DNA of 64,000 nt. Origin: Lachnospiraceae bacterium (lineage in GTDB: Bacteria > Bacillota > Clostridia > Lachnospirales > Lachnospiraceae). Shown piece after piece: positions 1 through 64,000 of the stretch. Numbering within the stretch: position 1 is the first letter of the stretch; every line of letters starts with the position of its first letter. The position numbers were made by a program, and so were the translations under genes. Where the stretch lies: the NCBI GenBank assembly GCA_016287095.1, contig JAEEVK010000004.1, positions 1 through 64,000 of the forward strand, given 5' to 3'. Below the pieces are notes generated by a model. That model was not told the DNA's origin, ran no database searches, and worked only from the letters and a program-made list of their open reading frames with translations.

Positions 1-3000
1 GCACGAACGCCCTTGATCTTAAGGATATCGTGAGGATTAACACTACCTTCTGTCAGCTCATCACCGGCCTCTAATACCTGTCCGTCTGTAACCTTTATTC
101 TTGAACCGTAAGGAATGAGGTAAGCCTTGGATTCGCCTGTCTCATCGTTATTAACGATAATCTCACGTTTCTTCTTGGTATCGTTAATGGTAACGGTTCC
201 CGCAAATTCTGATATAATAGCAAGTCCCTTAGGTGTTCTTGCCTCGAAGAGCTCCTCGACACGGGGAAGACCCTGTGTGATATCGTCTCCGGCAACACCA
301 CCGGTATGGAATGTACGCATGGTAAGCTGTGTACCGGGCTCACCGATACTCTGTGCTGCTATAATACCTACAGCTTCACCTACCTGAACAGGCTCGCCTG
401 TAGCCATGTTAGCGCCATAGCACTTAGCACAGATACCAAGATGTGAACGGCAGGTAAGTACCGTACGGATCTTTATCGAAGTTCCACGTGCTGCTTTAAT
501 GGCATCCTGAAGATCTTTCATCTTCTTCTCTTTCTCATCGGGATCCGTCTCTGTATCGGGATCTATGCCATTTTCCTTGCACCACTGCTTAGCATTTTCT
601 TCAATAACTTTTCTCTTAAGGATTGCTTCTGCACGCTTAGGTGTGATCATATGATTCTTCTTTACAATGATCTCACCGTTATCATCATAAATATCATCGC
701 ATGAGAAACGTCCTGTAATACGGTCTTTTAAAGACTCGATAACTTCCTTGCTGTCTGCAAAAGTCTTTACTTCCATACCCGGAATCATATCAAGACCTTC
801 ACAACAGTCATTTTCACGAATGATCTGATCCTGTGATACATCAACCAGACGTCTGGTCAGATAACCCGAGTCTGCAGTACGAAGAGCCGTATCGGAAAGT
901 CCCTTACGGGCACCGTGTGCTGAGATGAAGTATTCCAGAACGTCAAGACCTTCACGGAAGTTAGCCTTGATAGGAAGCTCGATAGTCTTACCTGATGTAT
1001 CTGCCATCAGACCACGCATACCGGCAAGCTGTTTGATCTGCTTGTCAGAACCACGGGCTCCTGAGTCAGCCATCATGTAAATGTTATTGTATTTATCAAG
1101 ACCCTGCATCAGCTTAACAGTAATCTCTTCATCGGCTTTCTTCCATGTCTCTATAACAGCTTTGTAACGTTCCTCATCGGTAAGGAAACCTCTGCGGTAC
1201 TTCTTAGCTATTGTATCAACATCTGCTTCAGCCTTTGCTACGATATCCTTCTTTTCCGGAGGAACTGTCATGTCCGAAATAGAAACTGTCATGGCTGCTC
1301 TTGTAGAGTACTTATAACCGAGTGACTTAATAGCATCAAGTGTCTCAGCAGTCATTGTTGCGCCATGATTGTTGATGCACTTTTCAAGGATGCCCTTAAG
1401 CTGCTTTTTCTTTACAAGGAAATCAATCTCAAGGTCGAGATAATTTTCCTTCTTACTTCTGTCAACATATCCTAAATCCTGAGAAATAGCCTCATTTAAG
1501 ATAAGTCGTCCAAGTGTTGTATCGATAACCTTGGTGATCTTCTCACCTGTCTCGGGCCATATACCCTCACGTCTAACCTTGATAGGTGCCTGAAGGGTTA
1601 TAAATCCATTCTCATAGGCAAGGATAGCTTCAGCAGTATTCTTGTAGAAGCTGCCTGCACCCTTATCATTTTCCTTAAGTAATGTCAGATAGTAGATACC
1701 AAGTACCATATCCTGTGAAGGAACGGCAACGGGACCACCGTCAGAAGGCTTAAGCAGGTTGTTAGGTGAAAGCATAAGGAATCTTGCCTCAGCCTGTGCC
1801 TCAACTGACAAAGGAAGATGCACAGCCATCTGGTCACCATCGAAGTCGGCGTTGAACGCTGTACATACGAGGGGATGAAGCTTGATAGCTTTACCTTCAA
1901 CAAGGATGGGCTCGAAAGCCTGGATACCAAGTCTGTGCAGTGTAGGAGCACGGTTCAGCATAACGGGATGCTCATGAATGACATCCTCAAGGATATCCCA
2001 AACCTGAGTCTCCAGATGCTCTACCATCTTCTTAGCCTGCTTGATGTTAGTAGCTATACCGCGGGCATTAAGCTCCTTCATAACGAAAGGCTTAAAGAGC
2101 TCGATAGCCATCTCCTTAGGCAGACCGCACTGATAAATCTTTAATTCGGGACCAACGACGATAACTGAACGTCCTGAGTAGTCAACACGCTTACCCAGAA
2201 GGTTCTGTCTGAAACGTCCCTGCTTACCCTTTAACAGATCTGAAAGTGATTTTAAGTTTCTGTTGCCGGGGCCTGTAACTGCACGTCCGCGGCGGCCGTT
2301 ATCGATAAGAGCATCAACAGCCTCCTGGAGCATACGCTTCTCGTTACGTACGATGATTTCAGGAGTTCCTAAGGTAAGGAGCTTCTTTAATCTGTTATTT
2401 CTGTTAATGATACGACGATAAAGATCGTTCATATCGGATGTTGCAAAACGTCCGCCATCGAGCTGAACCATAGGACGCAGATCCGGAGGAAGTACGGGGA
2501 TAGCCTGGAGTATCATCCACTCAGGCTTATTTCCTGACTCACGGAATGCTTCGAATACCTCAAGTCTCTTAATGATCCTTGCACGCTTCTGTCCTGTTGA
2601 AGCCTCTAACTCTGCATGAAGCTCCTCGCAATCCTTTTCGAGATCGATCTTCTTTAAGAGCTCGAGTATTGCCTCAGCACCCATACCTACGCGGAATGCG
2701 TCTTCCTGAGGCCACTTTTCCTTAGCTTCATTGTATTCATACTCTGAAAGAATGTCCTTGTTGTTAAGGGTTGTAATACCCTTATCAAGAACTATATATG
2801 ATGCGAAATAAAGTACTTTCTCTAAGTTTCTGGGTGAAATATCAAGGATTAAGCCCATACGTGAAGGGATGCCCTTGAAATACCAGATATGTGATACGGG
2901 TGCAGCAAGATCGATATGTCCCATTCTCTCACGACGAACGGAAGCCTTAGTAACCTCAACACCACACTTATCACAGATAACGCCCTTGAAACGGATCTTT

Positions 3001-3221
3001 TTATACTTACCGCAGTGACACTCCCAGTCCTTGCTGGGTCCGAATATTTTCTCGCAGAAAAGACCGTCTCTCTCAGGCTTTAAGGTACGGTAGTTAATGG
3101 TTTCTGCCTTCTTTACCTCAGCCCTTGACCATTCGCGGATCTTCTCAGGAGACGCAAGTCCGATACGGATAGCATCATAATTTATATCTTTAACAGTATC
3201 TGTATTGTAATCTGTAGACAT
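1..3221 (-). CDS. rpoC: DNA-directed RNA polymerase subunit beta' (3' end outside window)
   Basis: Open minus frame from ATG at 3221 ([32 protein letters not shown]...) through the left edge; directly downstream of rpoB. Confidence 0.95.
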
Positions 3222-3266
3222 AATTACTTTCCTTTCCTATTTTCTTCTGTATTTTATAGGCCTAAC

Positions 3267-6200
3267 TTAAACCTCGTCATCCGAGCTGTCATCGTTATAA
3301 TCTGCATACATATCATCATCCTGCATATAGGAATCATATGAATCATACATATCCCCATTACCGTCAGGATCGCCTTCTAATACAGAATATCCGGCGTCTT
3401 CATATTCATCATCGTAAGACTTGTTGTAATCATCCTCGGTACCTTCACGCCAAGCCTCCCCGGTATTCTCACTGTAATCGATATCCTCGGTAAGCTTGAT
3501 CTCCTCACCGTTTTCATCAAGTACGGTAACATCCAGTGCCAGGGACTGAAGTTCCTTTAAGAGCACCTTAAATGACTCGGGAATGCCGGGCTTTGAAATA
3601 TTCTCGCCCTTAACAATTGCCTCATAAGTCTTAATACGTCCGGTAACATCATCAGACTTAACTGTAAGGATTTCCTGAAGTACATGGCTTGCACCATAAG
3701 CTTCAAGAGCCCAAACTTCCATCTCACCGAAACGCTGTCCACCGAACTGGGCTTTACCACCGAGAGGCTGCTGTGTAACAAGTGAGTAAGGTCCGATCGA
3801 ACGAGCATGGATCTTATCATCTACTAAGTGGTGCAGCTTCAGGTAGTGCATGAATCCGATCGTAACCGCTCCGTCGAAGTACTCTCCTGAACGACCGTCA
3901 CGAAGTCTTACCTTACCGTCACGGTTGATCGGAACACCTCTCCAGTTGTCACGGCTCTTAAGGTTGCTTTCCGAACCAAGATATGCCATAACTTCTTTTC
4001 CGACTATCTTAGCATACTTAGAGGTGAAATCCTCCATATCGGAATCGAACTCTTCGCCCTTTTCCTCTGCCTTATCTGCCCATGCCTGCTTCTCTTCTTC
4101 ATCGAAAGGAAGGTTAGCATAGTCGTTAGCCATATCAAGTGTATCCTGGATATCATCCTCGTCAGCACCGTCAAATACGGGTGTTGAAATATTGAATCCA
4201 AGTACCTTTGCAGCCAGACTTAAGTGAATCTCAAGCACCTGACCGATATTCATACGTGAAGGCACGCCCAAAGGATTAAGCACGATATCAAGCGGTCTGC
4301 CGTTAGGAAGGAAAGGCATATCCTCTACGGGAAGTACACGGGAAACAACACCCTTGTTTCCGTGACGGCCTGCCATCTTATCACCGACCTGGATCTTTCT
4401 CTTCTGAGCTATATATACACGCACGGTCTGGTTAACACCGGGCTGCATCTCATCACCGTTTTCTCTGGTGAATACCTTTGTATCTACGATAATACCGTAC
4501 TCTCCATGAGGTACACGAAGAGAGGTATCACGAACTTCTCTTGCTTTCTCACCGAAGATTGCACGAAGCAGTTTCTCTTCGGGTGTAAGATCTGTCTCTC
4601 CCTTAGGAGTAACACGTCCTACCAAGATATCACCTGCACGAACCTCTGCACCGATGCGGATGATACCGCGCTCGTCAAGGTCTTTAAGTGCATCATCACC
4701 TACGCCTGAAATATCTCTTGTGATCTGCTCAGGTCCGAGCTTTGTATCACGGGCTTCTACATCATACTCCTCGATATGTACGGAAGTATAAACATCTTCA
4801 GCCACAAGTCTTTCGCTAAGCAGAACAGCATCCTCGTAATTGTAACCTTCCCAGGTCATGAAACCGATAAGAGGGTTGGTACCGAGTGCCAGCTCACCAT
4901 GGTCTGTTGAAGGACCGTCTGCGATAACCTGACCTGCCTTAACCACATCACCCTTATTTACGATAGGCTTCTGGTTGATGCAGGTACCCTGGTTACTTCT
5001 GGTAAACTTAATGAGCTTGTACTCATCACGGGTGCCGTCATCTTTCTTTATAACAATGTGGGTAGCGGTAGCTTTTTCTACCTTACCTGCATTCTTTGCT
5101 ACTACACAGACACCTGAGTCAACAGCTGTCTTATGCTCCATACCGGTACCGACAACGGGTGCCTGGGTATTGAGAAGCGGAACTGCCTGACGCTGCATGT
5201 TTGAACCCATCAGCGCACGGTTAGCATCGTCATTCTCAAGGAAGGGAATAAGTGCTGTAGCTACAGAGAATACCATCTTAGGTGACACATCCATGAAATC
5301 AACCTTGGTACTCTGGAACTGTGATGTATCCTCCTTGAAACGTCCTGAAACGTTTGCATTTATGAAATGACCTTCTGCATCAAGAGGAGTATTAGCCTGA
5401 GCTACTACGTACTTATCCTCTTCATCGGCAGTCATATAAACAACTTCATCGGTAACCTTGGGATTCTCGGGATCTGATTTATCAACCCTGCGGTAAGGAG
5501 CCTCGATAAATCCATATTCATTGATCCTTGCATAGGATGCAAGAGAGTTGATCAGACCGATGTTAGGACCTTCGGGTGTCTCGATAGGACACATTCTTCC
5601 GTAATGAGAGTAGTGAACATCACGTACCTCGAAGGAAGCTCTGTCTCGTGACAGACCGCCGGGACCAAGTGCTGAAAGTCTTCTCTTGTGAGCGAGCTCG
5701 CCAAGAGGGTTATGCTGATCCATGAACTGTGACAGCTGTGAACTTCCGAAGAACTCCTTAACTGCTGCAGTTACAGGCTTGATATTTATAAGGTTCTGAG
5801 GACTTACATCATCAGGATTGGTGGTTGTCATTCTCTCACGAACAACTCTCTCCATTCTTGAAAGACCGATACGGTACTGATTCTGAAGAAGCTCACCAAC
5901 TGCTCTGATACGTCTGTTTCCTAAGTGGTCGATATCATCCTTGTAGCCTACGCCATACTCAAGGTGAATATTGTAACTTACTGAAGCAAAGATATCCTCT
6001 TTAGTAATGTGCTTAGGGATAAGAAGTGCCGTGCTTCTCTTGATAGCATCCTTAAGCTCATCCTCGTTCTCATACTGCTCAAGTAAAGCCTTAAGAGCAG
6101 GATAGTAAACAGGCTCGGTGATACCAAGCTCTGCCTTCATGTCATCATCACATTCAAAAGGAAGATGGCAGGCAATATCAACTGCCATATTTGAGATAAC

Positions 6201-7241
6201 CTTTACGTTATGGTCCTCAGCCTTTAATGTGATTGAGAAAATACCTGCATTCTGGATCTCATCCGCTAAAGCTTCGCTAATGGTTGTTCCTGCCTCGGCG
6301 AGGATCTCACCGGTCTCGCTGTTTACTACATCCTCAGCCAGTGTGCATCCAACTACACGACGCTTTAATGCAAGCTTTTTATTGAACTTATAACGTCCAA
6401 CCTTTGCGAGGTCGTAACGTCTTACATCGAAGAACATGCTTCTTACCAGTGAATCTGCACTCTCAAGAGAGATGGGCTCACCGGGACGAAGCTTCTTATA
6501 TAATTCCTTTAAGCCGCCTTCATAGCTGTCCTCTTCAGCAACCTCTGCGGGTTCCTTGGAAAGAGAAGCCTGAATCTTGGGCTCATCACCGAACATATCT
6601 ATAAGCTGTGCCTTTGTACCAACACCTAAAGCACGCAAAAATACCGTAATCGGCACTTTCCTGTTACGGTCAACACGTACATAAAATACATCATTTGAAT
6701 CGGTCTCATACTCGAGCCATGCACCACGGCTGGGAATAACCGTACATGCATAAAGCTTCTTACCTAACTTATCATGGGTAATATCATAGTAGATACCGGG
6801 GGAACGAACCAGCTGGCTGACGATAACACGCTCAGCTCCGTTAATAACGAATGTTCCCGTATCAGTCATTAAGGGGAAATCGCCCATAAAGATATCATGG
6901 GTCTTTATAACATCTTCGTCTTCCTTATTGTGAAGCAGGACCTTTACTTTAAGGGGTGCCGCATATGTAGCGTCACGTTCCTTGCATTCTTCAATAGTAT
7001 ACTTGATGTCATCCTTGCAGAGCTGGAAATCAATAAATTCAAGACTGAGCTTTCCATTGTAGTCCTCGATGGGAGATATATCCCTGAAAACCTCATGCAG
7101 TCCTTCGGTAAGGAACCAGTTGTAGGAATCCTTCTGAACCTCAATAAGGTTTGGCATCTCCAAGACTTCCTTCTGCCTTGAGTAACTCATTCGCACGCCC
7201 TTACCGACCTTGATAGGACGTATCCTGTTTTTTTCCATCAT
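3267..7241 (-). CDS. rpoB: DNA-directed RNA polymerase subunit beta
   Basis: Strong RpoB motifs ([72 protein letters not shown]). The start at 7241 ([15 protein letters not shown]) has a GGGGTGA RBS; the ORF track extends to 7295. Confidence 0.97.
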
Positions 7242-7289
7242 TGATGTGTCACCCCTTGAATATATTTGGTAGAACTTATGAAAATGTGC

Positions 7290-7317
7290 TTGCATTCATA
7301 CGAAAATATGCTATAAT
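7290..7317 (+). promoter_or_regulatory. Sigma-70-like promoter reading rightward
   Basis: TTGCAT-16 bp-TATAAT with TG just upstream of the -10. Confidence 0.45.
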
Positions 7318-7357
7318 AATATAAATGGGCATACTTCCAGATAATCGTGCATTGTCC

Positions 7358-7386
7358 ATAATAACACATATTTGTCAAGATGTCAA
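7358..7386 (-). promoter_or_regulatory. Sigma-70-like promoter for rpoB
   Basis: Minus strand TTGACA-17 bp-TATTAT (7386-7381 / 7363-7358), about 115 nt upstream of the rpoB start. Confidence 0.6.
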
Positions 7387-7467
7387 GGCTATTTTTTTAT
7401 TTCTCAAAAATATCCTATAGCACCTTTAAAACCGCATAATTTCAATGGTTTAAGCCAATTGTTAGTC

Positions 7468-7527
7468 ACAACTTACCGACTGTGGATGACAAGATTTTTA
7501 ATCTGTCATACAAGGTCGGTTTTTTGT
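7468..7527 (+). terminator. Intrinsic terminator-like hairpin
   Basis: ACCGAC...ATGACAAGATTTTTAATCTGTCAT...GTCGGTTTTTT: nested inverted repeat followed by a T tract on the + strand. Confidence 0.6.
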
Positions 7528-7822
7528 TTCCTATTATATAAGGATATTTCTATACAGAATCTGTTCTGATTTCGGATATCTAATGTAATAGTAGTTATAT
7601 AGTAATATAACTACCTGGCTCTTGTTGGATTTTTATAAATCTGTTAATATATTAAGGCACTGATCAGTGTACGTCATCTTTAAAGTGCTCCGGTCGGATG
7701 TGAGGTTACATCCGGCTGGAGGTTTTTGTCTTTACGGTTATTACGAAGCACTTAATAACCCGCTAATAACCGGTCAGTCAGTGTTTAAGACTGAAAAACA
7801 AAAACATATTAAGGAGATCGAA

Positions 7823-8287
7823 ATGGAAAGTAAAAACAATAATCCAGAAATTACTAATGTAGACTTGGATAATCCCGGAAATGCTATTTCAAGTCTCTTT
7901 GAAGAACAAAGGACAAGATTACTATCATACTTTACTATGATCCAAGAGAAGTACAATATAACTGCAAAAGCAATAGCTAAGGCCGTCGGAATAGCCGAAA
8001 GAACTTTACACAGAATAAGATTCGAAGATCACGAACCTTTTCCGAGTACTTATGTTCAGATGTTAAATAAACTTAATCTTTCTTCACTTCCGGAAAAAGA
8101 CTCTCTTCTAAAGGAGCTTTTCCCGGAAGTACAGGATAAACCATATGCCTGTGATCCGAAATGTCCGTTTATTCATAACTTCCGCATGTATCTGTCTGAT
8201 CAAGAGTATATCTGTATGCTGAAGTGTAAACTACACAATTTACAAAACAATCAAAATGTTCATAAGAACGGTAACTCGAAATTATGA
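7823..8287 (+). CDS. Helix-turn-helix DNA-binding protein with C-terminal Cys motifs
   Basis: MESKNNNPEIT... start with AGGAG RBS; NITAKAIAKAVGIAERTLHRIRF resembles HTH; C-terminal CDPKCPF...CMLKC. Confidence 0.6.
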   Translation: MESKNNNPEITNVDLDNPGNAISSLFEEQRTRLLSYFTMIQEKYNITAKAIAKAVGIAERTLHRIRFEDHEPFPSTYVQMLNKLNLSSLPEKDSLLKELFPEVQDKPYACDPKCPFIHNFRMYLSDQEYICMLKCKLHNLQNNQNVHKNGNSKL

Positions 8288-8395
8288 GATTATGATCAAC
8301 ATTATTCTTGACACAGATTGATAATACTGTTATCCTAAGAGGCAGAAAAACTGTTTAGAAAGGATACTGCGTATTGCAGTCAGGTACTAAAATCC

Positions 8396-9220
8396 GTGGC
8401 AAAAAGAATTATCTATATTTTCGTCCTGACACTGCTGACCGGTTTATTAGTATTCAGTATAATGATGATGGTAAAATATTATAAGGAATCAACAGCAGAA
8501 AACGAAAACAAACCAACGGCTGCCGTTACGGAAAATGTTCCGGGTACTCCGACACCCTCCCCTACGGAGCCTCCGTCTTTTGTAACTCCCACACCTACAC
8601 CTGTTCCTTCAGCAACACCTATAGTAGATTATTCAAAAGAATTCTATATGACCAGGATCTCCGATGATATATTTGAGAGGATCAACGGAAAGTCTTATCC
8701 GGAAGATGCCACTATTTCTCTTGATGACCTGAGATGGCTGCATGTTATGCATTACGGATTTGACGGAGAAGTACATGAGGGCGAGCTGATAGTAAATCAC
8801 GCTATCGCTCATGATACTCTTGAAATATTCCGCGAGCTTTTCGATATCAAGTATCCTATAGAAAAAATCCGTCTTATAGACGAATACGACGCTAACGATG
8901 AAGCTTCCATGGAGGATAACAATTCCTCAGCCTTCTGTTACAGGACCATTGCCGAAAGCACAACTCTTTCAAACCATGCATTGGGATTGGCGATTGATAT
9001 CAACACCCTCTATAATCCTTATGTATACGAGCGCAGTGACGGCTCCACATTCCTCCAGCCCGAAAACGCAGGTGACTATGTGGATAGGGACCAGGATAAT
9101 CCTTACTTTATAAAGAAGGATGATGCCTGCTACCAGATCTTTATCAATCACGGCTTCACATGGGGCGGTGACTGGAAATCAAAGAAAGACTACCAGCATT
9201 TTGAGAAAGAGATTAATTAA
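8396..9220 (+). CDS. Membrane-anchored M15-family D-Ala-D-Ala carboxypeptidase-like protein
   Basis: N-terminal TM, Pro/Thr-rich linker, SNHALGLAIDINTLYNPY and GGDWKSKKDYQHFE metal-site motifs; GTG start. Confidence 0.8.
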   Translation: MAKRIIYIFVLTLLTGLLVFSIMMMVKYYKESTAENENKPTAAVTENVPGTPTPSPTEPPSFVTPTPTPVPSATPIVDYSKEFYMTRISDDIFERINGKSYPEDATISLDDLRWLHVMHYGFDGEVHEGELIVNHAIAHDTLEIFRELFDIKYPIEKIRLIDEYDANDEASMEDNNSSAFCYRTIAESTTLSNHALGLAIDINTLYNPYVYERSDGSTFLQPENAGDYVDRDQDNPYFIKKDDACYQIFINHGFTWGGDWKSKKDYQHFEKEIN

Positions 9221-9229
9221 CATATAAAC

Positions 9230-9276
9230 AATAAGCGCCATAACCCGATAAGCTCACGGTTATGACGCTTTTTTAA
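9230..9276 (+). terminator. Intrinsic terminator
   Basis: AAGCGCCATAACC...GGTTATGACGCTTTTTT inverted repeat plus T run. Confidence 0.7.
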
Positions 9277-9321
9277 TCTCTACTTATATATAAGTAAATA
9301 ATTTTCTAAATGGTACGCGGA

Positions 9322-10197
9322 TCAGAAAACAATATCCTCATACATCTCAGGTCTTCTGTCTCTGAAAATCCCCCATGAAAGTCTGTTTTCCCTGACCTGA
9401 TCCAGATCAAAGGTCTGAACCAGTATCTCTTCTTTGTCCCTTGAAGCACTCTGCACCAGCTCTCCGGTTTCATCAGCTATAAATGACGAACCATAGAAAA
9501 CAAGTGCCGACTTCTGTCCCGCATTTGCCTCACAGGGCTCAACATCCTCACGGCCTATCCTGTTTGCAGCCACTACCGGTACCAGATTTGCTCCTGCATG
9601 TCCCTGCATACATCTTCTCCAGTGAGGCATACTGTCGGTATCAAGTATGGGCTCTGAACCTATGGCTGTGGGATAAAAAATGACTTCTGCACCCTTTAAA
9701 GCAAGCGCCCTTGCAGTCTCCGGGAACCACTGATCCCAGCAGATACCTGCTCCCAGTCTTCCGTATTTAGTATCAAACACCATAAAGCCTGTATTCCCGG
9801 GTGTAAAATAAAATTTCTCCTGGTAAAAATGATCATCCGGGATATGTGTTTTTCTGTATACTCCCAGCAGTTCGCCGTCAGCATCGATCCAAGCAAGGGA
9901 GTTGTATAAAACATTTCCGTCTCTCTCGTAGAAGCTGATAGGAAGCACCACGTCAAGCTCCCTGGCAAGTCTCTTTCCCATCTGAACTGCGGGATTTTCA
10001 TCCACAGGCAGCGCATACTCATAAAAATCGTATCTTTTCTGCTGGCAGAAGTACTCTCTCTCAAAAAGCTCCGGAAGCAGTATGACCTGGGCACCCTTGC
10101 CTGCTGCCTTTCTTACCATCTCCTCAGCCTTTTTAAGATTCTCCTCAACGACCGTACTGCACTGCATCTGTATTGCCGCTACTGTTATATTTCTCAT
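9322..10197 (-). CDS. aguB: N-carbamoylputrescine amidase
   Basis: Nitrilase-fold protein (LLPELFEREYFCQ, GAGICWDQWFPE) adjacent to agmatine deiminase. Confidence 0.9.
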   Translation of the reverse strand: MRNITVAAIQMQCSTVVEENLKKAEEMVRKAAGKGAQVILLPELFEREYFCQQKRYDFYEYALPVDENPAVQMGKRLARELDVVLPISFYERDGNVLYNSLAWIDADGELLGVYRKTHIPDDHFYQEKFYFTPGNTGFMVFDTKYGRLGAGICWDQWFPETARALALKGAEVIFYPTAIGSEPILDTDSMPHWRRCMQGHAGANLVPVVAANRIGREDVEPCEANAGQKSALVFYGSSFIADETGELVQSASRDKEEILVQTFDLDQVRENRLSWGIFRDRRPEMYEDIVF

Positions 10198-10248
10198 CGC
10201 TTAAACTCCTCCAATCTTAAAAGTCATTAAATGTAACTTTATCTGTCA

Positions 10249-11370
10249 TTAGGAGCGACCTCGTGGGATCTGCTGTGTGATACAGTGGATATTTCCACCA
10301 CCGAGCAATATATCCCTTGCCGGAATCTGCACAACTTTTCTCCCGGGACAAAGCTTGCTCATTATCTTTGCGGCTGCATCATCGCTTTCGGTATTGTCTC
10401 CGCCAAACGCAGGCAGTATAACCGCTCCGTTAGAAAAATAGAAATTTACATAAGAAGCTGCCAGCCTTTCACCGACCTCCCGCTCATCCTCGCCTTCTTC
10501 AAATTCATAACCCTTAAGATCTTCTTCCTTTATAAAAACATGCTTTTCGGGGATGGGCAGCTTATGAACCTTTATCTTTCGTCCTTTTGCATCCGTTTCA
10601 GCCTCAAGTACATCCAGATCCTCTTTTGAAAGCGCATACTGCGGATCATTTTCATCATCGGTCCATGCCAGTACTACCTCGCCCGGTCTGATAAATGCAC
10701 ATATATTATCCACATGACCGTCGGTCTCGTCATTATATATACCGTTTGGAAGCCAGATAACCTTCTCTGCTCCCAGATATTCTTTTAACCTGTTTTCTAT
10801 CTCTTCCTTATTTAGTAACGGATTTCTTCCGGGACTGAGCAGGCATTCTGAGGTTACCAGTACAGTACCCTCCCCGTCGGAATGGATAGAACCTCCTTCC
10901 AATACAAAAGGCGCCGCATTATATATTGAGTATCCTTCTTTCTCGGCAAAACACGAAGCAAATGCATCATCCTTTTCCCACGATGCATACAGTCCGTTGT
11001 ACTCGCCGCCCCATGCATTAAAGGACCAGTTTATGGCTCTGACCTCTCCGGTATTATCATTTCGCACAAAAGTAGGTGCCACATCCCTCGCCCATGCATC
11101 ATCGGTCTCTGCCCTAAACACATGGACATTATCTATATCTGAAAGGGCCTCCACCGCAGAAGCATAACTTCTCTCTCCTGCTGCCACAAATACTTCTTCG
11201 GACTCCGCTATGGTCTTGATTATCTCCTTAAAAGCTTTTCTTGCCGCCTTTGCCTCATAAGGCCACGAACCCGGACGCTCGGGCCATATCATTATCGTAC
11301 CCCTGTGAGGTTCAAACTCTCCCGGCATAAAGAAACCATCAGCTTTAGGACTGGATTTAATATCTGCCAT
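10249..11370 (-). CDS. aguA: Agmatine deiminase
   Basis: [47 protein letters not shown] motifs; likely start MADIKSS at 11370 (ORF track to 11493). Confidence 0.93.
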
Positions 11371-11458
11371 ATCTCCCATCTCCTCTGATTGTTTTTCCAT
11401 CTTATCATACATTTTTTCTATTGACAATCTTAAAGTCGATTTCTGATTATGTATAACT

Positions 11459-12592
11459 TTAAGATAATCTCCCTTTGAAATCTTCATATCCAAAAGATTT
11501 CACCTTTTTTATGCTTCCGTCTTCCTTTAACAGCAATATATCCGGCAGCGGGATCCCGTTAAATGTATTGTTCTTTACCATGGAATATATGGCCATGTCT
11601 TCAAACACCAGTCTGTCACCGATATTTATCTCTTTCTCAAAGCTGTAATCCCCTATCACATCTCCTGCAAGACATGTAAGTGATGACAGTCTGTAGGTAT
11701 ACGGCTTCTCGTTTGCTTCATAACCATCACGCAGCGGCGGACGATAGGGCATCTCCAGTACATCGGGCATATGGCAGGCTGCTGAAGCATCAAGGATCAG
11801 TATCTCCATACCGTTCTTTACCTTATCCATTACTTCGGTCACAAGATATCCGGCATTCAGAGCTATAGCCTCACCGGGCTCGAGATATACTTCCACATCA
11901 TACTTACTGCGTATATATTTAACAAGCTCCATTAATGCCTCTCTGTCATAATCATCCCTCGTGATATGATGTCCTCCGCCGAGATTCAGCCATTTTACCT
12001 TATACAATATATCTCCGAACTGCTCTTCGATAGCTTTGAAAGTAGTAATTAAGGCATCCGAATTCTGCTCACAGAGAGTATGTGAATGCAGACCTTCTAT
12101 CCCGCCTTCACCAAAATCGGCATCGAACCTGAAATTCTCCTTCGTTACACCGAGCCTTGAACCGAACGCACATGGATCGTAGATCTCATGCCCCTCCTGT
12201 GTCGAGCACATGGGATTGATACGTATACCTGCACTAACATTAGCCATTTTTATGATTTCTCTATATTTTTCATATTGTGCGAAGCTGTTAAAAATAATAT
12301 GGTCGCATATTCTTACCAGCTCTTTCATATGCTCCTCTTTATAAGCAGGTGCATATACATGATTTTCCTTACCCATTTCTTCGTACCCGAGCTTAGCTTC
12401 ATATAAACCGCTCGCCGTGGTCCCGCTGATATACTGTCCGATAAGCGGGTAAAGTGAAAACATTGAAAAGGCCTTCTGAGCAAGCAAGATGTGTGCTCCG
12501 CTCTCAAATTCCACGCTCTTTAATATTTCAAGGTTCTTTTTTATTTTAGCCTCGTCCACTATATAGCAAGGCGTCTGTACATTTTCAAACAT
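11459..12592 (-). CDS. nspC: Carboxynorspermidine/carboxyspermidine decarboxylase
   Basis: PLP fold III decarboxylase ([46 protein letters not shown]); co-located with carboxyspermidine dehydrogenase. Confidence 0.88.
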
Positions 12593-12703
12593 ATTTATCC
12601 CACTTTCCCGTCTTTATTATATAAATGCCGTCCCCCGAATTTACTGATACTATTAAATAATATCATAGCCCCACTCCTGACGCAAATATTTTTTAAAAAG
12701 GGA

Positions 12704-12732
12704 TTGACATATAAATTTATATGTGTTATAAA
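12704..12732 (+). promoter_or_regulatory. Promoter of GGDEF gene with embedded 18-bp palindrome
   Basis: TTGACA-17 bp-TATAAA; ACATATAAATTTATATGT (12707-12724) is a perfect palindrome overlapping the -35 and spacer. Confidence 0.65.
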
Positions 12733-12872
12733 ATAATTGTTCAGAAATATTATTTTATAAATAATATCTAGTAAATAATATTTCAAAACATTACAAACAG
12801 AGTCCGACTTAACCGGAAAAAGCCGGACAGGAACTACCGCAGTTTTATCTGCAGAAAGGATAGGTACATCTT

Positions 12873-13595
12873 ATGGCAAAAAAAGCAGCAGACAATGACA
12901 GGGTAAAAAGACCCATCACGGTGGAGGATCACAAGGAACTAAACAGAAGGAACGAAGCCAAAAATATCAATGCGGTTAATGCAGCACTTGGTTTTCCTAA
13001 TGGAGATGCATTCGAAAATGACCTCACTGAAATTTTGAACAGCGACTGCGAAGAAAAGGGAGAAACCGTCGTTATCGCCCTTATCGACTTCGATAACTTC
13101 CTGCATATCAATGACGATTTCGGAAGGGAAGCAGGAGACAAAGTTCTGATCGATACCGGTCTTTACATTAAGGAAAATGCACCGAAGGATGCTAAAGTAT
13201 ATCGTATAGGCGGCGATGAATTCGGGATCATCTTTAAGGGTTTGACCGAAAGAGAGGACATCTTCTTATTCCTAAACGACCTTAAGAACAACTTTAACGT
13301 CAAGACTCCCGACGGCGCAGCACAGACCCTTACCATAGGTATGGCTACTGCATTTATAGATGCAAACCGCTATGCCGAGCTTGTAAGGAAGGCTGACGGA
13401 GCACTATATCGTGCAAAGGTACAGGGAAGAAACAAGATCCTTATGGCAAGGGAAGAAAAAATGATTCCTAAGACCAGCCACTTTACCCAGGATCAGCTTC
13501 AGCGCCTCGCGAATCTCTCCAAAAGGGAAGGCATAGGTGAAGCGATATTACTTCGGGAAGCATTGGATATGCTCCTAAAAAAATATGATATTTAA
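12873..13595 (+). CDS. GGDEF-domain (putative diguanylate cyclase) protein with C-terminal ribbon-helix-helix-like domain
   Basis: ALIDFDNFLHINDDFGREAGDKVL...YRIGGDEFGIIF (canonical GGDEF); C-terminus SHFTQDQLQRLANLSKREGIGEAILLREALDMLLKKYDI resembles RHH (CopG/Arc-like). Confidence 0.85.
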   Translation: MAKKAADNDRVKRPITVEDHKELNRRNEAKNINAVNAALGFPNGDAFENDLTEILNSDCEEKGETVVIALIDFDNFLHINDDFGREAGDKVLIDTGLYIKENAPKDAKVYRIGGDEFGIIFKGLTEREDIFLFLNDLKNNFNVKTPDGAAQTLTIGMATAFIDANRYAELVRKADGALYRAKVQGRNKILMAREEKMIPKTSHFTQDQLQRLANLSKREGIGEAILLREALDMLLKKYDI

Positions 13596-13608
13596 ATCCA
13601 ATAAAAAC

Positions 13609-13636
13609 TATAGGGCTCCGAAAAACGGAGCCCTTT
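13609..13636. terminator. Terminator between convergent genes
   Basis: GGGCTCCGaaaaaCGGAGCCCTTT hairpin. Confidence 0.7.
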
Positions 13637-13660
13637 CTAAAAACTGTTTTCTTTCCTTAA

Positions 13661-14920
13661 TTAGTCAACCAGTACCGGATCCTCATCAACCTTCCAGGGG
13701 AGACCGAACTCATTTAACATATCCATAAACGGATCGGGATCAAATTCTTCTACTGTAAATACACCGTCCCTGTCCCACTTCTTTGAGATTACAAGTGCGG
13801 TACCGATCATAGCCGGAACACCGGTGGTATAGGAGATCGCCTGTGAACCTACCTCTTTGTAGCACTCCTGATGGTCACATACATTATAAATATATACCTT
13901 CTTCTCTTTTCCGTCCTTGCGTCCGGTAAAGATACAGCCAATGTTGGTCTTTCCTACAGTCCTGGGTCCCAATGATGCGGGATCAGGCAGCAGAGCCTTT
14001 AAAAACTGAATGGGAACTATCTCCTTACCCTCAAAATTAATGGGTGAGGTAGACAGCATTCCGACATTCTCCAGACACTTCATGTGAGTCAGATAGCTCT
14101 GTCCGAATGTCATAAAGAAACGGATCCTCTTTACACCGGGGATGTTTTTAGCCAGGGACTCTATCTCCTCATGATGCAGAAGGTACATATCCTTCATGCC
14201 TACGCCCTCAAAGTTGTACTCCCTCTTTATCTCCATGGGCTTGGTCTCTACCCAGTGACCGTTCTCCCAGTATGAGCCGTTAGCCGATACCTCGCGGAGA
14301 TTGATCTCCGGATTAAAGTTTGTAGCAAAAGGATATCCGTGATCACCGCCGTTGCAGTCCAGGATATCAATAGTATCTATCTCATCAAAATAATGCTTCA
14401 GAGCATAAGCTGAAAATACACTTGTTACACCGGGATCAAAACCGCTGCCGAGAAGTCCTGTGATACCTGCAGCCTTGAATCTGTCCTGATATGCCCACTG
14501 CCATGAATAATCAAAGTATGCGGTAAAGCCTTTCTCTTTGCATCTCTTCTCATATATTGCACGCCACTCGGGATCATCCGTATCCTCGGGCTCATAGTTT
14601 GCGGTATCAATATAATCCACCTTGCACTCCAGGCATGCATCCATAATGGTCAGATCCTGGTAGGGAAGAGCAACATTAAGTACTGCATCAGGCTTATACT
14701 CATTGATAAGAGCTACCAGTTCATCCTTAGAATCCGCATTTACCTTTGCGGTAGTGATAACGGTATCTGTCTTGGGCTCAAGCTTTTCCTTTAAGGCATC
14801 ACATTTAGACTTTGTACGGCTTGCAATACAAAGCTCTGTAAACACCTTACTGTTCTGACAACATTTTGAGATGGCAACCTGTGCCACACCGCCGCAACCA
14901 ATAACCAATAATCTGCTCAT
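13661..14920 (-). CDS. Carboxynorspermidine/carboxyspermidine dehydrogenase (saccharopine dehydrogenase family)
   Basis: MSRLLVIGCGGVAQVAISKCCQN, LLGSGFDPGVTSVFSAYALKHYFDEI, NCGGDHGYPFATNFNPEINLREV-type motifs; cluster context. Confidence 0.9.
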   Translation of the reverse strand: MSRLLVIGCGGVAQVAISKCCQNSKVFTELCIASRTKSKCDALKEKLEPKTDTVITTAKVNADSKDELVALINEYKPDAVLNVALPYQDLTIMDACLECKVDYIDTANYEPEDTDDPEWRAIYEKRCKEKGFTAYFDYSWQWAYQDRFKAAGITGLLGSGFDPGVTSVFSAYALKHYFDEIDTIDILDCNGGDHGYPFATNFNPEINLREVSANGSYWENGHWVETKPMEIKREYNFEGVGMKDMYLLHHEEIESLAKNIPGVKRIRFFMTFGQSYLTHMKCLENVGMLSTSPINFEGKEIVPIQFLKALLPDPASLGPRTVGKTNIGCIFTGRKDGKEKKVYIYNVCDHQECYKEVGSQAISYTTGVPAMIGTALVISKKWDRDGVFTVEEFDPDPFMDMLNEFGLPWKVDEDPVLVD

Positions 14921-14935
14921 CTTATTTACCCCTCC

Positions 14936-15790
14936 TTAATCTTCTTCTTCCTCTAACATATCTTCAACATATTTCGGCAGCATGAACGCTCCCTGATGAA
15001 GGTTTGTTGTATAATACCAGGTCTTTATCTTCCTGTCATTCCATCTCTTTGCATCCAGGTCGGTCAACGGATGATACTTCTTTGACACGAAACCGAAAAG
15101 CCAATATCCCGAAGCACAAGTCGGAATATGCGCCTGATAAACACGGCTTATAGGGAAGCTGTGGCTTGCCTTCCTGTGCATAGCCCTGCAGGTATCCTCA
15201 TCCTCATCATAGAAAGGACTGCCGTGCTGGTATACCATGATACCGTCATCTCTTAAAGCCCTGAAGCAGTTTCCGTAAAACTCTTTTGTAAAAAGTCCCG
15301 CGGTATGTCCTAACGGATCAATGGCATCATTTATTATAAGATCATATACTCCAAGCTTATCTCTCAAAAATCTTAAGCCGTCCCTGTTATAAACCTTAAC
15401 TCTCGGGTCCTCAAGACCTCTGGCATTATCCGGGAAAAACTCCTTACACACAGAGATAAACACATCATCGGGCTCTACAACATCTATCTGTTTTATTTCA
15501 TCATAATATGAAAGCTCTCTGGCTACTCCGCCGTCACCTCCACCGATGACAAGTACCTTTTCAACATTCGGATGAACAGCCATCGGGACATGAACTATCA
15601 TCTCATCATAAGTGAACTCGTCCTTTTCAGAAAAAACGATGCTTCCGTCCGAGCTTATAAATCTGCCGAACTCCTCGGATTCAAATACATCCAGCCTCTG
15701 AAAATCAGTCTGTTCACCAAATAAATGCTTTTCAATTTTAACCGACAGTTTTACTTTATCGGTATGGAATTCAGAAAACCAGAGCTCCAT
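14936..15790 (-). CDS. speE: Spermidine synthase-like aminopropyltransferase
   Basis: VLVIGGGDGGVARELSYY, LIINDAIDPLGHTAGLFTKEFYGNCFRAL. Confidence 0.85.
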   Translation of the reverse strand: MELWFSEFHTDKVKLSVKIEKHLFGEQTDFQRLDVFESEEFGRFISSDGSIVFSEKDEFTYDEMIVHVPMAVHPNVEKVLVIGGGDGGVARELSYYDEIKQIDVVEPDDVFISVCKEFFPDNARGLEDPRVKVYNRDGLRFLRDKLGVYDLIINDAIDPLGHTAGLFTKEFYGNCFRALRDDGIMVYQHGSPFYDEDEDTCRAMHRKASHSFPISRVYQAHIPTCASGYWLFGFVSKKYHPLTDLDAKRWNDRKIKTWYYTTNLHQGAFMLPKYVEDMLEEEED

Positions 15791-15800
15791 TTATCTTACC

Positions 15801-17252
15801 TCATTTCTCAAGTACCTGCAGATACTCCATGTACGGATCCTGGGTACCCTGCATGGAGCAGCCCTTCTCCTTAGCGTACATGATGTATTCTATAATATCG
15901 TCAGTTATCAGCTCGCCGGGAGCCAGTATCGGTATTCCGGGGGGATAACACATAACAAATTCACTGCATATCCTGCCTGCAGTCTCCGCTATCGGAAGTG
16001 CAGTCTTATCTGAATAAAATGCCTTTTGAGGTGAAACGCAAACCTTCGGTGCAATATATTCTGCTGCCATAAGGGATGCCGGATCCTTGGAGTAGAGTCT
16101 CTTTATATCCGCCAGTGCTCCAACCAGACGCTCTATATCCTGTATCCTGTCACCTATGGAAATATATGCGAGGATATTTGCTATATCACCAAACTCTATC
16201 TGGATATCATACTCATCTCTCAAAAGGTCATAAACCTCAATACCGGCAAGTCCGATATCCCTCGTATATACGGAAAGCTTGGTTACATCAAAATCATAAA
16301 TACTCTTTCCGTTTACTATCTCTGCTCCATATGCGTAATAACCGCCGATGGAATTGATCTCTGCACGTGCATACTCGGCCATTTCCTTAACCTTACTGAA
16401 GGACTCCGCTCCGCGAAGTGCCAGATTTCTTCTTGAAATATCAAGACTTGAAAGGAGCAGATACGAAGCACTTGTTGTCTGGGTAAGATTGATGATCTGA
16501 GCCACATATTCCCAGTTTACTGTCTTATTTACCAAAAGCAGCGAACTCTGTGTCAAGCTTCCGCCCGACTTATGCATCGATACCGAAGCCATATCTGCAC
16601 CGGCTTCCATCGCAGAAACCGGCAGGCTCTTTTCAAAATAAAGATGTGTTCCGTGAGCCTCATCAACCAGACAGAGCATCTTATTGTCATGAGCCAGCTT
16701 AACTATTCCTCTTAAGTCAGAACATATGCCATAGTAAGTAGGATTATTTACAAAAACACAAACCGCATCGGGATTTTCCTTTATCGCCTTTTCAAGTTCC
16801 TCGAGTTCCATCCCTAAAGCTATACCCAGCTTTTTGTCTACCTCTGGATTAACATATACCGGTACCGCACCGCAGAGCACCAGAGCATTTATTACACTCT
16901 TATGCACATTTCTCGGAAGGATGATCTTGTCTCCCGCACGGCAGGCTGTCAGTACCATCGCCTGGACCGCAGATGTGGTTCCGCCTACCATAAAGAAGGA
17001 ATGGTCAGCACCGAATGCCTCTGCTGCCAGCTCCTCAGCCTCCTTTATAACGGACATGGGATGGCAGAGATTATCCAGGGGCTTCATGGAGTTTACATCC
17101 AGGTTTACGCACTTCTCTCCTAAAAGCTCCTTAAGCTCGGGGTTTCCTCTTCCGCGCTTATGTCCCGGAACATCAAAGGGAACTATTCTCTGTTTTCTAA
17201 ACTTCTCCAGTGCCTCATACACCGGAGCATGCTTTTGTGCTTCTATATTCAT
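15801..17252 (-). CDS. speA: Orn/Lys/Arg decarboxylase, probable arginine decarboxylase
   Basis: PLP fold I: VPGHKRGRGNPELKE, CLVDEAHGTHLYF, ADMASVSMHKSGGSLTQSSLLLV; co-located with aguA/aguB. Confidence 0.85.
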   Translation of the reverse strand: MNIEAQKHAPVYEALEKFRKQRIVPFDVPGHKRGRGNPELKELLGEKCVNLDVNSMKPLDNLCHPMSVIKEAEELAAEAFGADHSFFMVGGTTSAVQAMVLTACRAGDKIILPRNVHKSVINALVLCGAVPVYVNPEVDKKLGIALGMELEELEKAIKENPDAVCVFVNNPTYYGICSDLRGIVKLAHDNKMLCLVDEAHGTHLYFEKSLPVSAMEAGADMASVSMHKSGGSLTQSSLLLVNKTVNWEYVAQIINLTQTTSASYLLLSSLDISRRNLALRGAESFSKVKEMAEYARAEINSIGGYYAYGAEIVNGKSIYDFDVTKLSVYTRDIGLAGIEVYDLLRDEYDIQIEFGDIANILAYISIGDRIQDIERLVGALADIKRLYSKDPASLMAAEYIAPKVCVSPQKAFYSDKTALPIAETAGRICSEFVMCYPPGIPILAPGELITDDIIEYIMYAKEKGCSMQGTQDPYMEYLQVLEK

Positions 17253-17290
17253 AACAGGTTGCAGGCCTTTCTAAATAGTTTTAGTTCAGC

Positions 17291-17318
17291 AAAAAAGGAC
17301 AGATGATAACATCTGTCC
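17291..17318 (-). terminator. Intrinsic terminator upstream of speA
   Basis: Minus strand GGACAGATG-TTAT-CATCTGTCC-TTTTTT. Confidence 0.8.
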
Positions 17319-17505
17319 TGAAATCCTATCTTACGATAAACTACCACAGCGCCAAAGGATAACCTAAAGCTGCACGTATTGACCTATTCAGAAGCGATGT
17401 TACCTAATGTGGCCTTTCGCCACCCGCGGCAGTCGCCCCGCCTGTCCGTATGGGCTTAACCAAAATGGTGGGCAATGTGCATGAATAGTTTGGTAATTCA
17501 TGTGG
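17297..17505 (-). ncRNA. Structured leader RNA / riboswitch-like or stand-alone ncRNA, class unassigned
   Basis: Own promoter and terminator with stable hairpins between (GUGGC-GAAAG-GCCAC; CAGC..AGG-UUAU-CCU..GCUG); no good ORF. Confidence 0.6.
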
Positions 17506-17510
17506 AAAAT

Positions 17511-17539
17511 AATATATCATAGTAGTAACAAAAATGCAA
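17511..17539 (-). promoter_or_regulatory. Promoter of the speA leader RNA
   Basis: Minus strand TTGCAT (17539-17534)-17 bp-TATATT (17516-17511). Confidence 0.65.
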
Positions 17540-17549
17540 GGACTTTTTC

Positions 17550-18386
17550 TTATTCAATAACCCTTTTATACCAGCGGCCTTCGTTGTCCTTTACTGTCTT
17601 TATAAACCTGTCAGCTTCATCTGTTACTTCTTCAATTATATCGGTATCGATATTGTGTCCGCAGTTTGAGTAAACAACGAGCTTGCAATGAGGCAGGCAC
17701 TCTGCGGTACGCATCATCAGCTCCATCTTGCTGATGGGATCCTCCGTGCCTCCGATAAGCAGAGTCGGTACCTGGATTTTCTTCAGTTCTTCACAGAGTC
17801 TTTCTTCGGTCTTAAGTCCCATCAAAGGCCTGCCGTAGTCTATGGCCTGTTCTCTTGGATCAGGTGTCTTACTGTTATCACGGATATGGTCTGCTCTTAT
17901 CTTACGCCTCAAAACTCTTGCGGGATCGTTATCTATCTCGGGATCGAAGGGCGGAGGACATTTGATGATACCCTGCTCAAGCATCTGCCTGTATGACATG
18001 GTACCCTCTTTCAGGCTGTGGGGACCTGCCACTACAGCTATAAATGATTCAACCCTGTCCTGATGTCTCAGCATCAGATGCCAGCCCACGCCTGCACCAT
18101 GGGATGCCCCCATATATATAAACTTCTTTATACCCAGAGCATCTGCCACTCTTACCACATCGTCAGCGAAAACATTGTACCAGTCTTCGCCATAATCCTC
18201 TTCCACATATGAAGACGGAGCAAAGCCTCTCAAAGTGATGCAGAAAACATGGTACCCCATCTCTGCCATTTTCTGCTGCATGCCCTTTGGATAAAATCCT
18301 ACCTGTGCAGAAAGAATATAATTATCTCCCTGGCCGTATTCTTCATAAAATAATTTCAGGTTTTCTTCTATATTTATATACCCCAT
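17550..18386 (-). CDS. Alpha/beta hydrolase
   Basis: FIYMGASHGAGVGWHLMLRH nucleophile elbow, PTLLIGGTEDPIS, NCGHNID. Confidence 0.85.
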   Translation of the reverse strand: MGYINIEENLKLFYEEYGQGDNYILSAQVGFYPKGMQQKMAEMGYHVFCITLRGFAPSSYVEEDYGEDWYNVFADDVVRVADALGIKKFIYMGASHGAGVGWHLMLRHQDRVESFIAVVAGPHSLKEGTMSYRQMLEQGIIKCPPPFDPEIDNDPARVLRRKIRADHIRDNSKTPDPREQAIDYGRPLMGLKTEERLCEELKKIQVPTLLIGGTEDPISKMELMMRTAECLPHCKLVVYSNCGHNIDTDIIEEVTDEADRFIKTVKDNEGRWYKRVIE

Positions 18387-18427
18387 ACTGTCTCTCTTTC
18401 CTATTAAATAATTGTTGACGTATGATC

Positions 18428-19981
18428 TTAAATATCAGAGTTATATATCAGTCCGGAAATTACCTCCGGTATGCACGATACCGTATCGCCTGCTATCATG
18501 CTTATCGAATTGGTCTTTTGCTGAGCGAACTCACCGGCTTTTCCATTAATAAAAGCTGCTATCGCAGTAGCAAGTGTATGATCAGGAATATTTTTATTAT
18601 TTACGGAGCTGATCAACTCAGGCATAAAAGAACATACTGCCGATAAAATACCCGAGAGCACATCTCCGCTCCCTGCAGTAGCCATACCTGCACAGCCTGC
18701 ATCAACAATATAAGTTCTTACTCCGTCCGTGACTATAGTTGACGGTCCCTTAAGCAGTAAAACCACACCGGCATCTAATGCATAGTCTTCGGCATGTTTT
18801 ACGGGATTACTCAAAATCTCTTCCTTTGACAGCCCTGTCAGTCTTTCAAACTCTTTAATATGCGGAGTGAGCACCACCTTGCCCTGTGCCCTGCGCAACA
18901 GCTCCCTGTCCAGCTTTGACAGCACATTTAATCCGTCGGCATCAACTATCAAAGTACCGGTATATTCCTTTAACAGATATTCCAGGCATTTTGATATCTC
19001 TGGACTTATACCGATGCCCATGCCAAAGGCAACCGTTTTTACATTGGATATAAGGCTTTTTATCTCTTCTTCGACAAAAACCAGCTCGCCATCGTCGTCA
19101 GAGAGCGGTGATACCGTACTCTCAAGTATCAGCGGTAATAAATCATGATATAAGGAATTTGGCAGACCTATCTTCACCACTCCTGCTCCCGATCTCATAG
19201 CCGCATTGGCCATAGCAGCCAGTCTCAGGGCACCGCTGTATTTCCTGGAGCCTCCGATGATAGCCGTATATCCGTATGTTCCCTTGTTTGAAAAATTGGA
19301 ACGCTCCGTAAAATATGGCTTTATATCCTCGGCTGTTATCAGATAATACGGTTTCTGTATCGGCCGGATCCCAATGTCACAGTTTATCTTTTGCTTCATG
19401 ACATCCTTAGCCATATTTAAAAAATGTCCGGGTTTAAAGCTTCCTATGGAAACAGTGACATCTGATCTCACACATATACTTCCCGGTCCTACCATACCGG
19501 AGTCCCCGTTTAGTCCGCTGTTTATATCTACAGCAACTACATATGCACCGCTGTTGTTTATCTTTTCAACAGCTTCCCGGGCCTTGCCTTTTACCTCTCC
19601 TCTGAAACCCGTCCCAAAGATGCAGTCAACAACAGTCGCAAATCCGCTTAGATCGTCTGTATCCTCAAAATACCTGACTGAAACAGCATCGCCGTTTTCT
19701 TTTAAGCATCTGTCATAATAATATCTGCCGTCCTCAGAAAACCGGTCTTCCAGCAAAATAAGAGTACATTCCGTTCCGGCTTTAGCCAGCAGGTCAGCCA
19801 GTACATAGCCATCCCCGGCATTATTCCCGACACCGCACACTATCCCAACGGGCGCCTTCCATTCGACACTTTCATATATGGCTTTCCCCGCTCTGTACAT
19901 GAGCTCTTTTCCGGAAATCCCGCCCGATATGGTTGCTGCGTCACTCCTTCTCATCGTTTCTACAGATAAAATATCTTTCAC
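18428..19981 (-). CDS. nnr: Bifunctional NAD(P)H-hydrate epimerase / ADP-dependent dehydratase
   Basis: N-terminal YjeF domain (GVGNNAGDGYVLA), C-terminal carbohydrate kinase-like (GCAGMATAGSGDVLSGILSA). Confidence 0.9.
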   Translation of the reverse strand: MKDILSVETMRRSDAATISGGISGKELMYRAGKAIYESVEWKAPVGIVCGVGNNAGDGYVLADLLAKAGTECTLILLEDRFSEDGRYYYDRCLKENGDAVSVRYFEDTDDLSGFATVVDCIFGTGFRGEVKGKAREAVEKINNSGAYVVAVDINSGLNGDSGMVGPGSICVRSDVTVSIGSFKPGHFLNMAKDVMKQKINCDIGIRPIQKPYYLITAEDIKPYFTERSNFSNKGTYGYTAIIGGSRKYSGALRLAAMANAAMRSGAGVVKIGLPNSLYHDLLPLILESTVSPLSDDDGELVFVEEEIKSLISNVKTVAFGMGIGISPEISKCLEYLLKEYTGTLIVDADGLNVLSKLDRELLRRAQGKVVLTPHIKEFERLTGLSKEEILSNPVKHAEDYALDAGVVLLLKGPSTIVTDGVRTYIVDAGCAGMATAGSGDVLSGILSAVCSFMPELISSVNNKNIPDHTLATAIAAFINGKAGEFAQQKTNSISMIAGDTVSCIPEVISGLIYNSDI

Positions 19982-20002
19982 TTTTTCCGACTCCGATGTT
20001 AT

Positions 20003-21655
20003 TTATAGTTTTCCAAGTGCATGCCTTGCCGCTATCATGCCAAATGTATAGCATCTGCCAAGGGACAGACCTGTCTGGTGGAAAGGATAATCCGCTCCTC
20101 CGTAGAACGGGCCTCCAAGATTGCCTACACAGTAAAGTCCCGGTATTATGTCCCCTTCACTGTTCAGTGCCTGACCGTTTTCGTTTACCACAACGCCTGA
20201 AACCTCTGCGGATACACGGATATGTTTTCTTGCTCCCCAGAAAGGTGCTTTCTCTATCTTATGCATGTATTTTGCAGGCTTTCCAAAATCTGTATCACAG
20301 CCCTTGTCACAGAGCTCATTATACCTGTCTATGGATGCCTTCATCTTATCATACGGTATATCAAGTTCTTTAGCCAGCTGCTCCAGGGTGTCACATTTAT
20401 GCAGGTCTATCAGGTTTTTAAATACTCCCTGAGGATTTTCTACCGCTCCGGGTATAAATTTCTGCATCACTTGAGGCGGTACCTTTCCGCTCACGAATTC
20501 ATCTACGGGCCAGTCCATATAGCTGTCGTCATATATTGTACAGTACCATCCCTTTGAGCCCTTTTCCTTATGCTCCTCATCCAGCATACTTCCCTTATAT
20601 GAGGGCTGATATTTCAGGATGTTTCCCATATATACAAAGCCGGTATACTCATTCGTGAAACGCTCGCCGTTCATATTAAGATACAGAAAAGGTTCCTCCC
20701 ACATGAGAGCCGAGTCAAAGTCGTGCATCATCTTGGTATGGCCGAGATTTTCCATCCTTGCACCCGCACTCATGGCAAGTACATGCCCGTCTCCGGTCTT
20801 TCCGAACTGTTTTTTATCAAACTCATCTATGTCCGGACACCAGTGTTTAACCATTGCAGAATTATTGGTATAATCACCGGTAGCAAGGATTACCGCTTTT
20901 GAAGCATTGAATCTTATATATTTCCCGTCTGCATTCTTTCCTATGACTCCGGCTACTCTACCGTTTTCCACAACAAGTTTTACCGCAGGTGTTGAGAAAT
21001 AAGTCTCCAGATCAGGATTCTTTGCTTTTACGTTTTCCAGTATGTTTTTAAGTGCATTGCCTACATTAAGTGGCTTGGGTCCTACCCAGGGAGCCCAGAA
21101 ATAACAATGATCGTCACCATACTCGTAGCTGTTTTCCCTGTCCTTCCAGGTACCTGTAAAATCACCGCTGGTGCTGATGAAAGCACAGAGTTTATCTCCG
21201 TCATTAAGGAGTTTAGCACTTTCGGTATTGCTGTCTACCTTACTTCCATCACCGTATTCAGTCTCTTTTGTAAAGCCTCCGCGGTTCCAGAACCACATCA
21301 TGGCTTCTTCAGAATAATCTGCATATGCTCTGAGCTGTTTTACATCCGCTCTCCAGTCGCAGAGTCCGTTTGTATGATGTATCCACTTTGCTATACCCGC
21401 TTCGGTAGAACGTGACTTTATGATAGCCGATCCGCAGTTACCCTGGGATACGACACCGCATTCCTTCTGTAAAAGAGCTACCTTTGCTCCCAGCTCTGCT
21501 GCCCATCCTGCTGCAGGTACGCCTGATGCACCGGCTCCTACTACCACTATATCAAAATCCAGCACCTCATCGGGTGTTATATCCTTTAACTCACAGACTG
21601 AAGCTGCTACCTCACTCTCGCTTAATCCATTTGGGATCATGCTTAAATTGCTCAT
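20003..21655 (-). CDS. FAD-dependent oxidoreductase (fumarate reductase flavoprotein-like)
   Basis: FDIVVVGAGASGVPAAGWAAELGAKVALLQK, C-terminal YCVGNLGGPFYGGADYPFHQTGLSLGRCYTFG. Confidence 0.85.
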   Translation of the reverse strand: MSNLSMIPNGLSESEVAASVCELKDITPDEVLDFDIVVVGAGASGVPAAGWAAELGAKVALLQKECGVVSQGNCGSAIIKSRSTEAGIAKWIHHTNGLCDWRADVKQLRAYADYSEEAMMWFWNRGGFTKETEYGDGSKVDSNTESAKLLNDGDKLCAFISTSGDFTGTWKDRENSYEYGDDHCYFWAPWVGPKPLNVGNALKNILENVKAKNPDLETYFSTPAVKLVVENGRVAGVIGKNADGKYIRFNASKAVILATGDYTNNSAMVKHWCPDIDEFDKKQFGKTGDGHVLAMSAGARMENLGHTKMMHDFDSALMWEEPFLYLNMNGERFTNEYTGFVYMGNILKYQPSYKGSMLDEEHKEKGSKGWYCTIYDDSYMDWPVDEFVSGKVPPQVMQKFIPGAVENPQGVFKNLIDLHKCDTLEQLAKELDIPYDKMKASIDRYNELCDKGCDTDFGKPAKYMHKIEKAPFWGARKHIRVSAEVSGVVVNENGQALNSEGDIIPGLYCVGNLGGPFYGGADYPFHQTGLSLGRCYTFGMIAARHALGKL

Positions 21656-21698
21656 GATTGTCTATCCTTCCAATTTTTATTATTCACTATCTCAAAAT

Positions 21699-21727
21699 GT
21701 GTCAAACAGAACCGTCCCTTTTGACAC
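21699..21727. repeat. Small inverted-repeat element, copy 1
   Basis: GTGTCAAA-cagaaccgtccct-TTTGACAC; same core as 45451-45483. Confidence 0.7.
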
Positions 21728-22775
21728 GTTTCATCTCTGCCGGACATACATGCGCTGTACCCGGTCCGTACTGGCAGCGCTGGCATTCAAAACACTGGGT
21801 ATACGGAGTTCCGTTTAATACTGCATTTGGAAGCTGGGGATCTGCAAGTATCCCGCGAGCCAGATCCACAGTATCCGCCAGATCATTTTCAATAATATAC
21901 TCTATCCGCTCCGGTGTAAGCAGCCCTCCGACACAGGAAACAGGAACTTTTCCCTTAAATATCGAATGGAAGTTTACGCCCAATGCACACAGGTCACTAT
22001 AGGGCGCATCGTCCGGCTTCAGTTTTACCCCGAAACTGTCAATGCCGTGTGAAACCTGGAGATAATCGCACCCTGCCTCCACATATTCATTTGCCACATC
22101 GACAGCATGCTGAACATCGGGCTCCGCACCGGGAGTCCTGACTGAAATGATAAAGTCCTTTCCGCATTTTTCTCTTATACCCTGTATTATCTCTTTGCCG
22201 AATAAAGCCTTGTTTTCACCGTATCTATCGGTTCTGAGATTGGTTTTGGGTGATACAAACTGGTTTATGAGATATCCGTGACATCCATGCAGCTGTATAC
22301 CGGCATATCCGGCTTCCTTAGCCCTGCAGGCAGCGGCAATAAAGCTTTCCTGCATCGCATGTATTTCATCTATGCTCATTTCCTTAGACAGTTTTCCATC
22401 CCTGGTCGGTATAGCGGATGGTCCTATCGGTGTACCAAATATAGGATTCCCGGTTACGCCTGTATGATTAAGCTGTATTAAAGCCACCACATCATTCATA
22501 TGGCATGTTTCGTTTATTCTTTTATGCCCTTCTATCTGAGCATCCTCCCAAAGTCCGAGGTGATTTTTAGCAAACCTGCCCTCCGGAGTTACCGCAGTCG
22601 CCTCAACACAGATGAGCCCGATACCGCCTTCTTCCCTTTCCAGATAATGTACCAGATGCCTTAACGTAAGCTGGCCGTCCTCACCTGCATAATCAAATTT
22701 GACCGTAGGTGCCATAGTCAGTCTGTTCTTGACTCTTGTCCCATTTATAACTATCGGATCATTTACTTTTGCCAT
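21702..22775 (-). CDS. Old yellow enzyme-family NADH:flavin oxidoreductase ending at Fe-S Cys motif
   Basis: VKNRLTMAPTVKFDY..., YAGIQLHGCHGYLINQFVSPKTNLRTDRYG, C-terminal CFECQRCQYGPGTAHVCPAE; likely start MAKVNDP (ORF to 22844). Confidence 0.88.
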   Translation of the reverse strand: MAKVNDPIVINGTRVKNRLTMAPTVKFDYAGEDGQLTLRHLVHYLEREEGGIGLICVEATAVTPEGRFAKNHLGLWEDAQIEGHKRINETCHMNDVVALIQLNHTGVTGNPIFGTPIGPSAIPTRDGKLSKEMSIDEIHAMQESFIAAACRAKEAGYAGIQLHGCHGYLINQFVSPKTNLRTDRYGENKALFGKEIIQGIREKCGKDFIISVRTPGAEPDVQHAVDVANEYVEAGCDYLQVSHGIDSFGVKLKPDDAPYSDLCALGVNFHSIFKGKVPVSCVGGLLTPERIEYIIENDLADTVDLARGILADPQLPNAVLNGTPYTQCFECQRCQYGPGTAHVCPAEMKRVKRDGSV

Positions 22776-22854
22776 ACTTCCCCCTTTGAAATCCTTCCGT
22801 AATTCACATAAATTTAGTATATGCTTAGATATGAACTTTGTCAACTTAAAACAA

Positions 22855-22906
22855 AGACACTTCTACGGATCCGTAAATCAATAGAAGTGTCTTTTATCAA
22901 CTTTAT
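22855..22906. terminator. Terminator-like inverted repeat
   Basis: AAGACACTTCT...AGAAGTGTCTTTT. Confidence 0.6.
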
Positions 22907-22918
22907 GTTTATATTAAA

Positions 22919-23938
22919 TCAGCGGTTTCCGTACATTTTCTCGTAGTAATTTCTGTACTCACCGGAGATGATGGTCTCCCACCATTCCTTATTATCTAAG
23001 TACCACTTAATGGTTTTCTTTATGCCGTCAGCAAACTTGGTCTCAGGTAACCAGCCGAGCTCATTGTGGATCTTGGTAGGATCGATGGCATATCTCATGT
23101 CATGTCCCTTACGATCGGTTACATAAGTAATGAGGCTTTCGGGTTTACCGAGTTCTTTACAGATGATCTTTACGATATCGATATTCTTCATCTCGTTGTG
23201 GCCGCCGATATTGTATACTTCACCCTCACGTCCCTTATGGATTACGAGGTCGATAGCACGGCAGTGATCCTCTACATACAGCCAGTCTCTGACATTTTCT
23301 CCCTTTCCGTATACGGGGAGGGGCTTATCATTTAAAGCATTAGCGATCATCAGAGGGATGAGCTTCTCCGGGAAATGATAAGGTCCGTAGTTATTTGAAC
23401 ATCTGCTGATGGATACGGGAAGTCCGTAGGTTCTGTGGTATGCGAGAACCAGAAGGTCAGCGCCTGCCTTTGATGAACTATAGGGGCTTGAAGTATGGAT
23501 GGGTGTTTCCTCTGTAAAGAAGAGGTCAGGTCTGTCAAGAGGCAGGTCTCCGTATACTTCGTCGGTTGATACCTGATGATATCTCTTGATGCCGTATTTT
23601 CTGCAGGCATCCATAAGTACTGCGGTACCCAGGATATTTGTGTTAAGGAATACCTCAGGATTTTCTATAGAGCGGTCTACATGGCTCTCTGCTGCAAAGT
23701 TTACTACCATGTCAGGCTTTTCTTCCTCGAAGAGCTTGTAAACTGCTTCTCTGTTTGTGATATCTTCCTTTACGAATCTGAAATTCGGGTTATCCATAAC
23801 GGATTTAAGTGTTGAAAGATTACCTGCATATGTCAGGCAGTCCAGACAGATGATGCGGTAGTCGGGATATTTTCCTAACATATGGAATATAAAGTTACTG
23901 CCGATAAATCCGGCTCCACCGGTTACGATAATGGTCAT
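22919..23938 (-). CDS. rfbB: dTDP-glucose 4,6-dehydratase
   Basis: MTIIVTGGAGFIGSNFIFHML, STDEVYGDLP, YSSSKAGADLLVLAYHRTYGLP, CSNNYGPYHFPEKLIP. Confidence 0.95.
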   Translation of the reverse strand: MTIIVTGGAGFIGSNFIFHMLGKYPDYRIICLDCLTYAGNLSTLKSVMDNPNFRFVKEDITNREAVYKLFEEEKPDMVVNFAAESHVDRSIENPEVFLNTNILGTAVLMDACRKYGIKRYHQVSTDEVYGDLPLDRPDLFFTEETPIHTSSPYSSSKAGADLLVLAYHRTYGLPVSISRCSNNYGPYHFPEKLIPLMIANALNDKPLPVYGKGENVRDWLYVEDHCRAIDLVIHKGREGEVYNIGGHNEMKNIDIVKIICKELGKPESLITYVTDRKGHDMRYAIDPTKIHNELGWLPETKFADGIKKTIKWYLDNKEWWETIISGEYRNYYEKMYGNR

Positions 23939-23970
23939 AATGTACCTCCTTCTAAAATGGTCAATTGACC

Positions 23971-23999
23971 TTGACACGAGTTGTGATCTGTATTACAAT
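23971..23999 (+). promoter_or_regulatory. Promoter of MerR-methyltransferase gene
   Basis: TTGACA-17 bp-TACAAT. Confidence 0.65.
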
Positions 24000-24003
24000 A
24001 CGA

Positions 24004-24034
24004 AGTATAAAGTGTGCCCTAAGGGCACAGTCAA
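24004..24034 (-). promoter_or_regulatory. MerR-type rfbB promoter: 19-bp spacer with palindromic operator
   Basis: Minus strand TTGACT (24034-24029)-19 bp-TATACT (24009-24004); TGTGCCCT-A-AGGGCACA (24013-24029) within and beside the spacer. Confidence 0.6.
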
Positions 24035-24094
24035 GCATTTTTTTTAAATTTTCAAAAATATTTTTCTTGTTAGTCAGAAAAGGTCGAAAAAACG

Positions 24095-25300
24095 ATGGTA
24101 AAAGAAGGCTTATATACTTCGGGGGAGTTTGCAAAAAGAGCCCATGTTACAAAGAAAACATTACGTTATTATAATGATCATGGTTTTCTGACTCCTTCAT
24201 ACATGGGTGGAAACGGATACAAATTTTATACTGACAGAGATTTTGAGAAGATACAGAGGATCCTGTTTTTAAAATATCTCGGCTTTTCGTTAAATGATAT
24301 TCAGGAGCCTGCGGTACCTGCCTTATCGCTTGATACAAAAGAGGAAGAACAGAACAGTACTTTGATCGCTTCTCTAAAACAGCAGTTAAATCTCATAGAT
24401 GAAAAGATAAAGCAGATGGCTCTTGTCCGTGAAATACTGGAAAACACTCTTGAGGAGATAGAAAAAACAGGTGAAACGGACTGGTCACTGCTTATGCAGC
24501 AGGTGACAGAGACCGGTCTGAAAAAGAGTCTTATGCAGCAGTATGTAGATACTTCAAATATTTCCGCCAGGATCAGACTGCATGCACTTTATTCCCAGAA
24601 TGAAGAGAAATGGTTTCCCTGGATATACAGAGTCAGCAATATAAGATCCGGTATGCATATTTTGGAGCTTGGATGTGGAAACGGTGATTTTTGGCTCCAG
24701 AATATGGATAAAATCCCCAAAAAGATAAAAATAATTCTTTCCGACAATTCCGAAGGTGTATTAAAAGAAGCAAGGGGACGCTTTGATCCGGAGGACAGGA
24801 GGTTTTCCTTTAAGCTGATAGATATGGACAATATGGATCTGCCGGAAAATTCTGCGGATATGATCATCGCGAATCACTGTCTGTTTTATGCAAATGATAT
24901 GCAGGATACCTTAAACAGAATAAAAAAGGTACTGAAAAAAGACGGAGTTTTTATATGCAGTACCTATGGGTCCGATCATATGAAGGAAATCAGTGAGCTT
25001 GTCATGCAGTATGATGACAGGATTGTACTCGCAGCGAAGGATCTGTATAAAATATTCGGAAAGACAAACGGGGGCGAGATCCTAGGCAGCGAATTCAACA
25101 ATATTGAATGGAAGGAATACGAGGACAGTCTCTATGTTACCGAGGCGGAGGATCTGATAAATTATATTATTTCCTGTCACGGAAACCAGAACCAGTATAT
25201 CCTGGATGATTTTAAGGAGTTTAAAAGCTTTGTAAAGTCAGAGATGGGCAAGGGCTTTTATGTGACAAAGGAAGCCGGGATATTTATATGCCGTAAATAA
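24095..25300 (+). CDS. MerR-family regulator fused to SAM-dependent methyltransferase domain
   Basis: N-terminal YTSGEFAKRAHVTKKTLRYYNDHGFLTPSYMGGNGYKFYTDRD; C-terminal MHILELGCGNGDFWLQN...IKIILSDNSEGVLKEA. Confidence 0.9.
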   Translation: MVKEGLYTSGEFAKRAHVTKKTLRYYNDHGFLTPSYMGGNGYKFYTDRDFEKIQRILFLKYLGFSLNDIQEPAVPALSLDTKEEEQNSTLIASLKQQLNLIDEKIKQMALVREILENTLEEIEKTGETDWSLLMQQVTETGLKKSLMQQYVDTSNISARIRLHALYSQNEEKWFPWIYRVSNIRSGMHILELGCGNGDFWLQNMDKIPKKIKIILSDNSEGVLKEARGRFDPEDRRFSFKLIDMDNMDLPENSADMIIANHCLFYANDMQDTLNRIKKVLKKDGVFICSTYGSDHMKEISELVMQYDDRIVLAAKDLYKIFGKTNGGEILGSEFNNIEWKEYEDSLYVTEAEDLINYIISCHGNQNQYILDDFKEFKSFVKSEMGKGFYVTKEAGIFICRK

Positions 25301-25327
25301 CAATACTTACCTCTTACTGTGGTTTTT

Positions 25328-25371
25328 CATACCTGTCAGTGAAATTGCTTGACAGGTATGTAATTTTTTTA
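25328..25371 (+). terminator. Intrinsic terminator
   Basis: CATACCTGTCAgtgaaattgctTGACAGGTATG followed by AATTTTTTT. Confidence 0.7.
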
Positions 25372-25480
25372 TATAGTGTAAATGTCGGACGGGGAGGACA
25401 CCCATTATAAAAAACAGGAGTCTGATTCAGTAATAAGCCGGATAAAAAAAGCCGGTAAAAAATAATAGGGGGAGACACCC

Positions 25481-27136
25481 ATGGAAAAAAACGTAACGAT
25501 CATTGATGAAAATGGCGTAGTGATCGGCTACACTTACCCGAAAAGGGCTAAGGGGCTGGTCAAGAAAGGTCGGGCTGAGCCCGTCGATGAAAACTGTATA
25601 AGGATAACGGATACTCAGGTTCCGACCGTAGATGACAATAAATTTGCGGAGGTACATAAGATGAGTAAGGTTATAGGTTTTGAAGCAAGAAAATTTGGTA
25701 TAGATCCTACATGTACAGGAAACAATATCGCAAACAGGATGTTTGTGACGGATGCTTTAGGTAACAATGTTGAGGTATACGAGATAGGTGACTGGGGTCA
25801 CAACTGGACTCAGATTTCTTATGAAATGCCGGTGGAAAAGGATACGGATTTTGAATTCCTTTTTGCTATGACCGGTGATATTGACGAAGTCCGGGGAGAT
25901 GCAAAGTGCAACTTTATCGTTATGCCGATACACGAGAAAGCTAAGGTAAAAGCTATCCCGGATCTGAGTGCATCGGATGAGGCAAAGGCAGGCGAAGTTA
26001 TTGAATCTGCCGATGCAGATCCCGCAGAGGATCCAGGCAAGGATGACTGGAACAACAGATATCAGTACAGTCTTCTTCACAGGGAATACAGACCAACTAT
26101 GGAAAAAGTCTGGAACGGTTCATCCATCAGATTTTACAGGATTCCTTTTAATACGGGAGATGCCGATAAGATCAAATTTGTTTTCGTAGCATTCCAGAAA
26201 CCGTACAAGATTTTCCCTGTAAAGAATTTTGAGGAGTATTCAAATCTTCCGGATTATAATTCAGAAGGAAACAATGACTGGTTTGGAAGAAAGCACGGCA
26301 GGAGCTGGAACTGGGAACGCGGTAATAAAGGACCGGGAAACGGACCTTTTGGATGGTACAGCGGACCTAAAGGTTTTAATGAGGCAGATAAAAAGGCGAC
26401 CGAAAACTTCCTCAACAATATCGGAATGATGGTCAGCAATGCCGTAAAGGAAGCCATGGAAGGCTTTGATAAATTCCAAAAGTGTAATTTCGGAGACTGG
26501 GAAAACAAAGCTAAGCGTTCCAATAAAAATCCATATTCCGAGAGTAATTTTACAAGAAAACCGGAAAAAAACTCCCGTAAAATGGATACTTATGTTTTAG
26601 CACAGTTACTGAGCAAGACGGAAGATAACGGAGATCTGGATCTGAACGGATACTGCATTGAAGACTGCGATGAAGCAGATCTTTCCGATATCGAAACAGC
26701 GGATAACATCAGTGTTTCGATAGATAACGCTTCTATAAGCGGTGATGCATTTTATGCTATCATGGAAAAGGTAGGAGATAATGCGGATGTATCCGGCAAC
26801 AATACCATGATCGGAACTGCCAGGGATACCACTAAGGAAATAGGTGAATCCGGAAATACTTCCGATAATAACAGCTGGAGCTTTGTAAATGCTACCTTGA
26901 GTGAGGCTGCATTTGCTGTCCTGCTTTCCAAGATAGGTGACAACTGTGATGTTGACCTGTCAAATGCAGAGATAAATGATTCCAACGAGATCAAGAACTT
27001 TGATGATTTTTGCAACAGTTTTGATAATACAACCATCAAGGTGGATAATACCAGGATTTCAAAAAGACTTTATCATTTGCTTGTCAGATGCTGCGGAGAC
27101 GATTGCGATATAGAAGGAAATGCTGTTATCTGGTAA
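25481..27136 (+). CDS. Hypothetical protein with RRXRR-like N-terminal motif and four C-terminal imperfect repeats
   Basis: 551-aa ORF with good RBS; GYTYPKRAKGLVKKGRAEPVDENCIRI at N-terminus; repeated L-K-x-GDN-x-D-x-x-x-N motifs at C-terminus. Confidence 0.8.
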   Translation: MEKNVTIIDENGVVIGYTYPKRAKGLVKKGRAEPVDENCIRITDTQVPTVDDNKFAEVHKMSKVIGFEARKFGIDPTCTGNNIANRMFVTDALGNNVEVYEIGDWGHNWTQISYEMPVEKDTDFEFLFAMTGDIDEVRGDAKCNFIVMPIHEKAKVKAIPDLSASDEAKAGEVIESADADPAEDPGKDDWNNRYQYSLLHREYRPTMEKVWNGSSIRFYRIPFNTGDADKIKFVFVAFQKPYKIFPVKNFEEYSNLPDYNSEGNNDWFGRKHGRSWNWERGNKGPGNGPFGWYSGPKGFNEADKKATENFLNNIGMMVSNAVKEAMEGFDKFQKCNFGDWENKAKRSNKNPYSESNFTRKPEKNSRKMDTYVLAQLLSKTEDNGDLDLNGYCIEDCDEADLSDIETADNISVSIDNASISGDAFYAIMEKVGDNADVSGNNTMIGTARDTTKEIGESGNTSDNNSWSFVNATLSEAAFAVLLSKIGDNCDVDLSNAEINDSNEIKNFDDFCNSFDNTTIKVDNTRISKRLYHLLVRCCGDDCDIEGNAVIW

Positions 27137-27167
27137 GTAGGAAATATTAGACAATAACCTTATAAGA

Positions 27168-27203
27168 AAAAGGTGTCGGGAACTTCCCGGCACCTTTTGT
27201 GTT
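27168..27203. terminator. Terminator between convergent genes
   Basis: AAGGTGtCGGGAACTTCCCGgCACCTTTTG. Confidence 0.7.
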
Positions 27204-27450
27204 AGTTTTTCTTTATAAGTCTTACTATAAAAATCACCAGACAAGCACCGGCTACCGCACGGATAATAGTACCGACAACTCCGAAGAATGTGATTCCGAT
27301 AAGTCCGAAAACATATCCTCCTACAATACCGCCTACCAAACCGAGGATAATGTTTAATAACAATCCGTTGCTGCTCTTCATGATTATACCTGCAAGCCAT
27401 CCGGCTAAAGCTCCGAGAGCTAAACTAATGATAATATCAACTAAGCCCAT
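27202..27450 (-). CDS. GlsB/YeaQ/YmgE-family small membrane protein
   Basis: Gly-rich three-TM protein: LALGALAGWLAGIIMKSSNGLLLNIILGLVGGIVGGYVFGLIGI. Confidence 0.85.
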   Translation of the reverse strand: MGLVDIIISLALGALAGWLAGIIMKSSNGLLLNIILGLVGGIVGGYVFGLIGITFFGVVGTIIRAVAGACLVIFIVRLIKKN

Positions 27451-27547
27451 TTTAAGTCTCCTTATTGAAAATATTTTGTTCCAATAAGTACAATATATAC
27501 TAAATCAATTATTATTTCAATAAAAACTTACAATTTTTAAAAGTTGC

Positions 27548-28678
27548 CTAGTATACCGTTACATCATATTTCCTGACTCTTCTCATATTGGAGAGCAATA
27601 CAGGGGCTATTATCGCCAGGTTACAGATCAGTGTTCCAATAATGCCGAGTAACGAAGGACGTATAAGATGCTGACCCTGATCCCAAAGGAGTTCATTAAG
27701 TATACTGACTATTACAAAGCAGGCTGTTCCACCCACCAGGAGTCCAAGTCCGTCCATGGCAAGCAGCTCTCCGAATATCTTTCCAAAAATCTTTCCCTTT
27801 GAAAATCCCACTGCTTTGTATATTGAAAACTCGTATTTTCTCTTGTCATACATTGCCGCAAAGGTAGCATTTACCGTTACGGCAAATACTACTGCCACTA
27901 TCAGGATGATCGCCCAGAAGATGTATGTGAGAAAACTTATTGAATCATTTACATTTTCCTTAAGGGTTTCATTGGTGGTAACTATTATATGAGGATACTT
28001 TTCTTTTATCTCTTGCCTGAATTCATTCAGGGCACCTGAAAGACCGGCATCATGAGCGGTACCCTTTTCCGTAGGCAGGATCATGCCGCTGCTGCCATTT
28101 ATTTCCGAAGACCAGCCATATATCTGAATTCCCTTTAACGGTAAAACCTTTTCTACCGTCATATCAACAGGAAAGTAAACATCCTCAAACTCTCCGTTGC
28201 CTTTTATGATATCGCCTTCCTTTACTCCCCAGTTATTAGCCAGCCACTCTGATATTATAAGCCCGCCATCACTGACTGTAGTCCCTTTGGGCAGTATATC
28301 CGTATATTCCACAAAGGTATTAAAATCCTCCCGGGATCGCATAAAAAAGCCTGTGATCGACATTTTGAAACCCATAATGCTTTTATAGCTTACTGAAGGT
28401 GTACTTACCGCAAGCGTATTTTTTGCGCATTCCGGCAAAAGTTTATCCAGCTCATCGATATATGCGCTTCTTTCATCAATGATGTCATTATTGTTTCCCT
28501 GCATATACCATATGGCATATTGGGAAGGTTCCTCGTAACCGTAAATACAGGTATCACCTATGTTATCTATATACATCCCGCCCATAAATACCACACAGGT
28601 ACATGCCAGGATCAATATGATACTGATCACTCTTCCACGGTTCCTGCTAATATATGTTAATGGTGAAAAAGGTGTCAT
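27548..28678 (-). CDS. ABC transporter permease (FtsX-like)
   Basis: N-terminal TM, large ectodomain, C-terminal TMs; KRKYEFSIYKAVGFSKGKIF; next to ABC ATPase. Confidence 0.8.
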   Translation of the reverse strand: MTPFSPLTYISRNRGRVISIILILACTCVVFMGGMYIDNIGDTCIYGYEEPSQYAIWYMQGNNNDIIDERSAYIDELDKLLPECAKNTLAVSTPSVSYKSIMGFKMSITGFFMRSREDFNTFVEYTDILPKGTTVSDGGLIISEWLANNWGVKEGDIIKGNGEFEDVYFPVDMTVEKVLPLKGIQIYGWSSEINGSSGMILPTEKGTAHDAGLSGALNEFRQEIKEKYPHIIVTTNETLKENVNDSISFLTYIFWAIILIVAVVFAVTVNATFAAMYDKRKYEFSIYKAVGFSKGKIFGKIFGELLAMDGLGLLVGGTACFVIVSILNELLWDQGQHLIRPSLLGIIGTLICNLAIIAPVLLSNMRRVRKYDVTVY

Positions 28679-28727
28679 ATTTTCTGCCTTATTCCTTTCT
28701 TTTTTGAATCCTGCTCCGGATGAGGAG

Positions 28728-29414
28728 TCAAGCCGTCTCCTGTAGCAAACCTTGTTTCACATCCGATATACTTCCATCCCAGATTTCCACTGTCATATCC
28801 GTATCCCTTAAGATACTGTGATCATGGGTGATGACTATCACAAGTCTTTCCTTTGCATACTCTCTTAATCTGTCCATTACGAGATATGCATTCTCATGGT
28901 CGAGGGAAGCTGTCGGCTCATCTGCAAAAAGAACCTTGGGATTATTCATCATGGCTCTGGCTATGGCCACTCTCTGACGCTGTCCTCCGGAAAGCTTTGC
29001 CGGTATTTTGTCCAACTCCTTTTCCTTTAAACCGATATTCAGTAATATTTCCTTAGCCTTCTCCACTGCTTCCTTTTTAGGGCAGTTGGCCGCCAATACG
29101 GCATTCTCTACTGCGGTAAGATAAGGTACCAGATAATGTCTCTGGAATATAAAACCGAATTCATCCCTTCTAAGAGTCTGTCTTTCGGCATCCTTTATAC
29201 CTGTTATCGATCTTCCGTTGTACAGGATTTCTCCGCTGGTAAGATTTTTCAGGGTGGACATAGTATACATCATAGTTGATTTTCCGCTGCCGGAGGGACC
29301 GATGATCCCTACCAGACCTTTGTCCGGAAAACTGATGTTGATATTTCTCATAGCATATACTTTTTCTTCCTTATCCATATCATAGATCATTGTAGCATTT
29401 TTTAATTCAAACAT
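28728..29414 (-). CDS. ABC transporter ATP-binding protein (LolD/MacB type)
   Basis: Walker A GPSGSGKST, LSGGQRQRVAIARAMMNNPKVLFADEPTASLD. Confidence 0.95.
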   Translation of the reverse strand: MFELKNATMIYDMDKEEKVYAMRNINISFPDKGLVGIIGPSGSGKSTMMYTMSTLKNLTSGEILYNGRSITGIKDAERQTLRRDEFGFIFQRHYLVPYLTAVENAVLAANCPKKEAVEKAKEILLNIGLKEKELDKIPAKLSGGQRQRVAIARAMMNNPKVLFADEPTASLDHENAYLVMDRLREYAKERLVIVITHDHSILRDTDMTVEIWDGSISDVKQGLLQETA

Positions 29415-29429
29415 TTTTAAGTCTCCTTT

Positions 29430-30557
29430 TTACTCTATCATATCCACGGTACAAACTCTTCTAATATTGATAAACAGCGGTATCTGGCAACAGCCGTAAA
29501 TTGCTATTAATACAGTTATGATAACTGCTACCGCATTTTCTCTCCAGGGATTTACATGTATGCCGATGGGTTCACATAGTATTTTGTTGAATGCAAATCC
29601 GGATATTGCTGTTAACCCTGCTCCCACTACTATAGCCATAATAAAACAGAACAATAACTCTCTGAGCGCCATACCATAGATTTCCCATTCGGAAAATCCG
29701 ATGGAGTTCATCAGGCACCACTCTTGGTGTCTATCCATGATATGAAGAGAAAGAACTACGAGCAGACATACTGCAAGCAGCACGCCCGTTATTATCTGTA
29801 CCAGTCGTTCTACCGTATCCAGTGAACCTATATCATCATAGAGCCCGTCGTATTGGGACTGATAATCACTTACATAGTATAGCTTTATCCCGGCATCCTC
29901 TATTATTTTTCCGTAATCCTTTCCGTCATCCGGATGGAAAACCGCCAGGTTAACATCGTTTTCCGCAGGGAGAGCCAGACCTAAAGCCAGATAAATGTCA
30001 CTTTCTACCTGTCCGACTATCTTGTAATTGGCTGACATATACTCCAGAGTTTCATTTCCTCTATTATTCCAAAGCTTCATATCTACCAGGATTTCTCCGG
30101 GTGCCTCCGGCATTCTGCCTTGTATGAGCTTGGCATTTTTGTAATCCAAGAGGGTTTGTATATCCTGATTGTTATCCATCAGAAAACAGGGAAGTGTGGT
30201 TTCTCCTATCACGCTTTTCATGCTGACCCGGCCAAACCTAAACATTACTGTTCCGGTTATACCCTCGATTTTTCTTATCTCCTCTTCTTTCTCCTGCATA
30301 GCCTCTAAGACTAGTTCGTTCCATTCCTCTATGGTTTCATAATCACCTATGATTATCTCCGGAGATGTGAGCAGCATGTCACGATATGGTTCGCTGCACG
30401 CCTGGTAGAACGGCTCCGATGTTGACCCGAGTACGTAACTTACCAGATAGCTTAGAACCACAAACATTGCCAGCGATACTACGAGAGCTGTCACTCTTTT
30501 TCGGTTTCCTTTGATGTAGCCAAAAGCTGAAAGCTTTGCTCTGCCCGTTTGTTTCAT
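29430..30557 (-). CDS. ABC transporter permease (FtsX-like)
   Basis: FtsX-like topology, HQEWCLMNSIGFSEWEIYGMALRELLFC. Confidence 0.8.
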   Translation of the reverse strand: MKQTGRAKLSAFGYIKGNRKRVTALVVSLAMFVVLSYLVSYVLGSTSEPFYQACSEPYRDMLLTSPEIIIGDYETIEEWNELVLEAMQEKEEEIRKIEGITGTVMFRFGRVSMKSVIGETTLPCFLMDNNQDIQTLLDYKNAKLIQGRMPEAPGEILVDMKLWNNRGNETLEYMSANYKIVGQVESDIYLALGLALPAENDVNLAVFHPDDGKDYGKIIEDAGIKLYYVSDYQSQYDGLYDDIGSLDTVERLVQIITGVLLAVCLLVVLSLHIMDRHQEWCLMNSIGFSEWEIYGMALRELLFCFIMAIVVGAGLTAISGFAFNKILCEPIGIHVNPWRENAVAVIITVLIAIYGCCQIPLFINIRRVCTVDMIE

Positions 30558-30571
30558 TTGTTTTCCTTTCC

Positions 30572-30973
30572 TTATTCTAATTCAAATTCAAACTCACCAT
30601 TTTCACATTTTCCATCGGTTTCAAATATGACATAAACCGTGCCTTCTTTTAAGTCTTTTAAGGAAGAGTTTATTTCCTCTCCATCACTAAGTTTAAAAAG
30701 CTCTTTTTTTGTTCCGTCGTAATCTACATAAACAATCACATTTCCTTTTTCAAGCTTTCCGGAATAATTGAGCGTTCCGGTTTCATTTTTGCATTTCAGA
30801 GTATGCACCTGTGTCCCCTTAAATGTCCAAAAGTCCATATATGCATAAGAGGATGTATTGGTATGAACATATGCGGAAGCACTCCAGGATGATACATATT
30901 TCCCACAGCCGGTTAAACACAAACTTGCCAATACTGTTATCATTATCAATGTAACTTTTTCAATTTTTTTCAT
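30572..30973 (-). CDS. Putative lipoprotein
   Basis: MKKIEKVTLIMITVLASLCLTGCGK lipobox; start adjusted from ORF track. Confidence 0.65.
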   Translation of the reverse strand: MKKIEKVTLIMITVLASLCLTGCGKYVSSWSASAYVHTNTSSYAYMDFWTFKGTQVHTLKCKNETGTLNYSGKLEKGNVIVYVDYDGTKKELFKLSDGEEINSSLKDLKEGTVYVIFETDGKCENGEFEFELE

Positions 30974-31104
30974 TCTTTGATTCCTCCGAAACCTAATCAT
31001 GGTGATTAACCACGCTTTGCCTATATGCCTTATAGACAACTCCCATAAATTGTATGCCTTGTTCAGGACACTTTCATCATACATCCATATATAAAATAAA
31101 AACA

Positions 31105-31140
31105 GTGACTGCAGTCATATATTTCTATGACTGCAGTCAC
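31105..31140. terminator. Perfect 13-bp inverted repeat, probable terminator
   Basis: GTGACTGCAGTCA-tatatttcta-TGACTGCAGTCAC. Confidence 0.55.
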
Positions 31141-31153
31141 ATCATGATCATTT

Positions 31154-32410
31154 TTATCTTGGCAGACTGTATTTTACGCAGAAGCCCTCGCTTCCATCCA
31201 CATCAAAACTGCCTCCGTTAGTCTTTACGTAATCACTCATCTTGCGAAGTCCAAAACCGTTTCGCAGTTTAGCCTGTTTTTCTTCATATGAGATTTCTCC
31301 CCATCCTTGTCCGTTATCACTTACCTGGACACTGATATGGGAACTGTCAAGAGTTAACAGTATAACAAATACTTTGGCTCCCCCATGTTTTACTCCGTTA
31401 GTGAGCAGTTCCGATATACTGCTGCTGATGAAAGCTGCCCTGGCAATGTGCAGTTTATTGCCACTGTCTGTTTGAAGCTGAGTACTCTGTCTGCGCTCTT
31501 CATCTGCAATTATCAGATCCAGATTATGATGCACTTTTATCTCGGTATCCAATGTGAAATTATTGATCAGCTCTTTTAAAGAATTAACATAATCCGTTAC
31601 CAGCACACAGTCATCCTCTGCATCCAGCGTCCTTACAACACTCCTTACAGAGCCTATCGCCTCATGGATGCGTTCATTTGCCTGATCGATTTTCTGATTT
31701 GCTTTTGTCGCATCGGTATCGATCAGCATCTGGGCTGCATCCAGAGTGACCGTTGCTGCTGAAAGAGTATGCCCGACAGCATTATGTATATCCCGGCTTA
31801 TCCTCTCACGCTCTTCTAATCTCGCATTCTCCTCTGCCATATTCTTGCTCTCGGCAATCTCCATACGGAGCTCTCTCTCGTTCATGGCATCAAGTGCAGA
31901 AGACCGGAGTGCTTTTTCAAGATTTGAATTCATTTCAAAATATCTGAAAAGCCAATATACCGCAAAACTCCATATAATTGCAAAGACCAAAATACATACA
32001 AGGGCGATATATCCTCCCACCCCGAGTTTTTCGGGAGTCAGCCTTCTGGACCAGAATGCGAACCCGCCAACCAAAAATATGTTAACCAAAATATTTTTCT
32101 TATTGGAATACAGCAAAAAATCATTACATGAATATAGTGCCGTCGCAGTGAGCATCGGCAGACCGCACCAGATCTGATGGCATATGAACGAAAGTCCCAT
32201 GGCAATGATTGCATACACGATCAGGCATCCCTGCTTATTCCTTCCTTCACTAAAAACTGAGGCACATAACATAATAAGAAGGATTACTCCGAATACAATC
32301 CCCGGGATGATGAACTCCGGATCAGACACCAAAACAAACACTATCACATAGATTACTGTCATGATAGCGCTCATAGCCCATATTATATTTTCTGCAATCC
32401 TGTTTTTCAT
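31154..32410 (-). CDS. NarL-type (HisKA_3) sensor histidine kinase
   Basis: RISRDIHNAVGHTLSAATVTLDAAQ, ISELLTNGVKHGGAKVF, VSDNGQGWGEIS. Confidence 0.88.
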   Translation of the reverse strand: MKNRIAENIIWAMSAIMTVIYVIVFVLVSDPEFIIPGIVFGVILLIMLCASVFSEGRNKQGCLIVYAIIAMGLSFICHQIWCGLPMLTATALYSCNDFLLYSNKKNILVNIFLVGGFAFWSRRLTPEKLGVGGYIALVCILVFAIIWSFAVYWLFRYFEMNSNLEKALRSSALDAMNERELRMEIAESKNMAEENARLEERERISRDIHNAVGHTLSAATVTLDAAQMLIDTDATKANQKIDQANERIHEAIGSVRSVVRTLDAEDDCVLVTDYVNSLKELINNFTLDTEIKVHHNLDLIIADEERRQSTQLQTDSGNKLHIARAAFISSSISELLTNGVKHGGAKVFVILLTLDSSHISVQVSDNGQGWGEISYEEKQAKLRNGFGLRKMSDYVKTNGGSFDVDGSEGFCVKYSLPR

Positions 32411-32506
32411 ATTATTCTTTCCGGAAATTTTTGGGATATTTTCTTTTTCATCCCAATGTTACCATAATTTTTCCCCTTAGGCAAACTATATTTTTTTACA
32501 AAGAGA

Positions 32507-32546
32507 CACCCGGGTCTCTGAATTGATCATAAACCCGGGTGTCTGC
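32507..32546. terminator. Terminator-like inverted repeat
   Basis: GACACCCGGGT...ACCCGGGTGTC. Confidence 0.6.
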
Positions 32547-32599
32547 AAATAGGAAGAACGTTATGTATGTAAAAGTTATTTTTGCAAATAACTATTTAA

Positions 32600-34252
32600 C
32601 TATCTTACCATATCCATAAGCTCACAGAATTCCTGTCTGTATGCATCCTCTTTTACAGAGTTGAGTGATTTAAGTCTTTCTAAAACATTCTCCATGGTGC
32701 TTGTACCTGCGTATTCAGACTTTCTGATGATCATACCTGCCTGAGCTACACCTGCTGCCCAGGAAAGATTCTCGCTCATGTTTTCACTGTAATAAGTGCT
32801 GTCTACAGGATGGGTGATCAGGCTGCTGGTCTCTCCATCAGGCTGCTTATATCTGATATTTACAGTAAGGTATTCACTTGCTATACCCTCTGCATCAGCA
32901 TCAGCCTTTGCTGTATACTTTGATTCTACTTCGGGGATTTCCTGTGCGCTGTCCTTTAAAGCTATCTCATAAAGGGCTGTAACGGTGTGGCCTGCACCTA
33001 TCTCTCCGCCATCCTTTTTGTCATCATTAAAATCCTCTGCTGCCATAGTCCTGTTTTCGTATCCTATCAGACGATATCCCTTTATAACTGCAGGATTAAA
33101 TTCTACCTGGATCTTGGTATCCTTTGCTACTGTAAAGAGAGTACCGCCCATCTCGTCAACCAGTACCTTCTTTGCCTCAGTCATAGAATCAATATAGCTG
33201 TAATTTCCGTTTCCGTTATCTGCCAATGCTTCCATACGGCTGTCGGAAATATTTCCCCAGCCAAAACCGAGCACTGAAAGGAATACGCCGCTCTTTGCCT
33301 TTTCCTTTACAAGTCTTGTAAGAGAGCCTTCATCTGTGATACCGATATTGAGGTCACCGTCAGTAGCCAGGATGATACGGTTATTTCCGCCTTCAATATA
33401 ATATTTTTCAGCTATCTCATATGCTGTCTGAATACCTGCAGAACCGTTTGTTCCACCGCCTGCGAAAAGGTCTTCCACATATTCAGTGATCTCTTTTTTG
33501 TTTGCACCCGAAAGTCCCTCGAACACGATCCTGTCACCTGAAGCATATGTTACAAGTGAGATACGGTCATCCTGATTCAGCTCATTTGTAAGCATCTTGA
33601 AGGATTTCTGAACAAGACCTAATCTGTCCTCACCATTCATTGAACCGGATACATCTACCAAAAATACAAGGTTTGATGCTTTCCTCTGGCTCATATCGAT
33701 ATCCTTGGCCTTGATACCGACCATAAGTAAATTGGTATTTTCGTTCCAAGGACAAGGTGCCATCTCTGTAGTTACAGAAAAAGGATCATTATTTGTCGGT
33801 GCTGTGTAATCATAATCAAAATAATTAATGAGCTCCTCAATCCTTACTGCATCCTCGGGGATCCTCTGTCCGTTATTGATCATACGTCTAAGATTTGCAT
33901 ATGATGCAGTATCCACGTCTGCAGCAAATGTAGAGAAGGGGGATACGCTTACTGCCTTCCAGCCATTTTCATCGATGTGCTTATATTCTTCGGTATTCCA
34001 GTTGATCCCAGTTTTCTGATCATATCCGCCAAAGCTGTATGTATCTGCACTTTCCGTTACTGCCAGGTCAAAATATCTTGAGCTCTCATCCGCTACTGTA
34101 TCGGGTGTCTTGTAATTGTATGACTGTACAGAATTTGTGTTTGCAGTCGGTGCATAATTTTCAGCACGATCATTATTCTTTGCACTTGAGCATCCTGCGA
34201 GTCCTAATGTTAATACTAATGATAAACCTATTGCTAATATTTTTTTCTTCAT
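32600..34252 (-). CDS. YfbK-like von Willebrand factor type A domain lipoprotein
   Basis: Lipobox LAGCSS, MIDAS-like VFLVDVSGSMNGEDRL, YANLRRMINNGQRIPEDAVRIEELINYFDYDY. Confidence 0.9.
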   Translation of the reverse strand: MKKKILAIGLSLVLTLGLAGCSSAKNNDRAENYAPTANTNSVQSYNYKTPDTVADESSRYFDLAVTESADTYSFGGYDQKTGINWNTEEYKHIDENGWKAVSVSPFSTFAADVDTASYANLRRMINNGQRIPEDAVRIEELINYFDYDYTAPTNNDPFSVTTEMAPCPWNENTNLLMVGIKAKDIDMSQRKASNLVFLVDVSGSMNGEDRLGLVQKSFKMLTNELNQDDRISLVTYASGDRIVFEGLSGANKKEITEYVEDLFAGGGTNGSAGIQTAYEIAEKYYIEGGNNRIILATDGDLNIGITDEGSLTRLVKEKAKSGVFLSVLGFGWGNISDSRMEALADNGNGNYSYIDSMTEAKKVLVDEMGGTLFTVAKDTKIQVEFNPAVIKGYRLIGYENRTMAAEDFNDDKKDGGEIGAGHTVTALYEIALKDSAQEIPEVESKYTAKADADAEGIASEYLTVNIRYKQPDGETSSLITHPVDSTYYSENMSENLSWAAGVAQAGMIIRKSEYAGTSTMENVLERLKSLNSVKEDAYRQEFCELMDMVR

Positions 34253-34393
34253 AAAATTTTTCCTCCGTTCAGTTTTTTCCTATATCGAATAGGAAATGTT
34301 CGTTGTTAATTATTCAAATATTGATTTATTTCGGATCCGTACGTTTTTTATCTTCTTGTTTGATGATTAGACGAAGGGATTATGAAAGAGGTT

Positions 34394-34446
34394 CCAAAAA
34401 AAATAAACGATGGAACATTTTTTGTCCCACCGTTTATTTTTGTTAC
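34394..34446. terminator. Terminator-like inverted repeat
   Basis: AAATAAACGATGGAACA...TGTCCCACCGTTTATTTTTG. Confidence 0.55.
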
Positions 34447-34494
34447 CATTGGGGATTGCGTTAGTATTGCAATCCCCGAATGAATAAGCAGCTA

Positions 34495-35511
34495 TTACTT
34501 GTTGAAATCTATGTCAATGTCACCTGTTGAAGTGTGAACATATACTGAATTATCTGTATTTCTTTCTCTTACAAGGTTGTCTTCATACTCATCTTTTCCA
34601 ATCCTGATATCACCTGTTGAACTGTGGAGATCGAAACTGTAATCAGCCTCGTCACCCTTTAAGCCTAACTCAACTTCGCCTGTTGAAACCGAAATCTTTA
34701 CTTTACCGATCTCCGAGTTATTAACTTTAACATCTGAAGTGCTGCCTTCAACTTCAAATCTGCCAAGTGTATCATCGATAAGTTCTACATCACCTGTTGA
34801 AGTATCAACATAAAGCTTTTCTGAAACAGAAGAGTTGATAAGTCTTGTCTCGCCGGTAGATGTGTTTGCACTGATTGATACTGACTTTATATTATCAACT
34901 GTGATATCACCGGTAGATGTTAAGATATCTACATAACCTAATGAACCACGGGTTATCTTGATGTCACCTGTGCTGGACTTCACTTCACCTTCGAAGTTCA
35001 TGTCTGTGACGGTTATATCACCTGTTGAGGTCTTAACTTTGAAATCTGTAGCATCTGCATAAGGTGTTGTGATGGTGATATAAGGGTTATTATCATCAAA
35101 ATCCATAAATGTGAAGTCAAAAAATGTAATTCCGTTATCTTCTGTAGTATTGATATCAAGAACTCCGTTGTTGTTTGATATCTCAGGAATGCTGTCTTCA
35201 GGAACGAAGTAAGTTACTGAATAACCGTCACCCTTCCGGATATTAATATCAATAGTGCTTGAATCCACGATTATTTTTTTGAATGCTTCTGAATCATTAT
35301 AGTTGATTGTTTTTGTTACGTAATCATTGTCTGCTTTTGTTGTTACTTTAAAATTCTTAATCTTAAAACGCCATGAGCCGCCGTTTGCGGTGCCTACTGC
35401 TGCGAGTCCGAGACCGCTTATCATTAATACTGTTGCTATAATTAACCAGATCTTTGATCCTTTCATTTCTTTTTTCCTCCGTGTAAATATTTTACTGTTG
35501 TTGTTTTCCAT
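34495..35511 (-). CDS. DUF4097-family putative adhesin-like beta-solenoid protein
   Basis: Many STGDI repeats (KTSTGDITV, KSSTGDIKI, TSTGDITV, STGETRL, TSTGDVEL); next to DUF1700 and PadR genes. Confidence 0.88.
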   Translation of the reverse strand: MENNNSKIFTRRKKEMKGSKIWLIIATVLMISGLGLAAVGTANGGSWRFKIKNFKVTTKADNDYVTKTINYNDSEAFKKIIVDSSTIDINIRKGDGYSVTYFVPEDSIPEISNNNGVLDINTTEDNGITFFDFTFMDFDDNNPYITITTPYADATDFKVKTSTGDITVTDMNFEGEVKSSTGDIKITRGSLGYVDILTSTGDITVDNIKSVSISANTSTGETRLINSSVSEKLYVDTSTGDVELIDDTLGRFEVEGSTSDVKVNNSEIGKVKISVSTGEVELGLKGDEADYSFDLHSSTGDIRIGKDEYEDNLVRERNTDNSVYVHTSTGDIDIDFNK

Positions 35512-35518
35512 CCTTGGA

Positions 35519-36115
35519 TTACTGATTCATTTTCTTCATTGCATGTCGGCGGGCCATCTTTCTGATTATGCCGGAAATCATCTTTACCATAAGCTTTGCG
35601 AGAAGTGATGTAAGGAGCATGAACATGATGCCAAGTCCACAGATAAATAATCCTGAGCCCATTACGATAAGCTTCTGTGCGAAACCGGGTGAAACAAGTC
35701 CTATAACAGTTGTTGCCAAACCGGCTGCGATACATGCCACACCTGCTACTCCGAAAGCAAATACAACGGAGCCGATAACGATGATGAATGAAAGAAAGAT
35801 TATTACTGCTGCTATCGCAAGAGGTATGGCTATAGGTGAAGCGAATATCCCGAGTATCGCCAGCCATACGATGGAACCGAAGCCCTTCGTGGTTTTCTTT
35901 TCCTGCTGTTCTTCGATCTTTCTCTCGGTAGTCTGAGCAATTATCTGTCTCGCTACCTCCTTAGGTGTACCGAGATGTACACACACATCACCTTCCGGCG
36001 GAAGATTTAAATCATCAATATACTCACTGTAATACTCCAGTGCATCGAGCCTGTCATCATCGGTTAAGTGTCTCAGCCGATATTCGAGCTCTTGCATAAA
36101 TGCCTGCTTATTCAT
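35519..36115 (-). CDS. DUF1700-family membrane protein
   Basis: MNKQAFMQELEYRLRHLTDDDRLDALEYYSEYIDD plus Gly/Ala-rich TMs. Confidence 0.88.
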   Translation of the reverse strand: MNKQAFMQELEYRLRHLTDDDRLDALEYYSEYIDDLNLPPEGDVCVHLGTPKEVARQIIAQTTERKIEEQQEKKTTKGFGSIVWLAILGIFASPIAIPLAIAAVIIFLSFIIVIGSVVFAFGVAGVACIAAGLATTVIGLVSPGFAQKLIVMGSGLFICGLGIMFMLLTSLLAKLMVKMISGIIRKMARRHAMKKMNQ

Positions 36116-36163
36116 TTAAGCTTTTCCTCCTTGAATTATGTTTTGTTATTAGAGTTATTTTTA

Positions 36164-36499
36164 TCATTGGTTGATGGGGTTGGTTAACAAATTCATACCG
36201 CCCAGCAATGCGTCGATTTTTTCTTTGTAGGATATCCATTCGGTTTTAAAGAAGTTTAACTGTTCTTTTCCGGGAGGTGTTATCCTGTAATATCTTCGGT
36301 TTCGTCCCTGATAGGGCACATCGTATGTTTCCAGCAGACCTGACTTTTGTAATCGTCTTAGCACCGGATAAAGTGTTGACTCGGAGATGTCGACCACATC
36401 CATGACCCTCTGTGTCAGTGTGTATCCGTAAACATCTTCCTTTTCAACAACTCCCAGTACACAAGCATCAAGTAGCGGAGCCGTTAACTGATAAGTCAT
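36164..36499 (-). CDS. PadR-family transcriptional regulator
   Basis: DVYGYTLTQRVMDVVDISESTLYPVLRRLQKSGLLETYDVPYQGRNRRYYRITPPGKEQL. Confidence 0.92.
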   Translation of the reverse strand: MTYQLTAPLLDACVLGVVEKEDVYGYTLTQRVMDVVDISESTLYPVLRRLQKSGLLETYDVPYQGRNRRYYRITPPGKEQLNFFKTEWISYKEKIDALLGGMNLLTNPINQ

Positions 36500-36608
36500 T
36501 TTTTGTCCTTTCTGCAGGTAACCCTGCTATTTGTAATTAATGTAATTAATGTAATTCATATAATTGATTATTTTAGATATAGTATTTATAACTCATATAA
36601 TATCTTGT

Positions 36609-36648
36609 CGACGTATAATACTATACGACGTATAATATTATTTGTCAA
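36609..36648 (-). promoter_or_regulatory. PadR operon promoter with 12-bp direct repeats
   Basis: Minus TTGACA (36648-36643)-17 bp-TATAGT (36625-36620); CGACGTATAATA at 36609-36620 and 36626-36637. Confidence 0.6.
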
Positions 36649-36752
36649 GCATTATTTTTAAAATTTTTAAAAAAATATTTAAAAACACCGGAAACCCTTG
36701 AAAATACGAGGTTCTTGGAGTATAATATTCATTAATTTCATTTGGCTGAGGC

Positions 36753-37913
36753 ATGAAAATGACAAATTTATTAGAAAAAATATTCATAAAAGATAAAAAG
36801 GACCGGTCAGCATATGGAGTGTTAGCAGGTCTGGTCGGTATTATCTGCAATGTTTTTTTATTTGCGGGTAAGCTTATCATAGGTCTGATCATAAACTCTT
36901 CGGCGGTTATGACCGACAGCTTCAATAACCTGTCTGATGCGGCTTCGTCTGTTATTAGCCTTATAGGTGCAAAGCTTGCAGCAAAGCCGGCAGACAAGGA
37001 GCATCCATTTGGTCATGGCAGATATGAATATATTGTTGCTCTGATAGTTTCCTTCATTATATTAGAGGTTGGCATATCCTGTTTTAAAACCTCTTTAGAA
37101 AAAATATTTCATCCCGAGGATCTGAATATCTCGCTGATAGCCCTAATCATACTTATCGTTTCGGTCTTTGTAAAAATCTGGCTGTCCCTGTTTAACAGAA
37201 AGCTTGGTAAAAAGATTGATTCTAAAGTACTCCTTGCTACGGCAAGGGATGCCATGGGAGATGTTTTTGTTACATCAGCCACTATTGTTTCTTTATTGAT
37301 ATACAGATTCCTTGGCTGGAATGTGGACGGTTACATGGGTTGTCTGGTAGCTGTCATGGTATTCCTTGCAGGTATAAGTGTAACAAGGGATACCATCGAA
37401 CCTCTTTTGGGCGAGGCTGTACCCGAAGACTTATATAAGGAAATATGTGAAAAGATATGCTCATATGAGGGTATAGAGGGAACACACGATCTGATAGTCC
37501 ACAGCTATGGACCGACCAGGCGTATGGCATCGGTTCATGCAGAGATAAAAAATACTCTTTCGATAGAAACCGCACATGAGATAGTGGACAGGATAGAGCA
37601 GGACGTACTCCGGGATCTGAATATTTTCCTGGTCATACATATGGACCCTATAGATACGGATAACGAAGCAGTTCAGAACACCAGAAAAATAATCTCGGAT
37701 GCCGTAAAAGAAAAAGATCCGTCAGCATCCATACATGATTTCCGTATGGTAAGCGGAACGGATCAGATAAATCTTATTTTTGATCTGGTACTTCCTTATT
37801 CATATAAGAAGGAAGAATGCAGGAAGTTTACCGATGATCTTGAAGGAAAGCTTAAAAAGATTGATCAGCGATATAACTGTGTGATCACCGTGGAGCATTC
37901 ATATGTAAATTAA
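36753..37913 (+). CDS. Cation diffusion facilitator family transporter
   Basis: SSAVMTDSFNNLSDAASSVISLIGAKLAAKPADKEHPFGHGRYEYI. Confidence 0.93.
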   Translation: MKMTNLLEKIFIKDKKDRSAYGVLAGLVGIICNVFLFAGKLIIGLIINSSAVMTDSFNNLSDAASSVISLIGAKLAAKPADKEHPFGHGRYEYIVALIVSFIILEVGISCFKTSLEKIFHPEDLNISLIALIILIVSVFVKIWLSLFNRKLGKKIDSKVLLATARDAMGDVFVTSATIVSLLIYRFLGWNVDGYMGCLVAVMVFLAGISVTRDTIEPLLGEAVPEDLYKEICEKICSYEGIEGTHDLIVHSYGPTRRMASVHAEIKNTLSIETAHEIVDRIEQDVLRDLNIFLVIHMDPIDTDNEAVQNTRKIISDAVKEKDPSASIHDFRMVSGTDQINLIFDLVLPYSYKKEECRKFTDDLEGKLKKIDQRYNCVITVEHSYVN

Positions 37914-37920
37914 TGAATTT

Positions 37921-39702
37921 TTATGGAGCTATATATTTCATATGCCAGGTTATTTCAGTGCCATACCTTAAGTTCTTGTAGATTTTATTGTCGGTAGCGG
38001 TCTTTAAAAATTTTATATACTCATCCGTATCCGCATTATCCGGCTCCAGGATCTTTAGTCTTGTATCTTCTGCAAGATAAATACTCGGTTTAGAATAATC
38101 TATACTGCTGTTATATAGGTAGCCTGTTTCAGAATAGGTAGTTGCATTCGGATAGAAAAATGCCGCATAATCATGGATATTGCTCTGAAGAACATTATCC
38201 GTATAGATTATCAGGTTAAATTCATCTGTGTTTTTCAATCCGTTTTCTTTTAGGGTTTCGTCTATATAGTCTATCGCATACTTCATGGGCTGGATAAAAC
38301 CAAAGTATTTAAATGACCTGTGGGGCTGCATAAAATTAAACAAACCTGTCGCAAAAAAGAATATGATAAGTATAACCTGAATGGGCTGGCTGATAGTCAG
38401 CTCATGTTTTTTTAGGAAATTAACTATGGCTATAAAGATACAGATAACAAGTACCGGGATCACTACCATGTTTCTTTGCATAAGCCATGCTTTATCATAT
38501 GCTGTATAGCCGGTCATATAATCCGAGAAAAATACCACACCTAAAACCCAGAGCGATACCAGTATATCTGCGATCTTTAATCTTAAAGTTACGGAAAGCA
38601 GCATATACAATATTACAGCTCCGGCAAAAAGCCCCAGGAAACGGACATTTGCATCTGTAAAGAACTCTTTCCATGTAGTTAATGCGGTTTTCACTAAAGA
38701 AGTATTTTCTCTGAATTCTGTGAGCCTGTCCGACCGTCCTGAGATATAGGTTGCAATAAAGAAGACCAGAATATTGGCGGCACATCCGAAACAGGCATAT
38801 GAGATTGATTTAATATCTCCGGTTTGGTTTTTTATTATATCAGATTTATCGGTTTTAATCTTAATGGCATAAAGACAAAGGAATACCAATAATAAACCTA
38901 ATGAAGCCAGTACCGGCGTATATGAATCCGCCATCAGACACCCGACATACGAAACCGCCATTATTGATAAAATGTCCGGCTCCATTGTAAGTTTCAGGAA
39001 AAGTCCTATCCCAAGCATTGTAAGCGCAACTGGAGTTATCGCCTGTTCAAAATTCATATAGTATTCTGTTATAAACGGAAATGCAAGAAATGCAAAACAG
39101 GGAAGAAGAGCATATTCTTCTTTTAAGGAATTCTTTTTAAGCCATGCTCTTAAATTAATAAACAGTACAGTTAACCCGATGAGGAACATGATTCCAAAAC
39201 CGGCATGAGCTGTCCATATGCTGCGCCCGAAGATAAGAGCAGGGATAGCGGCAATTACATATTGTCGGTTAGGATATCCCAGAAATGCTATTCCGGTATA
39301 GTTTAAATCCGCAGAATCAAATGATTTTAATCCTGCTGCCAACTGCTGAGTTGCATCGGGATTTATATCTGAAAAAGAGATATTACCAATAAATATGAAC
39401 AAGAATAATATAAGAAACGAAAATACACCTAATAAAACAAATTTCTTCTTTTTTATATCATTTACTATAGTAAGCCCAACATTGGATAAAAAATACCCTA
39501 CCCAGAAAATACCGGTGAATAACCAAATGTAAGTCGCTAAAACAGAAAAAAAACCACCAACTCCGTAAGCCAGCAATTCCAGTGCAGAAATTACGGAGAA
39601 GTAGGTGATCAACAGCTTTAACGAATGATCATTTATTGAAATATCAAGCTGTTTTGTTTTATTAGGTTTTGTGGGATTCTTAGTTTTCTTATCCATATGC
39701 AT
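37921..39702 (-). CDS. Polytopic membrane protein (possible GT-C-like)
   Basis: 593-aa hydrophobic ORF with many TM segments. Confidence 0.6.
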   Translation of the reverse strand: MHMDKKTKNPTKPNKTKQLDISINDHSLKLLITYFSVISALELLAYGVGGFFSVLATYIWLFTGIFWVGYFLSNVGLTIVNDIKKKKFVLLGVFSFLILFLFIFIGNISFSDINPDATQQLAAGLKSFDSADLNYTGIAFLGYPNRQYVIAAIPALIFGRSIWTAHAGFGIMFLIGLTVLFINLRAWLKKNSLKEEYALLPCFAFLAFPFITEYYMNFEQAITPVALTMLGIGLFLKLTMEPDILSIMAVSYVGCLMADSYTPVLASLGLLLVFLCLYAIKIKTDKSDIIKNQTGDIKSISYACFGCAANILVFFIATYISGRSDRLTEFRENTSLVKTALTTWKEFFTDANVRFLGLFAGAVILYMLLSVTLRLKIADILVSLWVLGVVFFSDYMTGYTAYDKAWLMQRNMVVIPVLVICIFIAIVNFLKKHELTISQPIQVILIIFFFATGLFNFMQPHRSFKYFGFIQPMKYAIDYIDETLKENGLKNTDEFNLIIYTDNVLQSNIHDYAAFFYPNATTYSETGYLYNSSIDYSKPSIYLAEDTRLKILEPDNADTDEYIKFLKTATDNKIYKNLRYGTEITWHMKYIAP

Positions 39703-39704
39703 AA

Positions 39705-41456
39705 TTAATTTAATTCTATCGTAACAGGTTTAAACTTACGCACATCAAAAAGTCCGTTGTCTGTGATCTTTAGTTCCGGGATTACCGGAAGAGCCATAAA
39801 ACACAGTGTCATAAACGGATCCGCATGATCATTGATATGCAGCCTCTCACGGGCTAGTATTTCCAGCTCCCTTAAAGCATCTGCAACTTCTTTTCCGGGT
39901 CGGTCTGTCATAAGTCCCGCTATCTCATGACGAAAACTGCCCAGTACCTCTCCTTTTGATACTACTACCATACCGCCGCCCATTTCGATCAGCTTGTTTA
40001 TGGCAATCACCATATCATTGTCATCATCTCCGGCTACTATGAAATTATGTGAATCATGAGCAACACTGGTAGCGATCGCACCGCCGCTCAGCCCGAAGCC
40101 TTCCAACAGTCCCAGACCCACGGTACCCTTGCCGTGATGACGTTCTACTACAGCAATCTTAACTATATCCTGTTCATCTCTTATCCATCTGCCCTGTTGA
40201 TCAGTCTTTACTTTGGCAGAACCGACCTCTGTAACTACAGAGTAAGGTATAAGCTTTATCGTCCTTGCGATATCGGAGCTCACCGTAAGTTCAAGTCTTG
40301 ATATGGAAAAATCCTTCACATTCACTTTTCCGCTAACTTTTTTAGGTTCAATATGCTTATCCGCAGCCAGATATTTCCCATCTTCTGCTACCGTTTTTCC
40401 ACCTATCCAAACCTTACGGATCCTGATATCCTCTAAGCTGTCAAATAATATAAGATCAGCTCTGTATCCCGGTGCCACCGCACCTCTGTCATTTAACCCA
40501 AAACAGATTGCAGCGTTTATCGTAGCCATACGTATTGCACTAAGAGGATCAAGACCATTTGCAACAGCGAGTCGCACATTATTATCTATGTGTCCTTCAT
40601 TTACCAGACTGGCTGCCTGCCTGTCATCAGTACAGAACAGACAAAATCTTTCATTTTTCTCATTTATACCCGGCAGTAACCTTATCACATCGTGGCAGCT
40701 TGTCCCCTGCCTCAGCATAACATATATCCCCCTGCGGGTCCGGTCCTTAAGATCCTCAGGAGTAGTACATTCATGGTCATCACGGATACCTGCAGCTGCG
40801 TATGCATCCAGTCTTGCACCCCTTAGGTCCGGACTGTGGCCATCCACTATTTTTTTAGCATTACGGGCTACCATTAGCTTGTTTAATATCTCATCATCTG
40901 CAGAAATAACTCCCGGAAAATTCATCAGTTCACCCAGACCCAGGACACGTGGATTATCTATAAGTTCAGCGATTTCCTTAGATGTTAATACCGCCCCGGC
41001 ATTTTCAAAAGGAGTTGCAGGAACGCAGGATGGGAACTGAAAAAACACCTGTAATGCTATATCTTCTGAACTTTCAAGCATATAGTCAAATCCGTCAAGC
41101 CCGCATACATTACATATCTCATGAGGATCTGCTATAACGGTAGTTGTCCCGTGAGGCACTACCAGACGCGAAAACTCTGCCGGAGAAACATGGCTTGATT
41201 CAATATGTACATGCCCATCTATAAATCCCGGAGCTATATAAGCACCTTTAACATCTATCTCTTCAGCTGCTTTCGGGAAATCTGCTTTACCATATCCTGC
41301 AATAACTCCCTCTGTGATCAGGATATCGGATTCAAACACTTCTTTATTGAATACATCGATGACCTTGCAGTTTTTTAAACACAGGTCAGCCGCTTCCCTT
41401 CCCATAGCAACATCTATCACATGTTTCAGACTCTTTTTATCCATAGCTTCACACAC
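39705..41456 (-). CDS. ade: Adenine deaminase
   Basis: APGFIDGHVHIESSHVSPAEFSRLVVPHGTTTVIADPHEICNV; VAHDSHNFIVAGDDDNDM. Confidence 0.95.
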   Translation of the reverse strand: MCEAMDKKSLKHVIDVAMGREAADLCLKNCKVIDVFNKEVFESDILITEGVIAGYGKADFPKAAEEIDVKGAYIAPGFIDGHVHIESSHVSPAEFSRLVVPHGTTTVIADPHEICNVCGLDGFDYMLESSEDIALQVFFQFPSCVPATPFENAGAVLTSKEIAELIDNPRVLGLGELMNFPGVISADDEILNKLMVARNAKKIVDGHSPDLRGARLDAYAAAGIRDDHECTTPEDLKDRTRRGIYVMLRQGTSCHDVIRLLPGINEKNERFCLFCTDDRQAASLVNEGHIDNNVRLAVANGLDPLSAIRMATINAAICFGLNDRGAVAPGYRADLILFDSLEDIRIRKVWIGGKTVAEDGKYLAADKHIEPKKVSGKVNVKDFSISRLELTVSSDIARTIKLIPYSVVTEVGSAKVKTDQQGRWIRDEQDIVKIAVVERHHGKGTVGLGLLEGFGLSGGAIATSVAHDSHNFIVAGDDDNDMVIAINKLIEMGGGMVVVSKGEVLGSFRHEIAGLMTDRPGKEVADALRELEILARERLHINDHADPFMTLCFMALPVIPELKITDNGLFDVRKFKPVTIELN

Positions 41457-41461
41457 TCTGT

Positions 41462-43786
41462 TTATTTAATGACCGTAAGCTTGTACTCACCCTTTTCGTA
41501 TCCGTACCCGTCACCGGCATCCTCGTAGAATTCATAACCCTTGGTCACATTTCCGAATCTCTTAAACTCTATCTCATCATTCTGCTCTTCGGTAGAAAGA
41601 GCTGCTGCCCTCATGGGGATGATACTTCCGTCCTTAACAAAGAAGGGAATGATATCAAGAGGAGCAGATACCGTTACCGTTTTTCCGCCTTCGTATTTTT
41701 CTCCGGTATAGAAATCAAACCAGTCACATCCGGCAGGAAGATATACGGACCTTTGTTTTTCTGCCGCAATCAAGGATTCACCATTTTCATCATAATACAT
41801 TGCGTCAAGCACAGGACATACCATGATCGACTCACCAAACATAAACTGATCAGTGATGCCCCAGGTATTTTTATCATCAGCAAAATCGAATGCCAGCCAC
41901 CTGATAAGGGAAGCATCCTTTAACCAAACCTTACCTGCTTCCGAATAAATATATGGCATGAGCCTGTATCTCAGTCTATTTGCCTTGAGCAGAGCATCAT
42001 AAAACTCACCCTTGAAAGTCCAGAGCTCACGTCTAACGTCTGTACCATGTGCCCGGAACATCGGAAGAAATGCAGAATACTGATACCAACGGGTATATAA
42101 TTCACAGTAGCCCTTATTATCTGCAGTATCATCATATTTTCCGTCCCAGTACCAGTTGATACCGTGTTTTACGAAAAATGCACCGATATCATTTGTCCAG
42201 AAAGGAATGCCTGATGCTGAGAAATGCAGACCGATGGCTACCTGATTTTTCAAAGTATCCCAGCTTGCATCTGTATCGCCGGACCACATAATGGTTCCGT
42301 ACCTCTGCTGTCCTGTATATGCACTACGTGTAAGATTGCAGACACGCTTCTCCTTATACTGAGAGTCCTTATCTGCAGCCTCTTCCATAGCCTTTCTCTG
42401 GTTTTCATAGATACCCATGGCGTGGTAAAGAGGGAAGCTGTTGCAGTATTCATAAGTCATACGCAAGCCTGCTTCATCCAGGTATTCCTTATATAAAACT
42501 CCCTCTTCGGGTCTTACCAGATGGTTCCATTCCGGCGTAAAGGGCTCACTGCTGTCGCACCACCATGCATCAGTTCCGTATGAAAAATGAGTTCTCTTTA
42601 ACTGATCAAAATAGAGCTCTCTTGCTTCCTTTTTAAATGCATCATAACAGGTATTTGCCGGAAGGAAAAGATTCTTTTCAGCAAACTCCTTATGATTTTC
42701 TGTATTCCCTGCCATGGTAGGCCAGATGGAAATCATAAAATGTACATGATCATCATGCATTTTTTCAATCATACCCTTAGGATCGGGGAAACGGGATTCA
42801 TCGTAAGACTTCTGTCCCCACTGATTATCCGGCCAGCTGAGCCAGTCAAGTACCAGACAGTCCATACCGATGCCAAGCTCACGGGACTTCTTAACTGTTG
42901 CCAGGATCTCTTCTTGGGTTTCGTATCTTTCCTGGGACTGCACATAACCAAACGCCCACTTAGGCAGGAGTGCTGCCTTGCCTGTAAGGAAACGGTATCC
43001 TGAAATCACTTCATTCATATCCGCCTTATTGTCGGCAGTCACACCTGCTATGAAATAATAATCCAGCTCCTGATCGGCTTCGGTATAAATATATGTTCCG
43101 TTCTGATTATCGTTAAAAATTAAAGGGCTATAGGTGTCAACCAGAATACCGTATCCGTTTGTGGAAACAAACATCGGGACAGCTATCTTACGGTTACCCT
43201 GATGGATATAAAGAGTCTTGCCGCGTAAGGAAGCAAAGCCCTTCTCCTGCTGGCCGAGGCCAAAAAGTGCCTCATCCCCCAGTTCAAAATTAAATCGTAT
43301 ATGATAGCTCTTACCTGTAGAAACCTTAAACGGATCCTCCAACACTTCCTTTTTACCGTCCGCAGTTTCAATAATCCTGGTCTTCTGAGGCACACCTGCC
43401 AGACGCAGGCTTTCAAACTCCTCAAATTCCTTGGCATCTATATCTCTTTCTTTGAATAACAGTTTTTTATTAACACTATTCCCGCTCTTTGAATAATAAG
43501 ATACCGCACCGGTCTCCTTATTAACACTTACTCTTAATCTATTAAGACATAATTCTATACTATTATCATTTTCTGTATAATCCCAATCTCCAAAGGACTC
43601 CTTCATCACAATACCGGGCTTTTCCTTATCAGAAAAACTGTCCTTTATTGTGTATATGACTCTCACAATACCCTCATTCTTAGGCTCTAAAGCCAATATC
43701 CCATGATCAGAATACAAAAATAAGATATTCCCTTTTCTCTCAACCTTCTTTATCTCTCTGCTTTTCGGTTTAAATGGTGTAAGCAT
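41462..43786 (-). CDS. Glycoside hydrolase family 31 (alpha-glucosidase/alpha-xylosidase-like)
   Basis: LVLDWLSWPDNQWGQ, DAWWCDSSEPF, WSGDTDASWDTLKNQVAIGLHFSASGIPFWTNDIGAF. Confidence 0.92.
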   Translation of the reverse strand: MLTPFKPKSREIKKVERKGNILFLYSDHGILALEPKNEGIVRVIYTIKDSFSDKEKPGIVMKESFGDWDYTENDNSIELCLNRLRVSVNKETGAVSYYSKSGNSVNKKLLFKERDIDAKEFEEFESLRLAGVPQKTRIIETADGKKEVLEDPFKVSTGKSYHIRFNFELGDEALFGLGQQEKGFASLRGKTLYIHQGNRKIAVPMFVSTNGYGILVDTYSPLIFNDNQNGTYIYTEADQELDYYFIAGVTADNKADMNEVISGYRFLTGKAALLPKWAFGYVQSQERYETQEEILATVKKSRELGIGMDCLVLDWLSWPDNQWGQKSYDESRFPDPKGMIEKMHDDHVHFMISIWPTMAGNTENHKEFAEKNLFLPANTCYDAFKKEARELYFDQLKRTHFSYGTDAWWCDSSEPFTPEWNHLVRPEEGVLYKEYLDEAGLRMTYEYCNSFPLYHAMGIYENQRKAMEEAADKDSQYKEKRVCNLTRSAYTGQQRYGTIMWSGDTDASWDTLKNQVAIGLHFSASGIPFWTNDIGAFFVKHGINWYWDGKYDDTADNKGYCELYTRWYQYSAFLPMFRAHGTDVRRELWTFKGEFYDALLKANRLRYRLMPYIYSEAGKVWLKDASLIRWLAFDFADDKNTWGITDQFMFGESIMVCPVLDAMYYDENGESLIAAEKQRSVYLPAGCDWFDFYTGEKYEGGKTVTVSAPLDIIPFFVKDGSIIPMRAAALSTEEQNDEIEFKRFGNVTKGYEFYEDAGDGYGYEKGEYKLTVIK

Positions 43787-43897
43787 AAACTCCTCCGTAA
43801 AAAAATAACTGTCAAAAGTATATAACCCCGACAGTTATCATTATATACATATTTACAATATAATCAATGGATTATAATGCATATTTTATAACGAAAG

Positions 43898-45169
43898 TTA
43901 CGCCATTCCGAATACTGCTGTAACTATCATTTTTCCATCCCTGATCTCTGCAAAAATATCCCCATTCATCCTGTTCATCAGCTGCTTACATATATATAGT
44001 CCCAAGCCGCTGCCGTTATTTGATCCGGCATTTGATCCACGCCAGAAGCTGTCGAAAATATGAGGCAGTTCCGTATCCGGCAGTGTACATCCCGTATTTG
44101 ACACAGAGAACAACAGACTGTTTTCTTCCCTTGAAAAGTCTATACCGATCTCTTTTTCATCCCCGTATTTTATGGCATTTTCTATTAGGTTCTGCACAAC
44201 CTCAACCGCCCTGTCTGCATCACCTTTTAGCAAACAGTCAGAATAGCTTCCAACCTTAAAATCAATTTTTAAAAGTTCCATCTTTTCAGCGTATACTGAC
44301 TTAATGTTTTTCATGATCTTTGAAAGATAAAACTCCTGATTATTTACCTCCAGCTCCAAAAAGTCTTCCTTAGAAGCCTTAATTATCTGATCAACATAAT
44401 TTTTGATCTCGCCGCATTTCTCGTTGATCACACCTGCGATTTTGTCCTTTTTCGCTTTGTCATTATCATACAAACCACGTTCCAAAGCCTTGGAGTTTAA
44501 CTCTATGATGCCAAGGGGAGTTTTGATATCGTGAGATAAAGATAGGATAAGGCTCTTATTATTCTTTTTCGATTCCAGATCCTGTTGTTTTCCTTTTTCC
44601 AGTTTTTCTCTTAAGAGATTCAACCCCCAGATAAAATTACCGAAATATTTATTCTTTTCCGCCTCTATAGGTGCTGTAATATTGCCCTTTGCGAGCTCTG
44701 TAGGCAGCTTTTCTATCTTGTCGAAAGGCTCTAGTATCCTTACTTTTACATACATTAGAAGCGCAATAACAAATATAAAAAGCACACCAAGGATTACATT
44801 AAGAATTACAACTGTTTTATCAATGCCTTTTTCAACAGTACTGTTATAATCGAACCTATACCAAGCCCCGTTTATTACCTTTATAAGATAATCATTTTCA
44901 CTATCAATAAATTCTTCTATATTCTGCTCAGTCTGTGATGAGTTTTTGTCTGGTTGGACACTGATTTTTCTGACATCGATAATATATTTATACCCAGAGA
45001 GGTCTATTTCCTTACCTTGTTCGATATCATATGCGATCCTTCCCACTTCAACGCGATAAGGACGACCTTCGTCGCCCTCATTATTATTTATTAAGATCAG
45101 ATTAGCTGCAATAGTAATTATCAACATACAGATAATTACAACTACTAAAAGTTTTCGGAATCCATTCAT
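43898..45169 (-). CDS. Sensor histidine kinase
   Basis: SLSHDIKTPLGIIELNSKAL, VQNLIENAIKYGD, GSGLGLYICKQLM; two TMs. Confidence 0.92.
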   Translation of the reverse strand: MNGFRKLLVVVIICMLIITIAANLILINNNEGDEGRPYRVEVGRIAYDIEQGKEIDLSGYKYIIDVRKISVQPDKNSSQTEQNIEEFIDSENDYLIKVINGAWYRFDYNSTVEKGIDKTVVILNVILGVLFIFVIALLMYVKVRILEPFDKIEKLPTELAKGNITAPIEAEKNKYFGNFIWGLNLLREKLEKGKQQDLESKKNNKSLILSLSHDIKTPLGIIELNSKALERGLYDNDKAKKDKIAGVINEKCGEIKNYVDQIIKASKEDFLELEVNNQEFYLSKIMKNIKSVYAEKMELLKIDFKVGSYSDCLLKGDADRAVEVVQNLIENAIKYGDEKEIGIDFSREENSLLFSVSNTGCTLPDTELPHIFDSFWRGSNAGSNNGSGLGLYICKQLMNRMNGDIFAEIRDGKMIVTAVFGMA

Positions 45170-45214
45170 AGTATTGTCTTGTATTCCTCACCTGATTATA
45201 TCATTATTGGTAAT

Positions 45215-45901
45215 TCATTTCTCGTAACGGTACCCCACTCCCCATACCGTTATGATATGTTTCGGGTTTTTGGGATCTTCCTCGATTTTCTGCCTCAGCC
45301 ACTTTATATGTACCGTCAAGGTCTGCTGTTCAGAATCACTGTCTATACCCCAGATCTTATTAAACAGGAAATCCTTGTTCATGGTCTTTCCTGTGTTTTC
45401 AACAAGAAGCGTCAAAAGTTCAAATTCTTTTTGCGTCAGTTCTATCTCCTGTGTGTCAAAAAGAACCGTCCCCTTTGACACACTCACTGTATGCTTGAGT
45501 TTATCTATCTTTAAAAATCCGTCCGATAAAATATCAGAGCTGTATCTTCTTGAAAAAATACCCTTTACCTTGGCTATCAGGATATCGATATCATATGGCT
45601 TTTCTATATAATCATCAGCACCAAGAAGTAAACCTTTCAGTTTATCATCCTTCATATTTTTGGCACTGACCATGATGATTGGAGCGTTTGAGGTTTCACG
45701 GATTTTTTTACAGATACCGTATCCGTCAAGATGCGGCAGCATGATATCAAGGATCACCAGCTTTGCACCTGAATCTACAAACATATCCATAGCATCCAGG
45801 CCATCTGTGCAGTGCTCGGTAGAATACCCCTCAGCCTTCAAAAAATCACAAAGGAGTGTTCCCATCTCTATATTGTCTTCCACTACTAAAATATCTGCCA
45901 T
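45215..45901 (-). CDS. OmpR-family response regulator with in-frame repeat insertion
   Basis: MADILVVEDNIEMGTLLCDFLKAEGY, LVILDIMLPHLDGYGICKKIR, wHTH C-terminus. Confidence 0.93.
   Translation of the reverse strand: MADILVVEDNIEMGTLLCDFLKAEGYSTEHCTDGLDAMDMFVDSGAKLVILDIMLPHLDGYGICKKIRETSNAPIIMVSAKNMKDDKLKGLLLGADDYIEKPYDIDILIAKVKGIFSRRYSSDILSDGFLKIDKLKHTVSVSKGTVLFDTQEIELTQKEFELLTLLVENTGKTMNKDFLFNKIWGIDSDSEQQTLTVHIKWLRQKIEEDPKNPKHIITVWGVGYRYEK
45451..45483. repeat. Small inverted-repeat element, copy 2 (inside CDS)
   Basis: GTGTGTCAAA-aagaaccgtcccc-TTTGACACAC, perfect 10-bp arms, 33 bp total. Confidence 0.8.
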
Positions 45902-46012
45902 ATTTTTTCTCACATTAATATTAATAAATATCATTGCCTATAAAGGATTTGTATTGCATTTTTATAGGTATAATCATCTGAAACTAATATAATTATACTT
46001 TATTCTGGATTT

Positions 46013-47260
46013 TTATGCCACCTTTTTTTCCTGGGCCTTACTATTTTCAAGTTCCTTAATCTCCGGTAATCTCAGCAGTGTCAATGCTGTGATCGCCAAT
46101 AAAATACCGGAGATAAGTATCATAATAGCGGCACCTCTGCCCACTCCTTTTCCAGTCAGTGAACCGAGACCGTCAGCTGCCACACCGGAAACCGTATATG
46201 CTACAACATATCCCAACTGTGAAAGGAATCCGATAAATCCCCATGCCCTGCCCTGCAACTCATCGGGGATGTTTGTTCTTGCCAGATAATCCATACAGTT
46301 ATTGGCTATCGGCAACATGGCAAAAAACAGAAAACCGAATATGCAGATAGGGATAATATTTTCTATCAGGGACATCCCTATCATAAAAATACCTGCTAAG
46401 ATAAACGAAATTTTAAGTACCTTGACATATCCTTTTTTTATTCCGAATATACCAAGTATCAAAGCTGCGGCGAGCATCCCGCAGGCACATACCGACTCTG
46501 CTATACCAAGTATTTCAGAATCGGCAAAGGATAAGATCATCGGCCTCTCTAATATTTGAAGTATACCCATAAACATGGTGATCGCAGATGAAACCATGAT
46601 GAGTAAGAACACTCCCTTCCTCCCATGAACGGCCTGCCAGCCTTCCTTCATGCTGGCAAAAAATGGCTGTCTGTCAGTACTGCGGCTGGTCTTTACACCC
46701 TTTCTTACTATAGCCGTAGCAATTACGGTAACAAAGAATGTACATATATCAATAATAAGTAAAAGAGAAATATCACTTATTGTAAGTAAAAATCCTGCTA
46801 TTACAGGTGAAACCAGATATCTTGCACTTCCTGCAAGTGAAACAAGTCCGTTTGCTTTAGAAAATTCTTCTTTGGTAAGGATATCCGTTATCGTAGACCG
46901 GTATGCCGGCTCCAACAGCGAAGAAAATATGGCACTTACTGTTACGCCTATACATATCTGTACAAAAGTAGCGCTGCCGCTCTTCATACATATCAGGATG
47001 AAAAGTATCCCGAGTCCCGAGAAACCATCTCCTATCATCATGAGGAGTCTTCTGTCAAAACGGTCCGCTAAGACTCCTGCCGGAACACTTAAGAGAAGTG
47101 TAGGAAGGAATCCGAGCAAAGTCACGAAAGACATCCCGGCTGCACTACCGGTCTCATAGAATATATATGTCCCTAGGCCAAAACTCGTAAGTCCACCGCC
47201 TATGGATGATATGAGTTCACCCATCCACAGGAGTAAAAACTTTTTATATCCCTTACTCAT
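46013..47260 (-). CDS. MFS transporter
   Basis: 12-TM pattern, GVLADRFDRRLLMMIGDGFSGL; likely start MSKGYKKF (ORF to 47299). Confidence 0.9.
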   Translation of the reverse strand: MSKGYKKFLLLWMGELISSIGGGLTSFGLGTYIFYETGSAAGMSFVTLLGFLPTLLLSVPAGVLADRFDRRLLMMIGDGFSGLGILFILICMKSGSATFVQICIGVTVSAIFSSLLEPAYRSTITDILTKEEFSKANGLVSLAGSARYLVSPVIAGFLLTISDISLLLIIDICTFFVTVIATAIVRKGVKTSRSTDRQPFFASMKEGWQAVHGRKGVFLLIMVSSAITMFMGILQILERPMILSFADSEILGIAESVCACGMLAAALILGIFGIKKGYVKVLKISFILAGIFMIGMSLIENIIPICIFGFLFFAMLPIANNCMDYLARTNIPDELQGRAWGFIGFLSQLGYVVAYTVSGVAADGLGSLTGKGVGRGAAIMILISGILLAITALTLLRLPEIKELENSKAQEKKVA

Positions 47261-47288
47261 CTTATTTCTCCTTATATTGGAACACAAA

Positions 47289-48131
47289 CTATGTCTCAAG
47301 CAGTCTGCCTACATGGTCTGTTTCAAAGAACATTTTCTTTTTACACAGAACGATTATTACTGTAACGATAACAACTACTATTGTTTCAACACATTTTGTT
47401 TCAGGAGTCATGGCTATCTTCTCCTGCATAAAGTTTACGAAAAGATGGAAGATCATACATGCCAGAATTGAACGGTCACTCACAAGGTATACCCATGTAA
47501 TTATGAAACCAAGCGGGATACCGCTAACAAAGAAATTGATCACATAAAGAGGATTTACCATAAGTCCTGCCTGATAGGTTCCCTCTATAAAAATGAGGGG
47601 CAGATGCCAGAGTGACCAAAATACACCAAATATCAGAGATTCCCAGAACCAGTTCATATACTCACCGATGGAATCCTCACAATAACCCTTCCATCCTACT
47701 TCTTCAATAATTGATGCCAGGAGGATCGTAACAAATGCAGTACCTATCCCGACTCCTGTAAACGAAAAATCTTCAGTAAATGAAAACTGGTCAAGTGACT
47801 GTCCAAACAAGAGGGAAAGCAGAATTGAGCCTACTATTATAAGAGCAAAAACACCTATGCCCAAAAATACATTTAGCCATTTAACCTTGTAAAATCCAAC
47901 AATCTTATTCTTAAGGTCCTGTTTTAATTCTTTTGATCCTGATCTTAAAACAAACACGGTGGATACCGCTCCGGGAGCAAGCAAGCCTATAAACATAAAT
48001 GCTGCACCTATATCACCGGGAAGAAAAATTGCCGGTATCCAGAAAATCCATGTAAAGAAATAAGCACAGGCAAAAAACTTTACAGGCTTATAAATGTATT
48101 TCTTGTTTGTCTTATCTGTCGTTGCCATCAT
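47289..48131 (-). CDS. CPBP-family intramembrane metalloprotease
   Basis: ASIIEEVGWKGYCED, FGVFWSLWHLPLIF. Confidence 0.88.
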   Translation of the reverse strand: MMATTDKTNKKYIYKPVKFFACAYFFTWIFWIPAIFLPGDIGAAFMFIGLLAPGAVSTVFVLRSGSKELKQDLKNKIVGFYKVKWLNVFLGIGVFALIIVGSILLSLLFGQSLDQFSFTEDFSFTGVGIGTAFVTILLASIIEEVGWKGYCEDSIGEYMNWFWESLIFGVFWSLWHLPLIFIEGTYQAGLMVNPLYVINFFVSGIPLGFIITWVYLVSDRSILACMIFHLFVNFMQEKIAMTPETKCVETIVVVIVTVIIVLCKKKMFFETDHVGRLLET

Positions 48132-48730
48132 CCGATACCTCCCATGATCAGTTCTCTTACAAAGCTCATTGTTCCGGGCTGTGCTCCGAATATTTTTTCT
48201 GTCACATCAATGAAGGCCGTTACTTCGTTTTCTGTAAAATCAGCTTCATCAAATAACTTAGAGCATATTATAAGTATCATCTTCACACGTTCCTCGATCT
48301 GCTCACAGTTAAACACCCCCGCCAGGTTACCCTCTCTTACTACCTCCGAGAGGAGCGGTATAGCTTCTGTGACCAGCCTTTTATTTAATTTTTCATGAAG
48401 TACGATATTCTCATTTGACTCTACTACCTTTGCAATACTCTGTTCCTCCTGACCGGGACGAAGAGAATAAATAACTGCAGCCACCTTCTGTGGGATCGGC
48501 ATGGGACTCGCTACGACTTCCTTTGCTTTTGCTACCTCCTCATTTATCATCATATCTATCACAGCCTCTAAGGTATCTTCCTTACTGGGGAAATAATAAT
48601 AGTAAGTTCCCTTTGCGATACCGGCCTTAGCTATGATCTCATCAACACTTGTATTATCGTAGCCTTTTTCAATAAACATACGATAAGCTATTTTTAAAAG
48701 TTCCTGTTTTCTCTGTTCTCCTTTTTTCAT
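48128..48730 (-). CDS. TetR-family transcriptional regulator
   Basis: KQELLKIAYRMFIEKGYDNTSVDEIIAKAGIAKGTYYYYFPSKEDTLEAV. Confidence 0.93.
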   Translation of the reverse strand: MKKGEQRKQELLKIAYRMFIEKGYDNTSVDEIIAKAGIAKGTYYYYFPSKEDTLEAVIDMMINEEVAKAKEVVASPMPIPQKVAAVIYSLRPGQEEQSIAKVVESNENIVLHEKLNKRLVTEAIPLLSEVVREGNLAGVFNCEQIEERVKMILIICSKLFDEADFTENEVTAFIDVTEKIFGAQPGTMSFVRELIMGGIG

Positions 48731-48756
48731 GCTATATTCCTTTCTTGTCAGATTTT

Positions 48757-48833
48757 CGACTATTGGTCGGTTTTTTATTATAATATAGCACGATTCAAAA
48801 ATTTGTCAAGAACTTTTTTCGACTTTTAGTCGG
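48757..48833. promoter_or_regulatory. Twin TetR-type operators flanking the tetR promoter
   Basis: CGACTATTGGTCGG (48757-48770) and CGACTTTTAGTCGG (48820-48833); minus TTGACA-16 bp-TATATT between them. Confidence 0.65.
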
Positions 48834-48836
48834 TTT

Positions 48837-49607
48837 TTACCATCCCTGCTCGATAAGCCAGCCGTTCAGTCCTCTCTCGCGGCTTCTTATATCACTGTTT
48901 TTTTCTAATTTTCCAAGCTTATATTCGCCCTTTATATTTCCGTCAACTATATACATAACTCTGCTGCACTTGGCTGCTACCTTTGCATCGTGCGTAACCA
49001 GCATAATGGTGGTACCTTCATTGTTGATCTTCCCAAGCTCTGTCATTACCTCTTCTGAGCTGGTACGGTTAAGAGCACCTGTCGGCTCATCTGCGAAAAT
49101 TAGTTTAGGTTTATTTATCATGCTCCTGCAGATACATGCACGCTGGAGCTGACCACCGGATACCTCATTGATATCATTTTCCGCAATATCTATGATACCC
49201 AGTTTCTTCATCAGTCTCTTCCCATACTCGGTCTTTTCGGACTTTGAAAGCTTATTTGCCTTAGACTGGCGTGCGGGAAGGATGATGTTGTCGAGGATAT
49301 TCAGATTCTTCAGCATATACATCTGCTGGAAAATAAATCCCATCTCATTAAGACGCACATCTGCCAGCTCCTTAGCCTTAAGCTTCGAAATATCCTTACC
49401 GCAGAAATTAACCTCGCCGGCAGTCATATTGTCCATACCCGACACGGTATAAAGCAGAGTTGACTTGCCCGAACCCGAAGGTCCCATGATTGCTATCATC
49501 TCGCCCTCTTCCACCTCAAAGTTTACATTCCTGAGTACATTATTCTGTCTCTTATTAACTACATATGTCTTGCATAAATCCTTAACTTCTAAAACCTTCT
49601 TGCTCAT
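48837..49607 (-). CDS. ABC transporter ATP-binding protein
   Basis: GPSGSGKSTLLYTVSGMD, EVSGGQLQRACICRSMINKPKLIFADEPTGALN. Confidence 0.95.
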   Translation of the reverse strand: MSKKVLEVKDLCKTYVVNKRQNNVLRNVNFEVEEGEMIAIMGPSGSGKSTLLYTVSGMDNMTAGEVNFCGKDISKLKAKELADVRLNEMGFIFQQMYMLKNLNILDNIILPARQSKANKLSKSEKTEYGKRLMKKLGIIDIAENDINEVSGGQLQRACICRSMINKPKLIFADEPTGALNRTSSEEVMTELGKINNEGTTIMLVTHDAKVAAKCSRVMYIVDGNIKGEYKLGKLEKNSDIRSRERGLNGWLIEQGW

Positions 49608-49629
49608 TTTTTATTATCCTCTTCTTTCT

Positions 49630-51999
49630 TTACTCTATACTGTTGATCTCGTTAGCACTGATATGTTTTACGGAAATTGCAGTCAGGAACACTCCGAACA
49701 ATGTGGCTGCAATGATTATGCCGGGGTAGATCACATAGCTTTCCAGTACATTAGGATCAAAAATGATCTTCTTTGCACCCATACCTTTAAATATACCGCC
49801 CACAGATATCTGGCATACCGGATTGTTCAAAGCTATTGCTATCACGGTTGATATCAGCATTACTATGAAAACTCTCAGTGTCTGCCAGAATACTATTGAT
49901 GAATCTCTGAATCCCAACGCCTTAAGACAAGCTATCTCTCCGCGTTCCTTTGTAAGGAAAGACTTTTCCATAAGTACCGCTACCAGGATATTGATCAGGA
50001 TTACCACTAAAAGTACAAGCCATCTGGTATCATCAAGATATGCAGCAGAATGGATCGTCTTATCTGTAAATCCACTGGGTGTATATATTTCATAATCAGG
50101 AAGTAGTTCCTTCATCTTCTCTATACGCGCTGTCTTTTCCTTATCCGAAGGATTATCAGAAAACTTAATCTGTATTCCCCAGATACCGTTCATATATAAG
50201 TAATTCCTGTCATCATCCTGATGAAATCTTACTCCTTCGCCCCTGTTCGTCATGGTCTCAAAGGTACCGGAAACGATATAGTCTCTCGGACCGTCCGGAT
50301 CGGTAACGGTTACAGTGTCACCTATCGCTGCATTCAGATTTTCCAACAGCATATAATGAAGCGCGATTTCTTTCGGGTTCTGAGGTGCACTGCCTTCTAC
50401 ATAGTTGTCATAATCATTTGTATCTGTATTCACTCCGAGAAATGCCATCGAATTTGCTTTTCGGTCACCCTTTTTCAGCGCATAATTAAACAGTACCTCG
50501 GCACCAACCTTTGCAGGCATTCCGTTTTCCTGAAGCAGGATCCTTATATTCTCCAGCTCATCCTGTAATAATTCCTTACCGTTTTCATTATGGTAATCTG
50601 TTATATTCTTTGTACTCGAAAGATACACATCAGCTTCGGTTACACCAAACCATCTGACAAGCTTTTCGCTCTTTAATGTGCTGATACAGTTAAGCACTAT
50701 CATTACAAGCAGGATGCCAATACTGAACGTGATGATCATCACCATAAAGCGCTTTAATCCGCTTAAGATATCATTGAACGCCATAAACGGAGCCGGACGT
50801 GAACCGGATTTTGAAAGCTTTAAAAATCCCTTCTTTTTATATCTTTCACCGGTACTTCCATTTCTTATCGCGTCAACTGGAGTATACTTCTTAATCAGTC
50901 TGGTTGAACGGAATCCAAAGAACATTACTACCGCTATAACCACTATGGCGCTAACTACGGAAAGCATCATAGAACCCTCATCGGATATCACAATAGTTTC
51001 CTTGGTCTTTTCCATAAGAAGATTTGAAAAAGGGAAGGAGCATATAAATCCGATCACTGCTCCAAGCAGGGCAAGTGCCAGATATTTTACAATATATAGC
51101 ATTCGGATCCCCGCACTCGGTATTCCTATCGCCTTCATGATACCTATTTCCCTGAATTCCTCGCTAATAGTGAAGGATATTGTAAACTTAAGTATAAACA
51201 ATGCGATGATAATTAGACAGATACTTACTATCATGAGCATTCCCGCAACTACCATTTCCATAAGATAGGTTATCTTCATCGTACCCTTTGTATCCATAAA
51301 TGCAATATTGGTACATTCGGAAAGCTCTTTTCTTAAGTCATCGGTATTATCCGTATAGAAATAATCAATACTTCCAAGATACTGATCTATGTTTTCTCCT
51401 TTAAGAAATTCTGAAAAATCCTCTTCGCTTATCAGAAATCTCGGAGTATCCATAAGGGAACCGCCAAAAAACGCATCCTTTAGCACTCCCAGTATTTTAA
51501 ACTCCTTTTCGATACCGTCGATGGTAACCGTTAACGTATCCCCTATATTGGAATTAAGTGTTTCCAAAGCACTTTTTCTGAGGTAAACTCCACCCTTCGG
51601 AATTTCGGTAATTTCCAGATTTTTGTCGGAATAATAAAATTTATTTATCCTTCTGTCAAAAGAACTGATCATTACTATTTCAGCTACTTTTATTATTTCT
51701 CCGGATTTAACTTTAATTCCCTCTACGTTATAGAGTACCTCTTCCGATTTAATTTCATTTACATAGGGAAGCTCTCTCGCTATTTCTTCGGCAGATTTTT
51801 CTGCTCCCTGTGCTCTTTCCAATGCGATGAAATCACCAACTCCCGCATCTGCAAAATACTTATCGAGTGAATTAAAGGTACCCGATAAATTTGTCACACT
51901 CGAACACACAAATGTTACCGACATGATGACAAAGATGAATATAATGAAATTCATCGTCTTTTTTCTTTTTAAATCTCTTTTTAATATCTCAAAAAACAT
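49630..51999 (-). CDS. FtsX-like ABC transporter permease
   Basis: Large FtsX-like permease (EEFREIGIMKAIGIPSAGIR; KERGEIACLKALGFRDSSI). Confidence 0.9.
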   Translation of the reverse strand: MFFEILKRDLKRKKTMNFIIFIFVIMSVTFVCSSVTNLSGTFNSLDKYFADAGVGDFIALERAQGAEKSAEEIARELPYVNEIKSEEVLYNVEGIKVKSGEIIKVAEIVMISSFDRRINKFYYSDKNLEITEIPKGGVYLRKSALETLNSNIGDTLTVTIDGIEKEFKILGVLKDAFFGGSLMDTPRFLISEEDFSEFLKGENIDQYLGSIDYFYTDNTDDLRKELSECTNIAFMDTKGTMKITYLMEMVVAGMLMIVSICLIIIALFILKFTISFTISEEFREIGIMKAIGIPSAGIRMLYIVKYLALALLGAVIGFICSFPFSNLLMEKTKETIVISDEGSMMLSVVSAIVVIAVVMFFGFRSTRLIKKYTPVDAIRNGSTGERYKKKGFLKLSKSGSRPAPFMAFNDILSGLKRFMVMIITFSIGILLVMIVLNCISTLKSEKLVRWFGVTEADVYLSSTKNITDYHNENGKELLQDELENIRILLQENGMPAKVGAEVLFNYALKKGDRKANSMAFLGVNTDTNDYDNYVEGSAPQNPKEIALHYMLLENLNAAIGDTVTVTDPDGPRDYIVSGTFETMTNRGEGVRFHQDDDRNYLYMNGIWGIQIKFSDNPSDKEKTARIEKMKELLPDYEIYTPSGFTDKTIHSAAYLDDTRWLVLLVVILINILVAVLMEKSFLTKERGEIACLKALGFRDSSIVFWQTLRVFIVMLISTVIAIALNNPVCQISVGGIFKGMGAKKIIFDPNVLESYVIYPGIIIAATLFGVFLTAISVKHISANEINSIE

Positions 52000-52189
52000 T
52001 GTCTTACTCCTTGTAATTTTATCCTATACCAGGCCGTGTTCTGGCCGGGAACCGGCAGGCTGGTCAGTTCGTCAGTTCCATTTTAATATCTAAATATTAA
52101 ACAATCCTTAAATACTAAAAGAAATTTTTAACTTTTTTACATCTTTTTAAACAGACTTTTTCACAGTCGGAAAATGTTAAAAATAAAAA

Positions 52190-52234
52190 AGTTCACAAGA
52201 CCACTTAAAGTTTTCTTGTGAACTTTTCATTTTC
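52190..52234. terminator. Terminator-like hairpin
   Basis: AAAAGTTCACAAGA...TTCTTGTGAACTTTT. Confidence 0.65.
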
Positions 52235-52241
52235 AAATCTT

Positions 52242-52955
52242 TTAACCTTTTAGGTAAGCAACAAGCTTTGCTCTGTCCCTGATATCAAACTTATCATATA
52301 TTATGGAAACATAATTTTTTACAGTACCTTCGGAAATAAACAGCACCGAGGATATCTGAGAATTAGTGCACCCTTCAGCCAAAAGCCTTGCTATTTCTTT
52401 TTCACGTTCGGTTAGCCCGGCTTTTTCCATTAAGTTTTCTATAGAATCCGATCCTTTTATTTCCGTTTTTGCTGTATTTCCACCCTTCATGTTTCCATCC
52501 GGATCGGACTTGTTTTCCATATTCGTTCCAAGTGCATTCGAACTGAGCATACCTGTCAACTTCTGTAATACCTTGGCGTCCAAAACTCCTACACCCTTAA
52601 CAGCCTGGTTTACAGCTTCTATGATCGCATCCTTTCCTGAGTCCTTAAGCAGATAACCCGCTGCACCATTTGATAATGCTTCAGAAATATTCTTTTCATC
52701 ATAAAATGTCGTAAGCACTATCATCCTGATATCCGGATAAAGTTCCTTAACCTTCTTTATCAGTTCTATGCCTCCCATCCCGGGCATATTCAGGTCTATG
52801 AGCATAACATCCACAGGCTTTTCTTTCAAAAGTTCAAGAGCCTTTATCCCATTTTCAGCTGTACCGCTAACCACAAAACCACCCTTAATGGTAAGCACTA
52901 TTTCAAGACTTTCCAATAATAATGGTTCATCATCAACAAGGAGTATCTTTATCAT
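52242..52955 (-). CDS. NarL/LuxR-family response regulator
   Basis: MIKILLVDDEPLLLESLEIVL, MLIDLNMPGMGGIELI, LTEREKEIARLLAEGCTNSQISSVLFISEGTVKNYVS. Confidence 0.92.
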   Translation of the reverse strand: MIKILLVDDEPLLLESLEIVLTIKGGFVVSGTAENGIKALELLKEKPVDVMLIDLNMPGMGGIELIKKVKELYPDIRMIVLTTFYDEKNISEALSNGAAGYLLKDSGKDAIIEAVNQAVKGVGVLDAKVLQKLTGMLSSNALGTNMENKSDPDGNMKGGNTAKTEIKGSDSIENLMEKAGLTEREKEIARLLAEGCTNSQISSVLFISEGTVKNYVSIIYDKFDIRDRAKLVAYLKG

Positions 52956-53080
52956 ATGTTTCCTTTCTGCATAATCCTTTAAAGATCGCAGTTTCTTCTC
53001 GAATAAAAAAATGTATAACGGTATACCGGATACCATTATACATTATATGTAGAAAATCGATATTTTTCAATAGGTTATTC

Positions 53081-53926
53081 TCATTTCATTTCAAGAACGA
53101 TAACCGGACGTACACAGAATTCATTATCATACTCATACTTGCTGACATGCACTCCGTTCATTCCAACGAATCCATGATCGCTGACATATGTAGCATCCTT
53201 ATTTGTAAATCCGGGAGATCTGAGCCAATAGAAACATGCTAACTTGTTATTCCATGAGAAATTCTTTGCACCCTGTGCCTTAGCATATTCTGTAGCAGTG
53301 CATCTTCTGTTTTCGTCAGAATTTTCATTATTATAATCATAACCGTAATCGGTATCTACTATTTCATCGTTTGATAAAATAAATACATAGTCTTCCGTGG
53401 AATTTCCACCCTTACCTGTACAATTGCCATAGTTGTTATCTTTATTTTCCAAAGTCTTTTTAACAACAAGCTTTTTCTCCTCGTCACTAAATGCTGCATT
53501 ATAAAAATCCGAATTCAGCCATGAACGAAGTGTGGAATCCTCCCAGGTAACATTTACACTATCCCAGTTAATACCACCCTTACCATCAGGGAAACGCTTT
53601 TTTAAATCTTCTTCATCATCGTAAGCTTTACAATCCAAAGCAAACTTGCTAGTGAGAACAATCTCTTTTTTATCCGTATTGACATTAAGAACAACCCAGT
53701 TAATGCTCTCGCTGCCGTTTCCCTCATTGTTATCCTGCTCATATTTACCAAATGCTACAACCTGACCTCTTTTTAAGTCTGCTGCTGTCCCGTTTGATAT
53801 CATTTCAACTATATCCAGTCCTGTTTCAGTGTCAGTTATGACCTTGTCATTATTGCCTGACATCCCGCAACCCTGACAGGATACTGCGATAATAATACCA
53901 AGAATTATACCGAATATCTTTTTCAT
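53081..53926 (-). CDS. DUF6273-like lipoprotein
   Basis: Lipobox VSCQGCG; YWLRSPGFTNKDATYVSDHGFVGMNGVHVSKYEYDNEFCVRPVIVL. Confidence 0.7.
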   Translation of the reverse strand: MKKIFGIILGIIIAVSCQGCGMSGNNDKVITDTETGLDIVEMISNGTAADLKRGQVVAFGKYEQDNNEGNGSESINWVVLNVNTDKKEIVLTSKFALDCKAYDDEEDLKKRFPDGKGGINWDSVNVTWEDSTLRSWLNSDFYNAAFSDEEKKLVVKKTLENKDNNYGNCTGKGGNSTEDYVFILSNDEIVDTDYGYDYNNENSDENRRCTATEYAKAQGAKNFSWNNKLACFYWLRSPGFTNKDATYVSDHGFVGMNGVHVSKYEYDNEFCVRPVIVLEMK

Positions 53927-54010
53927 TTCTCAAAATCCCCTTCCTTTAAAACAAACACGGTGATTATAACATAAGTGATAAATTTTTTCAACATGTTTCA
54001 TTCATAAAGA

Positions 54011-54040
54011 AAAAGAACGGAAAAACAAATCCGTTCTTTT
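54011..54040 (-). terminator. Terminator downstream of displaced tRNA 3' end
   Basis: AAAAGAACGG...CCGTTCTTTT inverted repeat. Confidence 0.65.
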
Positions 54041-54043
54041 CTA

Positions 54044-54085
54044 CGTCCACGATGCGATTCGAACGCACGACCTACCGCTTAGGAG
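54044..54085 (-). pseudogene. tRNA-Arg(CCU) 3' fragment, probable attachment-site repeat
   Basis: Minus strand CTCCTAAGCGGTAGGTCGTGCGTTCGAATCGCATCGTGGACG: anticodon loop, variable region, intact T-arm and acceptor 3' strand; no 5' acceptor or D-arm. Confidence 0.75.
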
Positions 54086-54144
54086 TAGTTCGCTCAAATC
54101 AAAAACTAAGAAAGGAAGCGGCTTTCCATATCACACTTTTTAAA

Positions 54145-54168
54145 ACTCACTCACTTACTCACTCACTT
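54145..54168. repeat. Tandem 12-bp direct repeat near element end
   Basis: ACTCACTCACTT x2, perfect. Confidence 0.8.
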
Positions 54169-54412
54169 CCTCTTCCGCCACGCACGGATCAGGTCATCGT
54201 CGAATCGCAAATAATAACTTATTCAACATAACTATTATACCTTTTTTTCGATGAAAATTCAAGAAATAATTTCTGAAATATACGATTTAGCTATGTAAAT
54301 ATGTATATCTTCACACCATATTACAGATGAGTAAGCAGCCAGCTCCTTTCCATTTTTTGAGAGACGTCTTTGGACATGTCCAAAAGACAACTATCTTAAG
54401 TGGGGGCATATT

Positions 54413-55405
54413 ATGGCAATTTTAAAGAACAAAACTCAAAAGGATTTTACTCAAATAAGCAATAACATATTCAATGATCATACAATTTCCATGAAAGACA
54501 AAGGTGTCTACTGTACTTTATGCAGCCTTAAAGACGGCTGGGAATTTTCCGTAGAAGGTCTTGCGACTTTATGTTCTGATGGTAAGGACAGTATCCGTAA
54601 TTCAATCAACAACTTGGAGAAACACGGCTACATAACCCGGACCAAAACACGAGATGAAAACGGGAAATTTGTTTCTATTATTGAAATACATATAGAAGCA
54701 GTTACCACAAATAATATACCGTCACGAGAAAACCGTGACGGAAAACCCGCCACGGCTAATCCGTCACGGGACGACCGCAGCGGCTCTACCGTCACAGATA
54801 ATCCGGCGCAATATAATAATTTAAATAATAATAAAGACATTAATAATGCTAATTCTATCAATCTATCTATACCCCAAACAAGAGAAGGAGAGATTGAGAA
54901 ATACAAATCACTCATTGCTCGCAACATAGACTTTGAAAATCTTTTGCAAGCAGCTAAAACTGTACCTGGAAATAGGGCTGGAATGCTGCACAACATCTAT
55001 GACATCTTATGTGACATGGTATGCTATCCGCGCAAAACTGTCACCATACGTGAAGTGGAATATCCATGGGATCTTGTTAAAAGTCGTTATCTTAAACTGA
55101 CCAAGGAAAACATTTCCTCCATCTTAGATCGTCTGGCGAATAGATATTATGCTATTACCAATAAGCCAGCGTTCTTGATATCTACACTGTTCACGGAAAG
55201 TCAAACCGGAGCTATACCTTCACAGGTCCAAACTGTCTCAAAAAATCAAGAGGGGTTAGAAAGCCAAGCGGCTCCCTCTACCAAATCCTATAATCATCCC
55301 AATACTAACCAAGCAACTAAGCCCAACAAAAACCAGTATATGCAACGATCATATACTGATGAGGAGATAAAAGCTATCGAAAAAAAGAAACTGGGGGTGA
55401 CCTGA
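54413..55405 (+). CDS. Replication-initiator/DnaD-like winged-helix protein
   Basis: FTQISNNIFNDHTISMKDKGVYCTLCSLKDGWEFSVEGLATLCSDGKDSIRNSINNLEKHGYI, typical of element-borne HTH initiator-like proteins. Confidence 0.65.
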   Translation: MAILKNKTQKDFTQISNNIFNDHTISMKDKGVYCTLCSLKDGWEFSVEGLATLCSDGKDSIRNSINNLEKHGYITRTKTRDENGKFVSIIEIHIEAVTTNNIPSRENRDGKPATANPSRDDRSGSTVTDNPAQYNNLNNNKDINNANSINLSIPQTREGEIEKYKSLIARNIDFENLLQAAKTVPGNRAGMLHNIYDILCDMVCYPRKTVTIREVEYPWDLVKSRYLKLTKENISSILDRLANRYYAITNKPAFLISTLFTESQTGAIPSQVQTVSKNQEGLESQAAPSTKSYNHPNTNQATKPNKNQYMQRSYTDEEIKAIEKKKLGVT

Positions 55406-55406
55406 A

Positions 55407-56492
55407 ATGAACAATATAACTGTTATAGCTTCAACAGAAACAGATAATAAGAAAATGATATACAGAAAACTCATCAGCAAGGCTGAAAAAAGGCTAAATT
55501 ACCTTATCAATGAAGCTTTGAGTCAACACGTGAGAGACGCATCACATATCCTTTCTGTCATCGCTGACGAATTTTCAATTAAGACAGGAATTACTATAGC
55601 AGCTTGGATAAATGATGAAGATTTTCTTAGATATTCGTCCGATGATATGAATTTCTCTACGCATATCAGTATAATTAACACTCTTCGTGAAGAAAAAGTC
55701 ACCGACAACAGCTGGTTTGGAGCTGACAAAAACATGTTCTATAAAACCTTTGGTGTAACACCATATGGTAGTTTTTCTATCTTGATTGAGTGCACTAAAC
55801 ATGATTCTAAAGAGAAAAAAGCTGCTATAGCTTCTTTGGCCATACGCGTTTTCAATAAACTGGATATTTGGTTTTGCCTCCGTGAAACCGAGAATCATTA
55901 CAACAAGCTGGGCTTACCGGAACCATTATATTATTATGATGACATTATTCAATTTTATCCCTATCGAGGAGCTGCCTATCTAAGATGGTATAACGATAAG
56001 GCATATAACTCATATGAATTTACGTCTTTGGATGCAAACGAATACTACCAGTATTGGTTGGATTTATTTATCGACAAAAAAATCTTCAATGTAGCATATG
56101 ATGCAGGATGTCTGGTGCTGTTGCTTAATGAATACCCTCACAGAGGATCATATAGTGATGTCCTTTGCGTTATACATTTGATTGAAGAATCATTAGGACA
56201 AGATGATAAGCTACTTTGGGCAGTCTACTTTGATGATAATACTCTTGTTACAACCAAAAATTTGGAAGACCTTAGAGCCAAAGTATTATCCTACATAAGC
56301 GGAGATATTTACTATCAAAGTTACGGAGAAGAATATGACATAGTTCCCGGCAAAGAGATAGAACATGGGGAAAAAATAGATACATACGATTATTGGGATG
56401 AACTCGACAACAAAATATACAAAGAATGCTGTGAACGAGCAAAGCAAAAACCGAAGGCAAAGAACCCTTTCGTTTCCTATTTCAGTGACTGA
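55407..56492 (+). CDS. Hypothetical protein
   Basis: 361-aa ORF immediately after the preceding gene; no family recognised. Confidence 0.7.
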   Translation: MNNITVIASTETDNKKMIYRKLISKAEKRLNYLINEALSQHVRDASHILSVIADEFSIKTGITIAAWINDEDFLRYSSDDMNFSTHISIINTLREEKVTDNSWFGADKNMFYKTFGVTPYGSFSILIECTKHDSKEKKAAIASLAIRVFNKLDIWFCLRETENHYNKLGLPEPLYYYDDIIQFYPYRGAAYLRWYNDKAYNSYEFTSLDANEYYQYWLDLFIDKKIFNVAYDAGCLVLLLNEYPHRGSYSDVLCVIHLIEESLGQDDKLLWAVYFDDNTLVTTKNLEDLRAKVLSYISGDIYYQSYGEEYDIVPGKEIEHGEKIDTYDYWDELDNKIYKECCERAKQKPKAKNPFVSYFSD

Positions 56493-58455
56493 TTTAGTGA
56501 AATTATGGATTTTTCACCAAATCGTCCTTGGAAAGATATGTGGAAATTCATTTTCCAGGGAATTATACCAAGCTTCACTTTCAAGAAGCCTTAAAATACA
56601 GTATCTTGAGGGAATCCGGTTTTCAAACAAAGAACACTCATTTCGGGAAGAATATAATGCCCTTTTTGTCCCGCTTTTGCTCAAAATTTCCAATTATTTT
56701 ATATTAGCATACGGAGGTCTGGTCCATATGGCAGAAAACATTCTTGAAACTTACTTCAGTAATTGTTCCGATGAGGAATTTGATCGTGATATCAGATTAT
56801 CCTCTATGGATATTCCTATGTCAGATAAACATGAAAATCTTGCAAATATCTATCAATCAATCTTTGGAACTAATTATTCTGTTTTCGGTAGAGGATCAGA
56901 TCTATCTTGTAAAGATGTTCTCGGCGGAACCATCATGAAGTTCAGGTTAATGACAATAGAACAGTTCTCTGTTCTTTTTCCCGAATTTGGTTCCTACCGT
57001 TTATCGAGGTTGTGCCAAAAGGATGAAAGTAATAATAAGCCTTTCTTTTCTTCAGCACTGTATAACGGAAAAACATCATATTATTACCTAACAGATTATG
57101 GTCACAAGCATTACAGATCATTCTTTCCGGACAAATACCTTGACGAAACTAGAATTCCTATAACTCCCGGAAGCCTCCCTGCCCCAAGCCGGGCAGTACA
57201 CGATATCCGTTTACGAGATGTCCCGTATGGTTTCATCGCCATAAAAACCTTTCGGCAATTTGACTGGTTTACTTCAATCCCTCTTCCAGACTACAAAACT
57301 CCAACTGAAGCTGTCAAGGATATCCAAAGCAAAAACTACCTCAATCAATCACGATCATGTAAGAAAGGCGGGCTCGTAGCCGATGGCATCATTCTGTTCA
57401 AAAAGGCCGGTAACTCCGTAATAGTTGAACAGGATGCTGGGACAGAAAACACTGCTGTCCTCAAAAAGAAGATATCTTCTTATGGGGATTACCTGAACAG
57501 CCTAGACGATCAACGTAACGTTACCGTCATCTTCAACATTTATGTTCCAAAAAGTAACAAAAGAAACGATAAAAACAAGGATAGTCATTTGACTACTTAC
57601 AGAAAAATCGAACTTCTGATGGAATACAGTGAGATTTATGAGCTCAGCACTTTCTATGATAAACTAAATGACTGGATCAGTGCAGATAAACCCATGAAAA
57701 AAACCTACATCAGCATGAAACATCTTCTTGATGAATACAAACAGATAGACCAGAACTTATCAGGGAATATCCGGGCGCTGCGTAAGTATGTTGATCAAAG
57801 AATAAAGAACTACCAACTGGACTCGATAACTTCATCACAAAGCAGTGAATCCAGGAGAAACCTGATCAAGAAATTAGTTCTAGAAGCCCTTGATAGTACA
57901 GATCGATCTGACTACCTGTCAGCTGTAGTACGCAATGGAACCGGTCTTATTGTAACAAATAAAATTTTAAGGAATTCCTACTATCTTTTTCCCTATGAAT
58001 CAGGGCTATTATCCAAGCTGCTAGAGCAGATAAAAAAGAGATATGGAAGCAACTGCTATATGTACCGTACCACACATTTTGAAATACAAAAATGTTATTT
58101 GGGCAGTTTCATCAAGGTCAAAGGAAGACAGGACGAATTCATTGTAGACTATATCGTGGCTGAAATATCCGATAATATAGGCAACTATTACAATGCAAAG
58201 CAGATATTAAAAACATATAGCCCGACAAATGCTCATCTCCTTCTATTAGTCTCCTCCGAACAGGATGCCATTGATTTTGCAAAAGAAACCGGTTGTATAA
58301 GCAAGTATTGCAGCAGAGAGAATATCCTGCATCATAATACCGATTACAATTTAACTATAAGGTTCCTGAAATATGATCCGTACAAAGGACCTGATCAAAT
58401 GCTTCAGGCTTTTTTGCCCAATGGCAACAAAATTATCCAGGCAAACTCATTATAA
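56398..58455 (+). CDS. Replication-relaxation-like (Replic_Relax) protein
   Basis: SYYYLTDYGHKHYRS, SRAVHDIRLRDVPYGF, VADGIILFKKAGNSVIVEQDAGTENTAVLKKKISSYGDYL. True start probably downstream of 56398. Confidence 0.55.
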   Translation: MNSTTKYTKNAVNEQSKNRRQRTLSFPISVTDLVKLWIFHQIVLGKICGNSFSRELYQASLSRSLKIQYLEGIRFSNKEHSFREEYNALFVPLLLKISNYFILAYGGLVHMAENILETYFSNCSDEEFDRDIRLSSMDIPMSDKHENLANIYQSIFGTNYSVFGRGSDLSCKDVLGGTIMKFRLMTIEQFSVLFPEFGSYRLSRLCQKDESNNKPFFSSALYNGKTSYYYLTDYGHKHYRSFFPDKYLDETRIPITPGSLPAPSRAVHDIRLRDVPYGFIAIKTFRQFDWFTSIPLPDYKTPTEAVKDIQSKNYLNQSRSCKKGGLVADGIILFKKAGNSVIVEQDAGTENTAVLKKKISSYGDYLNSLDDQRNVTVIFNIYVPKSNKRNDKNKDSHLTTYRKIELLMEYSEIYELSTFYDKLNDWISADKPMKKTYISMKHLLDEYKQIDQNLSGNIRALRKYVDQRIKNYQLDSITSSQSSESRRNLIKKLVLEALDSTDRSDYLSAVVRNGTGLIVTNKILRNSYYLFPYESGLLSKLLEQIKKRYGSNCYMYRTTHFEIQKCYLGSFIKVKGRQDEFIVDYIVAEISDNIGNYYNAKQILKTYSPTNAHLLLLVSSEQDAIDFAKETGCISKYCSRENILHHNTDYNLTIRFLKYDPYKGPDQMLQAFLPNGNKIIQANSL

Positions 58456-58459
58456 AAGC

Positions 58460-58498
58460 AATAAGGCTATGTCCGGTCTGACATAGCCTTATTACATT
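58460..58498. terminator. Terminator between convergent operons
   Basis: AATAAGGCTATGTC-cggtct-GACATAGCCTTATT. Confidence 0.7.
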
Positions 58499-58525
58499 CA
58501 ATACCAAAGCTGTATATCGTATAGC

Positions 58526-58813
58526 CTATAAATTCTCTACAAAAGTAGCCAATGCGCTGCTGTTTGCGATTACGCATACCGCCCCAAAGACCATGAAAAT
58601 ACCGATGATCGTCCTAGGCTTTATATCATCCTTGCTGTATTTCTTGCCTATGGGCATCAGGGCCAGATCCCTGAGGAACCACATTCCTGCCAGCATTACT
58701 ACCAGGGCCACCACCATAATTGCTCTTTTAACAGGCGATTCACCTGTGTTCAGTGGCATCGAACCCAGTTGAGTTTCCATGCTCATAACAAAGTTAGTTA
58801 TGATTCTCATCAA
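58526..58813 (-). CDS. Small two-TM protein of the element
   Basis: 95 aa with two hydrophobic helices; possible conjugation component. Confidence 0.55.
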   Translation of the reverse strand: MMRIITNFVMSMETQLGSMPLNTGESPVKRAIMVVALVVMLAGMWFLRDLALMPIGKKYSKDDIKPRTIIGIFMVFGAVCVIANSSALATFVENL

Positions 58814-58839
58814 TCAATCCCTCCATCATATAATCTGCC

Positions 58840-59025
58840 CTAGTTGAATTTGTCCAGTTTCTGTGCTCTTTCCTGTTCTTTCTGAGCTTCTTTCTTTTCT
58901 TTAAGCTGTAGTTTGATATATTCGACCGAAATCACCACACCAACTATTGTCATGAAAGTAATTAGGATCCCAGGAAAAGTAACCATAGGCATTATCACAT
59001 CATAGATAGCTCTCAGTGTCTCCAT
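58840..59025 (-). CDS. Small single-TM protein with basic tail
   Basis: METLRAIYDVIMPMVTFPGILITFMTIVGVVISVEYIKLQLKEKKEAQKEQERAQKLDKFN. Confidence 0.55.
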   Translation of the reverse strand: METLRAIYDVIMPMVTFPGILITFMTIVGVVISVEYIKLQLKEKKEAQKEQERAQKLDKFN

Positions 59026-59074
59026 TTTTCTCCCCCATATGCAATCAACTTATACCGTCAGCCAGATATTACCA

Positions 59075-59950
59075 TCATGGCCAATCTATATACCTCTCCT
59101 CTTCAAGCGGATAGTAATCAAACTCAGGTACAATGTAATAATCTTCAAGAGCTCTCTTTTCAAATTCACAGACACTCTCAAGATATTCTGATATTGCCCT
59201 GCAATCCTTATCACATCCGGAATAAGCCGACCGCCCATCGCTGAACTCTCCCTTGTTCCAATAAGGGTAAGGGCAGCACATGCAGTCAATAAGTTCCTCT
59301 TTCCCTATCTTTACAAGCTTCTCTGCTGCTTCCAGAAAATATGAGAAAGCTCTTCTAAAATCAGTATCATACCCAGGTTCTTCACCCTGATCATACATAC
59401 TGCGCATCTTTCTCATCCTGTCACACGCTATTACGAATTTTTCAGATATGTAATTCTTGTCTCCGAAACTCTCTTCTCCTTCATACAGGAAGCCTGCCTG
59501 CCAGCAGTCCAATATCGCTAATTCCTTTCCCTCTATCCATTCCCACTTATCATCAGGTACTTCAGCAGACCGCTTCATTAATTCTTCCAACTTGTCATCC
59601 TCAAACAACAGCTCAGAAGATGTCTTCTTTCTCCATAACCTGCCAAGATCAAATGCCTCCCTAAGCAAACGCATATCAAATCTGGGTCTTTCCATCGGTG
59701 CGATCGAAACTATCTTATCCCTGTCCCTTTTCCCTTCGAAATATGCGTTCTCATATACCGCCATAAGATATACGTTAGAAGCAGCTCGTTTCTCTTCCCT
59801 TTTATATAGGAAGGAACTCATCACTTTTTTGTTATCCCACCGTAGCTCTAACCCATTGATCCCATATCCGAAACCCCATTCAAAAGCTTTCTGGATCCTG
59901 TCTTTAAAAGTATAATTTTCTTTTTCCTGCATAACACCTTCTCCTTCCAT
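59075..59950 (-). CDS. Hypothetical protein with CxxCP...CxxxC motif (A)
   Basis: 291-aa ORF; CMCCPYPYWN...YSGCDKDCRAISEYLESV near C-terminus. Confidence 0.7.
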   Translation of the reverse strand: MEGEGVMQEKENYTFKDRIQKAFEWGFGYGINGLELRWDNKKVMSSFLYKREEKRAASNVYLMAVYENAYFEGKRDRDKIVSIAPMERPRFDMRLLREAFDLGRLWRKKTSSELLFEDDKLEELMKRSAEVPDDKWEWIEGKELAILDCWQAGFLYEGEESFGDKNYISEKFVIACDRMRKMRSMYDQGEEPGYDTDFRRAFSYFLEAAEKLVKIGKEELIDCMCCPYPYWNKGEFSDGRSAYSGCDKDCRAISEYLESVCEFEKRALEDYYIVPEFDYYPLEEERYIDWP

Positions 59951-59956
59951 ACTATA

Positions 59957-61054
59957 TCAGTCATCTTTTTTCACGAGGAAGTACTCGAAAAGCCTGTCCC
60001 TCTCCCCATAGTCTTCTGACATGCACTCCCTATATGCATCTCCGCAATCCATATCACAGTTTACATATGTTTCAGAAGATTTAAAATTATCTCTGTCATT
60101 ATCTAAGCGCTGGAACATACCCGGGCACGACAGGCAAGGTAAGTACATTTCTCTCCCGACGAACTTCAGTCTGTCCGCCCAATTCTTGTAATCCCTATAA
60201 TATTCATACTCTTCAGAATCAGCCTCAGGCTCTATTCCGTTATCATACATGTATTTGAAGGATTCCATCTTGCTTAGATCCAGTTCATACTGCTCTTCAG
60301 TTTCTTCTTCTAAATCCTCTTCATTTTCATCCGGTTCGTCTATATGCTTTTCCGTCTCCGCTATACTATCAGTACCATCGCTCTGTCCAGGCATATAAGG
60401 CTTATCGGTATAAAGGCACTCCGCTTTTTGGGGAGACATACCGGTCTGCATATTACCCAGGAAGTTTCTCAAAAAGACTTCCTTTACTGCTTTAGCCCCT
60501 GCCTTAACATTCCCATTCCAATGATGCTCAATGATCCAATCAAAAGTATAGGATGCATAGCCCATAACAATATTATCAAACCGGCGGCTGTCAAAAAGTT
60601 TGTATGAATCCTGATCTATGAGAGAACCTAGTTTCTCATAATACTTTATCCTATCCTTAGCTTTATTAATCCAGCTTTCCTCAAGTTTATCGGAATTTTC
60701 CGACTCCAATATCCTTTTCAGGAAATCAGCCATTATACTGTACTTATTAATAGGAGAAAACTTGTGTACACTAACCGGATAAACATTAAATAGATCATAG
60801 TAAAAAGACATCTGTTCCAAAGATTCCTCATACCGCTTATAAGTCCTATGGCTGATTTCCATTTCTTCCAATATTTCTTTCTCAGAAAAGCCACCATTGA
60901 ATAAACTCTCAAACAGCATCCTTTTGGCTATCATATCAGGCTCGTCAGATCTTCTTCCGGCATTTCTTTCATTGAATACCCTTTCACCCCTAAGGTCTCC
61001 ATCACTAGTCTCTGGATTTCCCGAATTCTGATAATTAAAGTCACTATTATCCAC
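59957..61054 (-). CDS. Hypothetical protein with CxxCP...CxxxC motif (B)
   Basis: 365-aa ORF; CLSCPGMFQRL...YVNCDMDCGDAYRECM near C-terminus, acidic linker; HTH-like FSEKEILEEMEISHRTYKRYEE. Confidence 0.7.
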   Translation of the reverse strand: MDNSDFNYQNSGNPETSDGDLRGERVFNERNAGRRSDEPDMIAKRMLFESLFNGGFSEKEILEEMEISHRTYKRYEESLEQMSFYYDLFNVYPVSVHKFSPINKYSIMADFLKRILESENSDKLEESWINKAKDRIKYYEKLGSLIDQDSYKLFDSRRFDNIVMGYASYTFDWIIEHHWNGNVKAGAKAVKEVFLRNFLGNMQTGMSPQKAECLYTDKPYMPGQSDGTDSIAETEKHIDEPDENEEDLEEETEEQYELDLSKMESFKYMYDNGIEPEADSEEYEYYRDYKNWADRLKFVGREMYLPCLSCPGMFQRLDNDRDNFKSSETYVNCDMDCGDAYRECMSEDYGERDRLFEYFLVKKDD

Positions 61055-61077
61055 CCTTTTCCACCTCCTCTGAACTC

Positions 61078-61126
61078 ATAATACTACATTCCCTACCCAT
61101 TGTCAAGGCAAAAATTAACTTTTGCC
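61078..61126 (-). promoter_or_regulatory. Promoter of Cys-motif operon with adjacent inverted repeat
   Basis: Minus TTGACA-17 bp-TATTAT (61106-61078); GGCAAAA-attaac-TTTTGCC at 61107-61126. Confidence 0.6.
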
Positions 61127-61167
61127 GATAAGGAGGGTGGAGATTTCAATAATAATCAGGGAAAAAA

Positions 61168-61271
61168 CGGCAGTAATTTGTATTTACTGCCGTTTTTCCC
61201 ATTGACAAACTATATTTACTATATTATAATCGAAATATGGATAAATCGGCAGTAATTTACATTTACTGCCA
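61168..61271 (+). promoter_or_regulatory. abiE promoter flanked by two near-identical inverted-repeat operators
   Basis: CGGCAGTAA-N7-TTACTGCCG (61168-61192), TTGACA-17-TATAAT (61202-61230), CGGCAGTAA-N7-TTACTGCCA (61247-61271). Confidence 0.85.
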
Positions 61272-61293
61272 TTTTACCCAGAAAGGAGGAATT

Positions 61294-62034
61294 ATGACAA
61301 CATTAACTGACATCGTCACAGATAATATTCCCTGTTCATCTCCTTTTTCCCGTGCTACCCTGCTATCTACTTTACAGGAACAGAATGCCAATACTACCGT
61401 AAGCATGGCCAACCATTTGATCGATACGCTTCTATCAAAAGGAGCCATTACCAGAGTCGGCTATAATTTATATGCTACCAGTACTCATAAAAAGAATTAT
61501 AGCTTCCCCCATTCAGAAATCGTTAAAGAGATTGCTTCAGATATTATAGCTGCACACCCTTTCCTTGATTTCAGGATTTTTGAGCTGATACAGTTAAACG
61601 AGTTTGTCAACCACCAGATCGGTAACAATATTATATTCGTCTATGTTGAAAAAGATTTTGAAGAAGATGTCTTTAGCACCCTTCGTGACAAGCACTCCGG
61701 ACATCTCTTTCTAAAGCCCGATTCCGAGGAACTGTTCCGCTATCTGTCAAATGACATGATTATAATAGGAAAGCTTCCGTCAGAAAGCCCCAAAGGACGA
61801 CCTGATTTCTGGGACACCACGATAGAGAAAATGCTGGCTGACATCGCAGTGGACAAGGTTTTAAGGAAAATAGTATATTCCGGAGAGTATCCGGAAATAT
61901 TCCGTGAGGCTGTAAACAAATATATCATCGACAAAAACATGTTACGACGATATCTGAGACGCCGCGGCGCAGAAAAGAAGTTCAGGCAGTTCATCAAAGA
62001 AAAAACCCAGATCAGCGAGGAGGACATCATATGA
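61294..62034 (+). CDS. AbiEi-like antitoxin / autoregulator
   Basis: N-terminal winged helix, 4-nt overlap with AbiEii-like gene; start ATG 61294 with GGAGGA RBS. Confidence 0.7.
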   Translation: MTTLTDIVTDNIPCSSPFSRATLLSTLQEQNANTTVSMANHLIDTLLSKGAITRVGYNLYATSTHKKNYSFPHSEIVKEIASDIIAAHPFLDFRIFELIQLNEFVNHQIGNNIIFVYVEKDFEEDVFSTLRDKHSGHLFLKPDSEELFRYLSNDMIIIGKLPSESPKGRPDFWDTTIEKMLADIAVDKVLRKIVYSGEYPEIFREAVNKYIIDKNMLRRYLRRRGAEKKFRQFIKEKTQISEEDII

Positions 62035-63074
62035 TAACCAAGGAAAACTACAGCGAGGAACACATCCGTGCCATCCAAGCCAGCAGCAGAAGGGATCCCG
62101 GCCTTATCGAACGCTCCCTTTACGCTATGGGACTACTGGAAGCACTCAGGCTTTCCGGTTTGGACTTCATTTTCAAGGGAGGCAGCTGCCTTATGCTCCT
62201 GCTCCCCCATATTATGAGACTCTCAACAGATATTGACATTGTAGTTGCACCCGGAACGGATGTGTACAGCTATATAGATAAAGCATCAAAGATTTTCCCT
62301 TTCAAAGACAAGAAAGAAGAAACCAGAAAGGGTAAGAACAATATTGTCAAGAAGCACTTCAAATTCACTTATTATTCGCCCATAAGACAAAGTGATTTCT
62401 ATATCCTTCTCGACATACTTTTCGAAGAAAACAACTATGATGCACTTACAGAGAAAAAGATTGAGAACGAGCTGCTACTTACAGAAGGTGACAGCCTTTC
62501 CGTATATACTCCATCCATAGACTGCATCCTCGGTGATAAGCTCACTGCCTTTGCTCCCTACACCACAGGCATCCCTTTAAGGCAGGACAAAGACATGGAA
62601 GTCATGAAACAGTTCTTTGATATAGGAACACTGATAAGCGAATACAAAAATTTTGATCACGTCCTAAAAACATACCGCAAAGTAGCATTGGCAGAAATAG
62701 GCTATCGCGGAGGGGACTTTTCCATCCAGGATGTTCTTAGGGATACCATATCCTCAAGCATTGTCATAGCAGCAAGGGGCAAAGTCGGCGAAGAAGACTA
62801 CAGTTCCTTCAAAGATGGCATACATGCTGTTAGCACACATATCTTCGGAGAGAACTACAGTTGTGAGTTAGCGGCTTACAGAGCTGCAAATGTTATATAT
62901 ATGGCAGCCTGTCTACTGGGTGAAACCGAGTATACAAGGATAGACAGCTACGATGAATTCATCGGTGAGCAATTGAAGACTCCAGAGCTTAAGATATTAG
63001 CCAGGATGAGAAAAGCCCAGCCTTTACAATATGCTTATCTGGTTAAAGCTGACCGAATCCTTTCCGAACTATAA
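62031..63074 (+). CDS. AbiEii/AbiGii-family nucleotidyltransferase toxin
   Basis: GLDFIFKGGSCLMLLLPHIMRLSTDIDIVVAPG nucleotidyltransferase motif; CILGDKLTAFAP. Confidence 0.88.
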   Translation: MITKENYSEEHIRAIQASSRRDPGLIERSLYAMGLLEALRLSGLDFIFKGGSCLMLLLPHIMRLSTDIDIVVAPGTDVYSYIDKASKIFPFKDKKEETRKGKNNIVKKHFKFTYYSPIRQSDFYILLDILFEENNYDALTEKKIENELLLTEGDSLSVYTPSIDCILGDKLTAFAPYTTGIPLRQDKDMEVMKQFFDIGTLISEYKNFDHVLKTYRKVALAEIGYRGGDFSIQDVLRDTISSSIVIAARGKVGEEDYSSFKDGIHAVSTHIFGENYSCELAAYRAANVIYMAACLLGETEYTRIDSYDEFIGEQLKTPELKILARMRKAQPLQYAYLVKADRILSEL

Positions 63075-63156
63075 ATTTTCCCTTTTACATCTGTGTGTCT
63101 GTATATTAAAACAACTTAAATGGTAAGTATTATTATAATTAAAGGTTATTGGAATC

Positions 63157-63468
63157 ATGAATAAAAGAAAGAAAATAATTATTGTCCTGATCACTATTAT
63201 TGTTTTGCTTGTGCTGTTTTTTCCGATACCTCGGGGTACATACTCAGATGGTGGCACTAGAGAATATAGTGCATTGACATATAAAATAATAAAGTGGCAT
63301 AGGCTGATTGGAGAAACAAACAGTGATGGTAGTGTAGATACAGTATATTTTTATAATAAAACATCTGTTTTCTGGATTCCGGACAAATTTAAGAGTATAG
63401 ATGAGCTATGGAAAATAGATTTTGAAAAAGGTGGATTTGAAAAAGTACTCCATTCAAAAAATGAGTAG
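63157..63468 (+). CDS. Small membrane-anchored hypothetical protein
   Basis: N-terminal TM then FFPIPRGTYSDGGTREYSALTYKIIKWHRL. Confidence 0.6.
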   Translation: MNKRKKIIIVLITIIVLLVLFFPIPRGTYSDGGTREYSALTYKIIKWHRLIGETNSDGSVDTVYFYNKTSVFWIPDKFKSIDELWKIDFEKGGFEKVLHSKNE

Positions 63469-63528
63469 TAATTTTATCCGGAAAATATCGTGCTATAGTA
63501 CCAATCGTAGTTTTTAGTATATCGGGAG

Positions 63529-63828
63529 ATGGAAAATATGAAACTGATTACTGACAGATATGAAGAAATTAAGGATAGAATAGAGTTTGAAGATAGCAAA
63601 GATGAACTTATAGTCGAGTGTTATAAGCATAAGATTTTTAGAGAAAAACCATCCAAAAGGTTTAAAGAGGAATTCAAAGAAGATTTTGATCACGAATATC
63701 CCGTCTATTTGAGTGATATTACAAGAAAGCTGGCGAATGGACTCAAGGCAAGGATAAAGTTCCGTAAGGACGAAGAGGCTTTTGAAGAAAAGGTCCTGTC
63801 AGCAGCGTGCAAAGCGTGGGTATGCTGA
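63529..63828 (+). CDS. Hypothetical protein, possibly frameshifted
   Basis: 99-aa ORF; coding-like sequence continues in the +1 frame to the window end (RGYADVDVWNMDSWFIKTVSPMLKQLRKKHHGFPSSF...). Confidence 0.5.
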   Translation: MENMKLITDRYEEIKDRIEFEDSKDELIVECYKHKIFREKPSKRFKEEFKEDFDHEYPVYLSDITRKLANGLKARIKFRKDEEAFEEKVLSAACKAWVC

Positions 63829-64000
63829 TGTTGACGTATGGAATATGGATTCTTGGTTTATAAAAACTGTCTCCCCAATGCTTAAGCAACTTCGAAAGAA
63901 GCATCATGGATTCCCTTCATCTTTTTTGTCTGGTTTTAAACCGTCGCCTGAAGAAAGCGAAGCAGCAAACGCCAAGTGGGAGGGGATTTTGGACAGGATG

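Follow-up and report, generated by a model that had tools for sequence, protein, structure and literature searches.

A polyamine-gene leader RNA of the SpF59/ldcC class in Bacillota and its probable role as a polyamine-responsive transcription attenuator

The window analysed here, a stretch of 64,000 nucleotides, holds a structured leader in front of the speA operon, and the question it raises is what kind of RNA this is and to what it responds. The initial annotation had described a leader of about 200 nt with its own promoter and terminator, had assigned it to no known class, and had proposed either a polyamine- or arginine-responsive attenuator or a stand-alone noncoding RNA. The reading we favour, at a probability of about 0.74 and from comparative sequence analysis, is that it attenuates transcription in cis, belongs to the SpF59/ldcC class and is most likely an OFF-type riboswitch for a polyamine, probably spermidine. 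The two parts of this reading differ in strength: we are highly confident that the RNA genuinely is a conserved attenuator that regulates polyamine genes in cis, and we consider direct sensing of a polyamine probable.

The speA leader and its match in Rfam

The architecture proposed for the leader was borne out (Table 1). Direct reading gave the two promoter boxes with their 17-nt spacer; both are kept, around a variable spacer, in nine to ten same-genus relatives, which also share the core and the terminator. A promoter scanner missed this promoter because only 8 of 12 positions match the consensus. The leader region folded better than all of 200 dinucleotide shuffles (z = −3.48), and a terminator scan placed a strong terminator at 17319-17296, followed by a U run, about 40 nt upstream of speA (ATG at 17252). 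The host genome contains one copy of the leader. Segment CUAUUCA of the 5' hairpin has an alternative partner, UGAAUAG at 17390-17384. In the window's genus, RNAalifold suggested pairing of AUUGCC with GGUCAAU and of GGGCGA with UCGCUU, and the alignments predict AUUGCC at 17476-17471 as the partner of GGUCAAUAC.

Table 1. Features of the leader and of the downstream polyamine genes in the window
Feature	Position	Strand	Basis
-35 box TTGCAT	17539-17534	minus	direct reading; kept in same-genus relatives
-10 box TATATT, spacer 17 nt	17516-17511	minus	direct reading; TATATT/TATAGT in relatives
5' hairpin CAUGAAU...AUUCAUG	17480..17502	minus	RNAalifold on nine same-genus sequences; single-sequence MFE
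Conserved core, RF02440 match: P2, P3, P4, loop AUACGGACA	17426..17474	minus	53.9 bits; model R1 48 bits
Hairpin P5 GUGGC/GCCAC	17409..17423	minus	R1 alignment; RNAalifold; class-wide helix covariation
Site without helices P6-P10 (compared with canonical homologs)	17397..17407	minus	R1 alignment; alignment with L049, L015
Antiterminator 5' strand UAACAUC-GC-UUCUG, counterpart of class-wide (AUC)ACUUGUG	17389..17402	minus	same-genus conservation; class-wide swap test
GGUCAAUAC, counterpart of P6 3' strand	17376..17384	minus	alignments
Antiterminator 3' strand CAGGA-CA-GAUGUUA (terminator 5' arm and loop)	17307..17320	minus	kept in same-genus copies
Intrinsic terminator AGGACAGAUG-UUAU-CAUCUGUCCU with U run	17291..17319	minus	terminator scan
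speA, Orn/Lys/Arg decarboxylase (aspartate aminotransferase fold)	15801..17252	minus	Pfam OKR_DC_1, E 8.5e-71
speE, polyamine aminopropyltransferase	14936..15790	minus	NCBIfam PRK00811 and speE, above cut-offs
lys9 / carboxynorspermidine synthase (CASDH)-like	13661..14920	minus	NCBIfam carsnrspmd_synth, E 4.6e-123, below curated cut-off
nspC, carboxynorspermidine decarboxylase	11459..12592	minus	TIGR01047, above cut-off
aguA, agmatine deiminase	10249..11493	minus	TIGR03380, above cut-off
aguB, N-carbamoylputrescine amidase	9322..10197	minus	TIGR03381, above cut-off

A covariance-model search of the whole window against Rfam overturned the verdict of no known class: RF02440 (SpF59_sRNA, also called ldcC RNA) matches the core with a score well over its gathering threshold of 37.2, and it is the only Rfam family with a match in the 64 kb. 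The initial annotation had seen no lysine, cobalamin, SAM or guanidine riboswitch signatures, and the search likewise gave no match to these, to the T-box or to any other Rfam riboswitch. RF02440 itself models only 54 nt, is typed as an sRNA gene and is named for Streptococcus, whereas the class described below has a domain of about 166 nt, a likely outer helix, a terminator/antiterminator and a wide range in Bacillota. The label "ldcC RNA" hints that someone had already noticed the link to such genes. Our literature search, which covered open-licence papers, found no description of a full-length SpF59 RNA and no claim that SpF59 is a riboswitch.

The full-length RNA class and the genes it precedes

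Searches with RF02440 were positive in 36 of 200 genomes of the family, 35 of 291 of the class and 18 of 399 of the phylum, and scanning named genomes for a DNA pattern added further homologs. About 210 loci were looked at in total. These homologs share a much longer RNA than the Rfam model covers. RNAalifold on the raw MAFFT alignment of whole leaders produced a poor structure, and a structure-guided model, R1, was substituted. It was built from 25 sequences and comprises 166 positions and eight helices (P2-P9); helix P10 was misaligned and is excluded.

R1 recovered all 98 loci outside its building set, among them L111 and a few others closely related to model members. In these 98 loci, standard pairs fill 96.8% of the pair cells, and the covariation that the initial annotation had proposed to look for upstream of speA genes is present, with compensatory (two-sided) changes in 25 of 39 pairs. 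The covariation score was 0.275, whereas shuffles gave 0.113 ± 0.004 and slid structures no more than 0.079. Fitting the alignment to R1 biases the score towards the structure, yet it exceeds both controls by a wide margin. Helix P4, for example, flips from GGC/GCC to GCC/GGC among homologs. The core is nearly invariant, which places parts of it (e.g. CGG with GCCG) beyond covariation testing. An outer helix, P1, is likely also present in the class (z = −9.0, 0 of 10,000, with 51 representatives), although the signal was not significant with only five very divergent representatives (z = −2.0). On this comparative evidence, the RNA has the structured, aptamer-like, covarying domain that is expected of a riboswitch.

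The class ranges over Lachnospiraceae, Paenibacillus, Bacillus, Negativicutes and Lactococcus, and also occurs in Faecalibacterium and Blautia. Two copies (L108 and L139) lie on contigs labelled Spirochaetes and Synergistaceae, which are metagenome bins, and may reflect transfer or binning error. The exact core pattern was absent from viral contigs.

The genes that follow the RNA are strikingly uniform. With genes called by their resemblance to proteins of the window and to a speD and a potA reference confirmed by NCBIfam, we found the first identified downstream gene to be speA at 80 loci, speD at 51, potA at 32, lys9/CASDH at 20 and speE at 1, in a set that includes a few duplicate places. 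Ten loci have no assigned first gene, and nine of these end no more than about 600 bases past the core. Thus, nearly all loci with enough downstream sequence have a gene of polyamine synthesis or import first, and the low-scoring copies found later follow the same rule. A relative in the window's genus carries the RNA twice, upstream of speA and again upstream of speE-lys9. The products of the window operon, SpeA, SpeE, CASDH, NspC, AguA and AguB, make up a route from arginine via agmatine and putrescine to spermidine.

A few loci depart from the common arrangement. L013:1373-1558 (minus strand), the tenth of the unassigned loci, stands alone in clearly preceding a gene unrelated to polyamines, one for an M28 peptidase, and its core is unusual too (GGCTACACGGACGGCC). 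At L123:1557-1892 (minus), a PII-like nitrogen regulator gene comes next, followed by potA. In the window, a GGDEF gene with a C-terminal ribbon-helix-helix domain (12873-13595, plus strand) splits the cluster between CASDH and nspC.

Taken at face value, the name in Rfam, "Streptococcus sRNA SpF59", points to a trans-acting sRNA whose adjoining gene is incidental. In S. pneumoniae, the F59 transcript was detected between SP0915 and SP0916 (PMC3395615); it is the same as srn235/SN20, is listed with a lung phenotype (PMC3395615, PMC4387999), and is also named srn235/Spd_sr49 (PMC12323649). However, SP0916 is the arginine decarboxylase gene speA (PMC7531197), which puts the RNA in cis in S. pneumoniae, upstream of the same gene as in the window. 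Elsewhere, the near-exclusive polyamine context, the shared orientation and the conserved antiterminator described below speak against an independent RNA, and a prematurely terminated leader would itself resemble an sRNA. We consider the trans-acting reading very improbable, and the gene association likewise makes a purely stand-alone noncoding RNA, the other option of the initial annotation, unlikely.

The terminator/antiterminator switch and its short form

Intrinsic terminators lie downstream of the RNA at 133 of 176 loci. About a quarter of loci lack one by the scan, and some of these may use another expression platform. At L059:926-1083 (plus), the RNA abuts speD, with a candidate speD start codon (TTATGGACTC) at the conserved RNA end, which suggests translational control of speD.

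The terminator 5' arm is complementary to a conserved core segment ending in ACUUGUG. Across 113 loci, the native pairing averaged −14.0 kcal/mol compared with −10.6 for arms swapped between loci (z = −14.9, 0 of 10,000), and shuffled terminator arms had a mean pairing of −6.4 kcal/mol. The signal persisted when the set was dereplicated: with 71, 28 and 14 representatives, z was −12.4, −8.1 and −5.9, respectively, with 0 of 20,000 permutations in each case, and a neighbouring control segment had no signal in the swap test (z = −1.4). A different pairing had been suggested initially, between CUGUCC in the terminator 3' arm and GGACAG upstream. Both segments exist, but their native pairing hardly differs from the swapped one (−6.5 and −6.3 kcal/mol, z = −2.6), and there is no k-mer enrichment downstream of the core, so that this particular pairing is not supported as a feature of the class.

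The segment ending in ACUUGUG also supplies the 3' strand of P8 and part of that of P10; therefore, the antiterminator and the folded core are mutually exclusive. By computation, the RNA has the kind of expression platform with exclusive structures that is characteristic of riboswitches, and stabilisation of the core by a ligand would make it an OFF switch. At low polyamine levels, the core segment would pair with the terminator 5' arm, blocking the terminator and allowing transcription of the operon. With ample polyamine, the ligand would stabilise the core and free the 5' arm, the terminator would form, and transcription would stop before speA.

A terminator/antiterminator layout alone is silent on the trigger, which could also be an RNA-binding protein or a ribosome. 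A leader peptide was considered: translated, the core in the window gives MNYQTIHAHCPPFWLSPYGQAGRLPRVAKGHIR, and homologs share the motif PYGQxG. We rejected it, as there is no start codon and no conserved reading frame; in most of 57 homologs, the core frame is startless and closed just upstream, and in the window it is open only by chance. The large invariant core and its presence in groups from Lachnospiraceae to Lactococcus are also better suited to an aptamer. A protein or ribosome trigger is thus quite unlikely, and we retain a small molecule as the probable signal.

The window copy is a short variant of the class. R1 aligns it to P2-P5, with 85 model positions (P6-P10, about 75 nt) missing, while the core and the antiterminator/terminator pair are retained. 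These missing positions raise the prospect of a decayed remnant that no longer switches. Against this, some ten copies within the genus share the short form and have conserved the promoter, the core, the terminator and both strands of the antiterminator. The GGUAACAUCGCUUCUGAAUAGGUCAAUACG block is nearly invariant in these copies, as is CAGGACAGAUGUU in the terminator, and the invariant terminator bases include loop positions that are superfluous for the terminator itself. The two antiterminator strands (17402-17389 and 17320-17307) are conserved in the genus rather than covarying. A partly shortened form also exists in another Lachnospiraceae genus, where L217:891-987 (minus), located before speA, has kept P6 and lost P7-P10 and can be regarded as an intermediate. 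We therefore regard decay as unlikely, and we take the window leader to be a shortened switch, though the loss of a whole domain could mean that its ligand has changed or that sensing has been lost. When the RNA was ended before the terminator 3' arm, the computed difference between antiterminator and alternative folds ranged from −3.6 to +4.4 kcal/mol; such near-equal energies of two states are the balance expected of a switch and are not proof of one.

The candidate ligand and known polyamine RNAs

Our best guess for the ligand is spermidine, because end-product feedback by spermidine would explain all of the neighbouring genes: synthesis, the aminopropyl donor, the carboxyspermidine route and import. 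The same design might instead respond to arginine, agmatine, putrescine, cadaverine, decarboxylated SAM or MTA. The preponderance of speA among the neighbours and a window operon that begins with arginine are consistent with this. However, the RNA also directly precedes speD, lys9/CASDH and the spermidine/putrescine import gene potA, and a sensor of arginine, agmatine or decarboxylated SAM would leave some of them unexplained; arginine, agmatine and putrescine are less favoured because each would account for only some of the neighbours. Another ligand is therefore unlikely. The polyamine/arginine attenuator proposed in the initial annotation is strongly supported by comparison in its polyamine part, while arginine is a possible ligand but a poorer match than spermidine to the genes concerned.

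Extending this to the class, we lean towards the view that SpF59/ldcC is a widespread spermidine riboswitch class that governs polyamine synthesis and import in many Bacillota, and that the natural minimal form in the window's genus would mean that P2-P5 are enough to sense and P6-P10 are accessory. The RNA is broadly distributed in Bacillota and, per the literature, present in S. pneumoniae, but its database entry treats it as a fragment of a small RNA. Direct sensing of polyamines, if real, would account for feedback control over how many bacteria of the gut and mouth make and take up these compounds, and the natural minimal variant would be ready for structural work.

Other RNA motifs likewise lie upstream of polyamine genes: odc1 and potE (Brewer et al. 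2021, PMC8632094) and speF (reviewed in PMC11477304). None of the three is named for speA, speD, potA or lys9, and odc1 includes a uORF. The comparison of SpF59 with odc1 and potE was made at the level of gene context and of the Rfam search, in which no family other than RF02440 matched.

The only validated spermidine riboswitch class that we found in the open-licence literature is the variant derived from SAM-I (Salvail et al. 2023, PMC10853860), which its authors consider narrowly distributed, with more classes expected. It is also an OFF switch, as we infer for SpF59, and acts by termination before polyamine genes, ldcC, speE, speB and speD among them. We considered membership in this class, which has a SAM-I-like four-stem aptamer, and rejected it: neither the window leader nor one canonical homolog matched SAM-I or any other Rfam riboswitch at E values up to 10. 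SpF59 appears structurally unrelated to this riboswitch, with a different conserved core, many more helices and a far wider occurrence.
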